DNA of 64,000 bases from Mesorhizobium ciceri biovar biserrulae WSM1271 (GTDB lineage Bacteria; Pseudomonadota; Alphaproteobacteria; Rhizobiales; Rhizobiaceae): assembly GCF_000185905.1 (NCBI RefSeq), contig NC_014923.1:1612001-1676000 (forward strand), written 5' to 3'. Numbering within the stretch: the first letter of the stretch is position 1; every line of letters begins with the position of its first letter. Shown piece by piece: positions 1-64,000 of this stretch. Below the pieces are notes generated by a model. It had not been told where the DNA came from, made no database searches, and saw only the letters and a list, made by a program, of their open reading frames with translations. Position numbers and translations under genes: made by a program.

Positions 1-2179
1 CGAGGCCCTTCTTCAGCTGTTCGAGGTCGCTCTGCAACTGGCCCTGGCCCTGCTGCAGCTGTTTCAGCGCATCGGCGAACTCCTGGGGCGTCATCGGCTT
101 TTGTCGGGCGAGCGGATCGCGGTCTTCGCCGACGCCGGGTCTGTCCTCATCCTGGCCGCCTTCGCCGAGCTGCTCGTCACGGTTCTGCCCGCGCTGGCGC
201 TCGCCGCGCTGCATCTGATCCATGCGGAAGGTGTCGTTCATCATCTCCTGCTGACGGCGCAGGATCTCGCCCAGCTTGTCCATCTGCTGGCGCATCTCGC
301 TGTCCTGCTGGCCGCCTTGCTGCTGCCGGCCGGCCTGCAGATTGTTCATCATGTCCTGCAGTTGCGACAGCAATTGCTGGGCCTTGTCGCGATCACCGGA
401 CTTCGCCAGGTTCTCGATCTGGTCCATCATGCGATCGATGTCGCTCTGGCGCAGTTCCTGGCCATTCTGCTGCATCTGCGGGGCGTTGGGATTTTGCTTG
501 GCGCGCTCCGCGAATTCCTGCAGGAACTGGTTCATCGCCTCGCGCAGTTCCTTCATCGCCTTTTCGATTTCAGCGTCGCTGGCGCCATTCTTGATGGCGT
601 CCTGCAGCGCCTGTTGCGCCTGGCGCAGCCGCTTTTCGGCGGCCGAAAGATTGCCTTCCTCGATGCCGAGCGCGATTTCCCAGAGATAGGAGACCTCGCT
701 GCGCAATTGATCGTCGCTGTCGGCCATCTTCAGCCGGGTGCGGGCGCTCATGATGGCGAGGTAATGGGACATGTTGTCGAAGGTGTCTTCCGGCCGCAGC
801 GTGATGGCGTCCATCAGGTCTAGCACGCGCGGCTTGGCGTTGGCGTCGAGCGCCAGCAGGCGGCGCTGTTCGATCACGGCGCGTGCCAGCGGATTGGCGA
901 AAGGCCGCTCCGGCATCAGCAGCGTCTTGGTTTCGCTGGATGCGGTGTGCCCGGCATCGTCGGTGGCGACCAGCGTCAGCTTGATGCTGCTGCCGGCCCA
1001 GACATGCTCGGTCAGGTCCTTCGAGGTCCTGGCGGCGTTCGACTTGCCGCCGCGGCGCGGCAGCGTCAGCGGCATTTCAGGTGCACCGTACAGTGGACGC
1101 GCATTCGGCGCCTGCGGATCGGCAAGCGCGAACACCGCCTTGGCGGTGGCGGCGCCATAGTCGTCGTCGATCTGGTAGTTGAGCTCGAAGGCGCCGTTGG
1201 CGGCGCGCTTGGGCTCGCCGACGAAGCGGATCTGCGGCGGCTTGTCCGGTACGACCGCGAAGGCCCAGCGGCCGAGCTGGTCCTCGCCCGACGTCAGCGT
1301 CAGCGTGCCGTCGCCGGTCAGCTTGCTGGTGAACTGGCGCACCTTGGACGGCGTCGCCGGGCTTGCAGCCGGCTTGGCGGCGGCCTGCGGCGCAGCCGGG
1401 TCGATGGCGCGGGAATTGCCATTCTTGTCGGCGTAGCCGAGCGTTTCCTCGCCTGAGCCGCCCGTCACGCGCAGCGAAACGTCACTGCCTTCGGGAACCG
1501 TAAAGGTCGGGATGGCCTGGTTGGCGTCGGCGGTCAGGAAGATCGGCGGCTTGCCGGTGTAGGACGGCGGCGTCACCCAGGCGTCGATGCGCGGCGGCAC
1601 GATATCGCGCGCGCCATGGGCATTGAAGCCGTCGCTGATCCTGCCGCCCGTCGGCCCGAAGGAGAAGGCGAAGGCGGTAACGAGCAAAAGTGCCGCTACC
1701 GCGCGCAGGGCCCAAGGGTCGCGCTCCGGCACGCGCGTGCGCGGCAGGTCGGCGCCGAGGTTGTCGAGCTTTCCGGCCATGCGCTTCTGGTGTTCGCGCC
1801 ATAGCGCCTGCGAGAAGCTGCTTTCCCGGCCGCTTGGCCGGTCGGTCTGCACCAGCACCGGGCTGTGCAACAGTTGATTGGCTGCCTCGATGCGGCGGTC
1901 GATTTCGCCGGCGCCCGGCAGGCGGAAGAAACGCAGGGGATAAAGCGCGGCCAGTGCTGCTATGGCAAAGGCAGCGACCAGGCCGATGCGCGCCATATCC
2001 GGCAGCCGGGAGAATAGCCCGAGCCAGGAGATGCTGAGGAACAGGCTGGCAACGATGACGAGGGGAAGCAGCAACGGCCAGCCGCGCTCGACCACCATCG
2101 AGACCCGCGTGGCCAGCCTGCTCAAAGCCAGCCGCCCGGCGAGGCCGCGATCGCTGCTGAAGGTGGGTCGTTGCGTCAT
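1..2179 (-). CDS. TIGR02302 family (DUF4175-like) membrane protein, 3' end outside the window
   Basis: The reading frame is open from the ATG at 2179 to the window edge, about 726 residues, so the C-terminus is missing. The N-terminus has hydrophobic segments near residues 25-45 and 55-75 and another near 135-150. A large soluble part follows. The distal part is rich in Gln, Met and Asp/Glu (QQ, MM and DRMMDQ-type runs), which is characteristic of the TIGR02302 family in Rhizobiales. The biochemical role of the family is unknown; topology suggests an inner-membrane protein with a large exposed domain. It lies upstream of lysA in the same orientation, as in many Rhizobiales. The start codon is followed by MTQRPTFSS. 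The family call is from general recognition. Confidence 0.8.
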   Translation of the reverse strand, partial: MTQRPTFSSDRGLAGRLALSRLATRVSMVVERGWPLLLPLVIVASLFLSISWLGLFSRLPDMARIGLVAAFAIAALAALYPLRFFRLPGAGEIDRRIEAANQLLHSPVLVQTDRPSGRESSFSQALWREHQKRMAGKLDNLGADLPRTRVPERDPWALRAVAALLLVTAFAFSFGPTGGRISDGFNAHGARDIVPPRIDAWVTPPSYTGKPPIFLTADANQAIPTFTVPEGSDVSLRVTGGSGEETLGYADKNGNSRAIDPAAPQAAAKPAASPATPSKVRQFTSKLTGDGTLTLTSGEDQLGRWAFAVVPDKPPQIRFVGEPKRAANGAFELNYQIDDDYGAATAKAVFALADPQAPNARPLYGAPEMPLTLPRRGGKSNAARTSKDLTEHVWAGSSIKLTLVATDDAGHTASSETKTLLMPERPFANPLARAVIEQRRLLALDANAKPRVLDLMDAITLRPEDTFDNMSHYLAIMSARTRLKMADSDDQLRSEVSYLWEIALGIEEGNLSAAEKRLRQAQQALQDAIKNGASDAEIEKAMKELREAMNQFLQEFAERAKQNPNAPQMQQNGQELRQSDIDRMMDQIENLAKSGDRDKAQQLLSQLQDMMNNLQAGRQQQGGQQDSEMRQQMDKLGEILRRQQEMMNDTFRMDQMQRGERQRGQNRDEQLGEGGQDEDRPGVGEDRDPLARQKPMTPQEFADALKQLQQGQGQLQSDLEQLKKGL

Positions 2180-2235
2180 CGGCCCTTCCTTGAGCCTATG
2201 GCATCCCGAAACCGGGATGCGGCCCTATCCCTTTG

Positions 2236-2279
2236 AGCATGATCTGTTCCGAAGGGATTCCATGTTTCGGGATCATGCT
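2236..2279. repeat. Palindromic rhizobial intergenic repeat (RIME-like)
   Basis: An interrupted palindrome lies between the TIGR02302 gene and the dehydratase. Outer arms agcatgatc (2236-2244) and gatcatgct (2271-2279) pair perfectly, and inner arms ccgaa (2249-2253) and ttcgg (2266-2270) extend the stem. The block at 54973-55018 has the same layout (gcatgatc then ttccgaa, then ttcgg, then catgc). Short palindromes of this kind are dispersed in rhizobial genomes (RIME-type elements). The family assignment is by resemblance. Confidence 0.6.
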
Positions 2280-2415
2280 GTGGAGCGGGCAGATAGCCCG
2301 ACGCCTCACGACTCAAAGAATACCAGCAAACACGGCAAAGGCGAGGCGGTTCGAAAAAACGTGAAGTGGACCGTTATAGTTCCATCCTGCATCGCCTTAG
2401 AAGGCAGCAGGCCCT

Positions 2416-3357
2416 TTAGAAGGTAGCGGGGTCTGCATTCGCCCCGCAGACCAGCACGGCGATCCGTTCGCCCTGCGCCGGCGCATAGCGGCCCGACAGG
2501 ATTGCGGCAAAGGCGGCCGCACCTCCCGGCTCGGAGATGATGCGGGTTCGGTTCCACAGCGCCTTCTGCGCGGCGATGATGTCGTCGTCGCTGACCAAGA
2601 TCGAGCGTTCGACATAGGCCTCGGCGATCGGGAACATCATTTCGCCGACGCGCTTTGGCGCCAGCGAATCGGCGGCGATGCCCTCGGCCGGCGCATCGAC
2701 GGGGTGTCCGGCCTCGAAGGCGCGATGCAGCGTCGGCGCTCCTTCCGGCTCGACGGCGATGATGCGGATGCGGCCCGCGAACCAGGCAGCGATGCCGCCG
2801 ATCAGGCCGCCGCCGCCGACAGCGACCAGCAGCGTGTCGATCCGAGGCAAATCGGCCTCGATTTCGAGCCCAAGCGTGCCCTGGCCGACCAACGTTTCCT
2901 CCTGGTTGAAGGCGTGAATCTGCAAGGCGCCGGTCTCCTCGGCGAACCGTTCGCTGGCGGCCAGCGCTTCGGCATAGCGGGCGCCGCCGACGATCAGCTC
3001 GGCGCCATAGGAGCGGATCCGTTCCAGCTTGGCCGCCGGGCTCACTTCGGGAACGAAGATGGTCGCCTTGTGGCCAAGCCGCATGGCGGCATAGGCGACG
3101 GCCGCGCCATGGTTGCCGCCCGATGCTGCGACGACACCGGCCTTTGGGACCGCACGCTCCAGCAGGTTGGTGAAGGCGCCGCGCGCCTTGAACGAGCCGG
3201 AATGCTGCAGGCATTCGAGCTTCAGGTCGACGGCCAGCGGCTGCCGATCGAAGTCGGCCATGTCGACGCGCAGCACCGGCGTGTGCCTGATATAGGGGCG
3301 GATGCGCGGTTCCATCGCGGCAATGCGCTCGCGTGTGACGGTGATGCCGTTCGTCAT
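2416..3357 (-). CDS. Threonine/serine dehydratase, PLP-dependent fold type II
   Basis: This 313-residue protein is a tryptophan-synthase-beta-like PLP enzyme that should deaminate L-threonine or L-serine to a 2-oxo acid and ammonia in the cytoplasm. The PLP lysine is in SGSFKARG (Lys57), the substrate loop is ASGGNHG and the phosphate-binding glycine loop is VGGGGLIGG. It lacks the C-terminal ACT regulatory domain of biosynthetic IlvA, so it is catabolic or a broad hydroxy-amino-acid ammonia-lyase (serine, threonine or hydroxyaspartate). It precedes lysA on the same strand after a gap of about 40 nt in genome coordinates. Substrate preference cannot be read from sequence. Confidence 0.88.
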   Translation of the reverse strand: MTNGITVTRERIAAMEPRIRPYIRHTPVLRVDMADFDRQPLAVDLKLECLQHSGSFKARGAFTNLLERAVPKAGVVAASGGNHGAAVAYAAMRLGHKATIFVPEVSPAAKLERIRSYGAELIVGGARYAEALAASERFAEETGALQIHAFNQEETLVGQGTLGLEIEADLPRIDTLLVAVGGGGLIGGIAAWFAGRIRIIAVEPEGAPTLHRAFEAGHPVDAPAEGIAADSLAPKRVGEMMFPIAEAYVERSILVSDDDIIAAQKALWNRTRIISEPGGAAAFAAILSGRYAPAQGERIAVLVCGANADPATF

Positions 3358-3396
3358 GATTGCTCCCTGTGACGGGTCGGTGTGTTTCCGGCGCTT

Positions 3397-4665
3397 CTAT
3401 GCAAGCCAGTCGGGCACGGAATCCAGCCCGATCAGGTCGTCATAGGTCAGGCGTGGGCGCACGACGTGGAACCGGTCGCCGTCGACCAGCACTTCCGGAA
3501 CCAGCAAGCGGGTGTTGTAGGTACCGGCCTGCACCGCGCCATAGGCGCCCGCGGTGGAGACGGCAATCAGGTCGCCGGCCTTCAGCCTGGGCAGATCGCG
3601 GTCCAGGCCGATATAATCGCCGGTCTCGCAGACCGGGCCGACGACGTCGACCATCATGCGCGGCGTGTCCGCCGGCGGCTGCACGACCGGACGGATATCG
3701 TGGAAGGCATCGTAGAGCGTCGGCCGGATGAGATCGTTCATGGCGGCGTCGACGACGAGGAAGTTCTTGGCGTCGCCTTCCTTTACGAAGATCACTTCCG
3801 AGACGAGGATACCGGCATTGCCTACGATCAGCCGGCCCGGCTCGAACATCACCTTCAGCCCGAGCTTGGTGACATGCTTCCTGACGATCTGGGCATAGGC
3901 ATCGGGCAGCGGCGGCGGGTTGTTGTCGACGCGATAGGGGATGCCGAGGCCGCCGCCGAGGTCGATATGCTCGATGGCATGGCCGTCCGCCCGCAGCGCG
4001 CCGACCAGATCGACAAGCAGGGCGAAGGCGTCGTCGAAGGGCTGCAGCTCCGTGATCTGGCTGCCGATATGGGTGTCGATGCCGGTGATCCTGATGCCGG
4101 GAAGCGTTGCCGCGCGGGCATAGACCTGCCGCGCCCGCTGCCACGGGATGCCGAATTTGTTCTCGGCCTTGCCGGTGGAGATCTTCTTGTGGGTCCTGGC
4201 GTCGACATCGGGATTGATGCGCAGCGAGATCGGCGCCACCTTGCCAAGGGCAACGGCTCGCGCCGACAACAGCTCAAGTTCAGGCTCGGACTCGACGTTG
4301 AAGCAGAGAATGCCGGCGGCAAGGGCAAAGTCCATTTCGCGCGCAGTCTTGCCGACGCCCGAAAACAGGATCTTGCCGGCCGGAATGCCGGCGGCCAGCG
4401 CCCGGCGCAATTCACCTTCCGAAACCACGTCGGCGCCGGCGCCGAGCTTCGCCAGCGTCCGCAGGACGGCCTGGTTGGAATTGGCCTTCATGGCGTAGCA
4501 GACCAGCGTGTCGAGCCCGGCAAAGGACTGGGCAAACACCCGGTAGTGCCTGGTCAGGGTGGCCGTCGAGTAGCAGTAGAATGGCGTGCCGACCTGTGCG
4601 GCGATATCTGGTATCGCCACGTCCTCGGCATGGAGCACGCCGTCGCGGTAGTCGAAATGGTTCAC
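3397..4665 (-). CDS. lysA: Diaminopimelate decarboxylase
   Basis: This 422-residue cytoplasmic enzyme decarboxylates meso-diaminopimelate to L-lysine, the last step of lysine synthesis. It is a fold-type III PLP enzyme: the PLP lysine is in YAMKAN (Lys60), glycine-rich phosphate-binding segments (GGGLGIP) follow, and the C-terminal catalytic motif CETGDYIG is present. Length matches the family. A small lipoprotein gene lies just upstream, an arrangement common in Proteobacteria. The gene probably shares a transcript with that lipoprotein and argH. Confidence 0.96.
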   Translation of the reverse strand: MNHFDYRDGVLHAEDVAIPDIAAQVGTPFYCYSTATLTRHYRVFAQSFAGLDTLVCYAMKANSNQAVLRTLAKLGAGADVVSEGELRRALAAGIPAGKILFSGVGKTAREMDFALAAGILCFNVESEPELELLSARAVALGKVAPISLRINPDVDARTHKKISTGKAENKFGIPWQRARQVYARAATLPGIRITGIDTHIGSQITELQPFDDAFALLVDLVGALRADGHAIEHIDLGGGLGIPYRVDNNPPPLPDAYAQIVRKHVTKLGLKVMFEPGRLIVGNAGILVSEVIFVKEGDAKNFLVVDAAMNDLIRPTLYDAFHDIRPVVQPPADTPRMMVDVVGPVCETGDYIGLDRDLPRLKAGDLIAVSTAGAYGAVQAGTYNTRLLVPEVLVDGDRFHVVRPRLTYDDLIGLDSVPDWLA

Positions 4666-4727
4666 GGGAGTGATTCCGGAAGTTGCGGCAAGATGAGATC
4701 GGGTTGGAAGGCCCCGCTCTCGTCGGC

Positions 4728-4934
4728 CTAGATCAGCGGGTCGAGGATGAACTTCTTGTCCTTGACCGGTTTTTCCGGCTCCGGCGGCACGGGCTGATGG
4801 GCCTTCGAGGCATCCTTGCGCGCCTGCACGGCCGCCTCATAGGGCGTGTCGAGACCGCCCCTCCTGCCGCAGGCCGAGACGGCCGCGATCGCCACCAGCA
4901 GCGTCAGCGTCACCAAAATCCTGCTTCCGGTCAT
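4728..4934 (-). CDS. Small LptM-like lipoprotein upstream of lysA
   Basis: This 68-residue protein starts with a lipoprotein signal peptide: a hydrophobic stretch (VTLTLLVAIAAV) and a lipobox ending SAC with Cys at residue 22. The mature part starts CGRRGGLDTPYEAA, matching the LptM/YifL small-lipoprotein pattern (C-G-x-K/R-G-x-L). In enterobacteria LptM assists the LPS translocon LptD; the same role here is an inference. It sits between argH and lysA on the same strand, the conserved location for this family. Confidence 0.85.
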   Translation of the reverse strand: MTGSRILVTLTLLVAIAAVSACGRRGGLDTPYEAAVQARKDASKAHQPVPPEPEKPVKDKKFILDPLI

Positions 4935-5002
4935 CGATCCATCCGTCCGAAACGTTTGTCAGCCGCCGCTTTTAGCCGAGTTCTCGGCGCATTGCACCCC
5001 GA

Positions 5003-5085
5003 GATATTGCTCGTCGCAATATCTGGCGCAACGTCCGGATATTGCTGGTCGCATGTCCGGGATATTGCTGGCGCAACATCCGGCA
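5003..5085. repeat. Imperfect tandem repeat at the argH 3' end
   Basis: Three imperfect copies of a roughly 24-35 nt unit start with gatattgct (at 5003, 5038 and 5061) and continue g-t/c-cgca-a-tccgg. The first copy holds a perfect 8-bp hairpin, gatattgc (5003-5010) and gcaatatc (5016-5023), with a 5-nt loop. The array ends next to the argH stop codon at 5086. It may act as a termination or RNA-processing signal between argH and the lipoprotein gene; no poly-T tract is obvious. Confidence 0.6.
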
Positions 5086-6486
5086 TTACGCTTTCGCCAG
5101 TCGCTTTTTCCAGGCGCGGATCTGCTTCCTCACTTCCGACGGCGCGGTGCCGCCGAAACTGGTGCGGCTCTTGACCGAGTTCTGCACCGCCAGCACTGAG
5201 AATATGTCGGCCGTGATGCCGGGATCGATCGACTGCAAATCCTCCAGCGAAAGCTTCTCCAGCCCCACCTTCTTGTCTTCGGCCAGCGCCACCGCCCGGC
5301 CGGTGACATGATGCGCCTCTCGGAACGGCAGGCCGAGCGTGCGCACCAGCCAGTCGGCAAGGTCGGTTGCTGTCGCGTGGCCGGAGCCGGCGGCCTTCTT
5401 CATCGCGGCTGCGTTGACCGTCATGTCCGAGACCATGCCGGTCATCGCCGCCAGCATCAGGTCGAGCGTCTCGGCGGCGTCGAATACCGATTCCTTATCT
5501 TCCTGCATGTCCTTGCCATAGGTCAAAGGCATGCCCTTCATCACCGTCAGCAGGCCGACCAGATGGCCGGTGACGCGGCCGGTCTTGCCGCGCACCAGTT
5601 CGGCGGCATCGGGATTCTTCTTCTGCGGCATGATCGACGAGCCGGTGGAAAACGAGTCCGACAGCCTGACGAAGCCGAATTGCGGCGTCGACCAGATGAT
5701 GATCTCTTCGGCCAGCCGCGACAGATGCGTGGCGCAGATCGCGGCCATGGCAAGGAACTCGAGCGCGAAATCGCGATCCGAGACGCTGTCGAGCGAATTG
5801 CGCATCGGCTCGCGGAAGCCGAGCCCCTTGGCGGTCCGGTGGCGGTCGATCGGGAAGCTGGTGCCGGCAAGTGCGGCGGCACCGAGCGGGCTTTCGTCCA
5901 TGCGTTCGATCGCATCGCGGACACGCGACAGGTCGCGCGAAAACATCTCGACATAGGCCATGCAGTGATGGCCGAAGGTCACCGGCTGGGCCGCCTGCAT
6001 ATGGGTGAAGCCCGGCATCACGGTCGCCGCATGCTCCTCGGCCCGCTCCAGCAACGCCCTGATCAGCCCCTTCAACGCCTCGGCGACGCGAAAGCACTCG
6101 TCCTTGACCCAGAGCCGCAAATCGACCGCGACCTGGTCATTACGCGAGCGGGCGGTGTGCAGCCGGCCGGCGGCCGGGCCGATCAGATCGGCAAGCCGCG
6201 CCTCGATGTTCATGTGGATGTCTTCGAGCCGCGTCGAGAACTCGAAGCTGCCGGCCTCGATCTCTCTCAGGATCGTGTTCAGCCCGTCAGCGATTTTTTC
6301 TTGATCGGCCGCCGAAATAATGCCCGTTTGCGCCAGCATCTCGCTATGGGCGATCGAGCCTTTGATGTCCTGCGCATAGAGTTTGCGGTCGAAGGAGATA
6401 GACGCGTTGATCGCTTCCATGATCGCGGCCGGACCCGAGGCAAAACGTCCGCCCCACATCTGGTTGCTGGTTTTCTTGTCGCTCAT
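5086..6486 (-). CDS. argH: Argininosuccinate lyase
   Basis: This 466-residue cytoplasmic enzyme splits argininosuccinate into arginine and fumarate, the last step of arginine synthesis. It belongs to the fumarase/aspartase superfamily; the signature [12 protein letters not shown] is intact near residue 280, and the N-terminal SNQMWGGRF motif is typical of ArgH. Length is normal. It is divergent from tlpA with only 35 bp between the starts (11 bp if the upstream tlpA GTG is used), so the two promoters must overlap the neighbouring coding ends. Confidence 0.97.
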
Positions 6487-6521
6487 GGCTATAACCCGTG
6501 CTTCGGAGCAGTTTTGAGAAA

Positions 6522-7211
6522 ATGGCAGACGGTAGTAGATTCTTCCCGGCCCCGCGCCTGATCCTCGCCGCCTTGGTGGCGGGCGCGCTGGCGGGCGCGG
6601 TCGCGGTATATGTCAGCGAGAGCCGGTCTGGCAACAATGCACCGGCACAAGCTGCCGTGGGTGAGAGGAAGGACGACGTAGCCTGCGCGGCCAAGAGCGA
6701 CCGCGCCAAGAAGGTCGCGGCTTCGGCCACCGGTGAGGTCGCGGCACTTTTGCCCGCCGATCCGCCACAATCCCTGAAGAGCCTTGCCTTCAACGGCCCG
6801 GACGGCAAGCCGATGACGCTTGCCGATCATGCCGGCAAGACGGTGCTGCTCAATCTGTGGGCGACATGGTGCGCGCCGTGCCGTGCCGAAATGCCGGCGC
6901 TCGATGCGCTGCAGAAGGAAAAGGGCAGCGACGCCTTTCAAGTGATCGCCGTCAATGTCGATGCCGGCGACGATGTGAAGCCGAAGAAGTTCCTCAGCGA
7001 TACCGGCGTCGCGACGCTTGGCTATTACCGGGATTCGACGATGGCGCTGTTCAACGACCTCAAGAAGCGCGGCCTGGCGCTAGGCCTTCCTGTCACCATG
7101 CTGGTCGACGGCGAGGGCTGCCTGATCGCCCATATGAACGGCCCGGCCGAATGGTCGGGGCCGGACGCCAGGCGGCTGGTCGAGACGGCACTCAAGCCCG
7201 AGAGCCTCTAG
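6522..7211 (+). CDS. tlpA: TlpA-family membrane-anchored thiol:disulfide oxidoreductase
   Basis: This 229-residue protein has an N-terminal membrane anchor (residues 13-31) and a periplasmic thioredoxin-like domain with redox motif WCAPC (residues 116-120). TlpA proteins keep periplasmic thiols reduced, notably for cytochrome oxidase copper-centre maturation; that role is from family knowledge. I chose the ATG at 6522; an in-frame GTG at 6498 would add eight residues. It is divergent from argH. Its gene ends one base before the stop of the convergent MHYT protein gene. The linker has a run rich in Ala and Lys before the domain begins near residue 85. Confidence 0.9.
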
Positions 7212-7212
7212 T

Positions 7213-9645
7213 CTAGCGTGTGGCTAGCGCAGGTGCCGGTGCGAAGGCCAGAACGCTTCTGTCGCGCAAGGTAGCGGGTTTGCTGCCGACAGCGGGTGCG
7301 ACGACACCGGTCAGCTCGCCGAATTCTTCGATGAGAGCTGGCCTGCCGATATAATAGCCCTGGCCGATCTCGCAGGCTTCGGCGTCCAGGAATTTCAGTT
7401 CGCCGAGCGTCTCGACCCCCTCCGCCAGAACCGGCAGGCCGAGACCACGTCCAAGTCCCAGGACGGCGCGCACGATCGCCGCGACCTGGCCGTTCTTGTC
7501 GACCGACTTGATGAAGGAGCCATCGATCTTGATCTTGTCGAAGGGGAAGGCGCGGAGGTTGGAGAGCGAGGAATAGCCGGTTCCAAAATCGTCCATGGCC
7601 ACGCGCACGCCCAGCGCCTTGACCTGCCGCAAGGTGGCCAGCGCCCGCGGCATGTCCTTGACAAGCGCCGTCTCGGTGATCTCAAGCTCGAGCCTGCCGG
7701 GCGCCAGGCCGGAATTCAGCAATGTTTCGTGGACCTTGCGGCTGAAATTCGTGTTGTGGAGCTGCACCGCCGAAACGTTGACGGCCACTGTCAGCGGATT
7801 TTCCCAGCGGGCGGCTTCCTCGCAGGCAGCCGTCAGCACCCATTCGCCAATCTGGCCAATGGCGCCGCTGTCTTCGGCCACCGGGATGAATATGGCCGGC
7901 GACACGTCGCCGCGCGTCGGATGCCGCCAGCGGACCAACGCTTCGAAGCCGACCATCTTTCCGCTGCTGATCTCTTTCTGCGGCTGGTAGACGAGATAGA
8001 ACTCCTGGCGTGCGACCGCCTGGCGCAGTTCGTGCTCCATGACGCGCTTGTCGCGGGCCTCGGCCCCCATCGATGCTTCGAAATAACGGTAAGTGTCCTT
8101 GCCTTCGGTCTTGGCCCGGTAGAGTGCCGTATCGGCGTGGCTTATCAGGCTGGCCTGGTTTTCGGCATCCGACGGATACAGCGCAATGCCGATGCTTGCC
8201 GACACAAGGCCGCCGCCGACCGAGAGCCGGTTTTCCTCGCGCATGGCGGTCAGCACGGCGTTGGCGATACGGCCCGCCTCCAACGGGTCGGCCAGGTTCG
8301 GCGCGATGATGGCGAACTCATCGCCGCCCAGCCGCGCCACCATCTGCCCTGGACGAAGGATACCGGTCGCGCACTGCGCAACCTTCTGCAGCATGGCGTC
8401 GCCTGCGCCGTGCCCATACAGGTCGTTGACCTCCTTGAACCGATCGAGATCAAGCAGCAGAAGCGCAAGCTGGCCGCCTTTCCTGGTCCGGACCATCGCA
8501 GCGATTTCCGTCTCCAGCCGGCCGGAAAAGCTGCGGCGATTGGCCAGTCCGGTCAAGGGATCGAAACGGGCAAGCCGCAGGATCTCCTGTTCCGCCTTCT
8601 TGCGCTCGCGAATGTCGCGGACCGCGACCACGTTGTGCGGTTTGCCACAGTAGTCGATGCTCCTGGCGATCAGCTCGACAGGAATGCTCGTGCCATCGCG
8701 ACCGCTCAATTCGGCCTCCTGCGGCTGTTCGCCGAAGCCCGACACATCGGATCCGAAGAGATCGCCAAGCTGCATTCCGTTCAGGGTCGCTGTTGCTATG
8801 CCCGTCAGTGCCGCAATGCTGTCATTGGCACTGATGATGCGGTTGCCGTCGCAGACGATCAGCCCCTCCACGGCGGCATTGGCCAGGCCGTGCATGCGGT
8901 CGACCTCGAGCTTCTGGCGACGGAAGCGCAAATCGATCCACAGCGCCGATGCCGACAGAACCAGGATCACCAGTGTGGCGGCGGCGGCGGCGAAAGCCTG
9001 CGAGGTCGGCTCGATCGTGTATTCGGATATGACGATCGAGGGATCGGGGAAGATCGAGACGGCACCCATACCGATGAAATGCAGGATGCAGATCGCCAGC
9101 GTCAGCAGCACCGCGCCGCCGGATGTCGCCTTCAAGGAGGGGCGGCGCTGCACGACACGCAGCGCCAGCGCCGCGAGCGTTACGCCGGCCAGCAGGGAAA
9201 CGGCGACAAGCAAGAGGTTCCACTCGATACGGCCCTGAACCTCGAACGCCGCCATGCCGATGTAGTGCATGGCTGCGATACCGCCGCCCAGCACGGCGCC
9301 GCCGACGAGATGATAGTCGAACTCATCCCGCAAGGTGGCGATCCACATGCCGGCTGCCGTCAAAGTGACCGAAGCAGCGAGCGAAAGCACGGAGAGTGCC
9401 GGATCATAAGCACTGGGTATGCCCGGTGTGAATGCGAGCATGGCGATGAAGTGCGTTGCCCAGATGCCAAAGCCGGTCGAAGTGGCCGCGATCATCAGCC
9501 AGGCAAGCCGGTTCCGATCTGTGGAACGGCTTATGTGCTGAAGCAGGTTGACAGCAGAGAAGCAGGAAATTCCGCAGATCAGCGCGGCGAGTGCGACCAG
9601 TCTCAGATCATGTTCGTTGACGATACAATTGTAGACCGTCAGCAT
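7213..9645 (-). CDS. MHYT-PAS-GGDEF-EAL cyclic-di-GMP signalling protein
   Basis: This 810-residue integral membrane protein begins with an MHYT sensor of about seven helices. Its motif appears three times (ATHFIAM, AMHYIGM, LHFIGMG), and the conserved His/Met residues may bind copper and sense a diatomic gas. A PAS-like segment (about 250-350) is followed by a GGDEF domain with intact GGDEF and an EAL domain with EALVRW, EITE, DDFGTGYSS, KIDGSF and EGVET. Both catalytic sites look complete, so it could make and degrade c-di-GMP. No operon partner is visible: tlpA converges on it and the ugp operon is divergent. Confidence 0.94.
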   Translation of the reverse strand: MLTVYNCIVNEHDLRLVALAALICGISCFSAVNLLQHISRSTDRNRLAWLMIAATSTGFGIWATHFIAMLAFTPGIPSAYDPALSVLSLAASVTLTAAGMWIATLRDEFDYHLVGGAVLGGGIAAMHYIGMAAFEVQGRIEWNLLLVAVSLLAGVTLAALALRVVQRRPSLKATSGGAVLLTLAICILHFIGMGAVSIFPDPSIVISEYTIEPTSQAFAAAAATLVILVLSASALWIDLRFRRQKLEVDRMHGLANAAVEGLIVCDGNRIISANDSIAALTGIATATLNGMQLGDLFGSDVSGFGEQPQEAELSGRDGTSIPVELIARSIDYCGKPHNVVAVRDIRERKKAEQEILRLARFDPLTGLANRRSFSGRLETEIAAMVRTRKGGQLALLLLDLDRFKEVNDLYGHGAGDAMLQKVAQCATGILRPGQMVARLGGDEFAIIAPNLADPLEAGRIANAVLTAMREENRLSVGGGLVSASIGIALYPSDAENQASLISHADTALYRAKTEGKDTYRYFEASMGAEARDKRVMEHELRQAVARQEFYLVYQPQKEISSGKMVGFEALVRWRHPTRGDVSPAIFIPVAEDSGAIGQIGEWVLTAACEEAARWENPLTVAVNVSAVQLHNTNFSRKVHETLLNSGLAPGRLELEITETALVKDMPRALATLRQVKALGVRVAMDDFGTGYSSLSNLRAFPFDKIKIDGSFIKSVDKNGQVAAIVRAVLGLGRGLGLPVLAEGVETLGELKFLDAEACEIGQGYYIGRPALIEEFGELTGVVAPAVGSKPATLRDRSVLAFAPAPALATR

Positions 9646-10006
9646 TTATTTCACCTGAGCTTTGGAAATAAACAGGGCAGCAGGATTGAGTAGCGCGTTG
9701 CCGTTGAGGGATCGATAAAGTCGGCTGCAACCTTGGCGTGTCTCTTCGGGTTGCTGCGGCTGCAATCAGGGCTGACACGCCGAAAGCCAGCTTGACGGTC
9801 CCGACGGTGGTTCCTGGCGCGCTTGTCGTCGCGCTAAGCCGGCTAACCGCATCGCTCTCCATGCCTCCAAGCGGAGGCGAGCGTTGCGTCAGGTAAAGGG
9901 TGAAGTTCGTCGATCTGCAACAAAACCGTTGTCTGATTGTCATGAGCGACACATATTGCCTTCGCGGGAGTGCCCCCTTTCGCCAATGACAAACGGGAGA
10001 TGAAAC
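9646..10006. other. Intergenic region between divergent MHYT gene and ugpB
   Basis: This 361-nt gap must hold the promoters of both divergent genes. For ugpB, a weak sigma70-like pair (ttgtct, 17-nt spacer, catatt) ends about 50 nt before the start, and a GGGAGA ribosome site precedes the ATG at 10007. I looked for a PHO box, since ugp operons are often PhoB-controlled, and found no convincing 11-nt-spaced repeat. No gene is supported in the gap. Confidence 0.5.
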
Positions 10007-11317
10007 ATGAAGTCCTTCGGCTTCGCGGCCGGTGTTGCCGCTACCTTTATGACGCTTTCCTCAACCTCCGCTTTTGCCGTCACGCAGATCAGTTGGTGGC
10101 ACGCCATGACTGGCGCCAATGCCGAAGTCGTCGACAAGATCTCCAAAGATTTCAATGCCAGCCAGAGCGACTATGAGCTCGTTCCGGTGTTCAAAGGCAC
10201 GTATCCCGAGACGCTGAATGCCGGCATTGCCGCCTACCGCGCGGGCCAGGCGCCAGACATCATCCAGGTGTTCGACGTCGGCACCGGCGTGATGATGGCG
10301 GCCGAAGGTGCCATCAAGCCCGCAGCCGATGTGTTGACCAGCGCTGGAATGACCTTCGACAAGAGCCAGTATCTGCCAGGCATAGTCGGCTATTATTCGA
10401 AGCCGGACGGCACCATGCTCTCCTTCCCCTACAACTCCTCCTCGCCGATCCTTTATTACAACAAGGATATCTTCAAGAAGGCTGGTCTCGACGTCGATAG
10501 CCCACCCAAGACCTGGAATGAAGTGTGGGAAGACGCCAAGAAGATCAAGGCGAGCGGCGCGGCCGCCTGCGGCTACACCTCGACCTGGCTGACCTGGATA
10601 CATCTGGAGAATTTCGCGGCCTGGAATGACGTGTCATGGGCCACCCAGCAGAACGGTCTGGCCGGCGGCGATGTCGAGCTCAAGATCAACGCGCCGATTT
10701 TCGTCAACCATTTCCAGGCGCTGGCGGACCTCGCCAAGGACGGCACCTTCAAATATGGCGGCCGCACCTCCGAAGCCAAGCAGATCTTCCTTGCGGGCGA
10801 ATGCGGGATCATGACCGAATCGTCCGGCGGACTTGGCGATATCGTCAAGTCCGGCATGAATTACGGCATTGGCCAATTGCCGTATGACAGCGACGCCAAG
10901 GGTGCGCCGCAGAACACGACGCCGGGTGGCGCCAGCTTGTGGGTTTTCGCGGACAAATCCGATGAGGAATACAAGGGCGTCGCGGCCTTCTTCGCCTACC
11001 TGTCGAAGACCGAGGTGCAAGAATACCTGCACCAGAAGTCGGGTTATCTGCCGGTAACGCTGGCGGCTTATGAAGCGACCAAGAAGTCCGGTTTCTATGA
11101 CAAGAATGTCGGCCGCGAGACCCCGATCCTGCAGATGACGGGTAAGACGCCGACCGACAATTCCAAGGGCGTACGTCTGCCGAATCTGCCGCAGGTGCGC
11201 GATATCCAGAACGAGGAGTTCGAGAAGATGCTCGCCGGCCAGCAGACCGCGCAGCAGGCGCTCGACAATGCGGTTACGCGTGGCAATGCCGCGATCAAGG
11301 AAGCGCTGGGGAATTAG
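10007..11317 (+). CDS. ugpB: Periplasmic glycerol-3-phosphate-type substrate-binding protein (UgpB-like)
   Basis: This 436-residue family-1 solute-binding protein has a Sec signal peptide (residues 1-24, cleavage after the AFA region) and the start of mature protein VTQISWWHAMTGAN typical of UgpB. In UgpBAEC it captures sn-glycerol-3-phosphate or glycerophosphodiesters in the periplasm. The first gene of ugpBAEC, it is separated from ugpA by 193 nt containing a hairpin with a T-run. That layout commonly raises binding-protein expression over the membrane subunits. Substrate is inferred from homology; sugars or other polyols remain possible. Confidence 0.9.
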   Translation: MKSFGFAAGVAATFMTLSSTSAFAVTQISWWHAMTGANAEVVDKISKDFNASQSDYELVPVFKGTYPETLNAGIAAYRAGQAPDIIQVFDVGTGVMMAAEGAIKPAADVLTSAGMTFDKSQYLPGIVGYYSKPDGTMLSFPYNSSSPILYYNKDIFKKAGLDVDSPPKTWNEVWEDAKKIKASGAAACGYTSTWLTWIHLENFAAWNDVSWATQQNGLAGGDVELKINAPIFVNHFQALADLAKDGTFKYGGRTSEAKQIFLAGECGIMTESSGGLGDIVKSGMNYGIGQLPYDSDAKGAPQNTTPGGASLWVFADKSDEEYKGVAAFFAYLSKTEVQEYLHQKSGYLPVTLAAYEATKKSGFYDKNVGRETPILQMTGKTPTDNSKGVRLPNLPQVRDIQNEEFEKMLAGQQTAQQALDNAVTRGNAAIKEALGN

Positions 11318-11368
11318 AGCGAGCGCAGGTCCTTGCTCTACGGCGCACCCATCTGTCCCGCCGGGCAT

Positions 11369-11390
11369 CTCCCCTCGTGAGGGGAGTTTT
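11369..11390 (+). terminator. Hairpin and T-run between ugpB and ugpA (attenuator)
   Basis: Arms ctcccctc (11369-11376) and gaggggag (11379-11386) form a perfect 8-bp stem with a two-base loop, followed by tttt at 11387-11390. Lying after the binding-protein gene, it probably acts as a partial terminator that lowers ugpAEC relative to ugpB. The surrounding text (ccgccgggcatctcccctc) also resembles the intergenic repeat near 39590, so it may be a co-opted repeat. Confidence 0.7.
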
Positions 11391-11510
11391 GCCGTGCCTT
11401 GCGATTTCGCCAATGGTCGATGATGCCCAGTCCGAAACGCTCATCAAAGCCATCTTGGCGGAGAGGGGTGCCGCATGGTGCCCCCCGCCTCATCACCTCG
11501 GAGTGGCTCC

Positions 11511-12395
11511 GTGACCCCTCGCGTCGTGTTCCCCAACAAGGTCCTTCCCTACCTGCTTGTGGCGCCGCAACTGGCCATCACGCTCGTTTTTTTCTACTGG
11601 CCGGCCGGTCAGGCGTTCTACCAATCCATGCTCAGGCAGGATCCGTTCGGGCTGAGGACCAAGTTCGTCTGGTTCGCCAATTTCAGGAAAGTGCTTGCCG
11701 ATCCGGCCTACCTGAACTCGATCAAGGTCACGGTGGTGTTTTCCCTTGCGACCGCTATCGTCGCCATGTGCGTGGCGCTCCTGCTTGCGGTCATGGCAGA
11801 GAAGGTGGTGCGCGGCAAAGGTCTCTACCGCACGCTCTTGATCTGGCCCTACGCGGTGGCGCCGGCGATTGCCGGTATGCTGTGGCTGTTCCTCTTCAAC
11901 CCTTCGATCGGGTCGCTGGCCTACATGCTGAGGAGTTTCGGCATCGCCTGGGATCCACTGCTCAATGGCACCCACGCCATGATCCTGCTGGTGTCCGCCG
12001 CTGCCTGGAAGCAGATAAGCTACAATTTCCTGTTCTTCGTCGCCGGCCTGCAGGCGGTGCCGAAAGCCTTGATCGAGGCGGCGGCCATGGACGGCGCCGG
12101 CGAGACCAAGCGATTCTGGACCATCATCTTCCCGCTGCTTGCGCCGACGACCTTCTTCCTGCTGGTCGTCAACACCGTCTATGCCCTGTTCGACACGTTC
12201 GGCATCGTCCATGCCGTCACCGGGGGCGGTCCGGGCAAGACGACTGAGACGCTGGTCTACAAGGTCTACAATGACGGCTTCGTCAATCTGATCCTCGGTG
12301 ACTCGGCGGCGCAGTCGGTTATCTTGATGGTCATCGTCATCTCGCTCACCGCCATCCAGTTCCGCTATGTGGAACGCAAAGTCCATTACGGCTGA
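11511..12395 (+). CDS. ugpA: ABC transporter permease UgpA
   Basis: This inner-membrane permease has six predicted helices and a binding-protein-dependent transport EAA loop ([20 protein letters not shown]) that docks to the ATPase. I prefer the GTG at 11511 with GGAG seven bases upstream, giving 294 residues, the usual UgpA length; an ATG at 11475, also with a plausible ribosome site, would give 306. The protein core starts [17 protein letters not shown], as in rhizobial UgpA. It is followed after 9 nt by ugpE. Confidence 0.91.
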
Positions 12396-12404
12396 GGGCG
12401 AGCG

Positions 12405-13253
12405 ATGATCGGCCAGTCACCGCTCCGCACCGTCATCGCCCACGCCATGCTGATCCTCGGCATATTGATCGTCGCCTTCCCGATCTACTACACATTCGTT
12501 GCCTCGACGCAGACGCTGCAAACGATCCTCAGGCCGCCATTGCCGCTCCTGCCCGGCGATCAGTTCTGGAACAATTACAGCGAGGCATTGTTCGGCGGTG
12601 TCGGCCGCATCGGCGGCGTCAGCGTCGGCAGGCTGCTGCTCAACACGACGATCATGGCGCTCGGCATCGCGGTGGGAAAGATATTCATCTCGATCCTGTC
12701 TGCCTATGCGATCGTGTTCTTCCGCTTTCCGCTGCGCATGACCTTCTTCTGGCTGATCTTCATCACCCTGATGCTCCCCGTCGAGGTGCGCATCCTGCCA
12801 ACCTACAAGGTGATGGTCGATCTCGGCATGATCGACACTTATGCGGGCCTGATCATCCCGCTGATCGCCTCGGCCACCGCCACGCTGCTGTTCCGCCAGT
12901 TCTTCATGACGATTCCTGGCGAATTGGTTGAGGCGGCGCGGGTCGATGGTGCGGGGCCGTGGCGCTTCTTCTTCGATATCCTGTTGCCGCTGTCGCGGAC
13001 AAATATCGCGGCGCTGTTCGTCATCCTCTTTATTTATGGCTGGACACAGTATCTGTGGCCGTTGCTCGTCACCAACAGCAGCAACATGAACACGATCGTC
13101 ATCGCGCTCAGAAAGATGGTCTCCTTCGCCGATGCCGATACGCAATGGCACCTGGTCATGGTTACAGCGATGCTGGCCATCGTGCCGCCGATCCTGGTCG
13201 TGGTGCTGATGCAACGCTGGTTCGTTCGCGGCCTGGTCGATTCCGAAAAGTGA
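12405..13253 (+). CDS. ugpE: ABC transporter permease UgpE
   Basis: This 282-residue second permease of the UgpBAEC importer has six membrane segments and an EAA loop ([20 protein letters not shown]) before the fifth helix. It pairs with UgpA to form the translocation channel. A short spacer separates it from ugpA and 7 nt from ugpC, indicating one transcript. Length is typical (about 280). The N-terminus ([22 protein letters not shown] region) matches the family pattern. Confidence 0.92.
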
Positions 13254-13260
13254 GAAGCTG

Positions 13261-14322
13261 ATGGCGACCGTCGATCTGAAGGATGTGAAGAAGGTCTACC
13301 CCAGCGGTTTCGAGGCCGTGAAGGGCGTTTCAATCGCGGTTCCCGACAAGGAGCTTTGCGTGCTGGTCGGCCCGTCGGGTTGCGGCAAGTCCACGCTGCT
13401 CAGAATGATCGCCGGGCTTGAAACCATCTCCTCGGGAACAGTTGCGATCGACGGCAAGATCGTAAACTCAACCGGTCCGACCGAGCGTGACATCGCCATG
13501 GTGTTCCAGAACTACGCGCTCTATCCGCATATGAAAGTCTACGACAATATGGCCTATGGGCTGCGCAACCGCGGCACGCCGAAAGATGAGATCGACAGCC
13601 GGGTCCGCGCGACGGCGAAAATACTGGAACTTTCGGCGCTGCTCGACCGCCGCCCGCGCGAGCTTTCCGGCGGCCAGCGCCAGCGTGTCGCCATGGGTCG
13701 TGCCATCGTGCGCAATCCGAGGGTTTTCCTGTTCGACGAGCCGCTTTCCAATCTCGATGCCAAATTGCGTGGCCAGATGCGCGTCGAGATAAAGAACCTG
13801 CAGCGCTCGCTTGGCGTCACGTCGGTCTATGTCACGCATGACCAGCTCGAGGCGATGACGTTGGCCGACATCCTCGTCGTCATGAATGCCGGACTGGTCG
13901 AGCAAATGGGGGCGCCGCTCGACGTCTACGAAAGGCCGGCCTCGACCTTCGTCGCTTCCTTCATTGGCGCGCCGCCGATGAATCTCCTGCCCCTTTCGCA
14001 AGGGCCGGCTGGTCCGGCGCTGGCTGATGGCAAGACGATTGAATTTGCGCCTGCGAACGCCGTCACGCTCGGCTTCCGCCCCGAGGATGCCGACGTCACC
14101 TTCGGAGCCGAGGCACCGTCCGGCGCGCTCATTCTGCCGGCGCTGGTCGAGGCAGTCGAACCGGTAGGCGCCGAAAGTTTCCTTCACTGTGCTGCAGGTG
14201 GCAGCAGGATCGTCGTGCGGGTCGCGGGTCGCGCCACCGCCACGGTTGGCAACCAATTGCGCGTGGTTGCCAAGGCAGAAAAGCTGCACTGGTTCGATCA
14301 GGCCGGAAAGCGCGTCGGCTAA
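13261..14322 (+). CDS. ugpC: ABC transporter ATP-binding protein UgpC
   Basis: This 353-residue ATPase energises the importer. It has Walker [10 protein letters not shown] (residues 37-45), Q-loop region, signature LSGGQRQR, Walker B VFLFDEP followed by the D-loop SNLD, and an H-loop YVTHDQ. The C-terminal TOBE/MOI domain (from about 240) is where regulators bind in this subfamily. Last gene of the ugp operon; it converges with the fbpC-like gene, with 36 nt between stops. The same domain order also fits maltose-type MalK/UgpC ATPases, so symbol choice relies on operon context. Confidence 0.93.
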
Positions 14323-14358
14323 TCAGAAAGATATGCCTACGCTCCACCCACGCGGCGT

Positions 14359-15441
14359 TCAGGCGAAGACATGCGCCTTTCCCGATACAGTCAGCCGGAC
14401 GATCTCGCCGACCGCCGGCGCGTCCATGCCCGGTTTGCGCAGGACCAGCGGCGTGTTGCCGATCGCTGCCGCATCGGGCGGATCGGCATTGTTCAAGAGC
14501 CGCACCGCGACCGTGCACATCGAGCCGGCGAATTCGGATTCCGTCACCTCGCCGAACAGCATGTCCGAGGTGCCGGACATACCCTCGCGCGACGTTCTCT
14601 TCAGCGCGATCTGCTCCGGGCGAAGCATGATGCGGGCGATATCGCGGCTGTCATGGGTGTCGACCGCGATGCGGCCGAGCGGCGAGTTGGCGAAGCCATT
14701 TGATATCTTGGCCGGCAGGATGATGGCGTCGCCGAGGAATTCGGCGATCATCCTGTCCTTCGGCTTGAGATAGAGCTCGCGCGGCGTGCCGATTTGCGAG
14801 AACTTGCCGTCGCGCATCACCGCGACCTGGCTGGCGAAGGACAGCGCTTCGGCCTGGTCGTGCGTCACCAGGATGGTGGTGATGCCGGCGGCCTCCAGAA
14901 GTTCGGCCACCGCCTTGCGCATCGAGGCGCGCAGGCCGGTATCGAGCGCCGAGAACGGCTCGTCGAGAAGCATCAGCCTGGGCTTCATCGCCATGGCCCG
15001 GGCCAGCGCCACACGCTGCTGCTGGCCGCCGGAAAGCTCGTGCGGGCGGCGTTTGAGGATCGCCTTGTCGAGCCCGACGATATAGGCGAGCTCGACGATG
15101 CGCTCAGCGCGCTTGTCCTCGCCGCGGCCCATGCCGAAACCGATATTGTCGCCAATGGTCAGATGCGGAAACAGGGCACCATCCTGCGCCACCACACCGA
15201 TGCCTCGGCGATATGCCGGCACCGCAGCGCCGCCGTTGGCCAATATGGCACCGTCGAGCGTGATGTGGCCCTGGTCCGGAGCCTCGAAGCCGGCAATCAG
15301 CCGCAGCAGGGTCGTCTTTCCGCAACCGGAAGGACCGACGATCGCCGTGCGGCTGCCGCTGGCGACGCTCAGGTCGACGCCGGCAAGGGCCGCCACGGGA
15401 CCGTATTGCTTGTGCAGGCCGCTGATTTCGAGAAAGCTCAT
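14359..15441 (-). CDS. fbpC: Ferric-type ABC transporter ATP-binding protein (FbpC-like)
   Basis: This 360-residue ATPase carries Walker [10 protein letters not shown] (36-44), signature LSGGQQQR, Walker B LMLLDEP and a TOBE domain at the C-terminus. It overlaps the permease gene by an ATGA junction (start 15441, permease stop 15438-15440), indicating translational coupling. With the adjacent permease and binding protein it forms an iron(III)-type importer. Other periplasmic-binding ABC systems (thiamine, 2-aminoethylphosphonate) use related ATPases, but the iron-family binding protein upstream favours iron. Confidence 0.88.
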
Positions 15442-17018
15442 CGTCCGGCCATCCGTTTCGACTGGACATAGAGCAGCCAGGTCAAGGGCAGCGACATCGC
15501 CACCATGATGAAGGCGTAGGGTGCCGCCGAGGCATAATCAATCTCGCCACTGTAGGACCAGAAAGCCATCGCCAGCGTGCGGGTGCCGTTCGGTGCCAGC
15601 ATCTGGGTGGCGGTCAGTTCGTTCATGATGCCGAGCGCCACCAGGGCCATGCCGGCCGCGGCACCCGGCGCCGACAGGCGGATCGTCGTCGACCACAGCG
15701 CCTGCAGCGGCGGCCGGCCGAGGCTGGAAGCGGCGCGTTCGAGCTCGACCGGCGCCTGCGCGATCGATGCCCGCAGGCTGACCAGGGCGCGCGGCAGGAA
15801 CATCAGCGCATAGGCAACCAGGATGGTGAACAAGGTCTGGTAGAGCGGCAGCGCGATGCGTACGGTGATGGTGACCAGCGCCAGTGCGATGACGACCCCG
15901 GGCAGCGAGCCGACGATGTAGTTGCAGCCCTCCAGAAGACGCTGCAATGGCCCCGGCGCGCGGATCGAGATCCAGGCCATCGGCATGGCGGCGACGGTGG
16001 CGAGCAACGCGCCGGCGAGCGCCAGGAACAGCGTCTGGCCAAGCGCCAGGCCGATCTCGTCCAAGCGCCAGACAGCGGCGCCGCCGGCGGCAAGCCAGCC
16101 GCCAATGGTGACGAACGGCACGCCGAGCGCCAAAAGCGTGATGACGACAAGCAAGAGCAGGCTAGGCAGGGTGGCGCGTCCGAGGCTTGTGCGTTGCTGA
16201 TGGCGCGCCGCGCCGGAGCCGACACGGGCATAGCGCTCCTCGCCGCGCACCAGCACTTCGAGGCCGAGCAGCACGAAGCAGCAGCTGACCAGCACGCCGG
16301 CCAGCATGTTGGCGGCCGGTCCATTGAAGGTCGACTGGAACTGGTCGACGATCGCCGTGGTGAAGGTGTCGAAGCGGATGAAGACATAGAGGCCGTACTC
16401 GGCCAGCAGATGCAGGCCGACCAGCAGCGAGCCGCCGCAGATGGCGAGCCGCAATTGCGGCAGCACGACCCGACAGAACACGCGCCGGGGCCCAAGGCCG
16501 AGTGCGGCGGCGGCGTCTTCCAGGGCGGGATCGAGACGGCGCAACGCCGCCGACACCGGCAGATACAGGAACGGGAAATAGGCAATCACGGAAACCAGCA
16601 CGCCGGCCCACAGGCCGTGCAGTCCCGGCACCATGGTGACCCAGGCATAGCTGTGCACAAAAGCCGGGATGGCGAGCGGCGCCACGCACAGCCAGGCCCA
16701 GAGCCGGGCGCCCGGCAGGTCGCTGCGCTCGGTCAACCAGGCCAGCGAAACCGACAGCACGATGGTGATCGGCACCGAGAGCGCGACCAGCAGGACAGTG
16801 TTGACCAGAAGCTCGCCGACACGCGGCCGGAAGACCAGTGCCGAGACTGTTTCCCAGCCGGTCTGCACCGCGATCCAGATGATGAAGGCAAGCGGCACCA
16901 GCGCCAGCAGCGCAACGAAGATGGCGGCGAGGACCAGCCAAAGCGGTGCGCGTCGCCGAGCCCTTCGGCCTGTGCCCGAAGGCAGGCCCGAATGCGCGAG
17001 ATCGACCGCGGACTGCAT
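15438..17018 (-). CDS. fbpB: Fused ABC permease of the FbpB type
   Basis: This roughly 526-residue permease has two tandem permease domains of about six helices each in a single chain, the typical arrangement for ferric-iron (FbpB/SfuB) importers. EAA-like loops occur twice ([22 protein letters not shown] and [20 protein letters not shown]). The start is uncertain: I prefer the ATG at 17018, giving [11 protein letters not shown]; an upstream GTG at 17087 would add 23 residues. The gene follows fbpA after a terminator-like hairpin and overlaps fbpC. Confidence 0.88.
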
Positions 17019-17117
17019 CAGGTCAGACGCCGTGCCGTTGCCGTCCAGCGGCAGCAATTGAAGGACCGCGATCGCGGTCGGGAACACAGCGTGTCGTCAT
17101 CGACGAATGCCATCTCG

Positions 17118-17159
17118 AAAAACAAAATCACTCCCGCGGAAGGCGAATTCCCGCGGGAG
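17118..17159 (-). terminator. Terminator/attenuator between fbpA and fbpB
   Basis: On the minus strand, arms ctcccgcgg (17151-17159) and ccgcgggag (17131-17139) pair over 9 bp around an 11-nt loop and are followed by a T-rich run (tgattttgttttt, 17118-17130). It lies downstream of the binding-protein stop and upstream of the permease start. It should partly terminate transcripts, keeping binding protein in excess. Confidence 0.85.
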
Positions 17160-17192
17160 CGTGGTCGGGTGTCCTTTTAGGACGAATGGCAA

Positions 17193-18200
17193 CTAAAGCA
17201 AGCCGGCTGCCGTCATCAGATCGGTGACCTTCTTGGAGTTCAGCGTCGTGGCATCGACCTTCGGCGCCTGCAGATCGGCGAGCGGCACCAGCTTCGGGTT
17301 GGAGTCCGCACCCTTGCCGACCGCGTACTCGAAGGAATCGCCGGTTTTCAGCACGTCCTGACCGCCTTTGCCTGTCAGCCATTTCAGGAACGCCTGGGCT
17401 TCCTTCGGATGCTTGCTCGAAGCCAGCACACCGCCGCCGGAGATCGAGACGAAGGCGCCCGGATCCTGGTTCTTGAAATAGTGCAGCGCGACATTCTTGC
17501 TGTTTTCGCCGGTCTTGGCCTGATCGCCGAAATAGTAATAGTGATAGATCACGCCGCCTTCGATCTCGCCGGCATTGACCGCCTTCATCACCGTGCTGTT
17601 GCCCTTGTAGGCGGTGAAATTGGTTTTCATCGCTTTCAGCCAGTCGGCGGTAGCGGCTTCACCTTTGAGCTGGAGCAGGGCGCTGACGATGGCCTGGAAA
17701 TCGGCGCCCGAGGGGGAGGCGGCCCAACGGCCTTTCCAGCTCGGATCGGCGAGGTCCAGCATCGACTTGGGCAACTGGTCGGCAGTCAGCTTGGTCTTGT
17801 TATAGGCAAAGACCGTGCTGCGCGCGGCAACGCCGACCCATTTGCCGCTGGCCGGCTGATAGTCCTGGGGAACCTGCGCCAGCGTGTCCGCGTCGACCGG
17901 CGCGAACAGGCCGGCGCTTTCGACCAGCGCCATGGCCGGTGAGTTTTCGGTCAGGAAGACGTCTGCGGGCGAAGCAGCGCCCTCGGCGACGATCTGGTTG
18001 GAGAAATCGCTGTCGCCGCCATTGCGCACGGTGACCTTGATGCCTGTTTCCTTGGTGAAGCCTTCGGCCCACGCCTTGGTCAGGCTTTCGTGCTGGGCGT
18101 TGTAGACAATGATGCCATCCTCTTCCGCCTTTGCCGGACCGGCGATGAGGCTGATTGCCAGCGCGGCGGCGCCGGCGAGGGTGGAAAGAGCGTATTTCAT
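17193..18200 (-). CDS. fbpA: Iron(III) ABC transporter substrate-binding protein (FbpA-like)
   Basis: This 335-residue periplasmic protein has a Sec signal peptide (about residues 1-25, ending PAKAEE) and the extracellular-binding-protein fold of ferric-binding proteins. The mature start DGIIVYNAQHESL is typical of FbpA (VYNAQH). It binds ferric iron or a ferric complex and feeds the FbpBC transporter. A RirA-like IRO motif overlaps the promoter region, suggesting repression when iron is plentiful. First gene of the operon. Confidence 0.91.
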   Translation of the reverse strand: MKYALSTLAGAAALAISLIAGPAKAEEDGIIVYNAQHESLTKAWAEGFTKETGIKVTVRNGGDSDFSNQIVAEGAASPADVFLTENSPAMALVESAGLFAPVDADTLAQVPQDYQPASGKWVGVAARSTVFAYNKTKLTADQLPKSMLDLADPSWKGRWAASPSGADFQAIVSALLQLKGEAATADWLKAMKTNFTAYKGNSTVMKAVNAGEIEGGVIYHYYYFGDQAKTGENSKNVALHYFKNQDPGAFVSISGGGVLASSKHPKEAQAFLKWLTGKGGQDVLKTGDSFEYAVGKGADSNPKLVPLADLQAPKVDATTLNSKKVTDLMTAAGLL

Positions 18201-18257
18201 GGCATTGTCCTCGATTTCGGGGGTCCTAGGTCTGTCACGGCTGCACCTATCGATACC

Positions 18258-18272
18258 TGACAGCTATAGTCA
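18258..18272 (-). promoter_or_regulatory. RirA-like iron-responsive operator (TGA-N9-TCA) upstream of fbpA
   Basis: The sequence tga-cagctatag-tca matches the IRO consensus TGA-N9-TCA bound by the Fe-S repressor RirA in rhizobia. It is 58 nt upstream of the fbpA start and overlaps a candidate -10. A motif this short occurs by chance, but position and gene function agree. Confidence 0.6.
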
Positions 18273-18416
18273 ACATTGTTGATGTGCTTCAATCGGTCGC
18301 TGACGTGCAAAGGCCGGTGCCGAACGGACAATTCCGCGTGATGCTCACGGTTCGGCGATGCCGCAAACTTTCGTGATTTGCCGACAGTTTGGCTTGGACA
18401 TTATTTCGCCGGCCAC

Positions 18417-18442
18417 GTAACAAATCAGCGCCGAGACGCGAA
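18417..18442 (+). promoter_or_regulatory. ECF-type promoter GTAACA-N16-CGAA upstream of the sigma gene
   Basis: The -35-like gtaaca (18417-18422) and -10-like cgaa (18439-18442) are exactly 16 nt apart. That resembles the GTAACC-N16-CGAA motif I recall for Caulobacter SigF, whose anti-sigma factor NrsF is homologous to the gene downstream. It ends 20 nt before the sigma start and would provide autoregulation. The leader would be very short if the GTG at 18462 is used. Confidence 0.6.
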
Positions 18443-18461
18443 AATCGGGGAGTGAACTCTT

Positions 18462-19013
18462 GTGAGCGGCAAGGACGAGGCCGAACTTTCCCGGCTGATG
18501 CGGGCCGCGATCGCGGGAGATGAAAGGGCTTACGCCGACTTTCTGCACCGGATTGCCGCGCTGGTTCGCGGTTTTGCCAGGCGCAAGATCGTGCAGGGCG
18601 GGGTCGATCCCGAGGATGTCGTGCAGGAAACCTTGCTGGCCATTCATGTGAAACGACATACCTGGCGTCAGGATGCGCCGGTGTTGCCGTGGGTCTATGC
18701 GATTGCCCGCTTCAAGCTGATCGATGCGTTCAGGCGGCGCGGACGGCGCATCGAGATCGACGTCGACGATATCGCCGAGACGTTCGCCGAGCCGGAAACC
18801 GAGACCGTCAGCGAGCGCGACATCAACCGTGCATTGGACGGTCTGTCGCCGGCTCAGCGCTCCGTGGTCTCGGCCGTGTCGGTGGAAGGGCGGTCCATCG
18901 GCGAGACGGCGGCAAAGTTCGGCATCAGTGAGACGGCGGTGCGGGTGTCGCTGCATCGCGGACTTGCCGCGATAGCCAAGCGATTCGGGCAGGGGCGGTT
19001 CGGGCGGGAATGA
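18462..19013 (+). CDS. ECF RNA polymerase sigma factor (SigF-like)
   Basis: This 183-residue protein has sigma region 2 (about 20-90; EDVVQETLLAIHVKRHTW and PWVYAIARFKLIDAFRRR) and region 4 (about 125-175; LSPAQRSVVSAVSVEGRSIGETAAKFG with a helix-turn-helix). Such ECF factors direct polymerase to stress genes when released from a membrane anti-sigma factor. The next gene, 1 nt downstream, is a DUF1109/NrsF protein, the expected partner. The GTG start has a GGGGAG site upstream. In Caulobacter the related pair responds to chromate, cadmium and oxidative stress; the stimulus here is unknown. Confidence 0.92.
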   Translation: MSGKDEAELSRLMRAAIAGDERAYADFLHRIAALVRGFARRKIVQGGVDPEDVVQETLLAIHVKRHTWRQDAPVLPWVYAIARFKLIDAFRRRGRRIEIDVDDIAETFAEPETETVSERDINRALDGLSPAQRSVVSAVSVEGRSIGETAAKFGISETAVRVSLHRGLAAIAKRFGQGRFGRE

Positions 19014-19014
19014 C

Positions 19015-19653
19015 ATGAGAACGGACGATCTCATCAAGGCGCTGGACGCCGATGCAACCAGCAAGGCGATGCCGCTGCAATCGGCCTGGTGGCTGGCCGC
19101 CGGTGCGGCAGCGGTGATCGCGGCCGTCGTTTTCCTGCTGACCATCGGCCCACGTCCGGATTTCATGGCGGCCGCGCACACGATGCGCTTCCTTTCCAAA
19201 TTCGTCTTCACCATCGTGCTTGCCGTCAGCGCCTTCGCCCTGATCCGTGCCTTGTCGACGCCGGGTGCATCAACGGGCCGGGCGATGGTTGGGATGGCTG
19301 CGGCGCCAGTGCTGGTAGCCGTGGCGGTGGTTCTGGAGCTTTTCATGGTGCCGGAGGCGCTGTGGGGAACCAAAATGGTCGGCTCCAACATGATGATCTG
19401 CATGGCTTTCATCCCGCTGATCGGCCTCGGTCCGCTTGCCATCTTCCTGTGGATGCTGCGCTACGGGGCGCCGACACGGCCGGTGCTTGCCGGTGCGGTG
19501 GCAGGCCTGCTCGCCGGCGGGCTGGCGGCAACCTTCTATGCCGCCCACTGCTTCGACGATTCGCCGCTTTTCGTCGCCACCTGGTACACGATAGCCATTG
19601 CAGCGCTCGCATTGCTTGGCGCGCTCGGCGGACGGTTTTTCGTGCGCTGGTAG
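19015..19653 (+). CDS. nrsF: NrsF/DUF1109 family membrane anti-sigma factor
   Basis: This 212-residue protein has about six hydrophobic segments after a short cytoplasmic N-terminus beginning MRTDDLIKAL, as in DUF1109 proteins. It has only two cysteines, Cys129 and Cys179, 50 residues apart. That spacing equals what I recall for the two sensory cysteines of Caulobacter NrsF. It should hold the preceding sigma factor at the membrane until metal or redox stress releases it. The 1-nt gap from the sigma gene indicates co-translation. Confidence 0.87.
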   Translation: MRTDDLIKALDADATSKAMPLQSAWWLAAGAAAVIAAVVFLLTIGPRPDFMAAAHTMRFLSKFVFTIVLAVSAFALIRALSTPGASTGRAMVGMAAAPVLVAVAVVLELFMVPEALWGTKMVGSNMMICMAFIPLIGLGPLAIFLWMLRYGAPTRPVLAGAVAGLLAGGLAATFYAAHCFDDSPLFVATWYTIAIAALALLGALGGRFFVRW

Positions 19654-19787
19654 CGTTGCGCCACGCTCGCCCGCTCGCGCATACCGATCCTTAATCATGC
19701 CGGCAATTGTTTGCCGGTTAGCGATGGCACCGGAATGCCTGACGCAACCTTTCCTTAAAATCGATCCGCCAAGGTTGAGGCGAGAAC

Positions 19788-21827
19788 ATGCGTTTGCGCA
19801 CGGGGGTGGCACGTATCGTGATGTGGCGAGGATTGACCAGCCGAGAATCTCTTGGGCGTGCAGGGCTGGCGTTGCTCGTCGCCGGCCTGGGCGTGCTGGC
19901 GGCCTCGATCCTGCTGTCGCACCTGGACCTGGGCACCGAAGCCTTGAAACTCTGCCTGCAGATCGCGATGGCAGTGGCGGCGGGCGCGCTGTTCCTCGCC
20001 GCCCTGTCCACCCGCAGGATCAGCATGGATCGCCAACAGATCGCCGAGAGCGAGCTGCGCTTCCGCCGCGCCATGGAGGATTCAGCGATCGGTATCGTCG
20101 TTGTCGGTCTCGATGGGCGCATCCGCCAGACCAATCCGGCCTTCGCGGCCATGCTTGGCTACACAAGCGAAGAGATCGAGGCGCTGACTTTCTTCCAGAT
20201 CACGCATCCCGACGACCAGCAGATCGGGCGGAAGACGATGGACGATCTGAAGGCGGGCACGGTCAATTCCTTCCATTTCGAGAAGCGCTATCTCCGCAAG
20301 GACGGAACGCCTGTCTGGGCCCATCTTGCCGGTTCGGTCATTCGCGATGAGACCAGCGGCCGCCCGCTCTATCTCGTCTCGCAAATCGAAAACATCGACG
20401 CTCGCAAGCAGGCCGAGGCGCGCATTGCCGAAGCGGAAACGCGTTGGAATTTCGCGCTCGCCGGCGCCGGCCAGGGCGTCTGGGACCTCGACATGCGCAA
20501 GGGCGGCACGACCTATTCCTCGACCTGGGTCAAGATGCTGGGCTATGCGGATGGCGAGCTCGATGGCGACACCGACCGCTGGCTGACGATGATCCATCCT
20601 GATGATCGCGAGACTGTCGCCGAAGCGGATCGCGCTCATCTCGAGGGCAAGACACCGTTCTTTGAGGCCGAGTTCAGGATGCGCCACAAGGATGGCCACT
20701 GGGTGTGGATCCTCGACCGCGGCAAGGCCATCGAACGTGATGAGGATGGACGGCTGATCAGGGCCATCGGCAGCTTGACCGACATCACCCGCCGCAAGGA
20801 GGCCGAAGAGCGCCTCACCGTGTCGGCGGCAATGCTTGCCGATGAAAAGGAGCGGCTGAGGGTGACGCTGCAATCGATCGGCGATGCCGTCATCTGCACC
20901 GATGCCGCAAACCGGATCACCTTCATGAACCCGGTCGCCGAAAAGCTGACCGGGATTGCCGGCGGCGAGGCTCTCGGCAAGATGCTTGGCCATGTCTACT
21001 GGGCGGTCGACGAGGAGACGGGGCACAGGATCGGCGTGACCCGGCCCGCGGTTGGCGTTCATGCGCCCGCCGACCAGAACAGCCGCGCCGTCCTCATCCG
21101 GCGCGATGACACGCGCTGCAGCATTCGCCAGGTGGTGTCGCCGATCGTCAACGACCGCAACGAATTCTGCGGGCTGGTCATCGTCTTCCAGGACTTTACC
21201 GATGCGCGCGCGCTGCAGCGCCAGCTCGCCCACGCCGCGGCACACGATGCGCTGACCGGCCTTGCCAACCGCTCCAGCTTCATCCGCGCCATGGAGGACC
21301 TCGTCGGCCAGGCGCGCAAGGACGGCACCGCCGACACGACAAGGTCGGTCGGCGACACGACACGGTCGGTCGGAGGCGCCGGACATCAGTTCATGTTCAT
21401 CGACCTCGACCACTTCAAACTGGTCAACGACACGGGTGGCCACGCGGCGGGAGACGCGCTGCTGAAGCGGGTCGCCGTGGCTATTCGCAGCGTGCTTGGT
21501 CCAGACGACATCGTCGCTCGCCTCGGCGGCGACGAATTCGCGGTCGTTTTGAAATCGGGTTCGGCAGCCGGCGCCAAGATCGCGGCGCGCTCCATCATCG
21601 ATGCGATCGGCGGGCTAGACTTCACCTGGGACGGCCGTCCTCACGTGATCGGCGCCAGCATCGGGTTGGCTGCGATCAATGCCAATTGTGGCGAGGTCGA
21701 CGAGATCATCGCCAGGGCCGATGCGGCTTGCTATGCCGCCAAGGCGGCGGGCCGTGGCTGTGTCTCCGTGGCGCCCGACGCACAGATCGTGGATGGCCGG
21801 ACAGAGCCACTGGCGGTGGCCTCCTGA
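19788..21827 (+). CDS. Membrane-anchored multi-PAS diguanylate cyclase
   Basis: This 679-residue protein has two N-terminal hydrophobic segments (about 25-50 and 58-75), three PAS/PAC units (about 85-200, 215-330 and 345-470) and a C-terminal GGDEF domain with intact motif ARLGGDEFAV. It should synthesise c-di-GMP; no EAL domain follows. The early GGDEF region carries a 21-nt in-frame tandem duplication (21332-21373) giving DTTRSVG twice. The gene stands alone, 134 nt after nrsF. A link to the sigma/anti-sigma pair is possible but not shown. Confidence 0.92.
   Translation: MRLRTGVARIVMWRGLTSRESLGRAGLALLVAGLGVLAASILLSHLDLGTEALKLCLQIAMAVAAGALFLAALSTRRISMDRQQIAESELRFRRAMEDSAIGIVVVGLDGRIRQTNPAFAAMLGYTSEEIEALTFFQITHPDDQQIGRKTMDDLKAGTVNSFHFEKRYLRKDGTPVWAHLAGSVIRDETSGRPLYLVSQIENIDARKQAEARIAEAETRWNFALAGAGQGVWDLDMRKGGTTYSSTWVKMLGYADGELDGDTDRWLTMIHPDDRETVAEADRAHLEGKTPFFEAEFRMRHKDGHWVWILDRGKAIERDEDGRLIRAIGSLTDITRRKEAEERLTVSAAMLADEKERLRVTLQSIGDAVICTDAANRITFMNPVAEKLTGIAGGEALGKMLGHVYWAVDEETGHRIGVTRPAVGVHAPADQNSRAVLIRRDDTRCSIRQVVSPIVNDRNEFCGLVIVFQDFTDARALQRQLAHAAAHDALTGLANRSSFIRAMEDLVGQARKDGTADTTRSVGDTTRSVGGAGHQFMFIDLDHFKLVNDTGGHAAGDALLKRVAVAIRSVLGPDDIVARLGGDEFAVVLKSGSAAGAKIAARSIIDAIGGLDFTWDGRPHVIGASIGLAAINANCGEVDEIIARADAACYAAKAAGRGCVSVAPDAQIVDGRTEPLAVAS
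21332..21373 (+). repeat. In-frame 21-nt tandem duplication inside the GGDEF protein
   Basis: Two adjacent 21-nt units (21332-21352 and 21353-21373) differ at one base and add seven codons, giving DTTRSVG-DTTRSVG. They lie in the loop before FMFIDLDHFK, near the start of the GGDEF core. The unit keeps the reading frame, so copy number could change without breaking the protein. Confidence 0.85.
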
Positions 21828-21883
21828 TAGACCCGTCGCCGTTGAACCGAAAGGCTTGTCCCTGATTTGCGCCGACGATCCGC

Positions 21884-22762
<879 letters not shown>

Positions 22763-22969
22763 TACACCGATCCCGTCCTGAACCCTTCCGCTTGAACTGC
22801 GAAAGCGCTCCACCTTTTATTTTACCGCAATCCCGGACGCAAAACCGCTGCGCACTTTGCTGGATTGCTTTCAGCCTTTGCGGCCTGCTTTTTGTGCGGT
22901 GCAAACTAAAAGGGCGGGGCGACTTCGTCTACCCCACCCTCACCATTTAATACGCTTTGGCAGAAAGCG

Positions 22970-23899
22970 TCAAAGCGCCTTTTGCAGTTCCGGCAGGATG
23001 ACGAACAGGTCCCCGACGAGGCCGTAGTCGGCAACCTGGAAAATCGGCGCCTCCTCGTCCTTGTTGATGGCGACGATGACCTTGGAATCCTTCATGCCGG
23101 CAAGGTGCTGGATGGCGCCGGAGATGCCGACCGCGATGTAGAGATCGGGGGCAACCACCTTGCCGGTCTGGCCGACCTGCCAATCGTTCGGCGCATAGCC
23201 GGCATCGACGGCGGCGCGGGAAGCGCCGACCGCGGCGCCGAGCTTGTCGGCAACCGGCAGGATGACCTCCTGGAATTTCTCCGAGGAGCCCAGCGCGCGG
23301 CCGCCCGAGATGATGATCTTGGCCGAGGTCAACTCCGGACGGTCGGTCTCGGAAAGCTTGTTCTCGATGAAGGTGGAGAGGCCCGGATTGGCCGCGACCT
23401 TGACGGTCTCGACGGCTGCCGAGCCGCCCTCGGGGGCTGCCTGGAAGGAGGCGGTGCGCACGGTGATCACCTTCTTGGCGTCGCTCGACTGCACCGTCTG
23501 GATGGCGTTGCCGGCATAGATCGGCCGCTTGAAGGTGTCGGGCGATACGACTTCGATGATCTCGGACACCTGCGCGACATCGAGGAGCGCAGCCACGCGC
23601 GGCGCGACATTCTTGCCCGACGAGGTCGCCGGCGCGATGATGGTGTCGTAGGCGCCCGCCAGCGACACAATGAGCGCTGCCGTCGGTTCGGCCAGACGCT
23701 CGGCAAGCTCGTCGGCCTCGGCCAACAGCACCTTGCTCACGCCCTTCAGCTTGGCGGCAGCGTCGGCTGCCGGCTTGGCGCCCTTGCCGGCAACCAGCAC
23801 ATGCACGTCCGAGCCGATCTGCAGCGCGGCCGACAGCGCCTTGGCGGTCTGGTCGGAAAGGGTTGCGTTGTCGTGTTCTGCAATCAGAAGAATAGCCAT
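22970..23899 (-). CDS. etfA: Electron transfer flavoprotein alpha subunit
   Basis: This 309-residue subunit binds FAD through its C-terminal domain. Motifs such as [12 protein letters not shown], the [10 protein letters not shown] block and [16 protein letters not shown] are intact. With EtfB it takes electrons from acyl-CoA and other dehydrogenases and passes them to ETF-ubiquinone oxidoreductase. It is 158 nt downstream of etfB in transcription order. The spacer holds a palindromic element, so the two genes may have slightly different expression. Confidence 0.96.
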
Positions 23900-23951
23900 T
23901 GATGATATTCCTGACTTTCGTCTTCGCGGCTCCCTGAAATCCGGTCAGGCC

Positions 23952-24050
23952 GAGTCGAAAACGGTTGGTTTCGAGAACCGGAGCGGAGCGTACTTCTGTA
24001 CGTGAGCACCGGAAGCGGAGAAGCCAGCCGTTTGCAGGCCGGCCTCATCG
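23952..24050. repeat. Structured spacer element between etfB and etfA
   Basis: The spacer contains a perfect 5-bp hairpin cgtac-ttct-gtacg (23989-24002) flanked by ccggagcgg and gagcaccggaagcgg. Further pairing between accgg-type arms is possible. The block (ggttggtttcgagaaccggagcggagcgtac...) resembles a dispersed Mesorhizobium intergenic repeat. It may stabilise or process the etf transcript. Confidence 0.5.
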
Positions 24051-24057
24051 GATTTCC

Positions 24058-24807
24058 TTACAGCACGCCGGCTTCGTTCTTCAGCTTGTCGACCAGCTCA
24101 GCGACGCTCTTGACCTTGACGCCTGCCTTGCGGCCGCTCGGCTCTTCGGTCTTGATGACCTTCAGCCGCGGCTTGACGTCGGCGCCGTAGTCGGCCGGGC
24201 TCTTCTCGTCGAGCTGCTTCTTCTTGGCCTTCATGATGTTGGGCAGCGAGGCATAGCGCGGCTGGTTGAGGCGAAGGTCGGCGGTGACGATCACCGGCAT
24301 CTTCAGTTCCACCGTCTGCAGGCCGCCATCGACTTCGCGCGTCACCTTGGCCTTGTCGCCGTCGAGCACGATCTTGGAGGCGAAGGTTCCCTGCGCCCAG
24401 CCCAACAGTGCCGCCAGCATCTGGCCGGTCTGGTTGGAATCGTCGTCGATCGCCTGCTTGCCGAGGATGACGAGGCCGGGCTGCTCGGCGTCGACGACGC
24501 CCTTCAGCACCTTGGCGACGCCGAGCGGCTCGGTCTGTTCGTCGGTCTTGACCAGGATGGCGCGGTCAGCGCCCATGGCGAGCGCCGTGCGCAGGGTTTC
24601 CTGCGCCTGCTGCGGGCCGATCGAGACGACGATGATTTCTTCCGCCTTGCCAGCTTCCTTCAGCCGGATCGCTTCTTCAACCGCGATCTCGTCGAACGGG
24701 TTCATCGCCATCTTGACGTTGGCGAGCTCCACCGCCGAACCATCAGCCTTCACGCGAACCTTGACGTTCGCATCCACAACCCGCTTCACGGGCACAAGGA
24801 TCTTCAT
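24058..24807 (-). CDS. etfB: Electron transfer flavoprotein beta subunit
   Basis: This 249-residue partner of EtfA starts [18 protein letters not shown]. It has the AMP-binding region and the recognition segment around [20 protein letters not shown]. The beta-subunit signature lies in [23 protein letters not shown]. Length is normal. It is the first gene of the etfB-etfA-hbdA set, with its promoter in 24808-25005. It is essential for beta-oxidation electron flow and in rhizobia for some amine catabolism. Confidence 0.96.
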
Positions 24808-25005
24808 TTGCCTGTCACCTCTTCACGCTAATTGGGCGCGCTATAACAGCCTGCGCCCGTTCTGAGTTGTCGAAAGCCGACATTCCAGGTGGAAATTCTG
24901 GCCGGATGGAAATTCTGGTCTTTGCCCGCCTTAGGTTGCGGCGGAGACGTTTCCGTAGTTGCGGCAACCCTGCACGTCAATACGCTGCAAGTGGCTCAAA
25001 TCGGT

Positions 25006-25806
25006 TCAGTCCGAACTGGAAGCGTTTCCGCGTCCCCAGCGCGGTGTCGCGGCGGGTTGATCGGGGATCAGCGGTTCCGTGGCAACCGGCGGCTGGTCGG
25101 GAGCGGCGGGCGCGACGTCGTCGTCGGCGCCGGCAAACAGCGGCACGCCGCGGCTACGCAAGACAAGCACCAGAACGGCGCCGGCGATGATGCCGCCGAT
25201 ATGGCAGGCCCAGGAGATCTGATCCTCGCCGCCGGCGGCAAACATCACCACCTGGAAAAGGACCCACAGGATGAGCGGGATGAAGGCCGGAATGCGCAGC
25301 GGGATGCGGGCGAAGGCCAACACCCAGACCTTCACCCTGGGATAAAGGATCAGATAGGCGACGACCACGCCGGCGATGGCGCCCGAGGCACCGATCAGCG
25401 GCACCTGCGAGTCCCAGGCGACGAGGCCCTGGAAGGCGGCGCCGGCGATCGCGCACAACAGGTAGAAGATGAGGTAGCGGATGTGACCGAGCGCGTCCTC
25501 GACATTGTCGCCGAACACCCACAGGAACAGCATGTTGCCGCCGAGGTGGAAGATGTCGGCATGCAGGAAGGAATAGGTGAGGTAGCTCAGGCTTTCGGGG
25601 ATGACGATAAAACGGGGATCGAGCTCTGCGGTGTCATGGACGACCGACGGGATGAAGCCGAGACCAAGCACGGCGGCATTGGAGAAACTCTCGCCGCCGA
25701 GCGCGGTGACGAGGTAGACCAGGGCGTTGGCCACGATCAGCCCGATGGTCACATATTGCAGGCGGATGTGGCGCAGCCTGTTGGTGTCGTAAAGCGGGAT
25801 GAACAT
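25006..25806 (-). CDS. Rhomboid-family intramembrane serine protease
   Basis: This 266-residue membrane protein has about six helices. The catalytic serine is in GASGAI and the catalytic histidine in SWACHIGGIIAG. The upstream HADIFHLGGNMLFLWVFGDNVED block is the typical rhomboid L1/helix-2 signature. A proline- and acid-rich cytoplasmic tail (about 225-266) follows the last helix. I start at MFIPLYDTN (25806) rather than the upstream in-frame start at 25905. It follows the cobalamin adenosyltransferase gene by 28 nt. Substrates are unknown. Confidence 0.9.
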   Translation of the reverse strand: MFIPLYDTNRLRHIRLQYVTIGLIVANALVYLVTALGGESFSNAAVLGLGFIPSVVHDTAELDPRFIVIPESLSYLTYSFLHADIFHLGGNMLFLWVFGDNVEDALGHIRYLIFYLLCAIAGAAFQGLVAWDSQVPLIGASGAIAGVVVAYLILYPRVKVWVLAFARIPLRIPAFIPLILWVLFQVVMFAAGGEDQISWACHIGGIIAGAVLVLVLRSRGVPLFAGADDDVAPAAPDQPPVATEPLIPDQPAATPRWGRGNASSSD

Positions 25807-25834
25807 GCCCCAGGCCCTCTTCCGCTTTCGACAA

Positions 25835-26416
25835 TCAGCGGTTCTTGCCGGGAACCCATAGCACGTCGGCGTTTCCGTTGTCATTGACCGCCCGGGCGGC
25901 GACAAACAGGAAATCCGAGACGCGGTTGATGTATTTCAGACCGTCACGGTTGACGTGCTCGTTCGGGTCCTGGGCCAGGGCGACCATCAGCCTTTCGGCT
26001 CGCCTTGCCACGGTGCGGGCAAGGTGAAGTGCCGCCGCCGCCGCTGTGCCGCCATTGAGCACGAAGGATTTGAGCGGCTGAAGCTCCTTGTTGAGAAGGT
26101 CGATGTCCTTTTCGACCCGGTCGGTCTGCACGGCGACGATGCGAAGCGGCTCATAGCCGAGCGGCTTGCCGTCGTCGGGTACGGCGAGATCGGCGCCGAG
26201 ATCGAACAGATCGTTCTGGATGCGGGACAGCATGGCGTCGATCGCGGGATGGGCCGCGGCCGTGTGGACCCTGGCGATGCCGATGCAGGCATTGGCCTCG
26301 TCGACCGTGCCGTAGGCCTCTACCCGCAGATCGGATTTCAGCCGCCTCTCGCCGGTGCCGAGACCTGTGGTGCCATCATCGCCGGTGCGGGTGTAGATCT
26401 TGTTGAGCTTGACCAT
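25835..26416 (-). CDS. PduO-type cob(I)yrinic acid a,c-diamide adenosyltransferase
   Basis: This 193-residue protein is a five-helix ATP:corrinoid adenosyltransferase. The N-terminal ATP-binding motif TRTGDDGTTGLGTGERR and the later NGGTAAAAALHLARTVARRAER helix are intact. It transfers adenosine from ATP to cob(I)alamin to make coenzyme B12 for mutases and ribonucleotide reductase. Neighbours are a small HIG1-like membrane protein upstream and the rhomboid protease downstream, closely spaced on the same strand. Confidence 0.94.
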   Translation of the reverse strand: MVKLNKIYTRTGDDGTTGLGTGERRLKSDLRVEAYGTVDEANACIGIARVHTAAAHPAIDAMLSRIQNDLFDLGADLAVPDDGKPLGYEPLRIVAVQTDRVEKDIDLLNKELQPLKSFVLNGGTAAAAALHLARTVARRAERLMVALAQDPNEHVNRDGLKYINRVSDFLFVAARAVNDNGNADVLWVPGKNR

Positions 26417-26441
26417 TTCGCCTCCCCGGCCGCCGGCATCC

Positions 26442-26633
26442 TCACTTGCGGGTGAAATACACCGCCAGCAGGATCAGCACCAGCGCCACGGCCTGCAGCA
26501 TGACTCGTGCCTGCATCAGCTTGTTCGAGGTGACGCCGGAGCCGCCGCGCATCATGTTGATGAGGCCGCGAACAAGCACGACCGCAACGGCGACCATGAC
26601 CAGAATGGCGAGAATGTTGAAGACGGTTGCCAT
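26442..26633 (-). CDS. Small two-helix membrane protein (HIG1-like)
   Basis: This 63-residue protein has two hydrophobic helices (about 5-27 and 42-60) separated by a basic loop (MMRGGSGVTSNKLMQARVMLQ). The Q-A-R-V-x-x-Q motif at the second helix resembles the (I/V)HxR/QARxxxQ signature of the hypoxia-induced gene 1 family, linked to cytochrome oxidase assembly in mitochondria. Function in bacteria is not established. It is 25 nt upstream of the adenosyltransferase gene. Confidence 0.8.
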   Translation of the reverse strand: MATVFNILAILVMVAVAVVLVRGLINMMRGGSGVTSNKLMQARVMLQAVALVLILLAVYFTRK

Positions 26634-26657
26634 TGCTTCGTTCCAGTTGGTTGGCGT

Positions 26658-27524
26658 TCAGGCGCGTTTGGCCATCAGGCGGTAAAGCATCGATGCCGGC
26701 AGGATGCGTCTGAGCACCGCGCCGATCCTGGCGGGCACTGTTACCACATAGTGCGGGCGTGGGCGCCGCGACAGAAGTGCATGGCGCAGCGCCGCATGAA
26801 CCACTTCCGGCCCTGGCTTCAAGGCCGATTGGCTGCCGCCGGCCCGCAGTCGTTCGAGTTGCGCCGCATAGTCCACGCGGTGCACGGAATTCTCGTGGTC
26901 GATGTTGCTGAGAAACCAAATGAGGCCATTGCTGGCGATCTTCGACTTCACCGGCCCCGGCTCGATCAGCGAGACGTGGACGCCGCTGCCCGCCAGTTCC
27001 TGGCGCTGGCAGAGCATCAAGGCCTCCAGTGCGTGCTTCGACGCCGAATAGGCGCCGCGAAAGCGCACCGGCACGAGGCCAAGGATCGACGAACAGTGGA
27101 CGATGCGGCCCTGACCCTGGCGGCGCATCACCGGCACCAGCCGGCGGGTCAAATCATGCCAGCCGAAGAAATTCGCCTCGAATTGCTGCTTGAGCGCGGC
27201 AACGGGCAGATCCTCGACGGCGCCCGGCTGCGCATACGCGCCGTTGTTGAACAGGGCGTCGAGCCGGCCGCCGGTGCGGTCGAGCACCGCCGTCACCAGC
27301 GCGGCGATGGAGTCCGGCTCGCAATAATCGAGATAGAAGGCCTCGATGCCATCGGCTTCGAGCGCGGCGATGTCCTGCGGCTTGCGCGCCGTTGCGAACA
27401 CCCGCCAGCCCTCCGCCTTCAACGCGCGGGCGCAGTACGCGCCTATTCCCGAAGACGCACCGGTGATGATAATCGAGCGCAACTTCTGCGCCGGACTGTT
27501 CGTGGTTTCGCCAAGGGTTGCCAT
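26658..27524 (-). CDS. SDR family oxidoreductase
   Basis: This 288-residue short-chain dehydrogenase/reductase has the cofactor motif TGASSGIG near residue 20, the NNGAYAQ active-site region (normally NNAG) and the catalytic Tyr-x3-Lys in YSASK. The deviation NNGA is noted but the catalytic residues are present. I start at MATLGETTN (27524), since the upstream extension to 27605 overlaps the YihY gene start region. Substrate is unknown. It is divergent from the yihY-like gene with 55 nt between starts. Confidence 0.9.
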   Translation of the reverse strand: MATLGETTNSPAQKLRSIIITGASSGIGAYCARALKAEGWRVFATARKPQDIAALEADGIEAFYLDYCEPDSIAALVTAVLDRTGGRLDALFNNGAYAQPGAVEDLPVAALKQQFEANFFGWHDLTRRLVPVMRRQGQGRIVHCSSILGLVPVRFRGAYSASKHALEALMLCQRQELAGSGVHVSLIEPGPVKSKIASNGLIWFLSNIDHENSVHRVDYAAQLERLRAGGSQSALKPGPEVVHAALRHALLSRRPRPHYVVTVPARIGAVLRRILPASMLYRLMAKRA

Positions 27525-27579
27525 TTGCCGCAATCCCTTCCCATATTCCCGGCGTGGAGACAATTGGAGGGCGCGGTTC

Positions 27580-28431
27580 TTGTTGCGGAAGATCGTAGCC
27601 CTCAAGCGGGTCCTCTACGACGCACTTGGCCATTTCAACACCGATGACGGCTGGGCGATGGCCAGCCATCTGGCGATCACCTCGCTGATGGCGCTGTTCC
27701 CGTTCCTGATCTTCGCGACGACGCTGGCGAGCTTCCTCGGCGCGCAGGCGTTCTCCGACACGGCCGTGCATCTGGTCTTCGACACCTGGCCCGAACAGAT
27801 CGCCAAGCCGATCGCGCGCGAAGTGCTCAATGTGCTGACCGTCAGGCGCACCGACCTTTTGACCTATGGTGTGGTGCTTGCGGCCTATTTTGCCTCGAAC
27901 GGCATCGAGGCGCTGCGCACGTCGCTCAACCGCGCCTACCGCGTCTCGGAAACGCGCGGCATCATCTACCGCCGGGTGCAGAGCATCATCTTCGTTCTCA
28001 TCGCCACGGCCGGTTTCCTGGCGATCAGCGTGCTCCTGGTGTTCGCGCCGCTGCTGGCGCGGCTCGCGGAAGCCCATATCGACTGGATCAAGCCCTATAT
28101 GGGCACCATTACGCTATGGCGTTACGTCATCGCTTCGGCGGTCATTGTCGGCGGATTGTTTGCCGTCCATTTCTGGCTGCCGGCGGGCAAGCGCCGCTTC
28201 GTGTCGCTGGTGCCGGGCATCGTCTTCACGCTGGCGGCATGGCTTATCGGTTCGACCATCTTCGCCACCTATCTCGACCACTTCTCGTCCTATGTGACGA
28301 CCTATGCCGGCCTGGCCTCGATCATGATCGCCGTGGTCTTCCTCTACATGGTGTCTGCGATCTTCATCCTCGGCGGCGAGCTCAATGCCGCGATCAGCCG
28401 CTACCTGGAGGCGCGTGCGCGGGTGGGATGA
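27580..28431 (+). CDS. YihY/BrkB-family inner-membrane protein
   Basis: This 283-residue polytopic protein has about six helices and the YihY motifs HFNTDDGWAMASHLAITSLMALFPF near the N-terminus and GGELNAAISRYLEA near the C-terminus. I place the start at the TTG at 27580, because GGAGG (27566-27570) lies nine bases upstream; the upstream in-frame ATG at 27346 would run through the divergent SDR gene. The molecular function of the family is not known; it was once mis-assigned as ribonuclease BN. Confidence 0.87.
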   Translation: MLRKIVALKRVLYDALGHFNTDDGWAMASHLAITSLMALFPFLIFATTLASFLGAQAFSDTAVHLVFDTWPEQIAKPIAREVLNVLTVRRTDLLTYGVVLAAYFASNGIEALRTSLNRAYRVSETRGIIYRRVQSIIFVLIATAGFLAISVLLVFAPLLARLAEAHIDWIKPYMGTITLWRYVIASAVIVGGLFAVHFWLPAGKRRFVSLVPGIVFTLAAWLIGSTIFATYLDHFSSYVTTYAGLASIMIAVVFLYMVSAIFILGGELNAAISRYLEARARVG

Positions 28432-28437
28432 CAGGTC

Positions 28438-28540
28438 GAATTGAGGAATTGAAGAATTGGAGAAAAAGGGGGCCATATCCGGCGCTGTCTGTGCTTCTTC
28501 CTCAATTCCTCAATTCCTCAATTCCTCAATTCCTCAATTC
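28438..28540. repeat. Octanucleotide tandem array with an inverted partner between convergent genes
   Basis: The 8-nt unit ctcaattc is repeated five times perfectly (28501-28540). An inverted partner gaattgaggaattga (28438-28452) lies 50 nt upstream and can pair over 15 bp with several registers of the array. The array includes the last codons and stop of the convergent DMT transporter gene. It may serve as a two-way terminator, and slippage could vary copy number. Confidence 0.85.
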
Positions 28541-29422
28541 CACAGTTCTTCCCTTGGCCTGCCGCGCCGTTGCCAGGCCGACGCCGAATGTCGTGATCGC
28601 CATGCCGGAAATCTGAAGTGCGTTGAGCTGCTCGTCGAACAGGGCCCAGGCGATGATCGCCGTCACCGCCGGCACCAGGTAGAACAGCGAGGCCACCTTC
28701 GACATCTCGCCGTCGCGGATCATCACCATCAGCAGGAAGATGGCGCCGAGCGACAGCACCAGCACCAGCCAGGCCATGGCGAAGATCAGTTCGCCATTGA
28801 TGACGACCGTGTGGGTTTCGAAGGCGAGGGAGGCGACGAGCATCAGCGAGCCACCGCCGACATATTGCCACATGGTCGCCGCGACGAGGTCGCCGCCGGA
28901 GGCAAAGCGCTTCTGCCAGATGGTGCCGGCGCTCATGCCGAGCACCGAAACCAGCGAGGCGGTCAATGTCGCCGCGGTCACGCCGCCGCCGAGCGCGCCG
29001 AGCTTCGGCCACAGCACGATGACGATACCGATGAGGCCGATGCCAAGGCCAAGCCAGTGACGCGGCAGGATCGCCTCGCCGAGGAATTTGCCGGCCAGCA
29101 CCGCCGTGATCAGCGGCTGCAGGCCGACGATGAGGGCCGAAAAGCCGGCCGGCATGCCCCTGTGGATGGCCCAGAACACAGCGCCGAGATAGACGCCATG
29201 CATCAGGATGCCCGCGCCGGTGGCATGCAGCGCCTCCTCGCGGGTGGCTTTTTTCGAACCCAATACAAGCATCAGGACGGCCAGCAGGATGGCGGCGATG
29301 ACGAACCGCGCGGCGAGGAAGGTGAACGGCTCCGCCCATGGCATGGCGTAGCGCGCGCCAATGAAGCCGGTCGCCCACAGAACGACGAAGGTGGCGGGAA
29401 TGAACCGCTTGATGCTGTGCAT
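28526..29422 (-). CDS. DMT/EamA-family transporter
   Basis: This 298-residue membrane protein has about ten helices formed by two EamA repeats and begins MHSIKRFIPATFVVLWATGFIGARYAMPWAEP, with the WATGF/GARY motifs typical of this exporter family. Substrate is likely a metabolite or amino acid, not predictable from sequence. The C-terminus ends VELRN where the gene enters the 8-nt repeat array, so the last residues are set by repeat sequence rather than selection on protein. It converges on the yihY-like gene. Confidence 0.88.
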   Translation of the reverse strand: MHSIKRFIPATFVVLWATGFIGARYAMPWAEPFTFLAARFVIAAILLAVLMLVLGSKKATREEALHATGAGILMHGVYLGAVFWAIHRGMPAGFSALIVGLQPLITAVLAGKFLGEAILPRHWLGLGIGLIGIVIVLWPKLGALGGGVTAATLTASLVSVLGMSAGTIWQKRFASGGDLVAATMWQYVGGGSLMLVASLAFETHTVVINGELIFAMAWLVLVLSLGAIFLLMVMIRDGEMSKVASLFYLVPAVTAIIAWALFDEQLNALQISGMAITTFGVGLATARQAKGRTVELRN

Positions 29423-29568
29423 GTTCCGGAGTCCGCCGCACTGGAGAGAATTGCCGTGGCGATGCTCTAATCCCGTTCACCCCGGCGCGCAAAGCGAAAC
29501 GGTTGATCCATAGATCACCGGAATTCAACGCCGGCCCATCTGGGGGTGGCTTCTTGGTCTCACCGGGC

Positions 29569-30444
29569 TCAAAGCCCGACCATTCGCCTGATGTCGTCAG
29601 GCGATGCGCCGGCATGGCGCAAGGCGGCAAGGCCGGTATCGCCCAGGCTCTTCGACAGCTTTCGTCCGTCGGGCCCGAGGATGAGGCGATGATGGAAATA
29701 GGCCGGTTGCGGCAGTCCCAGGAGTTGCTGCAGCAGGCGCTGCACGCCGGTGGCGGAAAACAGATCTCGTCCGCGCACGACGTGGCTGACGCCTTGCAGG
29801 GCATCGTCCATGACGACGGCGAGGTGGTAGCTGGTCGGGATATCGCGGCGCGCCACGATCACGTCGCCCCAGTCCTGCGGACGGGCTTCGATCGAGCGTG
29901 TCGCGGAAAGCGTCTCGTCGGCGAATTCGGTCCAAGACAGGTCCTTGCCGACACGCGCCAAGGCGGCATCGACATCCAGCCGCCAGGCGAAGGGCGCATT
30001 CCCGGCGATCCGCCGCTGGCGTTCCTTGACTGGCAGCGCCTTGTCAGCGGCGGGGTAGAGCGGCACGCCATCGGGATCGCGCGGCCAGTCGCGCCCACGC
30101 TTTTCACTGTCGGTGATGAAGGCGCGGATCTCGCCACGGCTCATGAAGGCGGGATAGACGAGTTCCTCCCGGACCAGCCGCTCGAGCACCGCCTGGTATT
30201 CGGCGAAATGCTCGGATTGGCGGCGCACCGGCTCTTCCCAGCCAAGCCCCAGCCATTTCAGGTCGGCAAGCACGCCGGCCTCGAATTGCGGCGTGCAGCG
30301 CGTCGTGTCGATATCCTCGATGCGCAGCAGCAGGCGGCCGTCCGCCCGTGCCGCCAGCTTCTGGTTGAGCAGCGCCGAATAGGCGTGGCCGAGATGCAGG
30401 TCGCCATTGGGGCTGGGCGCGAAGCGGAATGTCAGGAGTGTCAT
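29569..30444 (-). CDS. gluQ: Glutamyl-Q tRNA(Asp) synthetase
   Basis: This 291-residue truncated glutamyl-tRNA synthetase homologue has the nucleotide-binding FAPSPNGDLHLGHAYSALLN (HIGH-type HLGH) and the KMSKS-type RKLSKSLGD, but lacks the anticodon-binding domain. It attaches glutamate to queuosine-34 of tRNA-Asp. I start at MTLLTFRFAPSP (30444), not the longer frame from 30483. The zinc-binding cysteines known from E. coli GluQRS are not visible in the corresponding region (FMSRGEIRAF), suggesting a zinc-free form. It is divergent from the alkA-like gene. Confidence 0.92.
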   Translation of the reverse strand: MTLLTFRFAPSPNGDLHLGHAYSALLNQKLAARADGRLLLRIEDIDTTRCTPQFEAGVLADLKWLGLGWEEPVRRQSEHFAEYQAVLERLVREELVYPAFMSRGEIRAFITDSEKRGRDWPRDPDGVPLYPAADKALPVKERQRRIAGNAPFAWRLDVDAALARVGKDLSWTEFADETLSATRSIEARPQDWGDVIVARRDIPTSYHLAVVMDDALQGVSHVVRGRDLFSATGVQRLLQQLLGLPQPAYFHHRLILGPDGRKLSKSLGDTGLAALRHAGASPDDIRRMVGL

Positions 30445-30518
30445 CTCTGCGGCGGCAATCGGGTTGTGCGGCGGTTTTGCCAATTGCTACCGTGCTGCCG
30501 GTTCAGGAACAAGAAAGC

Positions 30519-31160
30519 ATGCAGCGTATCGCGACATCAGACGACATTGCCCGGGGGCTCGATGCGCTTTGCGTGATCGACCCGCGCCTGGAAAAGGTGC
30601 GCGGCATGGCCGGCGAAGTGCCGCTGCGGCTGTCCGAACCGGGGTTTCGAAGCCTGGCGTCGATCGTCGTCTCGCAGCAAGTGTCCCGCGCCAGCGCCGA
30701 TGCGATCTTCGGCCGGCTGACCAAGCTCGTCGATCCGCTGACGCCGCAGGCGATCCTGGCCGCCGGCGAGGACATGTTTCGCGAGGCCGGCCTGTCGCGG
30801 CCGAAGCAGCGCGGCCTGATCGCAATTGCCCAGGCCGTGGTCGACGGCCTCGACCTGCATCACCTCTGTTCGCTCGATGCCGAGGAGGCGATCACGACGA
30901 TGACGGCGGTGTCCGGCATCGGCCCGTGGACTGCGGAAGTGTACCTGTTGTTTGCTGCCGGGCACCCCGACATTTTCCCCGCGCGTGATGTCGCGCTGCA
31001 GAGCGCGGTCGGCCACGCGCTCGGCATCGAGCCGCGTCCGCCTGAGAAAACGCTGATCGCATTGGCCGAATCATGGAGCCCGTGGCGAGGTGTCGCATCG
31101 CGGCTTTTCTGGTCCTATTATCGTGAAACCAGAGGGCGGGACGCCGCGCCGCCGGCCTGA
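30519..31160 (+). CDS. DNA-3-methyladenine glycosylase II (AlkA-type HhH-GPD)
   Basis: This 213-residue DNA repair protein has a helix-hairpin-helix GPD domain: the hairpin and catalytic segment read VSGIGPWTAEVYLLFAAGHPDIFPARDVALQ, with the catalytic Asp in the PARD context. It should excise alkylated purines, starting base excision repair. The N-terminal fold of full-length AlkA is absent, as in many short bacterial forms. I start at MQRIATSDD (30519); an upstream start at 30429 would overlap gluQ. Confidence 0.9.
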   Translation: MQRIATSDDIARGLDALCVIDPRLEKVRGMAGEVPLRLSEPGFRSLASIVVSQQVSRASADAIFGRLTKLVDPLTPQAILAAGEDMFREAGLSRPKQRGLIAIAQAVVDGLDLHHLCSLDAEEAITTMTAVSGIGPWTAEVYLLFAAGHPDIFPARDVALQSAVGHALGIEPRPPEKTLIALAESWSPWRGVASRLFWSYYRETRGRDAAPPA

Positions 31161-31288
31161 ATCCGCGAAAAATCATAAAAATCATGCATTTTTGGCGCTT
31201 CAGCGACGCGACAATCCGCTTCACATCCCTGTCATGTCGGGCTTACAGTATCCGTGCCGTTCGGGTCTAGAACCAAGGAGGTGAACAC

Positions 31289-31846
31289 GTGACGGTTGCC
31301 GTATCTCCGGATGGGCTTCCAGCACTGGTGCTGAATGCGGATTACCGTCCGCTCAGCTATTACCCCTTGTCGCTCTGGTCGTGGCAGGACGCCATCAAGG
31401 CGGTGTTCCTCGACCGGGTGAACATCGTCGCCGAATACGAGCACGCCGTCTCCTCGCCGACCTTCTCGATGAAGCTGCCGAGCGTTGTCAGTCTTAAGGC
31501 CTATGTGAAGCCCTCCAGGCACCCGGCCTTCACCCGCTTCAACGTCTTCCTGCGCGATCGCTTCCAGTGCCAATATTGCGGCACGCCGGAGGACCTGACC
31601 TTCGATCACGTCATTCCCCGCCATCGCGGCGGCGCGACGACGTGGGAGAATGTCGTTGCCGCCTGTTCGCCGTGCAATTTGAGGAAGGGCGGCATGATGC
31701 CGGCGCATGCCAAGATGTGGCCGCTGCAGAAGCCTTTCCAGCCGACGGTGCACGATCTGCACAACAATGGCCGCCTGTTCCCGCCCAACCATCTGCATGA
31801 GAGCTGGATGGATTATCTGTACTGGGATGTCGAACTCGAACCCTGA
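31289..31846 (+). CDS. HNH endonuclease
   Basis: This 185-residue protein has an HNH domain at about 92-140: CxxC in FQCQYCG, then FDHVIPRHRGG, NVVAACSPCNLRKGG, providing the zinc and metal ligands. It is a conserved stand-alone HNH protein of alphaproteobacteria; its biological role is unknown. The GTG start at 31289 is supported by a very strong ribosome site AAGGAGGTGA (31275-31284), nearly full anti-SD complementarity. Upstream, 31161-31288 is AT-rich with a repeated aaaaatcat and probably holds the promoter. Confidence 0.92.
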   Translation: MTVAVSPDGLPALVLNADYRPLSYYPLSLWSWQDAIKAVFLDRVNIVAEYEHAVSSPTFSMKLPSVVSLKAYVKPSRHPAFTRFNVFLRDRFQCQYCGTPEDLTFDHVIPRHRGGATTWENVVAACSPCNLRKGGMMPAHAKMWPLQKPFQPTVHDLHNNGRLFPPNHLHESWMDYLYWDVELEP

Positions 31847-32060
31847 GATCGTTCGAGAATTCGGGAGGCTGGCCGTCTGGAGCAATTGTCTGCGATTCCG
31901 GCCTTCGCCGGCCGAAGCACTCGTGGTGTTCGTGGCGGTTGAGGCTACGGTCGGCATAGGCCGGTGCTCACGGGTTCCTCAGACCATGATAATCTGACGC
32001 TCCCCGATATCGCGGGCTCAGTCGCGCTCACTTATCAGCGGCTTCGCGCTTAAGGACCGG
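31847..32060. other. Intergenic region before the IS110-split repeat
   Basis: This stretch between the HNH gene and the repeat shows no supported gene. Short frames here are not conserved-looking. It continues into the composite palindromic element that starts at 32061. Confidence 0.4.
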
Positions 32061-32205
32061 CTTCCCCCACTCCGTCGCTGCTTCGCACCTTCCTCTCCCC
32101 CCTCCGGAGGAGAGGAAGGGAGCCTCTCTTAGAGGAGTCCTGGCTACAACAGGCTCGCGCCCTTCCTCCACCCCGTCGATCGGGGGAGAGCGACTATCTG
32201 GGGTG

Positions 32206-33135
32206 TCAAGTTGCACTCGCGAACTCGTTGCGCGCATCGCGTGCTTTTGCATTGAGGATGACGAGGAGTTTTCTGGCGAGTGCGATGCGGATGAGCATTT
32301 TTGGCTTTCCCGCCTGTTGCAACCGTTGAGCGAAAGCTTTGAGATTGGGATCGAATTTGGCCACGATGGCTGCGACGATGAAGAGGATGCCACGCGGCCC
32401 GGCGCGTCCGCCGCGCACATGCCTGTTGCCGGTGCGCTTGCCGCTATCGTTGGCGAAGGGAGCGAGGCCTGCCAGCTTGGCGATGGCCTTGTTGGACATG
32501 AGGCCGATCTCGGGCAGTTCGGCCATCAGGCGGGCGACGGTGCGTCCGGCCACGCCCTTCAGCGAACGAAAGGCCTGCTCCAGCCTGGCCCACAGCGGAT
32601 CGTCATCGATCATCGAGGCAATCTCGCCTTCCAGGCGCCGTTGCTCGCGCTTGAGGAAGGCCAGCATCGCCTCGATGCTGGCGCATACCTCGGCGTCGCG
32701 TGCGGCACTTCTACGCTGCTTGTTGATGGTCGCATCGCCGACAATCTGGCAAAGCCGGCCAACCAACGCGGCAAGCCGCTGCTGGGCGGCGCTTGGCGGT
32801 GGCGTCGGCACAGTGTTCTTGACTGCGCCGTAGTGGGCGATGACAGCGGCGTCGATCCTGTCGGTCTTCTCAAGATAGCCCATCGCCTCGGCGAAACGGC
32901 GCACGCTCTTGGCATTGACCACGCCGCACGGCATGCCGTGCGCCCACAAGAGCATGAATCCCAGCCGTTCATAGCCGCCCGATGCCTCCATCACCGCAAG
33001 GGCTGCGTCATGGCTGCGGCAGAACAGCCAAAGAGCTGCGATCCCCGCCGCGTCGTTGGCGAAGCGCGCTGCCGCTCCGCCAGGCCAGACATGCGCGTCC
33101 AGCCAATCTTTCGAAACATCAACTCCACAAATAAT
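32206..33135 (-). CDS. IS110-family DEDD recombinase (transposase), atypical or lost start codon
   Basis: The frame runs from an in-frame stop at 33142-33144 down to the stop at 32206. It contains the RuvC-like DEDD residues: Asp in CGVDVSKD, Glu in VMEASGGYE, Asp pair in KTDRIDAAVIA. The C-terminal Tnp domain has the serine motif FANDSGKRTG. No ATG, GTG or TTG lies before the first catalytic Asp; ATT codons at 33133-33135 and 33130-33132 are the only initiation-like codons. The first conventional start (GTG 32994) would remove 47 residues including that Asp. So it starts at ATT or has lost its start. About 309 residues are encoded from 33135. Confidence 0.82.
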   Translation of the reverse strand: MICGVDVSKDWLDAHVWPGGAAARFANDAAGIAALWLFCRSHDAALAVMEASGGYERLGFMLLWAHGMPCGVVNAKSVRRFAEAMGYLEKTDRIDAAVIAHYGAVKNTVPTPPPSAAQQRLAALVGRLCQIVGDATINKQRRSAARDAEVCASIEAMLAFLKREQRRLEGEIASMIDDDPLWARLEQAFRSLKGVAGRTVARLMAELPEIGLMSNKAIAKLAGLAPFANDSGKRTGNRHVRGGRAGPRGILFIVAAIVAKFDPNLKAFAQRLQQAGKPKMLIRIALARKLLVILNAKARDARNEFASAT

Positions 33136-33141
33136 CCTTGT

Positions 33142-33325
33142 TCACGGTAACCTGCCTTGTGCGTACGGTTGGAACCAAGCGACTGTTCGGTCGTGCGTGA
33201 TGAAGGCGAAGATCCCAAGCTCTCCCGCGGCTGTAACCTCAGGTGGTACGGGCGACTTCGCCAAGCCAAGGTCCGGGCGGCCACCCGGACCTTGGCTCAA
33301 TCGCTCTAATCCCACGAAATCTCTC
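33142..33325 (-). ncRNA. Candidate IS110 bridge RNA (target and donor guide RNA)
   Basis: Transcribed on the minus strand, the region starts with a perfect 14-bp stem-loop (33264-33277 with 33284-33297, 6-nt loop). Next comes a loop closed by ggcgaag/cttcgcc (33256-33262 with 33205-33211) holding CCACCT (33246-33241) and GGGAGAG (33226-33220). A second loop closed by tcacg/cgtga (33200-33196 with 33146-33142) holds AGTCGCTTG (33184-33176) and ACAAG (33160-33156). The first pair matches the insertion-site flanks and the second the circle junction, each including the CT core. Order, strand sense and size (about 184 nt) fit the IS621-type bridge RNA. It ends just before the recombinase frame. 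Confidence 0.75.
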
Positions 33326-33376
33326 TCGTGTAGATACAAGGTGGCTCGGCGAAGCCGAGACGGAGTGGGGGTCGAC

Positions 33377-33465
33377 TTGGCTCGGATGTCGAAAGCTGCG
33401 CCTATCCGACTCAGCCCGGCGAATTTTTGCGCGAACTCTGCGTCGCGCCGTTCAATCGAATTGGC
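33377..33465. other. Short spacer between the split repeat and dsbB
   Basis: This spacer downstream of dsbB (minus strand) has no supported gene or clear terminator. Together with the repeat and IS it separates the HNH gene from dsbB. Confidence 0.4.
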
Positions 33466-33984
33466 TTAGTCGCGGGTGAGGGCGCCGCGGAAGGCGACGG
33501 CGGCGAGGATCAGGCTGGCGATGGCGTTCCAGCCGGCCAGCGACAGGCCGAGGATGCGCAAGGCGGCCTTGTCGCAGGATGGCGGCACGAATTTGTCGAG
33601 CGCGTCGAGCACGCCCTTGCCGCCGGTGTCGACCGGCCCGGCGCCCGCCGTGCAGTCGGTCGGGCCGGCCCACCACTGCCATTCGACACCGGAGTGGTAG
33701 ACGCCGAGATAGAGGCCGTAGAGCATCAGGATGCCGCCGACGGCCAGCAGGCCGCGCGTCAGCCAGCTGGGTGCGTGCAGCATCGACGCAATCACCGCCA
33801 GCACCATCAGCGGCACGCCGATATAGTAGGGCGTGCGCTGTTCGAGGCAGAGGTGGCAGGGGATGTAGCCGCCGAGATACTGGAAGCCGAGCGCCGAGCC
33901 GACGGTGGCGGCCATGGCGACGGCGAGGAACAAGGCGGTCAGCGTGCGCTGGCGTCCGGTGTCGGCATTCATGGTCGCTGTCAT
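33466..33984 (-). CDS. dsbB: Disulfide bond formation protein B
   Basis: This 172-residue inner-membrane protein has four helices. The first periplasmic loop carries Cys43-x-x-Cys46 (CHLC) and the second loop a further pair (DCTAG and PPSCDK), the four redox cysteines of DsbB. It reoxidises the periplasmic oxidase DsbA and passes electrons to quinone. No dsbA is in the window. It lies 34 nt downstream of the dedA-like gene on the same strand. Confidence 0.92.
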   Translation of the reverse strand: MTATMNADTGRQRTLTALFLAVAMAATVGSALGFQYLGGYIPCHLCLEQRTPYYIGVPLMVLAVIASMLHAPSWLTRGLLAVGGILMLYGLYLGVYHSGVEWQWWAGPTDCTAGAGPVDTGGKGVLDALDKFVPPSCDKAALRILGLSLAGWNAIASLILAAVAFRGALTRD

Positions 33985-34018
33985 TTCAATCGGTCCGTCC
34001 GGCTCGCAATGGTAATGT

Positions 34019-34606
34019 TCAGAACGCGTATTTGACCAGGATATAGAGCAAAATCAGGGCAACCGCGCCGGCGCCGGCGATCAGGCCGAGGCGCTTTTCG
34101 ATGAATTCGCGGATCGGTTCGCCATAGCGGCGCAGCAGCCAGGCGAGCAGCAGGAAGCGGGCGCCGCGGGCCACGATCGCCAGTACGATGAACAGCAGCA
34201 AATTGACGCCGATGACACCGGACAGGATCGTCACCACCTTGATCGGCGGCAGGTGGGCGGCACCCGATGTGATCAGCATCAGGACGATGAAGCCGACGCC
34301 GGCGCCCGCGCGCAGTTGCTCGAACTCGTCGTACTTGCCGTAGAATTCGAGGATCGGCCTGGCGACCGCGTCATAGGCATAGTGGCCGATGAACCAGCCG
34401 GCGATGCCGCCCAGCACCGAGGCGACGGTGGCGATCAGCGCATAGCGGTAGGCGCGGTCCGGCCGCGACAGCGCCATCGGCAGATAGAGCACGTCGGCCG
34501 GCACCAGGAACACCGAGCTTTCGACGAAGGCGATGAAGGCCAGCCACCATTCGGCGGATTTGCGGGCCGCCAGCGACAGGGTCCAGTCGTAAAGTCCGCG
34601 AAGCAT
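34019..34606 (-). CDS. YqaA/DedA-family (SNARE-associated) inner-membrane protein
   Basis: This 195-residue polytopic protein has the YqaA/DedA layout: an N-terminal segment ending WWLAFIAFVESSVFLVPADVLYLPM, a glycine motif GGIAGWFIGHYAYDAVARP, and helices to the C-terminus. DedA proteins affect membrane lipid scrambling and envelope stability; the precise activity here is unknown. I start at MLRGLYDWTL (34606); a longer frame from 34684 has no conserved extension. Confidence 0.87.
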   Translation of the reverse strand: MLRGLYDWTLSLAARKSAEWWLAFIAFVESSVFLVPADVLYLPMALSRPDRAYRYALIATVASVLGGIAGWFIGHYAYDAVARPILEFYGKYDEFEQLRAGAGVGFIVLMLITSGAAHLPPIKVVTILSGVIGVNLLLFIVLAIVARGARFLLLAWLLRRYGEPIREFIEKRLGLIAGAGAVALILLYILVKYAF

Positions 34607-34822
34607 CGGCACTCCTAATGCGTGTCGTTCAATTGCAGGCAGGTTGGGGTGTAACGGCATGCACAGAACAAAGACCCAGCGCACGCCATCCGTCCCCGCA
34701 GACGTGCCGCGCTTTGATGCGCCGCCTGTCTAGAAAGATTTTCCGCGCTGCACAATGGCAGCCCCGTCACGAAATCGAAAGGCGCAGTTTGGTCGCATCC
34801 GAGGCGACGAGGAATTGGCCAG
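34607..34822. other. Intergenic region upstream of tRNA-Leu
   Basis: This stretch between the dedA-like start and the tRNA promoter shows no supported gene. It likely includes the promoter of the dedA-like gene on the minus strand. Confidence 0.4.
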
Positions 34823-34850
34823 TTGACGAACAGGCCTCCAACCGTATAGT
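34823..34850 (+). promoter_or_regulatory. Sigma70 promoter of tRNA-Leu
   Basis: The -35 TTGACG (34823-34828) and -10 TATAGT (34845-34850) are separated by 16 nt and lie 28 nt before the tRNA 5' end. Both hexamers are near consensus, as expected for stable RNA genes. Confidence 0.85.
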
Positions 34851-34878
34851 CCCGCGCCATCCAGGCCGCCCGGCCTGA

Positions 34879-34963
34879 GCCCCTATGGCGGAATTGGTAG
34901 ACGCGCTCGACTCAAAATCGAGTTCCGCAAGGAGTGCTGGTTCGATCCCGGCTAGGGGCACCA
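34879..34963 (+). tRNA. tRNA-Leu (anticodon CAA)
   Basis: The sequence folds as a class II tRNA. Acceptor arms gccccta and taggggc pair, the D-loop contains ggtaga, the anticodon stem ctcga/tcgag encloses CTCAAAA with anticodon CAA, a long variable arm follows, and the T-arm is gttcgatcc. Discriminator A and a genomically encoded CCA end the gene at 34963. It reads UUG codons. No duplicated 3' end was found in the window, so no island attachment site is evident. Confidence 0.97.
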
Positions 34964-35060
34964 CCCTTCGCTCTCCGAGCTTCGGGTGGCGGGCCACTCG
35001 AAGTTCAATAGACGAAGGGCGTCACGGTCGCTTTGGTTCCCGATACGTCTCAGCAGGCGA

Positions 35061-36344
35061 TCAACACGCTTTGCGCGCCACGCTGGGGTCGCCGTCATTG
35101 GCTGGGCCGATCTCGCCAGCTGCCAGCAATTCGTCGAATGTCCGTTCTAGGTCGGCGCTGTCATCGGCTGCCGGTCCGCTGGGCGGATCCTGGCGTGTCA
35201 GCGTTTCCAGCCTTTGGTGAAGCTGGCGGTTCTCGTTGCGGCAACGGGCATGCGCGAGTTCGTCGGTCATGCCGCGCAAGCGGAGATCGGCGAGTTGAAC
35301 CTTCACCGCGCCACAGTCCCGGCGCGCCGCGTCGCGCTCCTGGCGTAATTTCGCAATCTCGGTTTCCGAGGTTTGGCGCCGATGCTCGGCCACGTCCTCG
35401 GCGCGCTGCCCGGCGCTCGGCGTTGCGCGGACCACGCTTTGATCGGGGGCGCTGCGCTGGAGCAAGCGCAACCTCTTTTCAAGTTCCACGGCCCGTTCCT
35501 GCGCGGCGGCGGCGCAATCGCCGAGAACGCCGCGCTGATGCTCGACCGTGGACAGCCGCGCCTGCAGGTCCTGCTGTACAAGCATCTGCGCAGATAGTTT
35601 GCCGGTCAGTCGTTCGTTGTGGAGCTGATAGTCCGCGACCTTGGAACGAAGCAGCATGGCGGCCTGTTGCAAGCTGGCGAGCCGCGATGCAACGTCCTCA
35701 CGCGCCTGCTCGGCGGCTTGCCTGGCCATGGTCTCGTCGCGGAGTTGCCCCGACACGCGCGCCAGGTTCCGTCCCAGGCGCTCGACCTCGACATTCGCTT
35801 CGAGGAACCGTGTTGCGCGCTGGCCGGCATGCCTATCCGCCTGCGCAATGGTCTGCCGTGCCCTGTTGAGTTGGACCTCCAGGTCGGCGATGGTCTTGCT
35901 TGCGATCGATAGCTCGCGCGATTTTCGCCCAAGCTCTTTCGAGGTGCGATCCTGCAAGCGTTGCAGCTTCGCCACCTCTTCCTGCAAGTCCCATTTGTCC
36001 GTATCGGGAGCGTCGGCATCGTGCGTTTGCGCATCGAACCTGGCCACATAGTCCTCAACCAACGACCACGCCAAGTCGTCATCGTTGGACAAGAGCGAGG
36101 AGCCGCGCATGGCGTGGGCCTGACTCGAGCCCGTCCGGGCCGAAGTCGAGCCGAGGGAGGCGGCCAGCGTGTCTGACTGGGCCAATCCGGTCACGGGCTC
36201 CTCTTCGAAGAGAGGCAAAGCTTGATGCGTGGCGGCTCGGATGCTTCGAATCAGTTCTTCGAAGTCTTCGTCGGCCCTTCGGACAACGGCGCTGTCGTTC
36301 GCACTGATGTGCCGGGCGCCGTTGGCCTCATGATTCAGCGACAT
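35061..36344 (-). CDS. Uncharacterised coiled-coil protein
   Basis: This 427-residue protein has no recognisable catalytic domain. Residues about 125-390 are dominated by heptad-like Leu/Ala/Glu/Arg/Gln patterns, giving a long coiled coil with one interruption rich in Ser/Pro (around 300-310). The N-terminal 120 residues are acidic and Ser/Thr-rich and look disordered. The C-terminus is acidic and Pro-rich (DPPSGPAADDSADLERTFDELL). No signal peptide or membrane segment is visible, so it is probably cytoplasmic and perhaps structural. Neighbours are tRNA-Leu and a polysaccharide gene pair; no operon is indicated. The upstream gap is AT-richer than the neighbourhood. Confidence 0.75.
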   Translation of the reverse strand: MSLNHEANGARHISANDSAVVRRADEDFEELIRSIRAATHQALPLFEEEPVTGLAQSDTLAASLGSTSARTGSSQAHAMRGSSLLSNDDDLAWSLVEDYVARFDAQTHDADAPDTDKWDLQEEVAKLQRLQDRTSKELGRKSRELSIASKTIADLEVQLNRARQTIAQADRHAGQRATRFLEANVEVERLGRNLARVSGQLRDETMARQAAEQAREDVASRLASLQQAAMLLRSKVADYQLHNERLTGKLSAQMLVQQDLQARLSTVEHQRGVLGDCAAAAQERAVELEKRLRLLQRSAPDQSVVRATPSAGQRAEDVAEHRRQTSETEIAKLRQERDAARRDCGAVKVQLADLRLRGMTDELAHARCRNENRQLHQRLETLTRQDPPSGPAADDSADLERTFDELLAAGEIGPANDGDPSVARKAC

Positions 36345-36576
36345 TTTTCTCTCATCGCGGACCGAATCACTAGACTATCGTGCATCAAGCACAAGAATGC
36401 GAGTAGATCTTGCCGGGTTTCACCGGAAAATTGCTGCAAGAAATCTCGTTTTTTTGAAGCGGAAGTCGATCTTAGCGCTTGCCTCTTGGGCAATCGAAGT
36501 AAAGTCCCGGCCACCTCTGTGTCAAATATTGCAGCGAAAATGTGCCATCCTTCCAGAACCGCACCCTTGCCTTTTC

Positions 36577-37857
36577 TCAGCGCCGCCCCAACAAGCTCTT
36601 CATGCGGTTGCGCAGCAGGCGGGCCATGTTGCGGGTTTCGCGGTAGAGGTGCAGTTGCGAGGCGGCCTGGCGGGTGAGGCGGTCGGCGTCCGGCGTCAGG
36701 CCGATCACCAGCGTGCCCATCGGCTTGCGCTCGGCCCATAGCCGGCTCATCACCGGATGGTCGGGCACGGCGCAGGAATCGGTCATCATGATGTTGGGAT
36801 CGTCGAGATGCTGCCTGGTCACCTCGATCATCAGCAAGGTGCCCGGCGAATAGCTGGCCAGCGTCTCGTCATAGGCGGTCTTCCAGGTGTAGGCGATGCC
36901 GGCTTCGACGAAGACGATCAGGCAGGCAATGGTGCGGCCGTCGAGCGTCAGCGAATGGATGCGGCACATGTCCTGCTCGGCCAGCCGGTGCACGGCCTCG
37001 CGGGCGAAGGCGGCGCGGAAACGGTCGATCGCCATGGCGGTGCGTTCCCGGCCCTTCCAGCCGGCCGCCTCCAGCGTCAGGAAGTTCTCGATGGCGTGGC
37101 GGATGTCTTCGGGGCCGCGCGCCACGACATGCTCCAGCCTGCCGAGGTCGCCGAGGCGCCGCTTCAGCCGCCGGAACTCGCGATAATGGTGCGAACGCAG
37201 CGAGGCCTTCAGATAGTCATCGCCGTCGCGCTCGCTTTCCAGCGCCGGGCGCAGGGTCTGGCCGGTGGTGACCAGCATCAGGCCGCGCGTCTCGGCCACG
37301 GTGGCAAACAGGCTCGCCACCGGGCCATCGAGCCGGACATCGGGCAGGACGAACACTTTCGGCAGCTTGAGATGCGGGCGCGACAGCATCGAGAAGAAAT
37401 CCTCGACGACGCCCACCGGGTCGTCGCGGTCGACCAGCGGCGTGCCGAGCGGACCGAACGGGCTCGACCATGTGCGCATCACCGGCACGCCGAGCGGCAC
37501 CACCGGCCGTTCCACCGAGAACGGCACCAGAAGGCGCAGCCGGTTGCGGTATTCGTCGCCGTCGCGGATGACCGCCAGCCGCACCTCGCGATCCTCCAGC
37601 CGCGGCATGGCGGGCGCAAGGAAACGCGGGTTGAAGAACACGTTGGGCTCGACCGTGCGGGCGCAGAGATAATCCAGTTCCTCGACCAGGTCGAAGCCGG
37701 CGGATGCCGGGTAGATGGCGAGCTTGCGCTCGGGCCGGTTGTTGGCGAGAATCTCGATATGGGCGGGGTCGGCGTCACGGGTCAGCCCGGCAAGGCCCGA
37801 CACCATGGCGCCGGCGGTGCCGCCGCTGGTTTCCTCAAGCAACGGGATGGCAGCCAT
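36577..37857 (-). CDS. CelD/BcsL-like GNAT acetyltransferase
   Basis: This 426-residue protein belongs to the acetyltransferase-6 type of GNAT found with cellulose and exopolysaccharide genes. The C-terminal half has the expected blocks (FLTLEAAGWKGRERTA, GIAYTWKTAYDETLASYSPGTLLMIE). The start ATG at 37857 overlaps the flippase stop as ATGA. That start is preferred because the frame open upstream to 38244 lies within the flippase gene. Coupled expression implies acetylation or other modification of a polysaccharide unit exported by the flippase. Confidence 0.87.
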   Translation of the reverse strand: MAAIPLLEETSGGTAGAMVSGLAGLTRDADPAHIEILANNRPERKLAIYPASAGFDLVEELDYLCARTVEPNVFFNPRFLAPAMPRLEDREVRLAVIRDGDEYRNRLRLLVPFSVERPVVPLGVPVMRTWSSPFGPLGTPLVDRDDPVGVVEDFFSMLSRPHLKLPKVFVLPDVRLDGPVASLFATVAETRGLMLVTTGQTLRPALESERDGDDYLKASLRSHHYREFRRLKRRLGDLGRLEHVVARGPEDIRHAIENFLTLEAAGWKGRERTAMAIDRFRAAFAREAVHRLAEQDMCRIHSLTLDGRTIACLIVFVEAGIAYTWKTAYDETLASYSPGTLLMIEVTRQHLDDPNIMMTDSCAVPDHPVMSRLWAERKPMGTLVIGLTPDADRLTRQAASQLHLYRETRNMARLLRNRMKSLLGRR

Positions 37858-39257
37858 CACGCGGCTCCTTTCGCAGGCACGAAGATAAGCATGACGATGC
37901 CGAGCTTGCGCCACACCGTGAAGGACAGCGCGCCGGCTTCGAAGATCATGGCAAAGGCGGTGGCCATGGCCGCGCCCCACAGGCCGAACATCGGGATCAG
38001 CATCACGTTGAGGGCGATGTTGAAGGCCAGCGTCATGGCATAGACGGCGGCGCAGATGTTCTGGTTGCCGCTCATCGTCAGCAGGCTTTCGCAGGGGCCG
38101 ACGGCGGCGCGCGCCGCGACGCCGAAGACGAGCAGGAACAGCAAGGGATAGCCGCTGCTGAATTCCGGGCCGAACAGCACCAGCATCGGCTCGCCGAGCG
38201 CCAGCACAAGCAGCGCCATCAACAGCGAAGGCCAGAACGTCCACGACACCGTCTCGCGGGCAAAGGCGGCGAGCCTTTGCGGGTCGCCATGGGTGAACTG
38301 GGCGTAGCGCTGGGCAACGCCGGCCTTGACGGCGAAGTAGACGAAATGCACCAGCGCCAGCGTCTTCACCGTGGCGAAATAGACGGCGACGTCATTGGGG
38401 TCCATATAGGCGCCGACCATCAGCACGTCGGCATTGGTCAGCAGGAAGAAGAAGCTCTCGACCAGGAAGATCGGCAGCGAGACGATGAACCATTGCGCGA
38501 AATGGACCTTCATCGGCCCGGCCGGAATCTGCCGTTCCATGCGCTGGGTGACACCGATAAGCTGGCCGAGCGTTGTGGCGTAGGTGGCGGCGATCGAAGC
38601 AAAGATTGCGGTCCTGGCATCGGGTGCGTAGCCCGCCAACAGCATCAGCGCCATGAACAGCAGGATCAGCACCGGTCGCACCAGATAGGTCGGCGACAGG
38701 GCAAACAGCGCCCAGCTGTTGGCGCGTGCCAGGCCCGACAGGAGGTCGGACATGGCGATCATCGGCAGGCAGATGACGCCGAGGATGAACGGGATCACAT
38801 AGTAGCTCTCGATCCAGGGTGCCGCCAGCCAGACGCCGAGCGCGCCGAGCCCGGCAATCAGCGTCGAGGCGATCAGCACGAACAGACGGCTGGCCAGCAC
38901 GATGCCGCGCAACTCGTCCATCAAGCCGCGCTCGCGGTATTCGGGAATGTAGCGGATGACGGAGGTGTGGAAGCCCAGGCAGGCGAGATTGCCGACGATG
39001 ACCATCGTCACCCAGACTAAGACGAAGATGCCGTACTCGAACGAGCCCATCCAGCGTGCCATCAGCACCTGGCTGACGAAGGCAATGACGGCGCTGACGA
39101 TGCGGACCGAGAAGGCGATGACCGACATGCGGCTGGCCTCGCCGCGCTCGTCGGCGGTGAACAGCACGGCATCGATGCGGCCAAGCAACGGCCCCATGCG
39201 CAGCGCCCAACGCTGCGGCAAGAACCGCCCGGCAGTCGTGGCCGCGGAAAAGCGCAC
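37857..39257 (-). CDS. Polysaccharide flippase (Wzx/MATE-like oligosaccharide translocase)
   Basis: This 466-residue membrane protein has about 12-14 helices and the PST/Wzx family features (RIVSAVIAFVSQVLMARWMGSFEYGIFVLVW near the N-terminus). It should flip lipid-linked oligosaccharides across the inner membrane for capsule, LPS or exopolysaccharide. It is translationally coupled to the acetyltransferase gene downstream. No glycosyltransferases or Wzy are next to it, so substrate is undetermined. Confidence 0.88.
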   Translation of the reverse strand: MRFSAATTAGRFLPQRWALRMGPLLGRIDAVLFTADERGEASRMSVIAFSVRIVSAVIAFVSQVLMARWMGSFEYGIFVLVWVTMVIVGNLACLGFHTSVIRYIPEYRERGLMDELRGIVLASRLFVLIASTLIAGLGALGVWLAAPWIESYYVIPFILGVICLPMIAMSDLLSGLARANSWALFALSPTYLVRPVLILLFMALMLLAGYAPDARTAIFASIAATYATTLGQLIGVTQRMERQIPAGPMKVHFAQWFIVSLPIFLVESFFFLLTNADVLMVGAYMDPNDVAVYFATVKTLALVHFVYFAVKAGVAQRYAQFTHGDPQRLAAFARETVSWTFWPSLLMALLVLALGEPMLVLFGPEFSSGYPLLFLLVFGVAARAAVGPCESLLTMSGNQNICAAVYAMTLAFNIALNVMLIPMFGLWGAAMATAFAMIFEAGALSFTVWRKLGIVMLIFVPAKGAA

Positions 39258-39761
39258 CCCGATTTCTCTCCGTTTTCCGCTTCTTTTTCAGGCGTTGGTG
39301 TAGCGGAGACACATTAAGAAACGGTTGGGTGAGAAGTTCCTTCGCCCCGTCCCTATACGGGGAGAACGTGCCGGCAGGCGGGTGAGGGGCGGCGCAGGCG
39401 TTTGAGGTTGCGCCGCTGTTTCATCATCGCCGAGGCGCGCAGCACGGAGACGTTGCCGATCAGGATAGCACCCGGCTTTATCGCAAGATCGTGCCTCAGA
39501 TGGTGCCTTGGCTGCCAGAGGATGAGGCCGCGCAGCTGAAGTTCGAGTTCGAGGCGGCTTAGTCGGCGGGACAGCGCCCCCCTCTGGCCTGCCGGCCATC
39601 TCCCCCTCAGGTGGGGAGATTGGCAAATCGCGAACGTCGGCACTCCAGCCCCTCGCTATCGCTCCGGGCGTTCGTCGTTCGAAAAGCCAAGCAATTGGCT
39701 TTTCGTCCGTTACGCGGACCACGCCTCACCCCCGTGAACGGGGAAGAAGGAAAAGCGCCCC
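39258..39761. other. 504-nt intergenic mosaic with repeats and a possible coding remnant
   Basis: No full gene is supported. The plus strand near 39462-39560 has a frame ending DSTRLYRKIVPQMVPWLPED and a few residues more, before a TAG, that looks like a protein C-terminus without a 5' part, so it may be a gene remnant. The rest has repeat-like blocks (gccccgtccctatacgggg, ccatctccccctcaggtgggg) and a strong hairpin at 39680-39705. Similar blocks occur at 11360. Confidence 0.5.
39680..39705. terminator. Perfect 11-bp hairpin downstream of secA
   Basis: Arms cgaaaagccaa (39680-39690) and ttggcttttcg (39695-39705) pair without mismatch around gcaa. On the minus strand it lies 57 nt after the secA stop and has T residues in its 3' arm (ttttcg), so it is a plausible secA terminator. 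It may be part of a dispersed repeat. Confidence 0.65.
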
Positions 39762-42494
39762 TTACGCAAACGCCCCGTGGCAATGCTTGTACTTCTTCCC
39801 CGATCCGCAGGGGCAGGCTTCGTTGCGGCCTACCTTGCCCCAGGTGGCCTGGTTGTTGGGGTCGCGGTCTTCGGGGGCGACGATTGCGGTTGTCTCCGGG
39901 CGGACCAGGAGGGCGGTTTCGCCGCCTTCGAAGTCGTTTTCGCCGGTGGTGCCGTCGATATGGGTGCCGAACATGTCGGGGGCTTCCGGAGGTGGCGCTT
40001 CGGCGGCCTGACGGACCAGTTCGACGCGCATCAGCTGCGCGGTGACGGCCTGGCGCAGATTGCCAAGCATCGCCTGGAACAGCTCGAACGCCTCGCCCTT
40101 GTACTCCTGCAGCGGATCGCGCTGGGCGTAGCCGCGGAAGCCGACGACCGAGCGCAGATGGTCGAGATTGACGATGTGTTCGCGCCACAGATGGTCGAGC
40201 GTCTGCAGCACCACCGAGCGCTCGACGTAATTCATCACCTCGGGGCCAAAACGCTCGGCGCGCTCCTTGGCGGCGGCTTCGGCGGCCTGCGCGATGCGCT
40301 CGCGGATGTCGTCCTCGGCGATGCCCTCTTCCTTGGCCCAGTCCTCGACCGGCAGGTCGAGGTTCAGGAACTCGGCGATCTCGGCCTTCAGCCCGGCAAC
40401 GTTCCACTGCTCGGCATAGGCGTTTTCGGGAATGGCCTTGGCGACGATCTCGTCGATGACGCCTTCGCGCATCTCGGCGATCGTTTCGGAGAGGCCTTCG
40501 CCGTCCATCAGTTCGATGCGCTGCTCGAACACCACCTTGCGCTGGTCGTTGGAGACGTCGTCATATTTCAACAGGTTCTTGCGGATGTCGAAGTTGCGCG
40601 CCTCGACCTTCTTCTGCGCCTTTTCCAGCGCCTTGTTGATCCACGGATGGATGATCGCCTCGTCTTCCTTGAGGCCGAGCTTCTGCAGCATGCCGTCCAT
40701 GCGCTCGGAGCCGAAGATGCGCATCAGATCGTCCTGCAGGGACAGGAAGAATTTCGAGCGGCCGGGGTCGCCTTGTCTTCCTGAACGACCTCTAAGCTGG
40801 TTGTCGATGCGGCGCGATTCGTGGCGTTCGGTGGCCAGCACATAGAGGCCGCCGGCGGCCAATGCCTTTTCCTTCAGCCGCTCAATGTCGGCAATGATTT
40901 CCTTTTCCCGCGCCTCGCGTTCGGGGCCGGCCGGCATGTCGCCGAGCTCTTCCTCGATCCGCATCTCGGCATTGCCGCCGAGCTTGATGTCGGTCCCGCG
41001 GCCGGCCATGTTGGTGGCGATGGTGATGGCGCCGGGCTTGCCGGCCTGGGCGACGATCGCCGCCTCGCGCTCGTGATGGCGGGCGTTCAGCACTTCGAAA
41101 TCGGTAAAACCTTCCTTGCGCAGGCGCTCGGCCAGCTGCTCGGACTTTTCGATGGAGGTGGTGCCGACCAGCGTCGGCTGGCCCTTGGCGCTGGCTTCGC
41201 GGATCTCCCTGACGATCGCCTTGTATTTCTCCTCGACCGTCCGGTAGACCTCGTCGTCCTCGTCGATGCGGATCACCGGCAGATTGGTCGGGATCTCGGT
41301 GACTTCGAGGCCGTAGATGTTGCCGAATTCCTCTGCCTCGGTCAGTGCCGTGCCGGTCATGCCGGACAGCTTCTTGTAGAGGCGGAAATAGTTCTGGAAG
41401 GTGACGGAGGCGAGCGTCTGGTTCTCCGGCTGGATCGCCACATGCTCCTTGGCTTCGAGCGCCTGGTGCAGGCCTTCCGAATAGCGGCGGCCCGGCATCA
41501 TGCGGCCGGTGAACTCGTCGATGATGACGATCTCGCCGTTGCGGACGATATAGTCCTTGTCCTTCTGGAACAGCCGGTGCGCCTTCAGCGCGTTGTTGAC
41601 GTGGTGGACGATGGCGACGTTCTCGACGTCGTAGAGCGACTCGCCCTTGAGCAGGCCGGCGTCGCGCAAAAGGTTCTCGAGCTTCTCGGTGCCTTCCTCG
41701 GTGAAGATCGAGGTCTTCTGCTTCTCGTCGATCTCATAATCCTGCGGCTGCAGCTGGATGATGAAGGTGTCGATGGTGTTGTACATTTCCGAACGGTCCT
41801 CGAGCGGACCGGAAATGATCAACGGCGTGCGTGCCTCGTCGACCAGGATGGAATCGACTTCGTCGACGATCGCGTAATTGTGACCGCGCTGCACCATCTG
41901 GGCGCGCTCGTATTTCATGTTGTCGCGCAGATAGTCGAAGCCGAGCTCGTTGTTGGTGGCGTAGGTGACATCGGCGGCGTAGGCGGCGCTGCGCTCCTCG
42001 TCGGATAGGCCGTGGACGATCACGCCCACCGAGAGGCCGAGGAATTTGTAGACGCGGCCCATCCATTCGGAGTCGCGGGTGGCCAGATAGTCGTTGACGG
42101 TGACGACGTGGACGCCCTTGCCGGCAAGCGCGTTGAGGTAGACCGGCAGCGTCGCGACCAGGGTCTTGCCCTCGCCGGTGCGCATCTCGGCAATGCCGCC
42201 ATTGTGCAGCACCATGCCGCCGATCAGCTGGACATCGAAGGGGCGCATGCCGAGCACGCGGCGCGCGGCCTCGCGGGCGGTGGCGAAGGCCGGCACTAAC
42301 AGGTCGTCGAGCGTGGCGCCGTTGGCGATGTCCTGGCGGAATTTCGCGGTGCGGCCGACCAATTCCTCATCGGAAAGCGCCCGCATCTCGTTTTCCATGG
42401 CGTTGATCGCCTCGACACGGGGCCGGGTCGATTTGACCCGACGGTCGTTGGAGGAACCGAAAACCTTACGGGCGAGACCGCCGAGACTGACCAT
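39762..42494 (-). CDS. secA: Preprotein translocase ATPase SecA
   Basis: This 910-residue motor drives Sec-dependent export. Visible are Walker A region [20 protein letters not shown], Walker B/DEAD-like [20 protein letters not shown], the NBD2 motifs ([14 protein letters not shown] [19 protein letters not shown]) and the helical scaffold. The C-terminal SecB/lipid-binding zinc motif [14 protein letters not shown] is intact. Length is normal for alphaproteobacteria. It is divergent from the parvulin PPIase gene, a conserved rhizobial arrangement. Confidence 0.98.
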
Positions 42495-42740
42495 CCAATG
42501 GTCCTTTCGATAGAATTCTCAATCTTGAGATGAGCGCCGGGCGGCCCCATCAATTCCACGTGAACGTGGACAAACACAAAAAGCGCCCGGAAAACGGTTC
42601 TGGACGCAAAGTCGTTGGACAGATAAGAGGGGGCTCAACTGATGTCAACGCCGCGCTGGCCCTGCTGGCTGCGCCAAATTCCGCCACAATCTGGCCGATC
42701 TGGAAGCACCCCTCTTAACAATCCCCACCGGAGTCCCCCT

Positions 42741-43658
42741 ATGTCCCTGTTGTTTCGCCGCGCGTCGCTCGCCAGCCTTGGCTTGGCCGTCGGCCTGTCG
42801 GCCCTTTCGCTCTCGCCTGTGATGGCGCAGCAAACCGCTCCCGCTCCGGCGGATGCAGCAGCGCCAGCCACGGCACCGGTCGATCCCAATAAGGTTATCG
42901 CCACGGTCAACGGTCAGCCCCTGACCGAAGCAGATCTGGTGCTTGCCGAAGGGGAATTGTCGCAGCAGTTCGCACAATTGCCGCCCGAGCAGCGCCGTGC
43001 CGCCGCCCTTTCGGCTGCCATCGAGATCCGCGTCATGGCCGCCCAGGCGGTCACCACAGGGCTCGACAAGGATCCCGACTTCCAGCGCCGCATGGCCTTC
43101 CTGCAGCAGCGCGCGCTGCACGGCGAGATGGTCGAGAAGGGTGTCGTCGACAAGGTCACCGACGCCGAGGTCCGCGCCCGCTACGACCAGGAAATCGCCA
43201 ACACGCCGCCCACCAACGAGCTGCATGCCCGTCACATCCTCGTGAAGACGAAGGAAGAGGCCGAGGCGATCATCAAGCAGCTCGACGGCGGCGCCGACTT
43301 CCAGAAGCTCGCCAACGAGCACACCAGCGATCCGTCAGGCAAGACCAGCGGCGGCGATCTCGGCTGGTTCGGACCTGGCCAGATGGTGCCGGAGTTCGAC
43401 AAGGCGGCCTCCGCGCTCGAGGTCGGCAAATACACCGAGCAGCCGGTGCAAACGCAGTTCGGCTGGCATGTCATCAAGCTTGAAGACAAGCGCACCAAGC
43501 AGCCGCCGGCCTTCGACGACGTCAAGGACCAGGCCAAGCAGGCGGTCATCCGCGACAAGTATTTCGCGCTGGTCAAGTCGCTGCGCGCCGGCGCCAAGGT
43601 CGAGATCCCCGACGCCAACCTGAAGAAGGCGGTCGATACGCTGGAAAGCGCCAAGTAA
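42741..43658 (+). CDS. Periplasmic parvulin-type peptidyl-prolyl isomerase
   Basis: This 305-residue protein has a Sec signal peptide (about 1-30, ending MAQQ), a chaperone-like helical part and a PpiC/rotamase domain at about 160-255 (ELHARHILVKTKEEAEAI, SGKTSGGDLGWFGPGQMVPEF, TQFGWHVIKLED). It helps folding of outer-membrane and secreted proteins in the periplasm. I start at MSLLFRRASL (42741), which gives a proper signal peptide. The neighbouring divergent secA fits a shared role in secretion. A strong terminator follows. Confidence 0.92.
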   Translation: MSLLFRRASLASLGLAVGLSALSLSPVMAQQTAPAPADAAAPATAPVDPNKVIATVNGQPLTEADLVLAEGELSQQFAQLPPEQRRAAALSAAIEIRVMAAQAVTTGLDKDPDFQRRMAFLQQRALHGEMVEKGVVDKVTDAEVRARYDQEIANTPPTNELHARHILVKTKEEAEAIIKQLDGGADFQKLANEHTSDPSGKTSGGDLGWFGPGQMVPEFDKAASALEVGKYTEQPVQTQFGWHVIKLEDKRTKQPPAFDDVKDQAKQAVIRDKYFALVKSLRAGAKVEIPDANLKKAVDTLESAK

Positions 43659-43674
43659 GACTGGCAGCTTTTTG

Positions 43675-43713
43675 AAAAGGGGCGCGGCAGCCAGGGGTTG
43701 CCGCGCCCTTTTT
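43675..43713 (+). terminator. Intrinsic terminator after the PPIase gene
   Basis: Arms 43675-43689 and 43699-43713 pair over 15 positions (one wobble) around a 9-nt loop; the 3' arm ends in five T residues. It starts 17 nt after the PPIase stop. Because the A-run matches the T-run it also works on the minus strand for the convergent tetR gene. Confidence 0.93.
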
Positions 43714-43728
43714 CATTCATTGCCGTCT

Positions 43729-44328
43729 TTACGAAGCAGGCGCCGCTATGCCTCGCATCACGTAGTTGACGGCCTTGCCGATGGTCGCTTCGTCCTCGTC
43801 GAGCCGGTTGGTCAGCAGATGTCTCCAGGCGAAGGAGGCGATCAGGTCGGCGACAACAGCTGAATCGATTTCGGCCGGGATTTCGCCCCTTGCCTTGGCG
43901 CGTTCGATGATCTGGGCGGTATGGGACCGTCGGCCCAGTGAGTAGTCGGCAAGGGCCGCGGCCGCGGTCTCGTCCGACTGTGCCTCGGCGATCAGCGACC
44001 GGAACACGCTTCCCGACGATGTCTCGCGCCAGTGGGCGAACAGGTTCTTCAGGAAGCCGACGAGATCCTCCTCCAACACCCCTGTATCGGGGACATCGAC
44101 GCGCTTCTGGCGCTGGTAGACCTCAAGCAGCAACGCCGCCTTGCTCGGCCACCAGCGATAGATCGTGGGTTTGCCGGCGCGGGCCCGCCGCGCCACCGCC
44201 TCGATCGAGAAACCGGCATAACCGGCTTCGACCAGTACGGTCTCGGCGGCTTGGAGAATGGCCTCGGCGCTGTCGGGATTGCGCCGTGCACCGATCGATC
44301 TGCGCGCCGGATCGGCGTCCTCGGCCAT
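43729..44328 (-). CDS. TetR/AcrR-family transcriptional regulator
   Basis: This 199-residue regulator has an N-terminal helix-turn-helix (about 20-65; AILQAAETVLVEAGYAGFSIEAVARRARAGKPTIYRWWPSKAALL), with the YRWW variant common in this family, and a C-terminal ligand domain. I start at MAEDADPARR (44328); the frame upstream to 44382 has no support. It is convergent with the PPIase gene and divergent from argJ. No target operon is next to it except itself, so its target is unknown. Confidence 0.9.
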   Translation of the reverse strand: MAEDADPARRSIGARRNPDSAEAILQAAETVLVEAGYAGFSIEAVARRARAGKPTIYRWWPSKAALLLEVYQRQKRVDVPDTGVLEEDLVGFLKNLFAHWRETSSGSVFRSLIAEAQSDETAAAALADYSLGRRSHTAQIIERAKARGEIPAEIDSAVVADLIASFAWRHLLTNRLDEDEATIGKAVNYVMRGIAAPAS

Positions 44329-44484
44329 CTCTGTCGTCCTCGCCAAACACTTCGCCGGCAATATAGGTGACCCGACGCTCAAACGAAACGGCGCGTTTTC
44401 AAGCTTCTGGAGACTGGCTAGTCGGGGCAGGGGTTGGTCGTTTTTCTGGAACTTACCGGCGTCTTGGTTGGCGAGGCCCCAAAA

Positions 44485-44504
44485 GCAAAACCCGCCGGAG
44501 GCGG
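44485..44504 (-). terminator. Hairpin with T-rich tail in the tetR leader (possible attenuator or sRNA end)
   Basis: On the minus strand the arms ccgcc (44504-44500) and ggcgg (44496-44492), extendable by A-T pairs with one bulge, are followed by ttttgctttt (starts near 44490). A transcript from the promoter at 44536-44565 would reach it after only about 30-45 nt. It is therefore either the end of a small RNA or an attenuator in the 200-nt leader of tetR. Confidence 0.6.
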
Positions 44505-44535
44505 TTCACTGGCGCAAATCAGCACCATGGACGAA

Positions 44536-44565
44536 AATGTAGCATAGCTGCTCTCACCCTGTCAA
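44536..44565 (-). promoter_or_regulatory. Near-consensus sigma70 promoter on the minus strand
   Basis: TTGACA (44565-44560) and TACATT (44541-44536) are spaced 18 nt. This is one of the strongest sigma70-like promoters seen in the window. It points toward tetR, about 200 nt away. Confidence 0.75.
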
Positions 44566-44784
44566 GAATAAATTCCTACTAACATGAACGCGGCCGGCGC
44601 AAACTGGCTGACACCGCCGGACCGGCCGTCGGACGATGTCTACTGCATGGGCTTGCGACGTCTCGGAGCCCTGCTCCCAGGGGCGAGTTCGAGCTCCCGG
44701 ACAAGAGCGACGAAAACGCCCTTGCGCCGGCGCGGTCTATCGGGCAAACCGGCCTTCCCTTGCGATTTCCCGCCCGAGGCCTCC

Positions 44785-46026
44785 ATGTCCACGACGATTT
44801 CGCCGCTTGCGCCGAAGAAATACCCGAAAATGCCAGAAATCGAGGGGGTGCGCATCGCCACCGCCGAGGCCGGGATAAAGTACAAGGGCCGCACCGATCT
44901 TTTGACCATGGTCTTCGATGAAGGCACTGCGGTCGCCGGCGTGTTCACGAAATCGAAATGCCCCTCGGCGCCGGTGGATTTCTGCCGGCAGAATCTCGGC
45001 GCGGGCAAGGCGCGGGTGCTGGTCGTCAATTCGGGCAACGCCAACGCCTTCACCGGCAAGAAGGGCCGCGAGTCGACCGCACTGACCGGCGAGGCGGCGG
45101 CGAAGGCGGCCGGCTGCACGGCAGCGGAGGTTTTCATGGCCTCGACCGGCGTCATCGGCGAGCCGCTCGACACCAGCAAATTCAGCCATCTGCTCGCGGG
45201 GCTGGTCAGCAACGGCAAGCCCGAGCTGTGGACCGAAGCGGCAAAGGCGATCATGACCACGGATACCTATCCGAAAGTGGCGACCGCGACCGTCAAGCTC
45301 GGCGACACCGATGTCACCATCAACGGCATTTCCAAGGGCGCCGGCATGATCGCGCCCGACATGGCGACGATGCTCTCCTTCATCGCCACCGACGCGCCGA
45401 TCGCCGCCCCTGTCCTGCAGGATCTGTTGTCGCGCGGCACGGCCAAGACTTTCAACGCGGTCACCGTCGACAGCGACACCTCGACCAGCGACACGCTGCT
45501 GATCTTCGCCACCGGCAAGGCCGCCAGGCGCGGCGCGCCGGAGATAACCGATCCCAAGGATGCCCGTCTCGGCACGTTCCGCCGGGCGCTCGGCAAGGTG
45601 CTGAAATCGCTGGCGCTGCAGGTGGTGCGCGACGGCGAAGGCGCCCGCAAGCAGGTCGAAGTCACCGTCACCGGCGCCAAATCGGCGCGCTCGGCCAAGC
45701 GCATCGCGCTGTCGATCGCCAATTCGCCGCTGGTCAAGACGGCAGTCGCCGGCGAGGACGCCAATTGGGGACGCGTCGTCATGGCCGTCGGCAAGGCCGG
45801 CGAACCCGCCGATCGCGACCGGCTGTCGATCTGGTTCGGCGACAACAGGCTGGCGCATGAAGGCGAGCGCGACCCCGGCTATTCCGAGGCCGCGACGTCG
45901 GCCTACATGAAGCGCGACGATATCCGCATCCGCGCCGATATCGGCATCGGCCGCGGCAAGGCGACGGTGTGGACCTGCGACCTCACCAAGGAATATGTCG
46001 CCATCAATGGCGATTACCGGAGCTGA
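44785..46026 (+). CDS. argJ: Bifunctional ornithine acetyltransferase/N-acetylglutamate synthase
   Basis: This 413-residue enzyme recycles the acetyl group in arginine synthesis: it moves acetyl from N-acetylornithine to glutamate and may also use acetyl-CoA. The autocleavage site is in [18 protein letters not shown], where the Thr of ATML becomes the N-terminal nucleophile of the beta chain. I start at [10 protein letters not shown] (44785), since the longer frame to 44584 encodes no family sequence. It begins the argJ-GNAT-mutT cluster. Confidence 0.95.
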
Positions 46027-46031
46027 CGGTT

Positions 46032-46808
46032 TTGAGCTCCAGGCATCCGGCAAGCATGCTGGCGATCGTGCGCCGCTACGAGGCGGCCGGCTTTCGCGCC
46101 TGGCCGGCGGCCGCCGTCCACTATGACGGCACCTGGGTGGTGCGGCTGACCGCCGGCCATCCGGCCAAGCGGCTGAACTCGGTCAATCCGCTCGATCCCG
46201 GCGACATCCAGCACATTGCCGACCGTATCGGCCGGGCCAGCCGCCGTTTCGATGCCTATGGCAGGCCGCTGACATTCCGCATGTCGCCGTTGTCGGGTCC
46301 CGATCTTGCCAGTCATCTCGACCGTGAGGGATGGAGCCGGTTCGACGAGTCGCTGGTCATGCGGCTGCCGCTGGCCGATGCGCAACTCGACGCTGCCATG
46401 GACCAGATCCCGCTCAAAGACATCAGCCGCTTCATCGGCGCGTCGCTCAAGGTCAGCGGTTCGGATGTTTCGCTGCGCCCCGGCCTGTCGGAGATCATCG
46501 GCGCCATCCAGCCCGAAGCCGGGCTGTTCGCGCTCGAAGATGGATCAGAAGCGCTGGCGACGCTGATCTGCGTGCATGACGGCGATCTCGCCGGCCTGTT
46601 CGAGGTCGCCACCGACAAGTCGGCACGCAACAGGGGCCACGGCCGCAACCTGATCCTGTCGGCACTGAAATGGGCACGGCTGCGGGGCGCACGGGAAGCC
46701 TGGCTGCAGGTCGAGGCCAACAATGTGCCGGCACTGGCGCTCTACCATTCGCTCGGCTTCGAGGAAGTCTATCGCTACCACTACCGGCGGCCGCCGGGTC
46801 ATGAATGA
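46032..46808 (+). CDS. GNAT-family N-acetyltransferase
   Basis: This roughly 258-residue protein has a C-terminal GNAT fold with the acetyl-CoA loop in DKSARNRGHGRNLILSAL (R-x-x-G-x-G/A) and a following ANNVPALALYHSLGFEEVYRYHYR block. The N-terminal half resembles no motif I recognise. I prefer the TTG at 46032 with GGAG nine bases upstream; the first ATG is at 46056. It is 5 nt after argJ and overlaps mutT by 8 nt, so the three are co-translated. Substrate is unknown. Confidence 0.85.
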   Translation: MSSRHPASMLAIVRRYEAAGFRAWPAAAVHYDGTWVVRLTAGHPAKRLNSVNPLDPGDIQHIADRIGRASRRFDAYGRPLTFRMSPLSGPDLASHLDREGWSRFDESLVMRLPLADAQLDAAMDQIPLKDISRFIGASLKVSGSDVSLRPGLSEIIGAIQPEAGLFALEDGSEALATLICVHDGDLAGLFEVATDKSARNRGHGRNLILSALKWARLRGAREAWLQVEANNVPALALYHSLGFEEVYRYHYRRPPGHE

Positions 46809-47223
46809 TGTCGTGACCGCCGGCAAGCGCCTGCTGCTGGTCGCCGCCTGCGCGCTGGTCGATGCCGACGGCCGGGTGCTTCTGGCGCAGCGGCCTCAGG
46901 GCAAGCAACTTGCCGGGCTGTGGGAGTTTCCCGGCGGCAAGGTCGAGCCGGGCGAGACGCCCGAACAATGCATCATTCGCGAACTGCATGAGGAAATCGG
47001 CATCGAAACCGACATTCCGTGCCTGGCGCCGCTCACTTTCGCCAGCCATTCCTACGACGATTTCCACCTGCTGATGCCGCTGTTCATCTGTCGCCGCTTT
47101 CGCGGTATCGCGCAGCCCAGGGAAGGGCAGACGCTGAAATGGGTGCGGCCGAAGCAGATGCGCGATTACCCGATGCCGCCGGCCGATGAGCCGCTGATCC
47201 CGTTCCTCATCGATCTTCTCTGA
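46801..47223 (+). CDS. mutT: MutT-type (d)NTP pyrophosphohydrolase
   Basis: This 140-residue Nudix hydrolase has the complete Nudix box GGKVEPGETPEQCIIRELHEEIGI (G-x5-E-x7-R-E-L-x-E-E-x-G-I). Its sequence around WEFPGGKVE is typical of MutT, which hydrolyses 8-oxo-dGTP to stop oxidative A:T to C:G mutation. It overlaps the GNAT gene by 8 nt and is third in the argJ cluster. Confidence 0.92.
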   Translation: MNDVVTAGKRLLLVAACALVDADGRVLLAQRPQGKQLAGLWEFPGGKVEPGETPEQCIIRELHEEIGIETDIPCLAPLTFASHSYDDFHLLMPLFICRRFRGIAQPREGQTLKWVRPKQMRDYPMPPADEPLIPFLIDLL

Positions 47224-47352
47224 GGCTCCCGTCCGGCCGGTTCCTGGCCGAGGCGTTGTATCAGCCAGCATTAATGGAAGATTTATCTCGTCGTGAAAAA
47301 TTGAAGCATGGCCGTTCGCGGCCGAGCCGTCGATTTGCCGGGGAGCGATAGC

Positions 47353-47667
47353 ATGAGCCTAGACAGGGATTGGGACTCGATCAGGCCCGAGCGCGGCTTT
47401 CGCGCCGCCGATGCGGGCATGGGCATATTGCGCATAACGCTTCTGTTCGGTTCGGCCGCGGTGGCGCTGGCGCTGATCGCAACCCCTTTCCTCGACAGCC
47501 AGACACGCTCGCTGTCGGCCCGTGACGGTTTCGGCGGGCTCGACATGGCGGCCACAGGCTCGATCGGCCATCGCGAAACCTACACGCTGCGCCGCAGCGT
47601 GCTGCAGCCGCAGCCGAGCTCGGTCTGCATCATCAGGTCCAATGGCCGGAGCAGCGGCGACTGCTGA
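47353..47667 (+). CDS. Small hypothetical membrane protein
   Basis: This 104-residue protein starts MSLDRDWDSI and has one hydrophobic segment (about residues 29-46, MGILRITLLFGSAAVALALIATPF in part). The rest is polar, with a C-terminal pair of cysteines (CIIR and GDC). No family is recognised. It lies 109 nt before the orphan Flp pilin gene; a shared role is possible but unproven. Confidence 0.65.
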   Translation: MSLDRDWDSIRPERGFRAADAGMGILRITLLFGSAAVALALIATPFLDSQTRSLSARDGFGGLDMAATGSIGHRETYTLRRSVLQPQPSSVCIIRSNGRSSGDC

Positions 47668-47776
47668 CATGGTTAAGAAATTTCGCAAAGGCGGCGGTTT
47701 CACCGCCTGTTAAGCCTTTGCCGTTAACCTTTCTTAACAGGTCGGCTGTAAGGTCCCGGACAGAGGGGTTGAGGCC

Positions 47777-47962
47777 ATGAAAGCAGTGCTGCTGGGTTTT
47801 CTGAACGACGAGACCGGCGCCACGGCCGTCGAATATGGCGTGATCATCGCCGTGCTGTCGCTTGCCATCGTCGGCGGCATCGGTGAGGTCCGCGACGGGA
47901 TCATCTGGCTGTTCAGCGACAACAACAGCAAGCTTGCGAACGCTTTCGCACCCACTCCCTGA
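47777..47962 (+). CDS. Flp-family type IVb pilin, orphan
   Basis: This 61-residue prepilin has the Flp signature: short leader, then DETGATAVEYGVIIAVLSLAIVGGIGEVRDGI, with the prepilin cleavage Gly-Ala followed by Glu at +5 and a hydrophobic helix. Flp forms adherence pili assembled by the Tad machinery. No tad/cpa genes are in this window, so it depends on loci elsewhere or is unused. Confidence 0.88.
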   Translation: MKAVLLGFLNDETGATAVEYGVIIAVLSLAIVGGIGEVRDGIIWLFSDNNSKLANAFAPTP

Positions 47963-47990
47963 TCCGGCTTTTCCGCACCCTGGGGCAGGA

Positions 47991-48854
47991 TCATTGCCCG
48001 TCGGGCGCCTCCAGGATTGTTTTCAGCGAGACCTTGGCCGACCCTGGCTTCAGCGGTTTTTGCTGCGAAGCGTCGGGCGCCCAGCCGGACATCCAGACAA
48101 TCGAGAAACTTGCCCTGACGCGGCCGTCGGGGTCGGAAAACCGCTCGGCGTAGATTTCCGCCGCGCGGGCAAACAGCTTGCGCGAGCCCGGCCGCCGGCT
48201 GCGATCGGTGAGCGCATTGGTTTCGCCCATGGCCCGCAAATCCGCCATAAGATTAAACAGGCTGGCATAGCGCACCGTCACCGTCTCGACGTCGGCGACC
48301 GGCAGAGCGAGACCGGCGCGCTGCAGCAGCGCACCGGCATCGCGCACGTCGGTGAACGGGGCGACACGCGGGCTGGCGCCGCCGTAAAGCTCGGTCTCGG
48401 CCGCAAGCAGGCTTTCGCGCAATTCGAAAAGCGTACCGGCGCCGGCAAAGGCGCCGAGGAAAAGCCCATCCGGCCGCAACGCACGGCGGATCTGGATCAG
48501 CATGCCTGGGATGTCGTTCATGGCCTGCAGCGACAAGAGCGACACCGCCAGATCGAGGCTTTCCGGCTCGAACGGCACGGTTTCGAGCGGTGCGATCAGG
48601 CCGGCATCGCCACCGCTCAGGAAAGCCGTATCCGTCTCGACGCGGACAATGTCGGCGACCTTGCCGCTTTCAGCGAGCGTTTCGGCCGCCGCCGGCGTCT
48701 GGCAAAACAGCACGGCCGCCTTGCCGAACCGGCGCTCGACGGCGCCCAGCCGGTCGGCAAGGTCCTCGGCCGTGCGGCGCATGAGGAAGTCCGCGCCGTC
48801 GACCGGACGGGCAAGCGCGCGCCGCTTGTGCGTCAGCCACAGAGAGGTATCCAT
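47991..48854 (-). CDS. BioC/NDUFAF5-like SAM-dependent methyltransferase
   Basis: This 287-residue protein resembles the alphaproteobacterial relatives of human NDUFAF5: MDTSLWLTHKRRALARPVDGADFLMRRTAEDLADRL near the N-terminus, then a SAM-binding core and FNLMADLRAMGETNAL. NDUFAF5 modifies an arginine in complex I, and BioC methylates malonyl-ACP; which fits here is uncertain. I start at MDTSLW (48854). It is divergent from comF with 77 nt between starts. Confidence 0.85.
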   Translation of the reverse strand: MDTSLWLTHKRRALARPVDGADFLMRRTAEDLADRLGAVERRFGKAAVLFCQTPAAAETLAESGKVADIVRVETDTAFLSGGDAGLIAPLETVPFEPESLDLAVSLLSLQAMNDIPGMLIQIRRALRPDGLFLGAFAGAGTLFELRESLLAAETELYGGASPRVAPFTDVRDAGALLQRAGLALPVADVETVTVRYASLFNLMADLRAMGETNALTDRSRRPGSRKLFARAAEIYAERFSDPDGRVRASFSIVWMSGWAPDASQQKPLKPGSAKVSLKTILEAPDGQ

Positions 48855-48931
48855 TATTGGCTGCAACGGGCAGATCCTTTGTTTGTCCACGCTCCGAGAT
48901 CGTTGATATAGTGGCGCGCAGGAGCAACCAC

Positions 48932-49732
48932 GTGGCCGATCCAATGCCCAAGATCAAGTCCATCGGGATCACGAACCTGGCCCGGTCGGTTGTCGGCTGG
49001 CCGGCGCGGATGCTGTTTCCGCCGGTCTGCGCCGGTTGCCGCCGGCATGTCTCGCAACCGGGCGTGCTGTGCGGCGCCTGCTGGCCGAAGCTCAGGCTGC
49101 TGGAGCGGCCATGGTGCCCTGTCATGGGTACGCCGTTCACCCACCATATGGGCGAAGGCTTTCTGTCGGCCGAGGCGATTGCCGATCCGCCGCCTTTCGA
49201 GCGGGCGCGGGCGGCGGTCGCCTATTCCGGCGTTGCGCGCCAGATGGTGCAAGGGTTGAAATACCAGGATCGCACGGATCTGGCACCTTGGATGGCGCGC
49301 TGGATGATGCGTGCGGGTGCCGATCTCATCGCCGAAGCGGATGTGGTGGTGCCGGTGCCGCTGCACTGGCGGCGGTTTTTCAGGCGGCGCTTCAACCAGT
49401 CGGCGGAACTGGCAAGGGCGGTCTCGGCACTTAGCGGATTGCCCTTCGCCCCGTCGGCGGTGCGGCGCGTGAAACTCACCCGCCAGCAGGTCGGGCTGGA
49501 GCGCGGCGAACGCGAGGAGAATGTGCGGGCCGCGTTCCGGGTGCCCGCCGAGGCGGAAATCGAGATCGCCGGCCGCAGGGTACTTTTGATCGACGATGTC
49601 TACACCACCGGCGCCACGGTGCGTTCCGCCACCAAGGCGCTGAAAAGGGGAGGTGCGGCCGCCGTCGACGTGCTGACCTTTGCGCGTGTGTTGCCGGGGG
49701 ACTTTCGGGCGGACGAGTCCGCGACTATATAA
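48932..49732 (+). CDS. comF: ComF-family phosphoribosyltransferase-like protein
   Basis: This 266-residue protein has an N-terminal zinc-finger-like CAGCRRHVSQPGVLCGACW and a C-terminal PRPP-binding motif VLLIDDVYTTGATV. ComF proteins act in uptake of transforming DNA in competent bacteria. In alphaproteobacteria the gene is often kept without evidence of competence. I prefer the GTG at 48932, with GGAGC seven bases upstream; an ATG at 48944 would trim four residues. Confidence 0.88.
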   Translation: MADPMPKIKSIGITNLARSVVGWPARMLFPPVCAGCRRHVSQPGVLCGACWPKLRLLERPWCPVMGTPFTHHMGEGFLSAEAIADPPPFERARAAVAYSGVARQMVQGLKYQDRTDLAPWMARWMMRAGADLIAEADVVVPVPLHWRRFFRRRFNQSAELARAVSALSGLPFAPSAVRRVKLTRQQVGLERGEREENVRAAFRVPAEAEIEIAGRRVLLIDDVYTTGATVRSATKALKRGGAAAVDVLTFARVLPGDFRADESATI

Positions 49733-49759
49733 GTCGGCAACGAACAGCGGAAATTCGTC

Positions 49760-50029
49760 ATGACCGATGTCACGATCTACACCCGCATGATGTGCGGCTA
49801 TTGCACGGCAGCCAAGCGGCTGCTCGAGCGCAAGGGCATAGCCTTTACCGAGCACGATGCCTCCTTCTCGCCGGAATTGCGCCAGGAGATGATCTCCCGG
49901 GCGCATGGCCGCACGACCTTTCCGCAGATTTTCATCGGCGATACGCATGTCGGCGGCTGTGACGACCTCCACGAGCTGGAGGCCGAAGGCCGGCTGGACA
50001 AATTGCTCGCCAACGGCGCGACGAATTGA
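49760..50029 (+). CDS. grxC: Glutaredoxin 3
   Basis: This 89-residue dithiol glutaredoxin has active site CGYC (Cys12, Cys15) in place of the more usual CPYC, and a GSH-binding TFPQIFIGDTHVGGCDDL. It reduces disulfides and mixed glutathione disulfides in the cytoplasm. The CGYC motif is seen in rhizobial GrxC. It follows comF by 27 nt and precedes the nitrilase gene by 10 nt. Confidence 0.95.
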   Translation: MTDVTIYTRMMCGYCTAAKRLLERKGIAFTEHDASFSPELRQEMISRAHGRTTFPQIFIGDTHVGGCDDLHELEAEGRLDKLLANGATN

Positions 50030-50039
50030 GGGAATGACG

Positions 50040-50906
50040 ATGGGTGTTTTCAAGGCCGCTGCGATCCAGATGCGTTCGGGCGAGAGCCCCGAGCGCAACG
50101 CCGCCGATCTCGAACGGCTGGTGCGTGAAGCAGCCAGCCTGGGTGCCACCTACATCCAGACGCCGGAAATGACCGGCGCGCTGATCCGCGACAAGGAAGC
50201 TCGCGCCGCATCGTTCACGTCGGAGGACAAGGACATCGTCGTTGCGACCGCGCGCAGGCTGGCCAGGGAGCTCGGCATCTTCCTGCATATCGGCTCGACC
50301 GCCATTCTGCGCGCCGACGGCAAGCTCGCCAACCGGGCGCTGCTGTTCGGGCCGGATGGTGCTGCGCTCGCCGCCTACGACAAGATCCACATGTTCGACG
50401 TCGATCTCGACAATGGCGAGAGTTGGCGCGAATCGGCCGCCTATGAACCGGGAACCGAGGCCGTCGTCACCGACATCGAGGGTGCAAAGCTCGGCTTCGC
50501 CGTTTGCTACGATCTGCGCTTTCCGCAACTCTTCCGCGCCGAGGCGTTGGCCGGCGCAGACCTGCTTTCCGTACCGGCTGCCTTCACCCGCCAGACGGGC
50601 GAGGCGCACTGGCACGTGCTGCTCAGGGCCCGCGCCATCGAGAACGGCGCCTATGTCGTCGCCGCCGCGCAGGGTGGCTTGCATGAAGACGGCCGCGAGA
50701 CTTACGGTCATTCGCTGATCGTCGATCCGTGGGGCCGGATCATTGCGGAAGCCGCGCATGACGAACCGGCGGTGATCGTCGCCGAGATCGACCCGGCGCA
50801 GTCGCTTGCCGCGCGCAAGAAGATCCCCAATCTCAGGAATGCGCGGGATTTCGCCGTCAATGCCGGCTCGGGCGAGGCGCCGCGGCTCAGGGGTGCAGCC
50901 TCTTGA
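50040..50906 (+). CDS. Carbon-nitrogen hydrolase (nitrilase superfamily, Nit2-like)
   Basis: This 288-residue enzyme has the Glu-Lys-Cys triad: Glu in QTPEMTGAL, Lys in AYDKIHMFDVD, Cys in AVCYDLRFPQL. It most resembles Nit/omega-amidase-type amidases that deaminate damaged glutathione or 2-oxoglutaramate. I choose the ATG at 50040, which lies seven bases from GAGGGA; the ATG at 50034 touches that site. It is between grxC and a DUF1178 gene that starts inside its stop codon, suggesting a redox-linked operon. Confidence 0.92.
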   Translation: MGVFKAAAIQMRSGESPERNAADLERLVREAASLGATYIQTPEMTGALIRDKEARAASFTSEDKDIVVATARRLARELGIFLHIGSTAILRADGKLANRALLFGPDGAALAAYDKIHMFDVDLDNGESWRESAAYEPGTEAVVTDIEGAKLGFAVCYDLRFPQLFRAEALAGADLLSVPAAFTRQTGEAHWHVLLRARAIENGAYVVAAAQGGLHEDGRETYGHSLIVDPWGRIIAEAAHDEPAVIVAEIDPAQSLAARKKIPNLRNARDFAVNAGSGEAPRLRGAAS

Positions 50907-51328
50907 TCCGCTTTGCCCTGATCTGCGAGCACGAGCACGAATTCGAAGGCTGGTTCCGCAGCAACGACGATTTCGACACCCAGAAGAAGCGCGGCTTCGT
51001 CGATTGCCCGAGCTGCGGTTCGCACAAGGTGCAGAAAGCACTGATGGCGCCGGCCGTCTCCACGGCGCGCAAGCAGGAAACCATAGCGCTGGCCATGGGC
51101 GAGGCGCAGAAGCAGGCTTTGGCGCAGCTGAAGGCGATGGCCGAGAAGGTGCGCGAGAATGCCGATTATGTCGGCGACAAGTTCGCCGAGGAAGCGCGAA
51201 AGATCCATTTCGGCGAGAGCGACCCGCGTGGCATCTATGGCGAGGCGACGCTGGACGAAGCCAAGAGCCTGGTCGAGGACGGCGTCGAGTTCATGCCGAT
51301 CCCGGTGTTTCCGGACGACCGCAACTGA
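50903..51328 (+). CDS. DUF1178 family protein
   Basis: This 141-residue protein starts with MIRFALICEHEHEFEGWF and has a zinc-ribbon-like CPSCGSHKVQKALMAP, the marks of DUF1178. The function is unknown. The TTG start overlaps the nitrilase stop as TTGA, so translation is coupled. It ends next to an orphan gene with a HEATH motif. Confidence 0.88.
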   Translation: MIRFALICEHEHEFEGWFRSNDDFDTQKKRGFVDCPSCGSHKVQKALMAPAVSTARKQETIALAMGEAQKQALAQLKAMAEKVRENADYVGDKFAEEARKIHFGESDPRGIYGEATLDEAKSLVEDGVEFMPIPVFPDDRN

Positions 51329-51342
51329 GTTCCGAGGGAGCT

Positions 51343-52005
51343 TTGCGCGACCCAGAAGCGATTGAGCCGCGACGCAGCATAAGAGCCGTCGTTGGCCGAT
51401 TGGCCAGCTGGGGCGCCGTCAAGCTTAGCGGTACCCGAACGATCGACGGGTTGCTCATCATCAGCGACAAGGGCACCGACAAGATCGTCGAGGCGCTTCA
51501 GCTTATTCGTGATTTTGATCCAGTGCGCTACAGACGGCTGCTTGGTGACGTAAGACAGGTATTTTTCACAACCCTTCCTGCTTCCGTCGCGCAATGGGCA
51601 AACTCTTCCAAGGCATGCGAATTGGACGAGCGCCATATCATCAGCGAAGGGACGACGCCGGAATTGGTCGCTTCGATTATCGTCCATGAAGCCACCCACG
51701 CGCGGCTTATGCGATGTGGTATCGGCTACGAAGAGGCGCTGCGGGATCGCGTGGAGCAGGTCTGTCTGCGTCGAGAAATAGCCTTTGCGGCCAGATTGCC
51801 GACCGGAAAGGGCCGGAGCCAGCAAGCCGAAGCGACACTCGAGGCCATGCCGGACTTTTCCGACAAGGCGATGAGTGAGCGCTATCTCAGCGGTTTGCGG
51901 GATGCTCTGCTCTACCTCAACATGCCGACCCGGCTTGTCGACCTCACCGTATCATACCGCCGCTGGAAACACCGGCGCCGGTTCTCGCGGCAGCCTACGA
52001 ACTGA
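51343..52005 (+). CDS. Orphan protein with a HEATH metallopeptidase-like motif
   Basis: This roughly 220-residue protein has IIVHEATHARLMRCGIGYEEAL, an HExxH metal-binding and catalytic-type motif near residues 110-114. The rest has no recognised family. There is no signal peptide. I start at the TTG at 51343, preceded closely by GAGGGAG; the frame upstream overlaps DUF1178 and is not family-like. The C-terminus is basic (RRWKHRRRFSRQ). A zinc hydrolase is possible but the downstream third ligand could not be identified. Confidence 0.7.
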   Translation: MRDPEAIEPRRSIRAVVGRLASWGAVKLSGTRTIDGLLIISDKGTDKIVEALQLIRDFDPVRYRRLLGDVRQVFFTTLPASVAQWANSSKACELDERHIISEGTTPELVASIIVHEATHARLMRCGIGYEEALRDRVEQVCLRREIAFAARLPTGKGRSQQAEATLEAMPDFSDKAMSERYLSGLRDALLYLNMPTRLVDLTVSYRRWKHRRRFSRQPTN

Positions 52006-52011
52006 CCCGGC

Positions 52012-52512
52012 TTAGCTCACGCTCCCGATCAATTTCTCAAGCAGCCGAGAGAGCGTCTCCCGTTCGGCCGGTGTCAGGCCGGAAAGAATCTCATGCTCGT
52101 TGGCAACATGGGCGGCAATAGCCTCATCGATCAACGCGAGACCCTTTTCGGTCAGCCGCACGACAATGCCGCGCCGATCGTTGGGGTGCGGCCCGCGCAA
52201 GATCAATCCGGACGTTTCGAGCCGGTCGAGCCGGTTGGTCATGGCGCCTGACGTCACCATCGTCGCTTCATAGAGGGCGGTCGGCGTCAGGGCGTAGGGT
52301 GATCCAGAGCGGCGCAGCGTTGCCAGCACGTCGAATTCCCCGGACTGCAATCCATAACGGGCAAACAACGGCGCCAGGCGCTCGCGGGCGATCAGCGAGG
52401 CGGCCTCGTTCAGCCGCCCGAGCACACCCATCGGCGAGACGTCCAGATCGGGTCGTTCCCGCTTCCATTGCTCGATCGCCCGTGCTGCCCTGTCCAACTG
52501 TCTCACCATCAT
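52012..52512 (-). CDS. MarR-family transcriptional regulator
   Basis: This 166-residue regulator has a winged helix (about 45-125): FDVLATLRRSGSPYALTPTALYEATMVTSGAMTNRLDRLETSGLILR, then a wing with NDRRGIVVRLTEKG. It is divergent from a DMT transporter gene with an 81-nt shared promoter region holding two inverted repeats with ATCTT/AAGA-type arms. It likely represses both. Confidence 0.92.
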   Translation of the reverse strand: MMVRQLDRAARAIEQWKRERPDLDVSPMGVLGRLNEAASLIARERLAPLFARYGLQSGEFDVLATLRRSGSPYALTPTALYEATMVTSGAMTNRLDRLETSGLILRGPHPNDRRGIVVRLTEKGLALIDEAIAAHVANEHEILSGLTPAERETLSRLLEKLIGSVS

Positions 52513-52515
52513 TTA

Positions 52516-52555
52516 TCTTGACGTTAAGAATCTTTCGGTTATCTTACTGCAAGAT
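52516..52555. promoter_or_regulatory. MarR operator-like inverted repeats between marR and the DMT gene
   Basis: TCTTGACGTTAAGA (52516-52529) is a 14-nt palindrome with two mismatches. ATCTT-N5-AAGAT (52541-52555) is a perfect inverted repeat. Both resemble MarR-type sites and lie in the shared promoter, the first only 3 nt from the marR start. Confidence 0.6.
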
Positions 52556-52593
52556 GCAATGCCGGCCAAGAGCCGCGCTACAGGATTCGGTCA

Positions 52594-53484
52594 ATGAAGC
52601 TTCTCTGGGATTCGGCGCTCGGCCTGCTGGTCGTCACCGGCGGCCTGCTCGGCCTGACGCTGCCGTTCGGCAAGCTCGCCACGGCTGCCGGCGTGCCGGC
52701 CATGGTCTGGGCCTTCGTCATCTCGCTCGGCGCCGGCGGGGTCTTGCTGTGCATGCTCTTGGCTCGCGGCAAGCGGGTCCGGCTCACCGCGCACAAATTG
52801 CGCTATTTCTTCGTCACCGCCGCGGTGTCCTATGCTGTCCCCAATCTCCTGATGTTCTCGGCCATCCCGCATCTGGGCGCCGGCTACACCGGCATCATGT
52901 TCACGCTGTCGCCGGTCATCACGCTGGTGTTCTCGATCCTGCTGCGTGTCCGGCGCCCCAACATGCTGGGCATTGCCGGCATCGCCGTCGGCTTCGTCGG
53001 CGCCGTCATGGTCGCGGTGACGCGCGGCGAGGCCGGCCAGCCGGCCGATTTGTTCTGGGTGGCGATGGGGTTGCTCATCCCGGTCAGCCTTGCCGCCGGC
53101 AACATCTATCGCACGGTCGACTGGCCGGACGGTACCGGCCCGATCGAGCTTGCCGTCGGCAGCCATCTGGCGTCGGCGGCGATGCTGCTTGCCGGCATTC
53201 TCCTCCTGTTCGGCGGCGAAGCTTTCGTCCCACTCGGCGGCGTGCCGCTGGTCGTCGTCGCGCAGGTCGCGTCGGCATCGGCGATGTTCGCGTTCTTCTT
53301 CCGGCTGCAGGCGGTCGGCGGTCCGGTCTATCTCAGCCAGATCGGTTATGTGGCGGCGGCCGTCGGCCTGTTTGCCGGAACCCTCTTCCTCGGCGAGCAC
53401 TATCAATTGCTGACCTGGGCAGGCGCGCTCATCATCACCGCCGGCGTGTTCATCACCACCAGGGCACAAAGCCAGAAGGCGTGA
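52594..53484 (+). CDS. DMT/EamA-family transporter
   Basis: This 296-residue ten-helix exporter begins MKLLWDSALGLLVVTGGLLG, with two EamA repeats (YAVPNLLMFSAIPHLGAGYTGIMF and a second near residue 230). It is divergent from marR and probably controlled by it, suggesting export of a small inhibitory compound or metabolite. It is not closely similar to the other DMT transporter at 28526-29422. Confidence 0.88.
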   Translation: MKLLWDSALGLLVVTGGLLGLTLPFGKLATAAGVPAMVWAFVISLGAGGVLLCMLLARGKRVRLTAHKLRYFFVTAAVSYAVPNLLMFSAIPHLGAGYTGIMFTLSPVITLVFSILLRVRRPNMLGIAGIAVGFVGAVMVAVTRGEAGQPADLFWVAMGLLIPVSLAAGNIYRTVDWPDGTGPIELAVGSHLASAAMLLAGILLLFGGEAFVPLGGVPLVVVAQVASASAMFAFFFRLQAVGGPVYLSQIGYVAAAVGLFAGTLFLGEHYQLLTWAGALIITAGVFITTRAQSQKA

Positions 53485-53626
53485 GCGGTCGCAGGGGGGC
53501 CGAACTGCCTTCGCGCCTGGAGCCGATCTCACCTGAATTTGTATCCAGATCTGCTTTATCTTCTTGTTTGAGCGTGGTCTTTTCCGAGGACCTTTCCCTT
53601 TTTGGAATCGTGCTCTGGAGCAAGCC

Positions 53627-54145
53627 ATGACCGAACCGAAGACATCCGAGGGGACTGCCGTCGATGTAGCTGATTTTCGCGCCGCGATGCGGCTGATCGT
53701 CGGCAATGTCAGCGTCATCACCGCCGGCACCGGCGAGGACCGCTCCGGTCTGGTGGTCATTTCGGTCGTCTCGCTGTCGGCCGAGCCGCCCAAGGTGATC
53801 GCCTGCGTCAACCGGTCATCGTCGACCTGGCCGGTGATCGAACGCTACCGGCATTTCGGCGTCAATTCGCTTGGCCCCCAGCATCAGCGCGTGGCCGAGC
53901 GGTTCTCCGGCTTCGGCGGCATCAAGGGCAAGGACCGCTATGAGGGCGCCGAATGGGTGACGCTCAAGACCGGAGCTTTGCTGCTTTCGGATGCGGTGGC
54001 CGCATTCGACTGCAGCCTCGACGAGATGATCGATCGCGGCACGCATTCCATCGTCATCGGTTCGGTCGAGGCCGTGCGCACGTCCGATGCCGGCCAGGCG
54101 CTGATCTACTGGCGCGGCGGCTACCGGCCGCTGAATTCTGAATAA
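53627..54145 (+). CDS. Flavin reductase-like FMN-binding protein
   Basis: This 172-residue protein has the flavin reductase-like fold: FRAAMRLIVGNVSVITAGTGEDRSGLVVISVVSLSAEPPKVIACVNRSSSTW at the start and GVNSL then RGGYRPL at the end. Such proteins supply reduced FMN or FAD to monooxygenases. I start at MTEPKTSEG (53627). It converges on ubiG with 2 nt between stops. No monooxygenase partner is nearby. Confidence 0.88.
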   Translation: MTEPKTSEGTAVDVADFRAAMRLIVGNVSVITAGTGEDRSGLVVISVVSLSAEPPKVIACVNRSSSTWPVIERYRHFGVNSLGPQHQRVAERFSGFGGIKGKDRYEGAEWVTLKTGALLLSDAVAAFDCSLDEMIDRGTHSIVIGSVEAVRTSDAGQALIYWRGGYRPLNSE

Positions 54146-54147
54146 GG

Positions 54148-54897
54148 TCAGACCGAGCCTTTTTCCGCCAGGACCATGTAGTTGACGTCCATGTCCTTCG
54201 ACCGCGCCCAGCGGTCGGCCAGCGGATTGTAGGTGACGCCGGTGCGGTCGATGATGGTCAGGCCGGCGCCGGCAAGCGCCTTTTCGAGCTCTTCCGGGCG
54301 CACCAGCTTGCCGAACTGGTGGGTGCCGCGCGGCAGCCAGCGCAGCACATATTCGGCGCCGATGATGGCTAAGCCCAGCGCCTTCAGCGTGCGGTTGATG
54401 GTGGCCACGAACATGATGCCGCCGGGCCGCACCATCTCGCCGCATTTGGCGACGAACAGGTCGATGTCGGCGACATGCTCGACCACTTCCATGTTGAGGA
54501 TGACGTCGAATTTCTCGCCGGCGTCGGCAAGGTCCTCGGCCGTCGTGGCGCGATAGTCGACGCTGACATTGCCTTCGGCGGCGTGCAGCTTGGCCACTTC
54601 GATGTTGGTTTCGGAGGCATCCGCGCCCACGACCTCGGCGCCAAGCCGCGCCATCGGCTCGCACAAAAGTCCGCCGCCGCAACCGATGTCGAGGATGCGC
54701 AGTCCCTCGAAAGGCCTTGCAGCGCGTGGGTCACGGCCGAAGCGCGTCGCTATCTGGTCGCGGATATAGGCCAGCCGGACCGGATTGAATTTGTGCAGGG
54801 GACGGAACTTGCCGTTCGGGTTCCACCATTCGGCGGCAAGGGCGGAAAAGCGTTCCACTTCTCCGGCATCGATCGTCGATCGTCGGGGCTCTGGCAT
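54148..54897 (-). CDS. ubiG: Ubiquinone biosynthesis O-methyltransferase UbiG
   Basis: This 249-residue enzyme performs the O-methylations of ubiquinone synthesis. SAM motif I is [26 protein letters not shown]; downstream [14 protein letters not shown] and TINRTLKA are typical of UbiG/Coq3. Length is typical. It is transcribed toward the flavin reductase gene. Confidence 0.95.
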
Positions 54898-54972
54898 AGG
54901 TTGGTCTCCTCGACGCTACAGCGCCGCGCGTCCTCTTGGACGCGCAAAGGACGCTGTAGCACTTTAGATTCT

Positions 54973-55018
54973 GCGCATGATCCTTTCCGAAATCGACTTC
55001 GATTTCGGGGCCATGCGC
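54973..55018. repeat. Palindromic rhizobial intergenic repeat (RIME-like), second copy
   Basis: Inner arms ccgaaatcga (54987-54996) and tcgatttcgg (54999-55008) form a perfect 10-bp stem with a two-base loop; outer arms gcgcatg (54973-54979) and catgcgc (55012-55018) pair over 7 bp. It resembles the element at 2236-2279. It lies upstream of ubiG on one side and DUF1089 on the other. Confidence 0.65.
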
Positions 55019-55183
55019 TAGGAAGTCGGGCGTGAAGCCGCGAATGTCAAGGCAACAATTTTCCTCTGCCGGCAGGGAGCCGGATTCTGTCAGGGCATGT
55101 CAGCTGGAGTGCGCCGCGGTGAAACACAATTGGCCTGGCGGGCGAAGGAACACATCATCGTTTTGAACTCGAAGGAGGTGACG

Positions 55184-55753
55184 ATGACAGCAATGACGGC
55201 TTCGATCCTCTGGCATCGGCTGGACGTGGAGGGGCATGATGCCTGTCTGCTTGCGCAGACCGATGGCGGGCACAGCCTCAAGGGACAAGCCATCTTCATC
55301 CAGGACGGCAAGCCGTGCTGCCTCGCCTACGGGGTGGATTGCGATGCCGGCTGGCACACACGGGCGGCGCTTGTCGAAGGCTTTCTCGGCACGCGCCAGC
55401 TGCATTATGCGATCGAACGCGATTTCAACGGCCAGTGGACGCTGAACGGCGAAGTCCAGCAGGGTGTCGACGGTCTTGTCGACGTCGATCTTGGCTTCAC
55501 ACCGGCATCGAACCTGCTGGCGATCCGCCGGTATGGCCTCGGGATCGGCGAAGCGTCGCCTGCCCCGGCCGCCTACCTGACTTTCCCTGAACTGAGGCTG
55601 GTGCGCCTCGATCAGGCCTATCGGCGTCTCGACACGGTTCGCTATGCCTATGCCGCGCCGGTGTTCGGCTATGACGAGACCCTCAACGTCTCGCCGCACG
55701 GCTTCGTTGTCGACTATCCCGGCCTTTGGAGACGCGCGGCTGCGTCAGGCTGA
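55184..55753 (+). CDS. Putative glycolipid-binding family (DUF1089) protein
   Basis: This 189-residue protein (ILWHRLDVEGHDACLL near the start; GYDETLNVSPHGFVVDYPGLWRR at the end) matches the DUF1089 putative glycolipid-binding family. Start ATG 55184 has AAGGAGG six bases upstream; the frame upstream to 55097 has no support. No operon partner is close. Role in the cell is unknown. Confidence 0.85.
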   Translation: MTAMTASILWHRLDVEGHDACLLAQTDGGHSLKGQAIFIQDGKPCCLAYGVDCDAGWHTRAALVEGFLGTRQLHYAIERDFNGQWTLNGEVQQGVDGLVDVDLGFTPASNLLAIRRYGLGIGEASPAPAAYLTFPELRLVRLDQAYRRLDTVRYAYAAPVFGYDETLNVSPHGFVVDYPGLWRRAAASG

Positions 55754-55764
55754 AGCGATTGTGA

Positions 55765-57648
55765 TCAGTCCGCTGCGACCTGCGTCGTGCCAAGCACGTC
55801 ACGCAGTTTCGCTGCCAGTTGCTCGATGGTGAAGGGCTTGGCGAGGAAATGCACGTCGTGGTCGAGCACGCCGTTGTGGACCACGGCGTTCCTGGTGAAG
55901 CCGGTGGTGAAGATCACCTTCAGCAGCGGCATGCGGGCAACGGCCTCTTCCGCCAGCTTGCGGCCGTTCATGACGGGCATGACGATGTCGGTGAACAGCA
56001 GGGCGACCTTCGGGTTTTCCGCCAGTTTCTGCAACGCTTCCTCGCCACTCGCGGCATCAATGACGGTGTATCCGAGTTCGCGTATGGCCTCGGTGGTGGA
56101 GACCCGCACGCGGGCATCATCCTCGACGACAAGGATCGTTTCGGCGACCGGTGCGGCGGAGTTGTCGCCGCGCCCGGTGGGCACGGCCGGCTCTTCGGCG
56201 CCGAAATACCGCGGCAAGTAGATCTTGATTGTCGTGCCTTCGCCGGGCTCGGAATAGATGTTGACGTGGCCGCCCGACTGTTTGACGAAGCCGAACACCT
56301 GGCTCAATCCAAGGCCGGTGCCCTTGTTGACCGGCTTGGTGGTGAAGAAGGGTTCGAAGGCCTTGGCCATGACATCGGGGGTCATGCCCGAACCGGTATC
56401 GCTGACGGCGATCATCACATACTGGCCGGCCGCGACTTCTGCATGGGCGGCGGCGTAGCTGTCGTCGAGATGGCTGTTGGCGGTCTCGATGGTCAGCTTG
56501 CCGTCATCGCCCATGGCGTCGCGGGCGTTGACGGCCAGGTTGAGAACGGCGTTCTCGATCTGGCTCGGGTCGGCATGGGTTTTCCACAAGCCCCCCGCCA
56601 GCACCGTTTCGATGAGGATGGTTTCGCCGAGTGCCCGACGGATCAGGTCGGACATCCCGGTCAGCAGGCGGTTGGCGTCGACGATCTGCGGCGCCAGCGG
56701 CTGCTGACGCGAGAAGGCGAGCAGCCGGGCCGTCAGATTGGCGGCACGGGTCGCGGCATCGATCGCCGCGTCGATGAATTGTGCGATGTCGTGCTCGCCG
56801 CGCGCCAGCTTGCGCTGGGCGAGGTTCATGGCGCTGATGATCACCGCCAGCATGTTGTTGAAGTCGTGGGCGATGCCGCCTGTAAGCTGGCCGACCGCCT
56901 CCATCTTGTGCATCTGGCGGATCTGGGATTCTGCCTTTTCACGTGTCTCGATCTCTCTGCCGAGCGCGACGTTCTTGCGCACCAACTCCTCCTGGGCGAC
57001 CGCCACCTCAAGGAAGCGGCGGCGCGATTCCCTGATCGCGTAGCCGGCAAGCAGGAAGATCGCCAGCAGTGCCGCCACCGAACCGATGCGTAGCCAGGTC
57101 TCGACCTGGTCGGTATGCGCGTCGCGCGCGGCGACGGCTGCGGCGCTGATGCGTCGGACCGTATCCATGCTGGTTCGGATTTCGTCCATGACTGCCTTGC
57201 CCTGGCCGCTGCGAATCAGATCCAGCGCTTTCGTCGCATTGCCCTGGTCGTACAGGGCAATCGTCTCGGCCAGTTCAGCCTGCTTTTGCGAAAGCGCGTC
57301 CTTGATGTGGTTGATCGGCTGGACGAACTGGTCGTCGGGGGCGGTCAAGCTGTCGATACGGGCAAGTTGCCCCGGAATGGCGCCGACAGCGCTCCGGTAG
57401 GGTTCGAGATAGGATTTCTCGCCGGTCAGCAGGTAGCCACGCTGGCCGTTCTCGGCTTCCTGTGCCAGAGAAAGCAGACCCGAAAGCAATTGCTGATATT
57501 CGATTGCCTCGCGCGCGGCGGCGCGGTTGGCCCGCTGTTCCTCGACCAGCATGGCACGGCTGCCGACAATAAGCGCCAGCACCGCAAAGCCCGCGACAAG
57601 CGGGAGCGATTGCCATCGCATGGCACGTCGAAACCGAGCAATCATCAT
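55765..57648 (-). CDS. Hybrid sensor histidine kinase with CHASE3 and receiver domains
   Basis: This 627-residue membrane protein has an N-terminal helix, a CHASE3-like extracytoplasmic sensor (about 40-180) and a second helix (about 185-205). A histidine kinase core follows: H-box with GGIAHDFNNMLAV, HATPase with NLAVNARDAM, DTGSGM and GTGLGLSQVFGF. The receiver domain is last (VVEDDARVRV, phosphoacceptor Asp in LLFTDIVMPVMNG). GGIAHDFNN is typical of kinases in this class, which often control PAS-linked outputs. No separate response regulator is adjacent. Confidence 0.93.
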   Translation of the reverse strand: MMIARFRRAMRWQSLPLVAGFAVLALIVGSRAMLVEEQRANRAAAREAIEYQQLLSGLLSLAQEAENGQRGYLLTGEKSYLEPYRSAVGAIPGQLARIDSLTAPDDQFVQPINHIKDALSQKQAELAETIALYDQGNATKALDLIRSGQGKAVMDEIRTSMDTVRRISAAAVAARDAHTDQVETWLRIGSVAALLAIFLLAGYAIRESRRRFLEVAVAQEELVRKNVALGREIETREKAESQIRQMHKMEAVGQLTGGIAHDFNNMLAVIISAMNLAQRKLARGEHDIAQFIDAAIDAATRAANLTARLLAFSRQQPLAPQIVDANRLLTGMSDLIRRALGETILIETVLAGGLWKTHADPSQIENAVLNLAVNARDAMGDDGKLTIETANSHLDDSYAAAHAEVAAGQYVMIAVSDTGSGMTPDVMAKAFEPFFTTKPVNKGTGLGLSQVFGFVKQSGGHVNIYSEPGEGTTIKIYLPRYFGAEEPAVPTGRGDNSAAPVAETILVVEDDARVRVSTTEAIRELGYTVIDAASGEEALQKLAENPKVALLFTDIVMPVMNGRKLAEEAVARMPLLKVIFTTGFTRNAVVHNGVLDHDVHFLAKPFTIEQLAAKLRDVLGTTQVAAD

Positions 57649-57879
57649 CTGCTATGCCGAACCAAAAGAATTCCCCGCAGGCAGCATTTCGTAGGCGGCG
57701 CCGGGGCGGAAGGCAATATGCCGGCTTCTGGAGCCGGCAATTGGCCGCCAGCCTTGCGAAACCTTCGTCATTTGGCTAAGGAGGCCGCGCATTCAGCGGC
57801 CGGCGTCAGCCGGCCTTCCGCTTTTCGGGATTCCGGCTTTTGGCTGGGATCCGGCTTCAGGCAAAGGCATTTCGCTCCC

Positions 57880-59133
57880 ATGGCGCGCATCGTGATGAAA
57901 TTCGGCGGAACCTCGGTCGCCGACATCGCCCGCATCCGCAACGTGGCGCGTCACGTCAAACGCGAGGTCGACGCCGGCCATGAGGTGGCGGTGGTCGTTT
58001 CGGCGATGGCCGGGAAGACCAACGAACTGGTCGGCTGGACGCGTGAGGCCTCGCCGATGCATGACGCACGCGAATATGATGCGGTCGTCGCTTCCGGCGA
58101 GCAGGTCACGGCCGGCCTGCTGGCCATCACTTTGCAGAACATGGGCGTGCACGCCCGCTCCTGGCAGGGCTGGCAGATCCCGATCAAGACCGATAATGCG
58201 CATGGGGCGGCGCGCATCCTCGACATTGACGGTGCGTTCCTGATCAAGCGCTTCGGCGAGGGCCAGGTGGCGGTGATTGCCGGGTTCCAGGGCATCGGCC
58301 CGGACAATCGTATTGCCACGCTCGGCCGCGGCGGCTCCGACACCAGTGCTGTCGCCATCGCTGCGGCGGTCAAAGCCGATCGCTGTGACATCTACACCGA
58401 TGTCGACGGGGTCTACACCACCGATCCACGCATCGAGCCCAAGGCGCGGCGGCTGGCCAAGATCTCGTTCGAGGAAATGCTTGAAATGGCCTCGCTCGGC
58501 GCCAAGGTTCTGCAGGTGCGTTCGGTCGAGCTTGCCATGGTGCACAGGGTGCGTACCTTCGTGCGGTCGTCCTTCGACGATCCCGATGCGCCCGGAATGG
58601 GGGATTTGCTCAATCCGCCCGGAACGCTCATTTGCGACGAGGAAGAGATCGTGGAACAGCAGGTCGTCACCGGAATTGCCTACGCCAAGGACGAAGCGCA
58701 GATTTCACTGCGCCGGGTCGGCGACCGGCCGGGCGTTGCCGCCGGCATCTTCGGGCCGCTGGCCGAGGCCAACATCAATGTCGACATGATCGTCCAGAAC
58801 ATTTCCGAGGACGGCAAGTTCACCGACATGACCTTTACCGTGCCGTCGGGCGATGTCGACAAGGCGCTGGCCGTGCTTGAACGCCTCAAGGCCTCGATCG
58901 GCTACGATGTCGTGCAGTCGGAAGCCGGCATGTCGAAAGTTTCGGTCATCGGCATCGGCATGAGGAGCCATGCCGGCGTCGCCGCCACCGCTTTCAAGGC
59001 GCTGGCCGACAAATCGATCAACATCCGCGCCATCACGACCTCGGAGATCAAGATTTCGATCCTGATCGACGGCCCGTATACGGAACTTGCGGTTCGTACT
59101 TTGCATTCCGTCTACGGTCTGGATAAGCAGTAG
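57880..59133 (+). CDS. lysC: Aspartate kinase
   Basis: This 417-residue enzyme phosphorylates aspartate at the start of lysine, methionine and threonine synthesis. It has the nucleotide/aspartate loop KFGGTSV near the N-terminus, GRGGSDTSAV and two C-terminal ACT domains (about 265-415) for feedback regulation. Length is typical. I start at MARIVMKFGG (57880); the frame continues upstream to 57115 but that part overlaps the kinase gene. lysA at the other end of this window is in the same pathway. Confidence 0.97.
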   Translation: MARIVMKFGGTSVADIARIRNVARHVKREVDAGHEVAVVVSAMAGKTNELVGWTREASPMHDAREYDAVVASGEQVTAGLLAITLQNMGVHARSWQGWQIPIKTDNAHGAARILDIDGAFLIKRFGEGQVAVIAGFQGIGPDNRIATLGRGGSDTSAVAIAAAVKADRCDIYTDVDGVYTTDPRIEPKARRLAKISFEEMLEMASLGAKVLQVRSVELAMVHRVRTFVRSSFDDPDAPGMGDLLNPPGTLICDEEEIVEQQVVTGIAYAKDEAQISLRRVGDRPGVAAGIFGPLAEANINVDMIVQNISEDGKFTDMTFTVPSGDVDKALAVLERLKASIGYDVVQSEAGMSKVSVIGIGMRSHAGVAATAFKALADKSINIRAITTSEIKISILIDGPYTELAVRTLHSVYGLDKQ

Positions 59134-59216
59134 CGAGAACGATTTGAGTTGTTGCGTGTGCGCCGGTCGCGGTGGAAACTGCGGCGGGCAGAATGCCCAT
59201 TGGAGAACAAGCCGCG

Positions 59217-61487
59217 ATGCGTGATCAGGCCAGTGGCCCGCGCGTTTTGCTCAAACGGCTCCGCGAGCTCATGCAGGAGCCGCTGGAGCCGCAGGAGCGG
59301 CTTGACCGGATTGTGCGCGACATCGCCTCAAACATGGTCGCGGAAGTCTGCTCGCTCTATGTGCTGCGTGCCGATTCGGTGCTCGAACTCTACGCCACCG
59401 AAGGTCTGAACCCGAACGCCGTCCATTTGGCGCAGTTGCGGCTGGGCCAAGGCCTGGTCGGCACGATCGCCGCCAGCGCGCGGCCGCTCAACCTGTCCAA
59501 TGCGCAGGAACACCCTGCCTTCGCCTACCTGCCGGAGACCGGGGAAGAGATCTACAACTCGTTCCTGGGCGTGCCGGTGCTGCGGGCAGGGCGCACGCTG
59601 GGCGTGCTGGTGGTGCAGAACAAGACCATGCGCCACTACCGCGACGACGAGGTCGAGGCGCTGGAAACCACGGCGATGGTGATCGCCGAGATGATCGCCA
59701 CCGGCGATCTGGCGCGGCTGACCCGGCCCGGCCTCGAACTCGATCTGCGCCGTCCTGTCAGCTTCACCGGCCTGTCCTTCAATGAAGGCGTCGGGCTTGG
59801 CCATGTCGTGCTGCACGAGCCGCGCATCGTCGTCACCAATCTGTTCAACGAGGACAGCGAGGAAGAGGTTCGCCGGTTGGAGACCTCACTCAGCTCGCTC
59901 AGGCTGTCCATCGACGACATGCTGGAACGCCGCGACGTCGCCTTCGAGGGCGAGCATCGCCAGGTGCTGGAAGCCTATCGCATGTTCGCCAACGATCGCG
60001 GCTGGGTGCGACGGCTGGAAGAGGCGATCCGCAACGGCCTGACGGCCGAAGCGGCGGTGGAAAAGGTGCAGAGCGACATGCGCGCCCGCATGCTGCACAT
60101 GACCGATCCCTATCTGCGCGAGCGGATGAGCGATTTCGACGACCTCGCCAACCGCCTGCTGCGCCAGCTGATGGGGCGCGGGCCGGAAGATGTCGCGGCA
60201 TCGCTGCCTAAGGACGCCATCATCGTCGCCCGTTCGATGGGGGCTGCCGAACTGCTCGATTATCCCCGCGACAAGATGCGCGGGCTGGTGCTCGAGGACG
60301 GTGCAGCGACCAGCCACGTCGTCATCGTCGCGCGTGCCATGGGCATCCCCGTCGCCGGCCAGATGAAGGGCGCTGTTTCCATGGCGGAAAACGGCGATGC
60401 CATCATCGTCGACGGCGAGGAGGGCGTGATCCATTTGCGGCCGCAGCCAGATCTCGAGGCCGCCTATGCCGAAAAAGTGCGTTTCAGGGCGCGCCGGCAA
60501 GAGGTCTACCGCGAACTGCGCAAGAAGCCGTCGACGACCAGGGATGGTGTCCAGGTCGATTTGCTGATGAATGCCGGTCTCGCCGTCGACCTGCCGCAGC
60601 TTGCCGAAGCGGGTGCGGCCGGCATCGGTCTGTTCCGCACCGAATTGCAATTCATGGTCGCTTCCACCTTTCCCCGGGCCGAGGCCCAGGAAAAGCTCTA
60701 CCGCGACGTGCTCGAAGCGGCGCGCGGCAAGCCCGTCACCTTCCGCACCATCGACATTGGCGGCGACAAGGTGCTGCCCTATTTCAAGGGCGCGATCCAG
60801 GAAGAGAACCCGGCGCTTGGCTGGCGGGCGATCCGCCTGACGCTCGACCGGCCGGGCCTGCTGCGCACCCAGATCCGCGCTTTGCTCAAGGCCAGCGGCG
60901 GCCGCGAATTGAAGCTGATGCTGCCGATGGTGACCGAACTCGGCGAGATCGCCCAGGCACGCGAGATCATCGACCGCGAGGTGCGGCATTTGTCGCGCTT
61001 TGCCCATCATTTGCCGACCAGCCTGAAGCTGGGGGCGATGCTTGAAGTGCCGTCGCTGCTGTTCCAGCTCGATGAATTGATGAAAGCGGTCGATTTCGTC
61101 TCGGTCGGTTCGAACGATTTGTTCCAGTTCGTCATGGCCGTCGACCGCGGCAACACGCAACTGGCCAACCGCTTCGACACGCTGTCGGCACCCTTCTTGC
61201 GCGTCCTCAAGCAGATCGCCGATGCCGGCGTCCGCAATCACACGCCGGTGACGCTGTGCGGCGAACTCGCCGGCAAGCCGATCTCGGCGATGGCGTTGAT
61301 CGGCCTTGGTTTCCGCTCGATCTCGATGTCGCCGGCCTCGATCGGGCCGGTCAAGGCGATGCTGACGGAACTGCCGCTGGACGAATTGAAGGCGTTTTTC
61401 GACGACAATCTGATGGCTCCGGCACAGGGCCTGCCGATGCGGGCGCTGCTGCAGGCCTTTGCCGACGACCGTTCGATCCCGTTATAG
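59217..61487 (+). CDS. ptsP: Phosphoenolpyruvate phosphotransferase PtsP (EI-Ntr)
   Basis: This 756-residue enzyme starts the nitrogen PTS, moving phosphate from PEP to NPr and then PtsN. It has an N-terminal GAF domain (about 15-165), a PEP-utiliser mobile domain with phosphohistidine in [18 protein letters not shown], and the PEP-binding TIM barrel ([26 protein letters not shown]). GAF may sense nitrogen metabolites such as glutamine. I start at [10 protein letters not shown] (59217) by family pattern; an ATG at 59172 would add 15 residues. Downstream of lysC, upstream of prfA. Confidence 0.94.
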
Positions 61488-61497
61488 CAGCCTCATC

Positions 61498-62577
61498 ATG
61501 GTCAATTTGCCCCGCGATCGTATGGATCAAGTCGTCAAGCGTTTCGAGATGCTCGAAGCGCAGATGTCGGCCGGCCCGGCCCCGGACGCCTATGTGCGGA
61601 TGGCGTCCGAATATGCCGAAATCCAGGACATGGTGGCCAAGGTCAGGGCGCTGCGTGCGGCCGAGCATGAACAGGCCGACCTCGAAGCCATGCTTGCCGA
61701 CAGGGGCACCGACGCCGAGATGCGGGCGCTGGCCGAGGCCGAGCTGCCAGGGGTCGAGGATCGCATCGAGGCGCTGCAGAAGGACATTCAGATCCTGCTG
61801 TTGCCCAGGGATGCCGCCGACGACAAGAACGCCATTCTCGAAATCCGCGCCGGCACCGGCGGCGATGAGGCCGCGCTTTTCGCCGGCGACCTGTTTCGCA
61901 TGTACGAACGCTACGCCGCCGAACGCGGCTGGCGTTTCGAGACCGCCTCGGCCAGCGATGGCGATGCCGGCGGCTACAAGGAAATCATCGCCACGGTGTC
62001 GGGCAAGGGCGTCTTTGCGCATCTGAAATTCGAATCCGGCGTGCATCGCGTGCAGCGCGTGCCGGCGACCGAGGCCAGCGGGCGCATCCACACGTCGGCG
62101 GCAACCGTCGCGGTGCTGCCCGAGGCCGAAGAGGTCGACATCGACATCAGGGCCGAAGACATCCGCATCGACACGATGCGCGCCTCGGGTTCGGGCGGCC
62201 AGCACGTCAACACCACCGATTCGGCCGTCCGCATCACCCATCTGCCGACCGGCATCATGGTCGTGCAGGCTGAGAAATCGCAGCACCAGAACCGCGCCAA
62301 GGCGATGCAGATCCTGCGCGCCCGCCTCTATGATCTCGAACGCGGCAAGGCTGACGAGGAGCGCTCCGAATCGCGCAAGTCACAGGTCGGCTCCGGTGAC
62401 CGCTCGGAACGCATCCGCACCTATAATTTCCCGCAAGGGCGCGTCACCGACCATCGCATCAATTTGACGCTCTACAAGCTCGACCGGGTGATGATGGGCG
62501 AACTCGACGAGATCATCAACGCGCTGATCGCCGATCATCAGTCCAAGCTGCTCGCCGACATCGGCATCGATGACTGA
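61498..62577 (+). CDS. prfA: Peptide chain release factor 1
   Basis: This 359-residue factor reads UAA and UAG. The stop-codon recognition PxT motif is PAT (in RVPATEASG) and the peptidyl-hydrolysis GGQ motif is in [15 protein letters not shown]. Length and the [10 protein letters not shown] motif are standard. It overlaps prmC by 8 nt, so factor and its methylase are co-translated. Confidence 0.98.
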
Positions 62578-63442
62578 CCTGCCCAACGCGCTCGGGCCGC
62601 TGCTGCGGGAAGCGCGGGCTCGGCTCGGCAGCACCGTCGACGACCCGGCGCTCGATGCCAGGCTGATCGTCGAGCATTTCTCGGGCACGACGCGCACGCA
62701 AGCCATTGCGGACCCCGAACGCAGGGTCGGCGCCGGCGCTGTTGCCGAAATCGATGCCGCCTTGAGACGCCGCGCCGGCGGCGAACCTGTGCATCGCATC
62801 CTCGGCTATCGTGAATTCTACGGTTTGCGCCTGTCGCTGTCGCCGGAAACGCTGGAACCGCGGCCGGATACCGAAACGCTGGTCGAGGCGATATTGCCCT
62901 TCGTCAAGGCGGTTGCGACGCAGGAAGGCGAGTGTCGCATCCTCGATCTTGGCACCGGCACCGGCGCCATTGCGCTGGCGCTGCTCAGCGTCGTGCCGAC
63001 GGCTAATGCCACCGGCGTCGATCTGTCCGCGGGTGCGCTGGCGACGGCGGCCCGCAATGCCGGGCAACTGGGCCTTGCGGGCCGGTTCACGGCGCTGCAG
63101 TCGGACTGGTTCGAAAAAGTTTCCGGCCGGTACCATGTAATTGTCGCAAACCCTCCCTATATATCCTCCGAAGACATTGGAAATCTGCAGGACGAAGTCC
63201 TCAATTTCGACCCGCGCCTAGCCCTGGATGGCGGCGCGGACGGTCTGAACCCCTACAGAACCATCGCTGCGGAAGCGGCAAGGTTTTTGGAAATTGAAGG
63301 CAGAATTGCGGTCGAGATCGGCCATACGCAACGCAACGAGGTCTGCGAGATATTCACTGCAGCCGGCTACGTGCCGGGCAGTGTTTTCCGTGACCTCGGT
63401 GGAAACGACAGGGTTATTGTCTTTGAAAGGATAAAGCCTTGA
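62570..63442 (+). CDS. prmC: Release factor glutamine methyltransferase
   Basis: This 290-residue enzyme methylates the glutamine of the release factor GGQ motif. It has SAM motif [16 protein letters not shown] and the NPPY motif ([13 protein letters not shown]) that binds the glutamine. It overlaps prfA by 8 nt, the common arrangement for this pair. Confidence 0.96.
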
Positions 63443-63745
63443 CGCAGTGCAAAAAAGCGCTTGGCAATGCCGGGGAATGCGGCTAGGGTCGCCTTAACCG
63501 GATGAGACGAAGCAGGCAGTGCTCTTAGCGATTCGGTTTTCCTTGGAAATAGCTGCCTTCTTGCGCAAACGATGCCCAAGCTTCGTGCGGGAATCGTCCG
63601 GCAAGTGATGTAACCGGAACAGGATGACACGTGGCGCCAACGCAATCGATGCGGGCGAACGCCGGTGAAGAGACGAAACGGCTGGCTGCATGAGCGCCTC
63701 CGTTCGTGAAGAGTTTTTCGAAAATTTCAAAATGAAGAGAGTTTG
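63443..63745. other. 303-nt region upstream of the DUF4167 gene
   Basis: A promoter-like pair TTGGCA (63461-63466) and TAGGGT (63484-63489), spacer 17 nt, is just after prmC. If used it gives an about 250-nt 5' leader for the DUF4167 gene. No supported gene or known riboswitch motif is seen. Confidence 0.5.
63461..63489 (+). promoter_or_regulatory. Candidate sigma70 promoter for the DUF4167 gene
   Basis: TTGGCA and TAGGGT are 17 nt apart. It would give a long leader before the ATG at 63746. Moderate match to consensus, so tentative. Confidence 0.5.
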
Positions 63746-64000
63746 ATGAGGCCACAACAGCAGAACAGGCGCATGCGCGGTCGCAACAACAATGGCGGCG
63801 GCGGTGGTAACAATAACAACAATAACAACAACAACAACCGCAAGGGGCCTAATCCCCTGACGCGCAACTACGAGAGCAATGGCCCGGACGTGAAGATCCG
63901 CGGTTCGGCTCAGCAGATCGCCGAAAAATACGCCACCCTTGCCCGTGATTCACACAGCTCCGGCGACCGGGTCATGGCGGAGAACTATCTCCAGCACGCC
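63746..64000 (+). CDS. DUF4167 domain protein, N-terminal part, runs off the window
   Basis: The ATG at 63746 opens a frame of 85 residues to the window edge, starting MRPQQQNRRMRGRNNN. A glycine run and nine asparagines follow, then RKGPNPLTRNYESNGPDVKIRG and SAQQIAEKYATLARDSHSSGDR, the conserved DUF4167 N-terminal block. The arginine/glycine/asparagine-rich start suggests RNA or nucleic-acid contact; the family function is unknown. The (AAC/AAT)n codon tract (about 63809-63838) may vary in length among strains. It follows prmC, a conserved rhizobial order. Confidence 0.9.
   Translation, partial: MRPQQQNRRMRGRNNNGGGGGNNNNNNNNNNRKGPNPLTRNYESNGPDVKIRGSAQQIAEKYATLARDSHSSGDRVMAENYLQHA

What the first reader, a model, noticed from the sequence alone, without database searches (positions are those of the whole stretch)
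33142..33325. Bridge-RNA candidate whose four guide segments match this insertion's own target and donor
On the minus strand, upstream of the IS110 recombinase, a perfect 14-bp stem-loop is followed by two loops. Loop 1 (closed by 33256-33262 with 33205-33211) contains CCACCT (33246-33241) and GGGAGAG (33226-33220). These equal the left flank plus core and the complement of the core plus right flank at this insertion. Loop 2 contains AGTCGCTTG (33184-33176), identical over 9 nt to the predicted circle junction, and ACAAG (33160-33156), complementary to CTTGT on the left-end side. The order LTG, RTG, LDG, RDG, sense/antisense alternation and about 184-nt size follow the IS621 bridge-RNA plan. 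To my knowledge the guides and their match to a rhizobial intergenic repeat are not described for this element. Caveat: each match alone is short.
Basis: partly seen in the sequence, partly recalled or inferred. Interest (0 to 1): 0.93.

Follow-up and report, generated by a model that had tools for sequence, protein, structure and literature searches.

The report
Bridge RNA aiming at rhizobial repeats
A small jumping DNA element in a soil bacterium carries what is very likely a guide RNA, whose short segments match both the element's own ends and the repeated DNA it landed in; relatives in other bacteria differ in guide and landing site together, while this particular copy probably cannot move by itself because its enzyme gene's usual start is out of frame.

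Summary
In detail: stem, loops and all four guide segments lie where stated, and a related genome has the same locus empty, with the predicted target intact and a 2-bp CT core. In 48 distinct related insertions with both flanks, the five non-core bases of the right target guide match the right flank exactly in 45, and in 47 if G·T pairs are allowed; guides and targets differ together between lineages (0 of 20,000 permutations reach the right-side match). The RNA fold is conserved and covaries in its 5' stem. Joined ends carry TTGAC(A/C) 17 nt before TATCT(G/A) in 57 of 58 copies, the circle-promoter layout of IS621. This is an IS110-group bridge-RNA element, a known kind. Corrections: donor guides barely vary, so covariation cannot test them; the left target guide is short (4–5 non-core bases); the window's copy, the only one in its genome, has its GTG start out of frame and probably cannot move alone. 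The new part is evolutionary: guide types in relatives aim at different repeats, and one derived lineage differs in both target guides and in target. Transcription and activity are untested.

The parts
33339..33340 (-). CT core at the left end (insertion point)
   Evidence: empty-site comparison with L104; coordinates
32189..32190 (-). CT core at the right end
32191..33338 (-). IS110-group insertion sequence (1,148 bp between the cores), single copy in its genome
33142..33300 (-). predicted bridge RNA body: 5' stem-loop, target-binding loop, donor-binding loop (transcript ends not measured)
   Evidence: fold z -3.51; structure conserved in 35 relatives
33264..33297 (-). 5' stem-loop, 14 bp perfect stem
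   Evidence: helix 1 has changes on both sides at 12 of 16 pairs
33205..33262 (-). target-binding loop, closed by 33256-33262 with 33205-33211
33241..33246 (-). left target guide CCACCT (4 non-core bases + CT)
   Evidence: equals left flank + core 33339-33344
33220..33226 (-). right target guide GGGAGAG
   Evidence: reverse complement of CTCTCCC, core + right flank
33142..33200 (-). donor-binding loop, closed by TCACG/CGTGA (33196-33200 with 33142-33146)
   Evidence: helices 6 and 7 paired in 35 of 35 sequences, almost invariant
33176..33184 (-). left donor guide AGTCGCTTG
   Evidence: identical to right end + core + first two left-end bases; not tested by covariation
33156..33160 (-). right donor guide ACAAG
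   Evidence: complement of CTTGT at the left end; invariant
32204..32209 (-). TTGACA, -35 half of the promoter predicted at the circle junction (overlaps the recombinase stop codon)
   Evidence: 17 nt before the -10 slot after circularisation; TTGAC(A/C) there in 58 of 58 copies
33331..33336 (-). TATCTA, -10 half of the circle-junction promoter
   Evidence: TATCT(G/A) in 57 of 58 copies; coordinates
32206..33135 (-). DEDD IS110 recombinase reading frame, open from 33135 but without an in-frame ATG/GTG/TTG at its 5' end in this copy
   Evidence: Pfam PF01548 + PF02371; NCBIfam NF033542 above its cut-off; IS621 8wt6 E 7.8e-24
33143..33145 (-). GTG that starts the recombinase frame in relatives; here it opens only 8 codons
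33341..33372 (.). left part of the interrupted intergenic palindromic repeat (target)
32064..32188 (.). right part of the interrupted repeat cluster

Best explanation
The minus-strand stretch at about 33142-33300 very likely encodes the bridge RNA of an IS110-group insertion sequence (32189-33340), with one loop predicted to pair with the interrupted intergenic repeat and the other predicted to pair with the element's own joined ends. Shown here: the four guide segments, the empty site with its CT core, the conserved fold, and the joint differences of target guides and target sites among relatives. Inferred from IS621 (established for that element, not tested here): the element excises as a circle, joining TTGACA to TATCTA at 17 nt and so making a promoter; the RNA is transcribed from the junction; it binds a recombinase tetramer and holds target and donor together; serine-dependent strand exchange at CT inserts the circle. 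Inferred for this copy: the RNA could still guide, but the recombinase start is out of frame, so it would need a recombinase from elsewhere.
For: Recombinase: both IS110 Pfam domains above cut-off, NCBIfam 'IS110 family RNA-guided transposase' above its cut-off, IS621 and ISCro4 as the only PDB matches at E 0.001, with the DEDD residues and the serine aligned (read by eye; residue roles from PMC11208158 passages). Empty site. RNA: fold z -3.51; 92.5% of cells paired against 29-47% when slid, 121 cells changed on both sides against 35 when shuffled. Guides: of 48 distinct both-flank insertions, right guide non-core 5/5 in 45, 47 with G·T; 0 of 20,000 group permutations reach it; left guide 4 non-core bases 0 of 20,000, 6 bases 1 of 20,000. 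Right-flank positions +2 and +3 match in 48 of 48 (expected 0.67 and 0.53). TTGAC(A/C) 17 nt before the -10 slot in 58 of 58 copies, 22 distinct junctions. An insertion in another element's IS4/5-family transposase gene rather than in a repeat (L061/L014) still matches the right guide 7/7.
Against: No transcript, circle or transposition was observed. Donor guides hardly vary, so their pairing is untested; L162's LDG differs from the junction at the core T, and others such as L160, L043, L143 and L161 match 8 of 9. The left guide is weak (4 of 4 non-core bases in 30 of 48; beyond -5 the match is at chance). L065 (two G·T), L034 (one G·T) and L037 (one guide mismatch) depart from an exact match. 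Two of five covariation measures barely exceed shuffles (pairs changed on both sides 16 against 13.0, 13 of 500 as high; further pair types 46 against 42.3, 22 of 500), and the support lies mainly in the 5' stem; target-loop helix 5 is only 78% paired. The permutation groups are related, so its counts are not probabilities; by eye only about four guide changes are independent on the tree. Eleven further right ends outside the counted set lack a known guide or sit apart from it; six read CTCATTC, CTCATTG (2), CTCCCCT (2) and CTCATCG. The window's recombinase start is out of frame. Rfam has no bridge-RNA match.
Confidence: 0.94

Rival explanations
1. Guide-flank matches are a by-product of inserting into one repeat: protein-DNA recognition picks the repeat, and GC-rich RNA segments match it by chance or descent.
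For: Most sites look like intergenic repeats rich in CTC/CCC (read by eye); elements are related; each match is short.
Against: Guides differ between clades at the positions where targets differ. L061/L014 lies in an IS4/5-family transposase gene (PF13340) and still matches 7/7. Strand logic (sense left, antisense right) follows IS621.
Confidence: 0.03
2. The structured left end is mainly a 5'-UTR control element of the recombinase mRNA, as proposed for ISPpu9, and guiding is secondary or absent.
For: The start codon and a likely AGG ribosome site lie in the donor-loop stem in all 35 aligned sequences; ISPpu9's 5'-UTR structure limits translation (PMC8450116 passages).
Against: It does not explain the joint guide-target differences. 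Predicted exposure of AGG and GTG in transcripts with or without the bridge fold shows no consistent difference in 8 elements. The two roles are not exclusive.
Confidence: 0.03
3. A relic: RNA and target were functional once, but this copy no longer works. (This concerns the copy, not what the RNA is, and can hold together with the best explanation.)
For: GTG start out of frame; single copy.
Against: Guides, fold, both ends, the promoter halves and the rest of the recombinase frame are intact, so any decay is recent; an assembly error is not excluded.
Confidence: 0.5

Closest known systems
IS621 bridge RNA / IS110 group (Durrant 2024, PMC11208160: abstract, passages, sections 5 and 7 read)
   Same: LE-encoded RNA upstream of the recombinase; 5' stem-loop plus two loops; LTG, RTG, LDG, RDG in this order and strand sense; CT core; circle-junction promoter layout; insertion into extragenic palindromic repeats; ATA/TAT beside the donor core in the window's copy.
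   Different: Guides and target differ; 7-nt right target guide (4 in IS621 as first defined, longer in some orthologues); recombinase only distantly alike.
ISEc11 / ISXne4 seekRNAs (Siddiquee 2024, PMC11187229: passages read)
   Same: Natural reprogramming: related IS whose guide regions differ where their targets differ.
   Different: IS1111 type with the RNA downstream of the gene and the reverse order of guide matches.
ISRm19 and other REP-targeting IS (Tobes and Pareja 2006, PMC1525189: passages read)
   Same: An IS110-family element (4 of 4 copies) in palindromic repeats of another rhizobium.
   Different: Predates guide RNAs; its relation to this element was not tested (no ISfinder sequences at hand).
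ISPpu9 (PMC8450116: passages read)
   Same: Element in REP sequences with a structured leader over the ribosome site; IS110 family by PMC1525189, Table 2.
   Different: Control there runs through two small RNAs, one antisense; not looked for here.

Membership tests
IS110 family, IS110 group | DEDD RuvC-like domain plus Tnp domain with conserved serine | tested here: met
   Pfam PF01548 and PF02371 above cut-off; NF033542 above cut-off; IS621 alignment keeps D, E, D, D and S (residues named)
IS110 family, IS110 group | Long left end carrying the RNA upstream of the recombinase, short right end | tested here: met
   193 nt from core to GTG; right end 15 nt between stop and core
IS110 family, IS110 group | Clean insertion at a 2-bp core without a longer target duplication | tested here: met
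   empty site L104, 2-bp overlap
[quoted passage not shown]
   the target-loop apical helix is weak
Bridge RNA | Target guides covary with target sites | tested here: met
   45 of 48 exact on the right (47 with G·T); right permutation 0/20,000; left 0 (4 bases) and 1 (6 bases) of 20,000
Bridge RNA | Donor guides pair with the circle junction | tested here: inconclusive
   sequence identity present, but the segments hardly vary
Bridge RNA | Promoter rebuilt at the circle junction | tested here: met
   as sequence only: TTGAC(A/C) at the 17-nt spacing in 58 of 58 copies, TATCT(G/A) in 57
Bridge RNA | RNA is expressed and binds the recombinase | not testable with these tools
   no expression or binding data
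IS1111 group | RNA downstream of the recombinase, in a long right end | tested here: not met
   RNA is upstream, right end is 15 nt

The most novel reading that the evidence does not exclude
This element family is a natural record of guide reprogramming in which lineages re-aim their bridge RNAs at different intergenic repeats available in their hosts. In Rhizobium the steps can be seen side by side: a copy with the old guide sits in a new repeat through a G·T pair and one left mismatch (L034), while a derived lineage on another branch (L035/G624) differs in both target guides so as to fit the new repeat and has ten left ends in one genome, the three right ends read there all being in the new repeat. 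Tolerated near-misses would come first, guide mutation second, expansion third.
Probability: 0.4. Interest if true: 0.7.

Novelty: new member of a known kind. Interest (0 to 1): 0.5.

Why it matters
It adds a rhizobial bridge-RNA element with guides, target, empty site and ends all in hand, plus a set of close relatives whose guides and targets differ together. That makes a general question testable: how RNA-guided insertion sequences acquire new targets while mostly sparing genes. Related natural guide sets may also serve as ready-made variants for studying the specificity of bridge recombinases.

Tried and rejected
Rfam: no bridge-RNA family reached at gathering score; with a loose limit only a chance-level match. 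Own genome: no second copy, so no within-genome test there. Family- and order-wide protein searches found few close relatives (6 of 394 genomes at E 1e-60, 5 of 397 at 1e-80, the own genome included); the useful set came from the window's genus (42 of 146 genomes), named genome contigs (19 loci) and the genus of G392 (10 of 148). Bridge fold as a switch hiding the recombinase start: first run indexed GTG one base off, the corrected run shows no consistent effect in 8 elements; left as unsupported.

Rows left out of the statistics: 79 oriented loci were picked by hand from those fetched; the rest were repeat fetches, empty sites or pieces. Of the 79, 12 were not used (L011, L075, L076, L079, L080, L081, L134, L144, L149, L153, being truncated; L135 and L162 for pattern reasons), and 11 of the 67 used have no right end. 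By eye, L162 matches its right guide 7/7 and L135 6/7. A later count of right ends over all loci held found 11 outside the 79: CTCATCC 4, CTCTCCC 1, CTCATTC 1, CTCATTG 2, CTCCCCT 2, CTCATCG 1; most lie on pieces without the guide, so they test nothing; the CTCATTC one (L019/L083) may belong to the split element whose left end is L082 (guide GGATGAG), which would be another G·T pair. For L135 the left-end offset was one base off (its printed -10 letters are shifted); the -35 position, taken from the right end, is not affected. Eight groups with identical short flanks were counted once, although some are different places. The 58 junctions were not thinned (22 distinct).

Repeat counts: CCCCTCATCC is common in all 14 genomes (26 to 125) and its reversed control is higher than it in the window's genome (66 against 47), so it shows no host preference. 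Against the idea that abundance alone sets the guide: G135 has 81 sites of the window-type target but carries GGATGAG elements, and G613, G647 and G688 have 25, 13 and 11 TCCCTCATTCC sites but carry GGATGAG elements. Protein structure prediction was not run, sequence evidence being enough.

Full report
What is there. The window lies in a genome of the genus Mesorhizobium (inferred: genome G052, marked 'same genus', holds the element on a contig of 905,355 bases, the length of the Mesorhizobium sp. L2C084A000 contig). At 32189-33340, minus strand, sits one insertion sequence of about 1.15 kb, the only copy in that genome. Its protein carries both IS110 domains, scores above the cut-off of NCBI's 'IS110 family RNA-guided transposase' model, and its only PDB relatives at E 0.001 are the IS621 and ISCro4 recombinases, with the DEDD residues and the Tnp serine aligned (read by eye; residue roles from PMC11208158, passages).

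Insertion point. The relative G076 has the same locus without the element: its sequence runs from window 32190 straight to 33339 with a 2-bp overlap, within GCCACCTCTCCCCC. The core is therefore CT on the minus strand. The target is part of a palindromic intergenic repeat: the 13-mer CCACCTCTCCCCC occurs six times elsewhere in the own genome and its reversed control never.

The RNA. The stretch folds as a 14-bp stem-loop followed by two loops with matching layout (z -3.51, 1 of 200 shuffles as stable). On 35 distinct relatives the structure keeps 92.5% of cells paired, against 29-47% when slid by 1-3 columns and 85.0% when 3' letters are shuffled; 121 cells are changed on both sides against 35 shuffled. 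Two other measures are only slightly above shuffles (16 pairs against 13.0; 46 further types against 42.3). The 5' stem has two-sided changes at 12 of 16 pairs; the donor loop is almost invariant, so it is conserved rather than covarying; target-loop helix 5 is weak (78%). The alignment is imperfect for the most distant rows.

Guides against targets. From 79 oriented loci, 67 gave guides and a left flank, and 56 of those also a right flank; 48 of these are distinct. The five non-core bases of the right target guide match the right flank exactly in 45 of 48, and in 47 if G·T is allowed; the last (L037) has a guide unlike its relatives'. Six guide types occur: GGGAGAG (window type), GGATGAG, GAATGAG, GGATTAG, GGGTGAG, AGGTGAG; apart from GGATTAG each fits its own targets best. 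Shuffling guides among 12 guide groups never reached the observed right match in 20,000 trials; for the left guide, 0 (four bases) and 1 (six bases) of 20,000. On the right, positions +2 and +3 match in 48 of 48. On the left the match fades beyond about five bases. The groups are related, so these counts are not probabilities; by eye the tree suggests about four independent changes. One insertion (L061/L014) lies in another element's IS4/5-family transposase gene (flanking piece matches PF13340, E 5.3e-24) and still matches the right guide 7/7, so the repeat itself is not what is matched.

Donor side. The left donor guide is identical over 9 nt to right end + core + left end in the window, and ACAAG is complementary to CTTGT; but these segments hardly vary, so covariation cannot test them. 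Joining the ends of 58 copies (22 distinct junctions) puts TTGACA (51) or TTGACC (7) at the 17-nt spacing from the -10 slot, which reads TATCTG or TATCTA in 57; the last, L135, was cut one base off and would read TAACTT. This is the layout of the circle-junction promoter of IS621 (PMC11208160 section 5). The -35 overlaps the stop codon, which may contribute to its conservation.

This copy. Of 30 elements examined, the window's included, the GTG within the donor-loop stem opens a frame of at least 308 codons in 28; in L065 it is cut at 217, and in the window it opens only 8. The rest of the window's frame is open (311 codons). So this copy probably makes no recombinase from the usual start, though an assembly error is possible. 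The finding did not note this.

Retargeting. Counts on both strands: the window-type target CCACCTCTCCC occurs 7-81 times in seven genomes of the window's genus and 1-2 times in five of the Rhizobium-type genus, with reversed controls of 1-5 in these twelve; in the window's own genome it is 7 against 3. TCCCTCATTCC, the target of the GAATGAG guide, occurs 11-28 times in those five and 0-1 times in the seven, controls 0-4. So some targets are abundant only in the host genus of their element. But abundance does not fix the guide: G135 has 81 window-type sites and G613, G647 and G688 have 11-25 TCCCTCATTCC sites, yet all carry GGATGAG elements, whose CCCCTCATCC target is common in all 14 genomes. 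GAATGAG is nested among GGATGAG elements on the tree (96/97 support for the group), so it is taken as derived. Its genome, G624 (identical sequence to Rhizobium sp. R634, L035/L137), holds ten left ends, all with GAATGAG; nine show a left flank, with T at position -3 in six and A in three, where 46 of 48 counted insertions have C, and its left guide also has T there. Three right ends read there all have CTCATTCC. L034, on another branch and with the GGATGAG guide, sits in the same new repeat through one G·T and one left mismatch. It is not an ancestor of L035, so the order near-miss, guide change, expansion is an inference from parallel cases; I lowered its probability slightly for this reason on checking.

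Known or new. Bridge RNAs, their guide-target covariation over thousands of IS110 elements, insertion into REP repeats and the circle promoter are published (PMC11208160, abstract, passages, sections 5 and 7); natural reprogramming was shown for ISEc11/ISXne4 (PMC11187229, passages); an IS110 element in rhizobial REP is known (PMC1525189, passages). No paper on guides of this element or on guides following rhizobial repeats appeared in the listings of searches, which cover open-licence PMC only; ISfinder could not be consulted. I file it as a new member of a known kind, of moderate interest, with the retargeting series as the part worth following.

Noticed in passing
33143-33145 and 33151-33153: The recombinase's GTG start and a likely AGG ribosome site lie in or beside the closing stems of the donor-binding loop, whose pairs are kept in 35 of 35 relatives; a control role is conceivable, but a simple exposure calculation did not support it.
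   Followed up: partly
L070 103-209 and 195-1363 (G052): A second, truncated left end of the same element lies directly before a complete copy, with an N at the join; tandem insertion or assembly gap.
   Followed up: no
L065 right flank (G040): The only one of 12 window-type copies with a right flank that lacks an exact right target (CTTTCTC); both differences are G·T pairs, and its recombinase frame is cut at 217 codons.
   Followed up: partly
L135 (ISMex17-family element, Methylorubrum): A recombinase only 40% identical has the same AGTCGCT right end, TTGAC spacing and a guide-like AAGTGAG opposite CTCACTC (6 of 7), so the plan reaches beyond rhizobia.
   Followed up: partly
L028 and L090 (G010); L018 and L088 (G108): Right ends followed by CTCCCCT and CTCATTG, unlike any guide type read here; their guides are not on the pieces held, so these may be further target types.
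   Followed up: no
window recombinase residues 136-245: Weak, below cut-off match to NCBIfam's TIGR-Tas endonuclease model (E 8.9e-5), in line with a distant link between the families.
   Followed up: no
34879-34960: tRNA gene on the plus strand about 1.5 kb from the element.
   Followed up: no
aligned position +6 of the right target: The base just beyond the right guide match never forms a Watson-Crick pair with the guide's neighbouring base (0 of 48, expected 0.16), as if pairing must end there.
   Followed up: no
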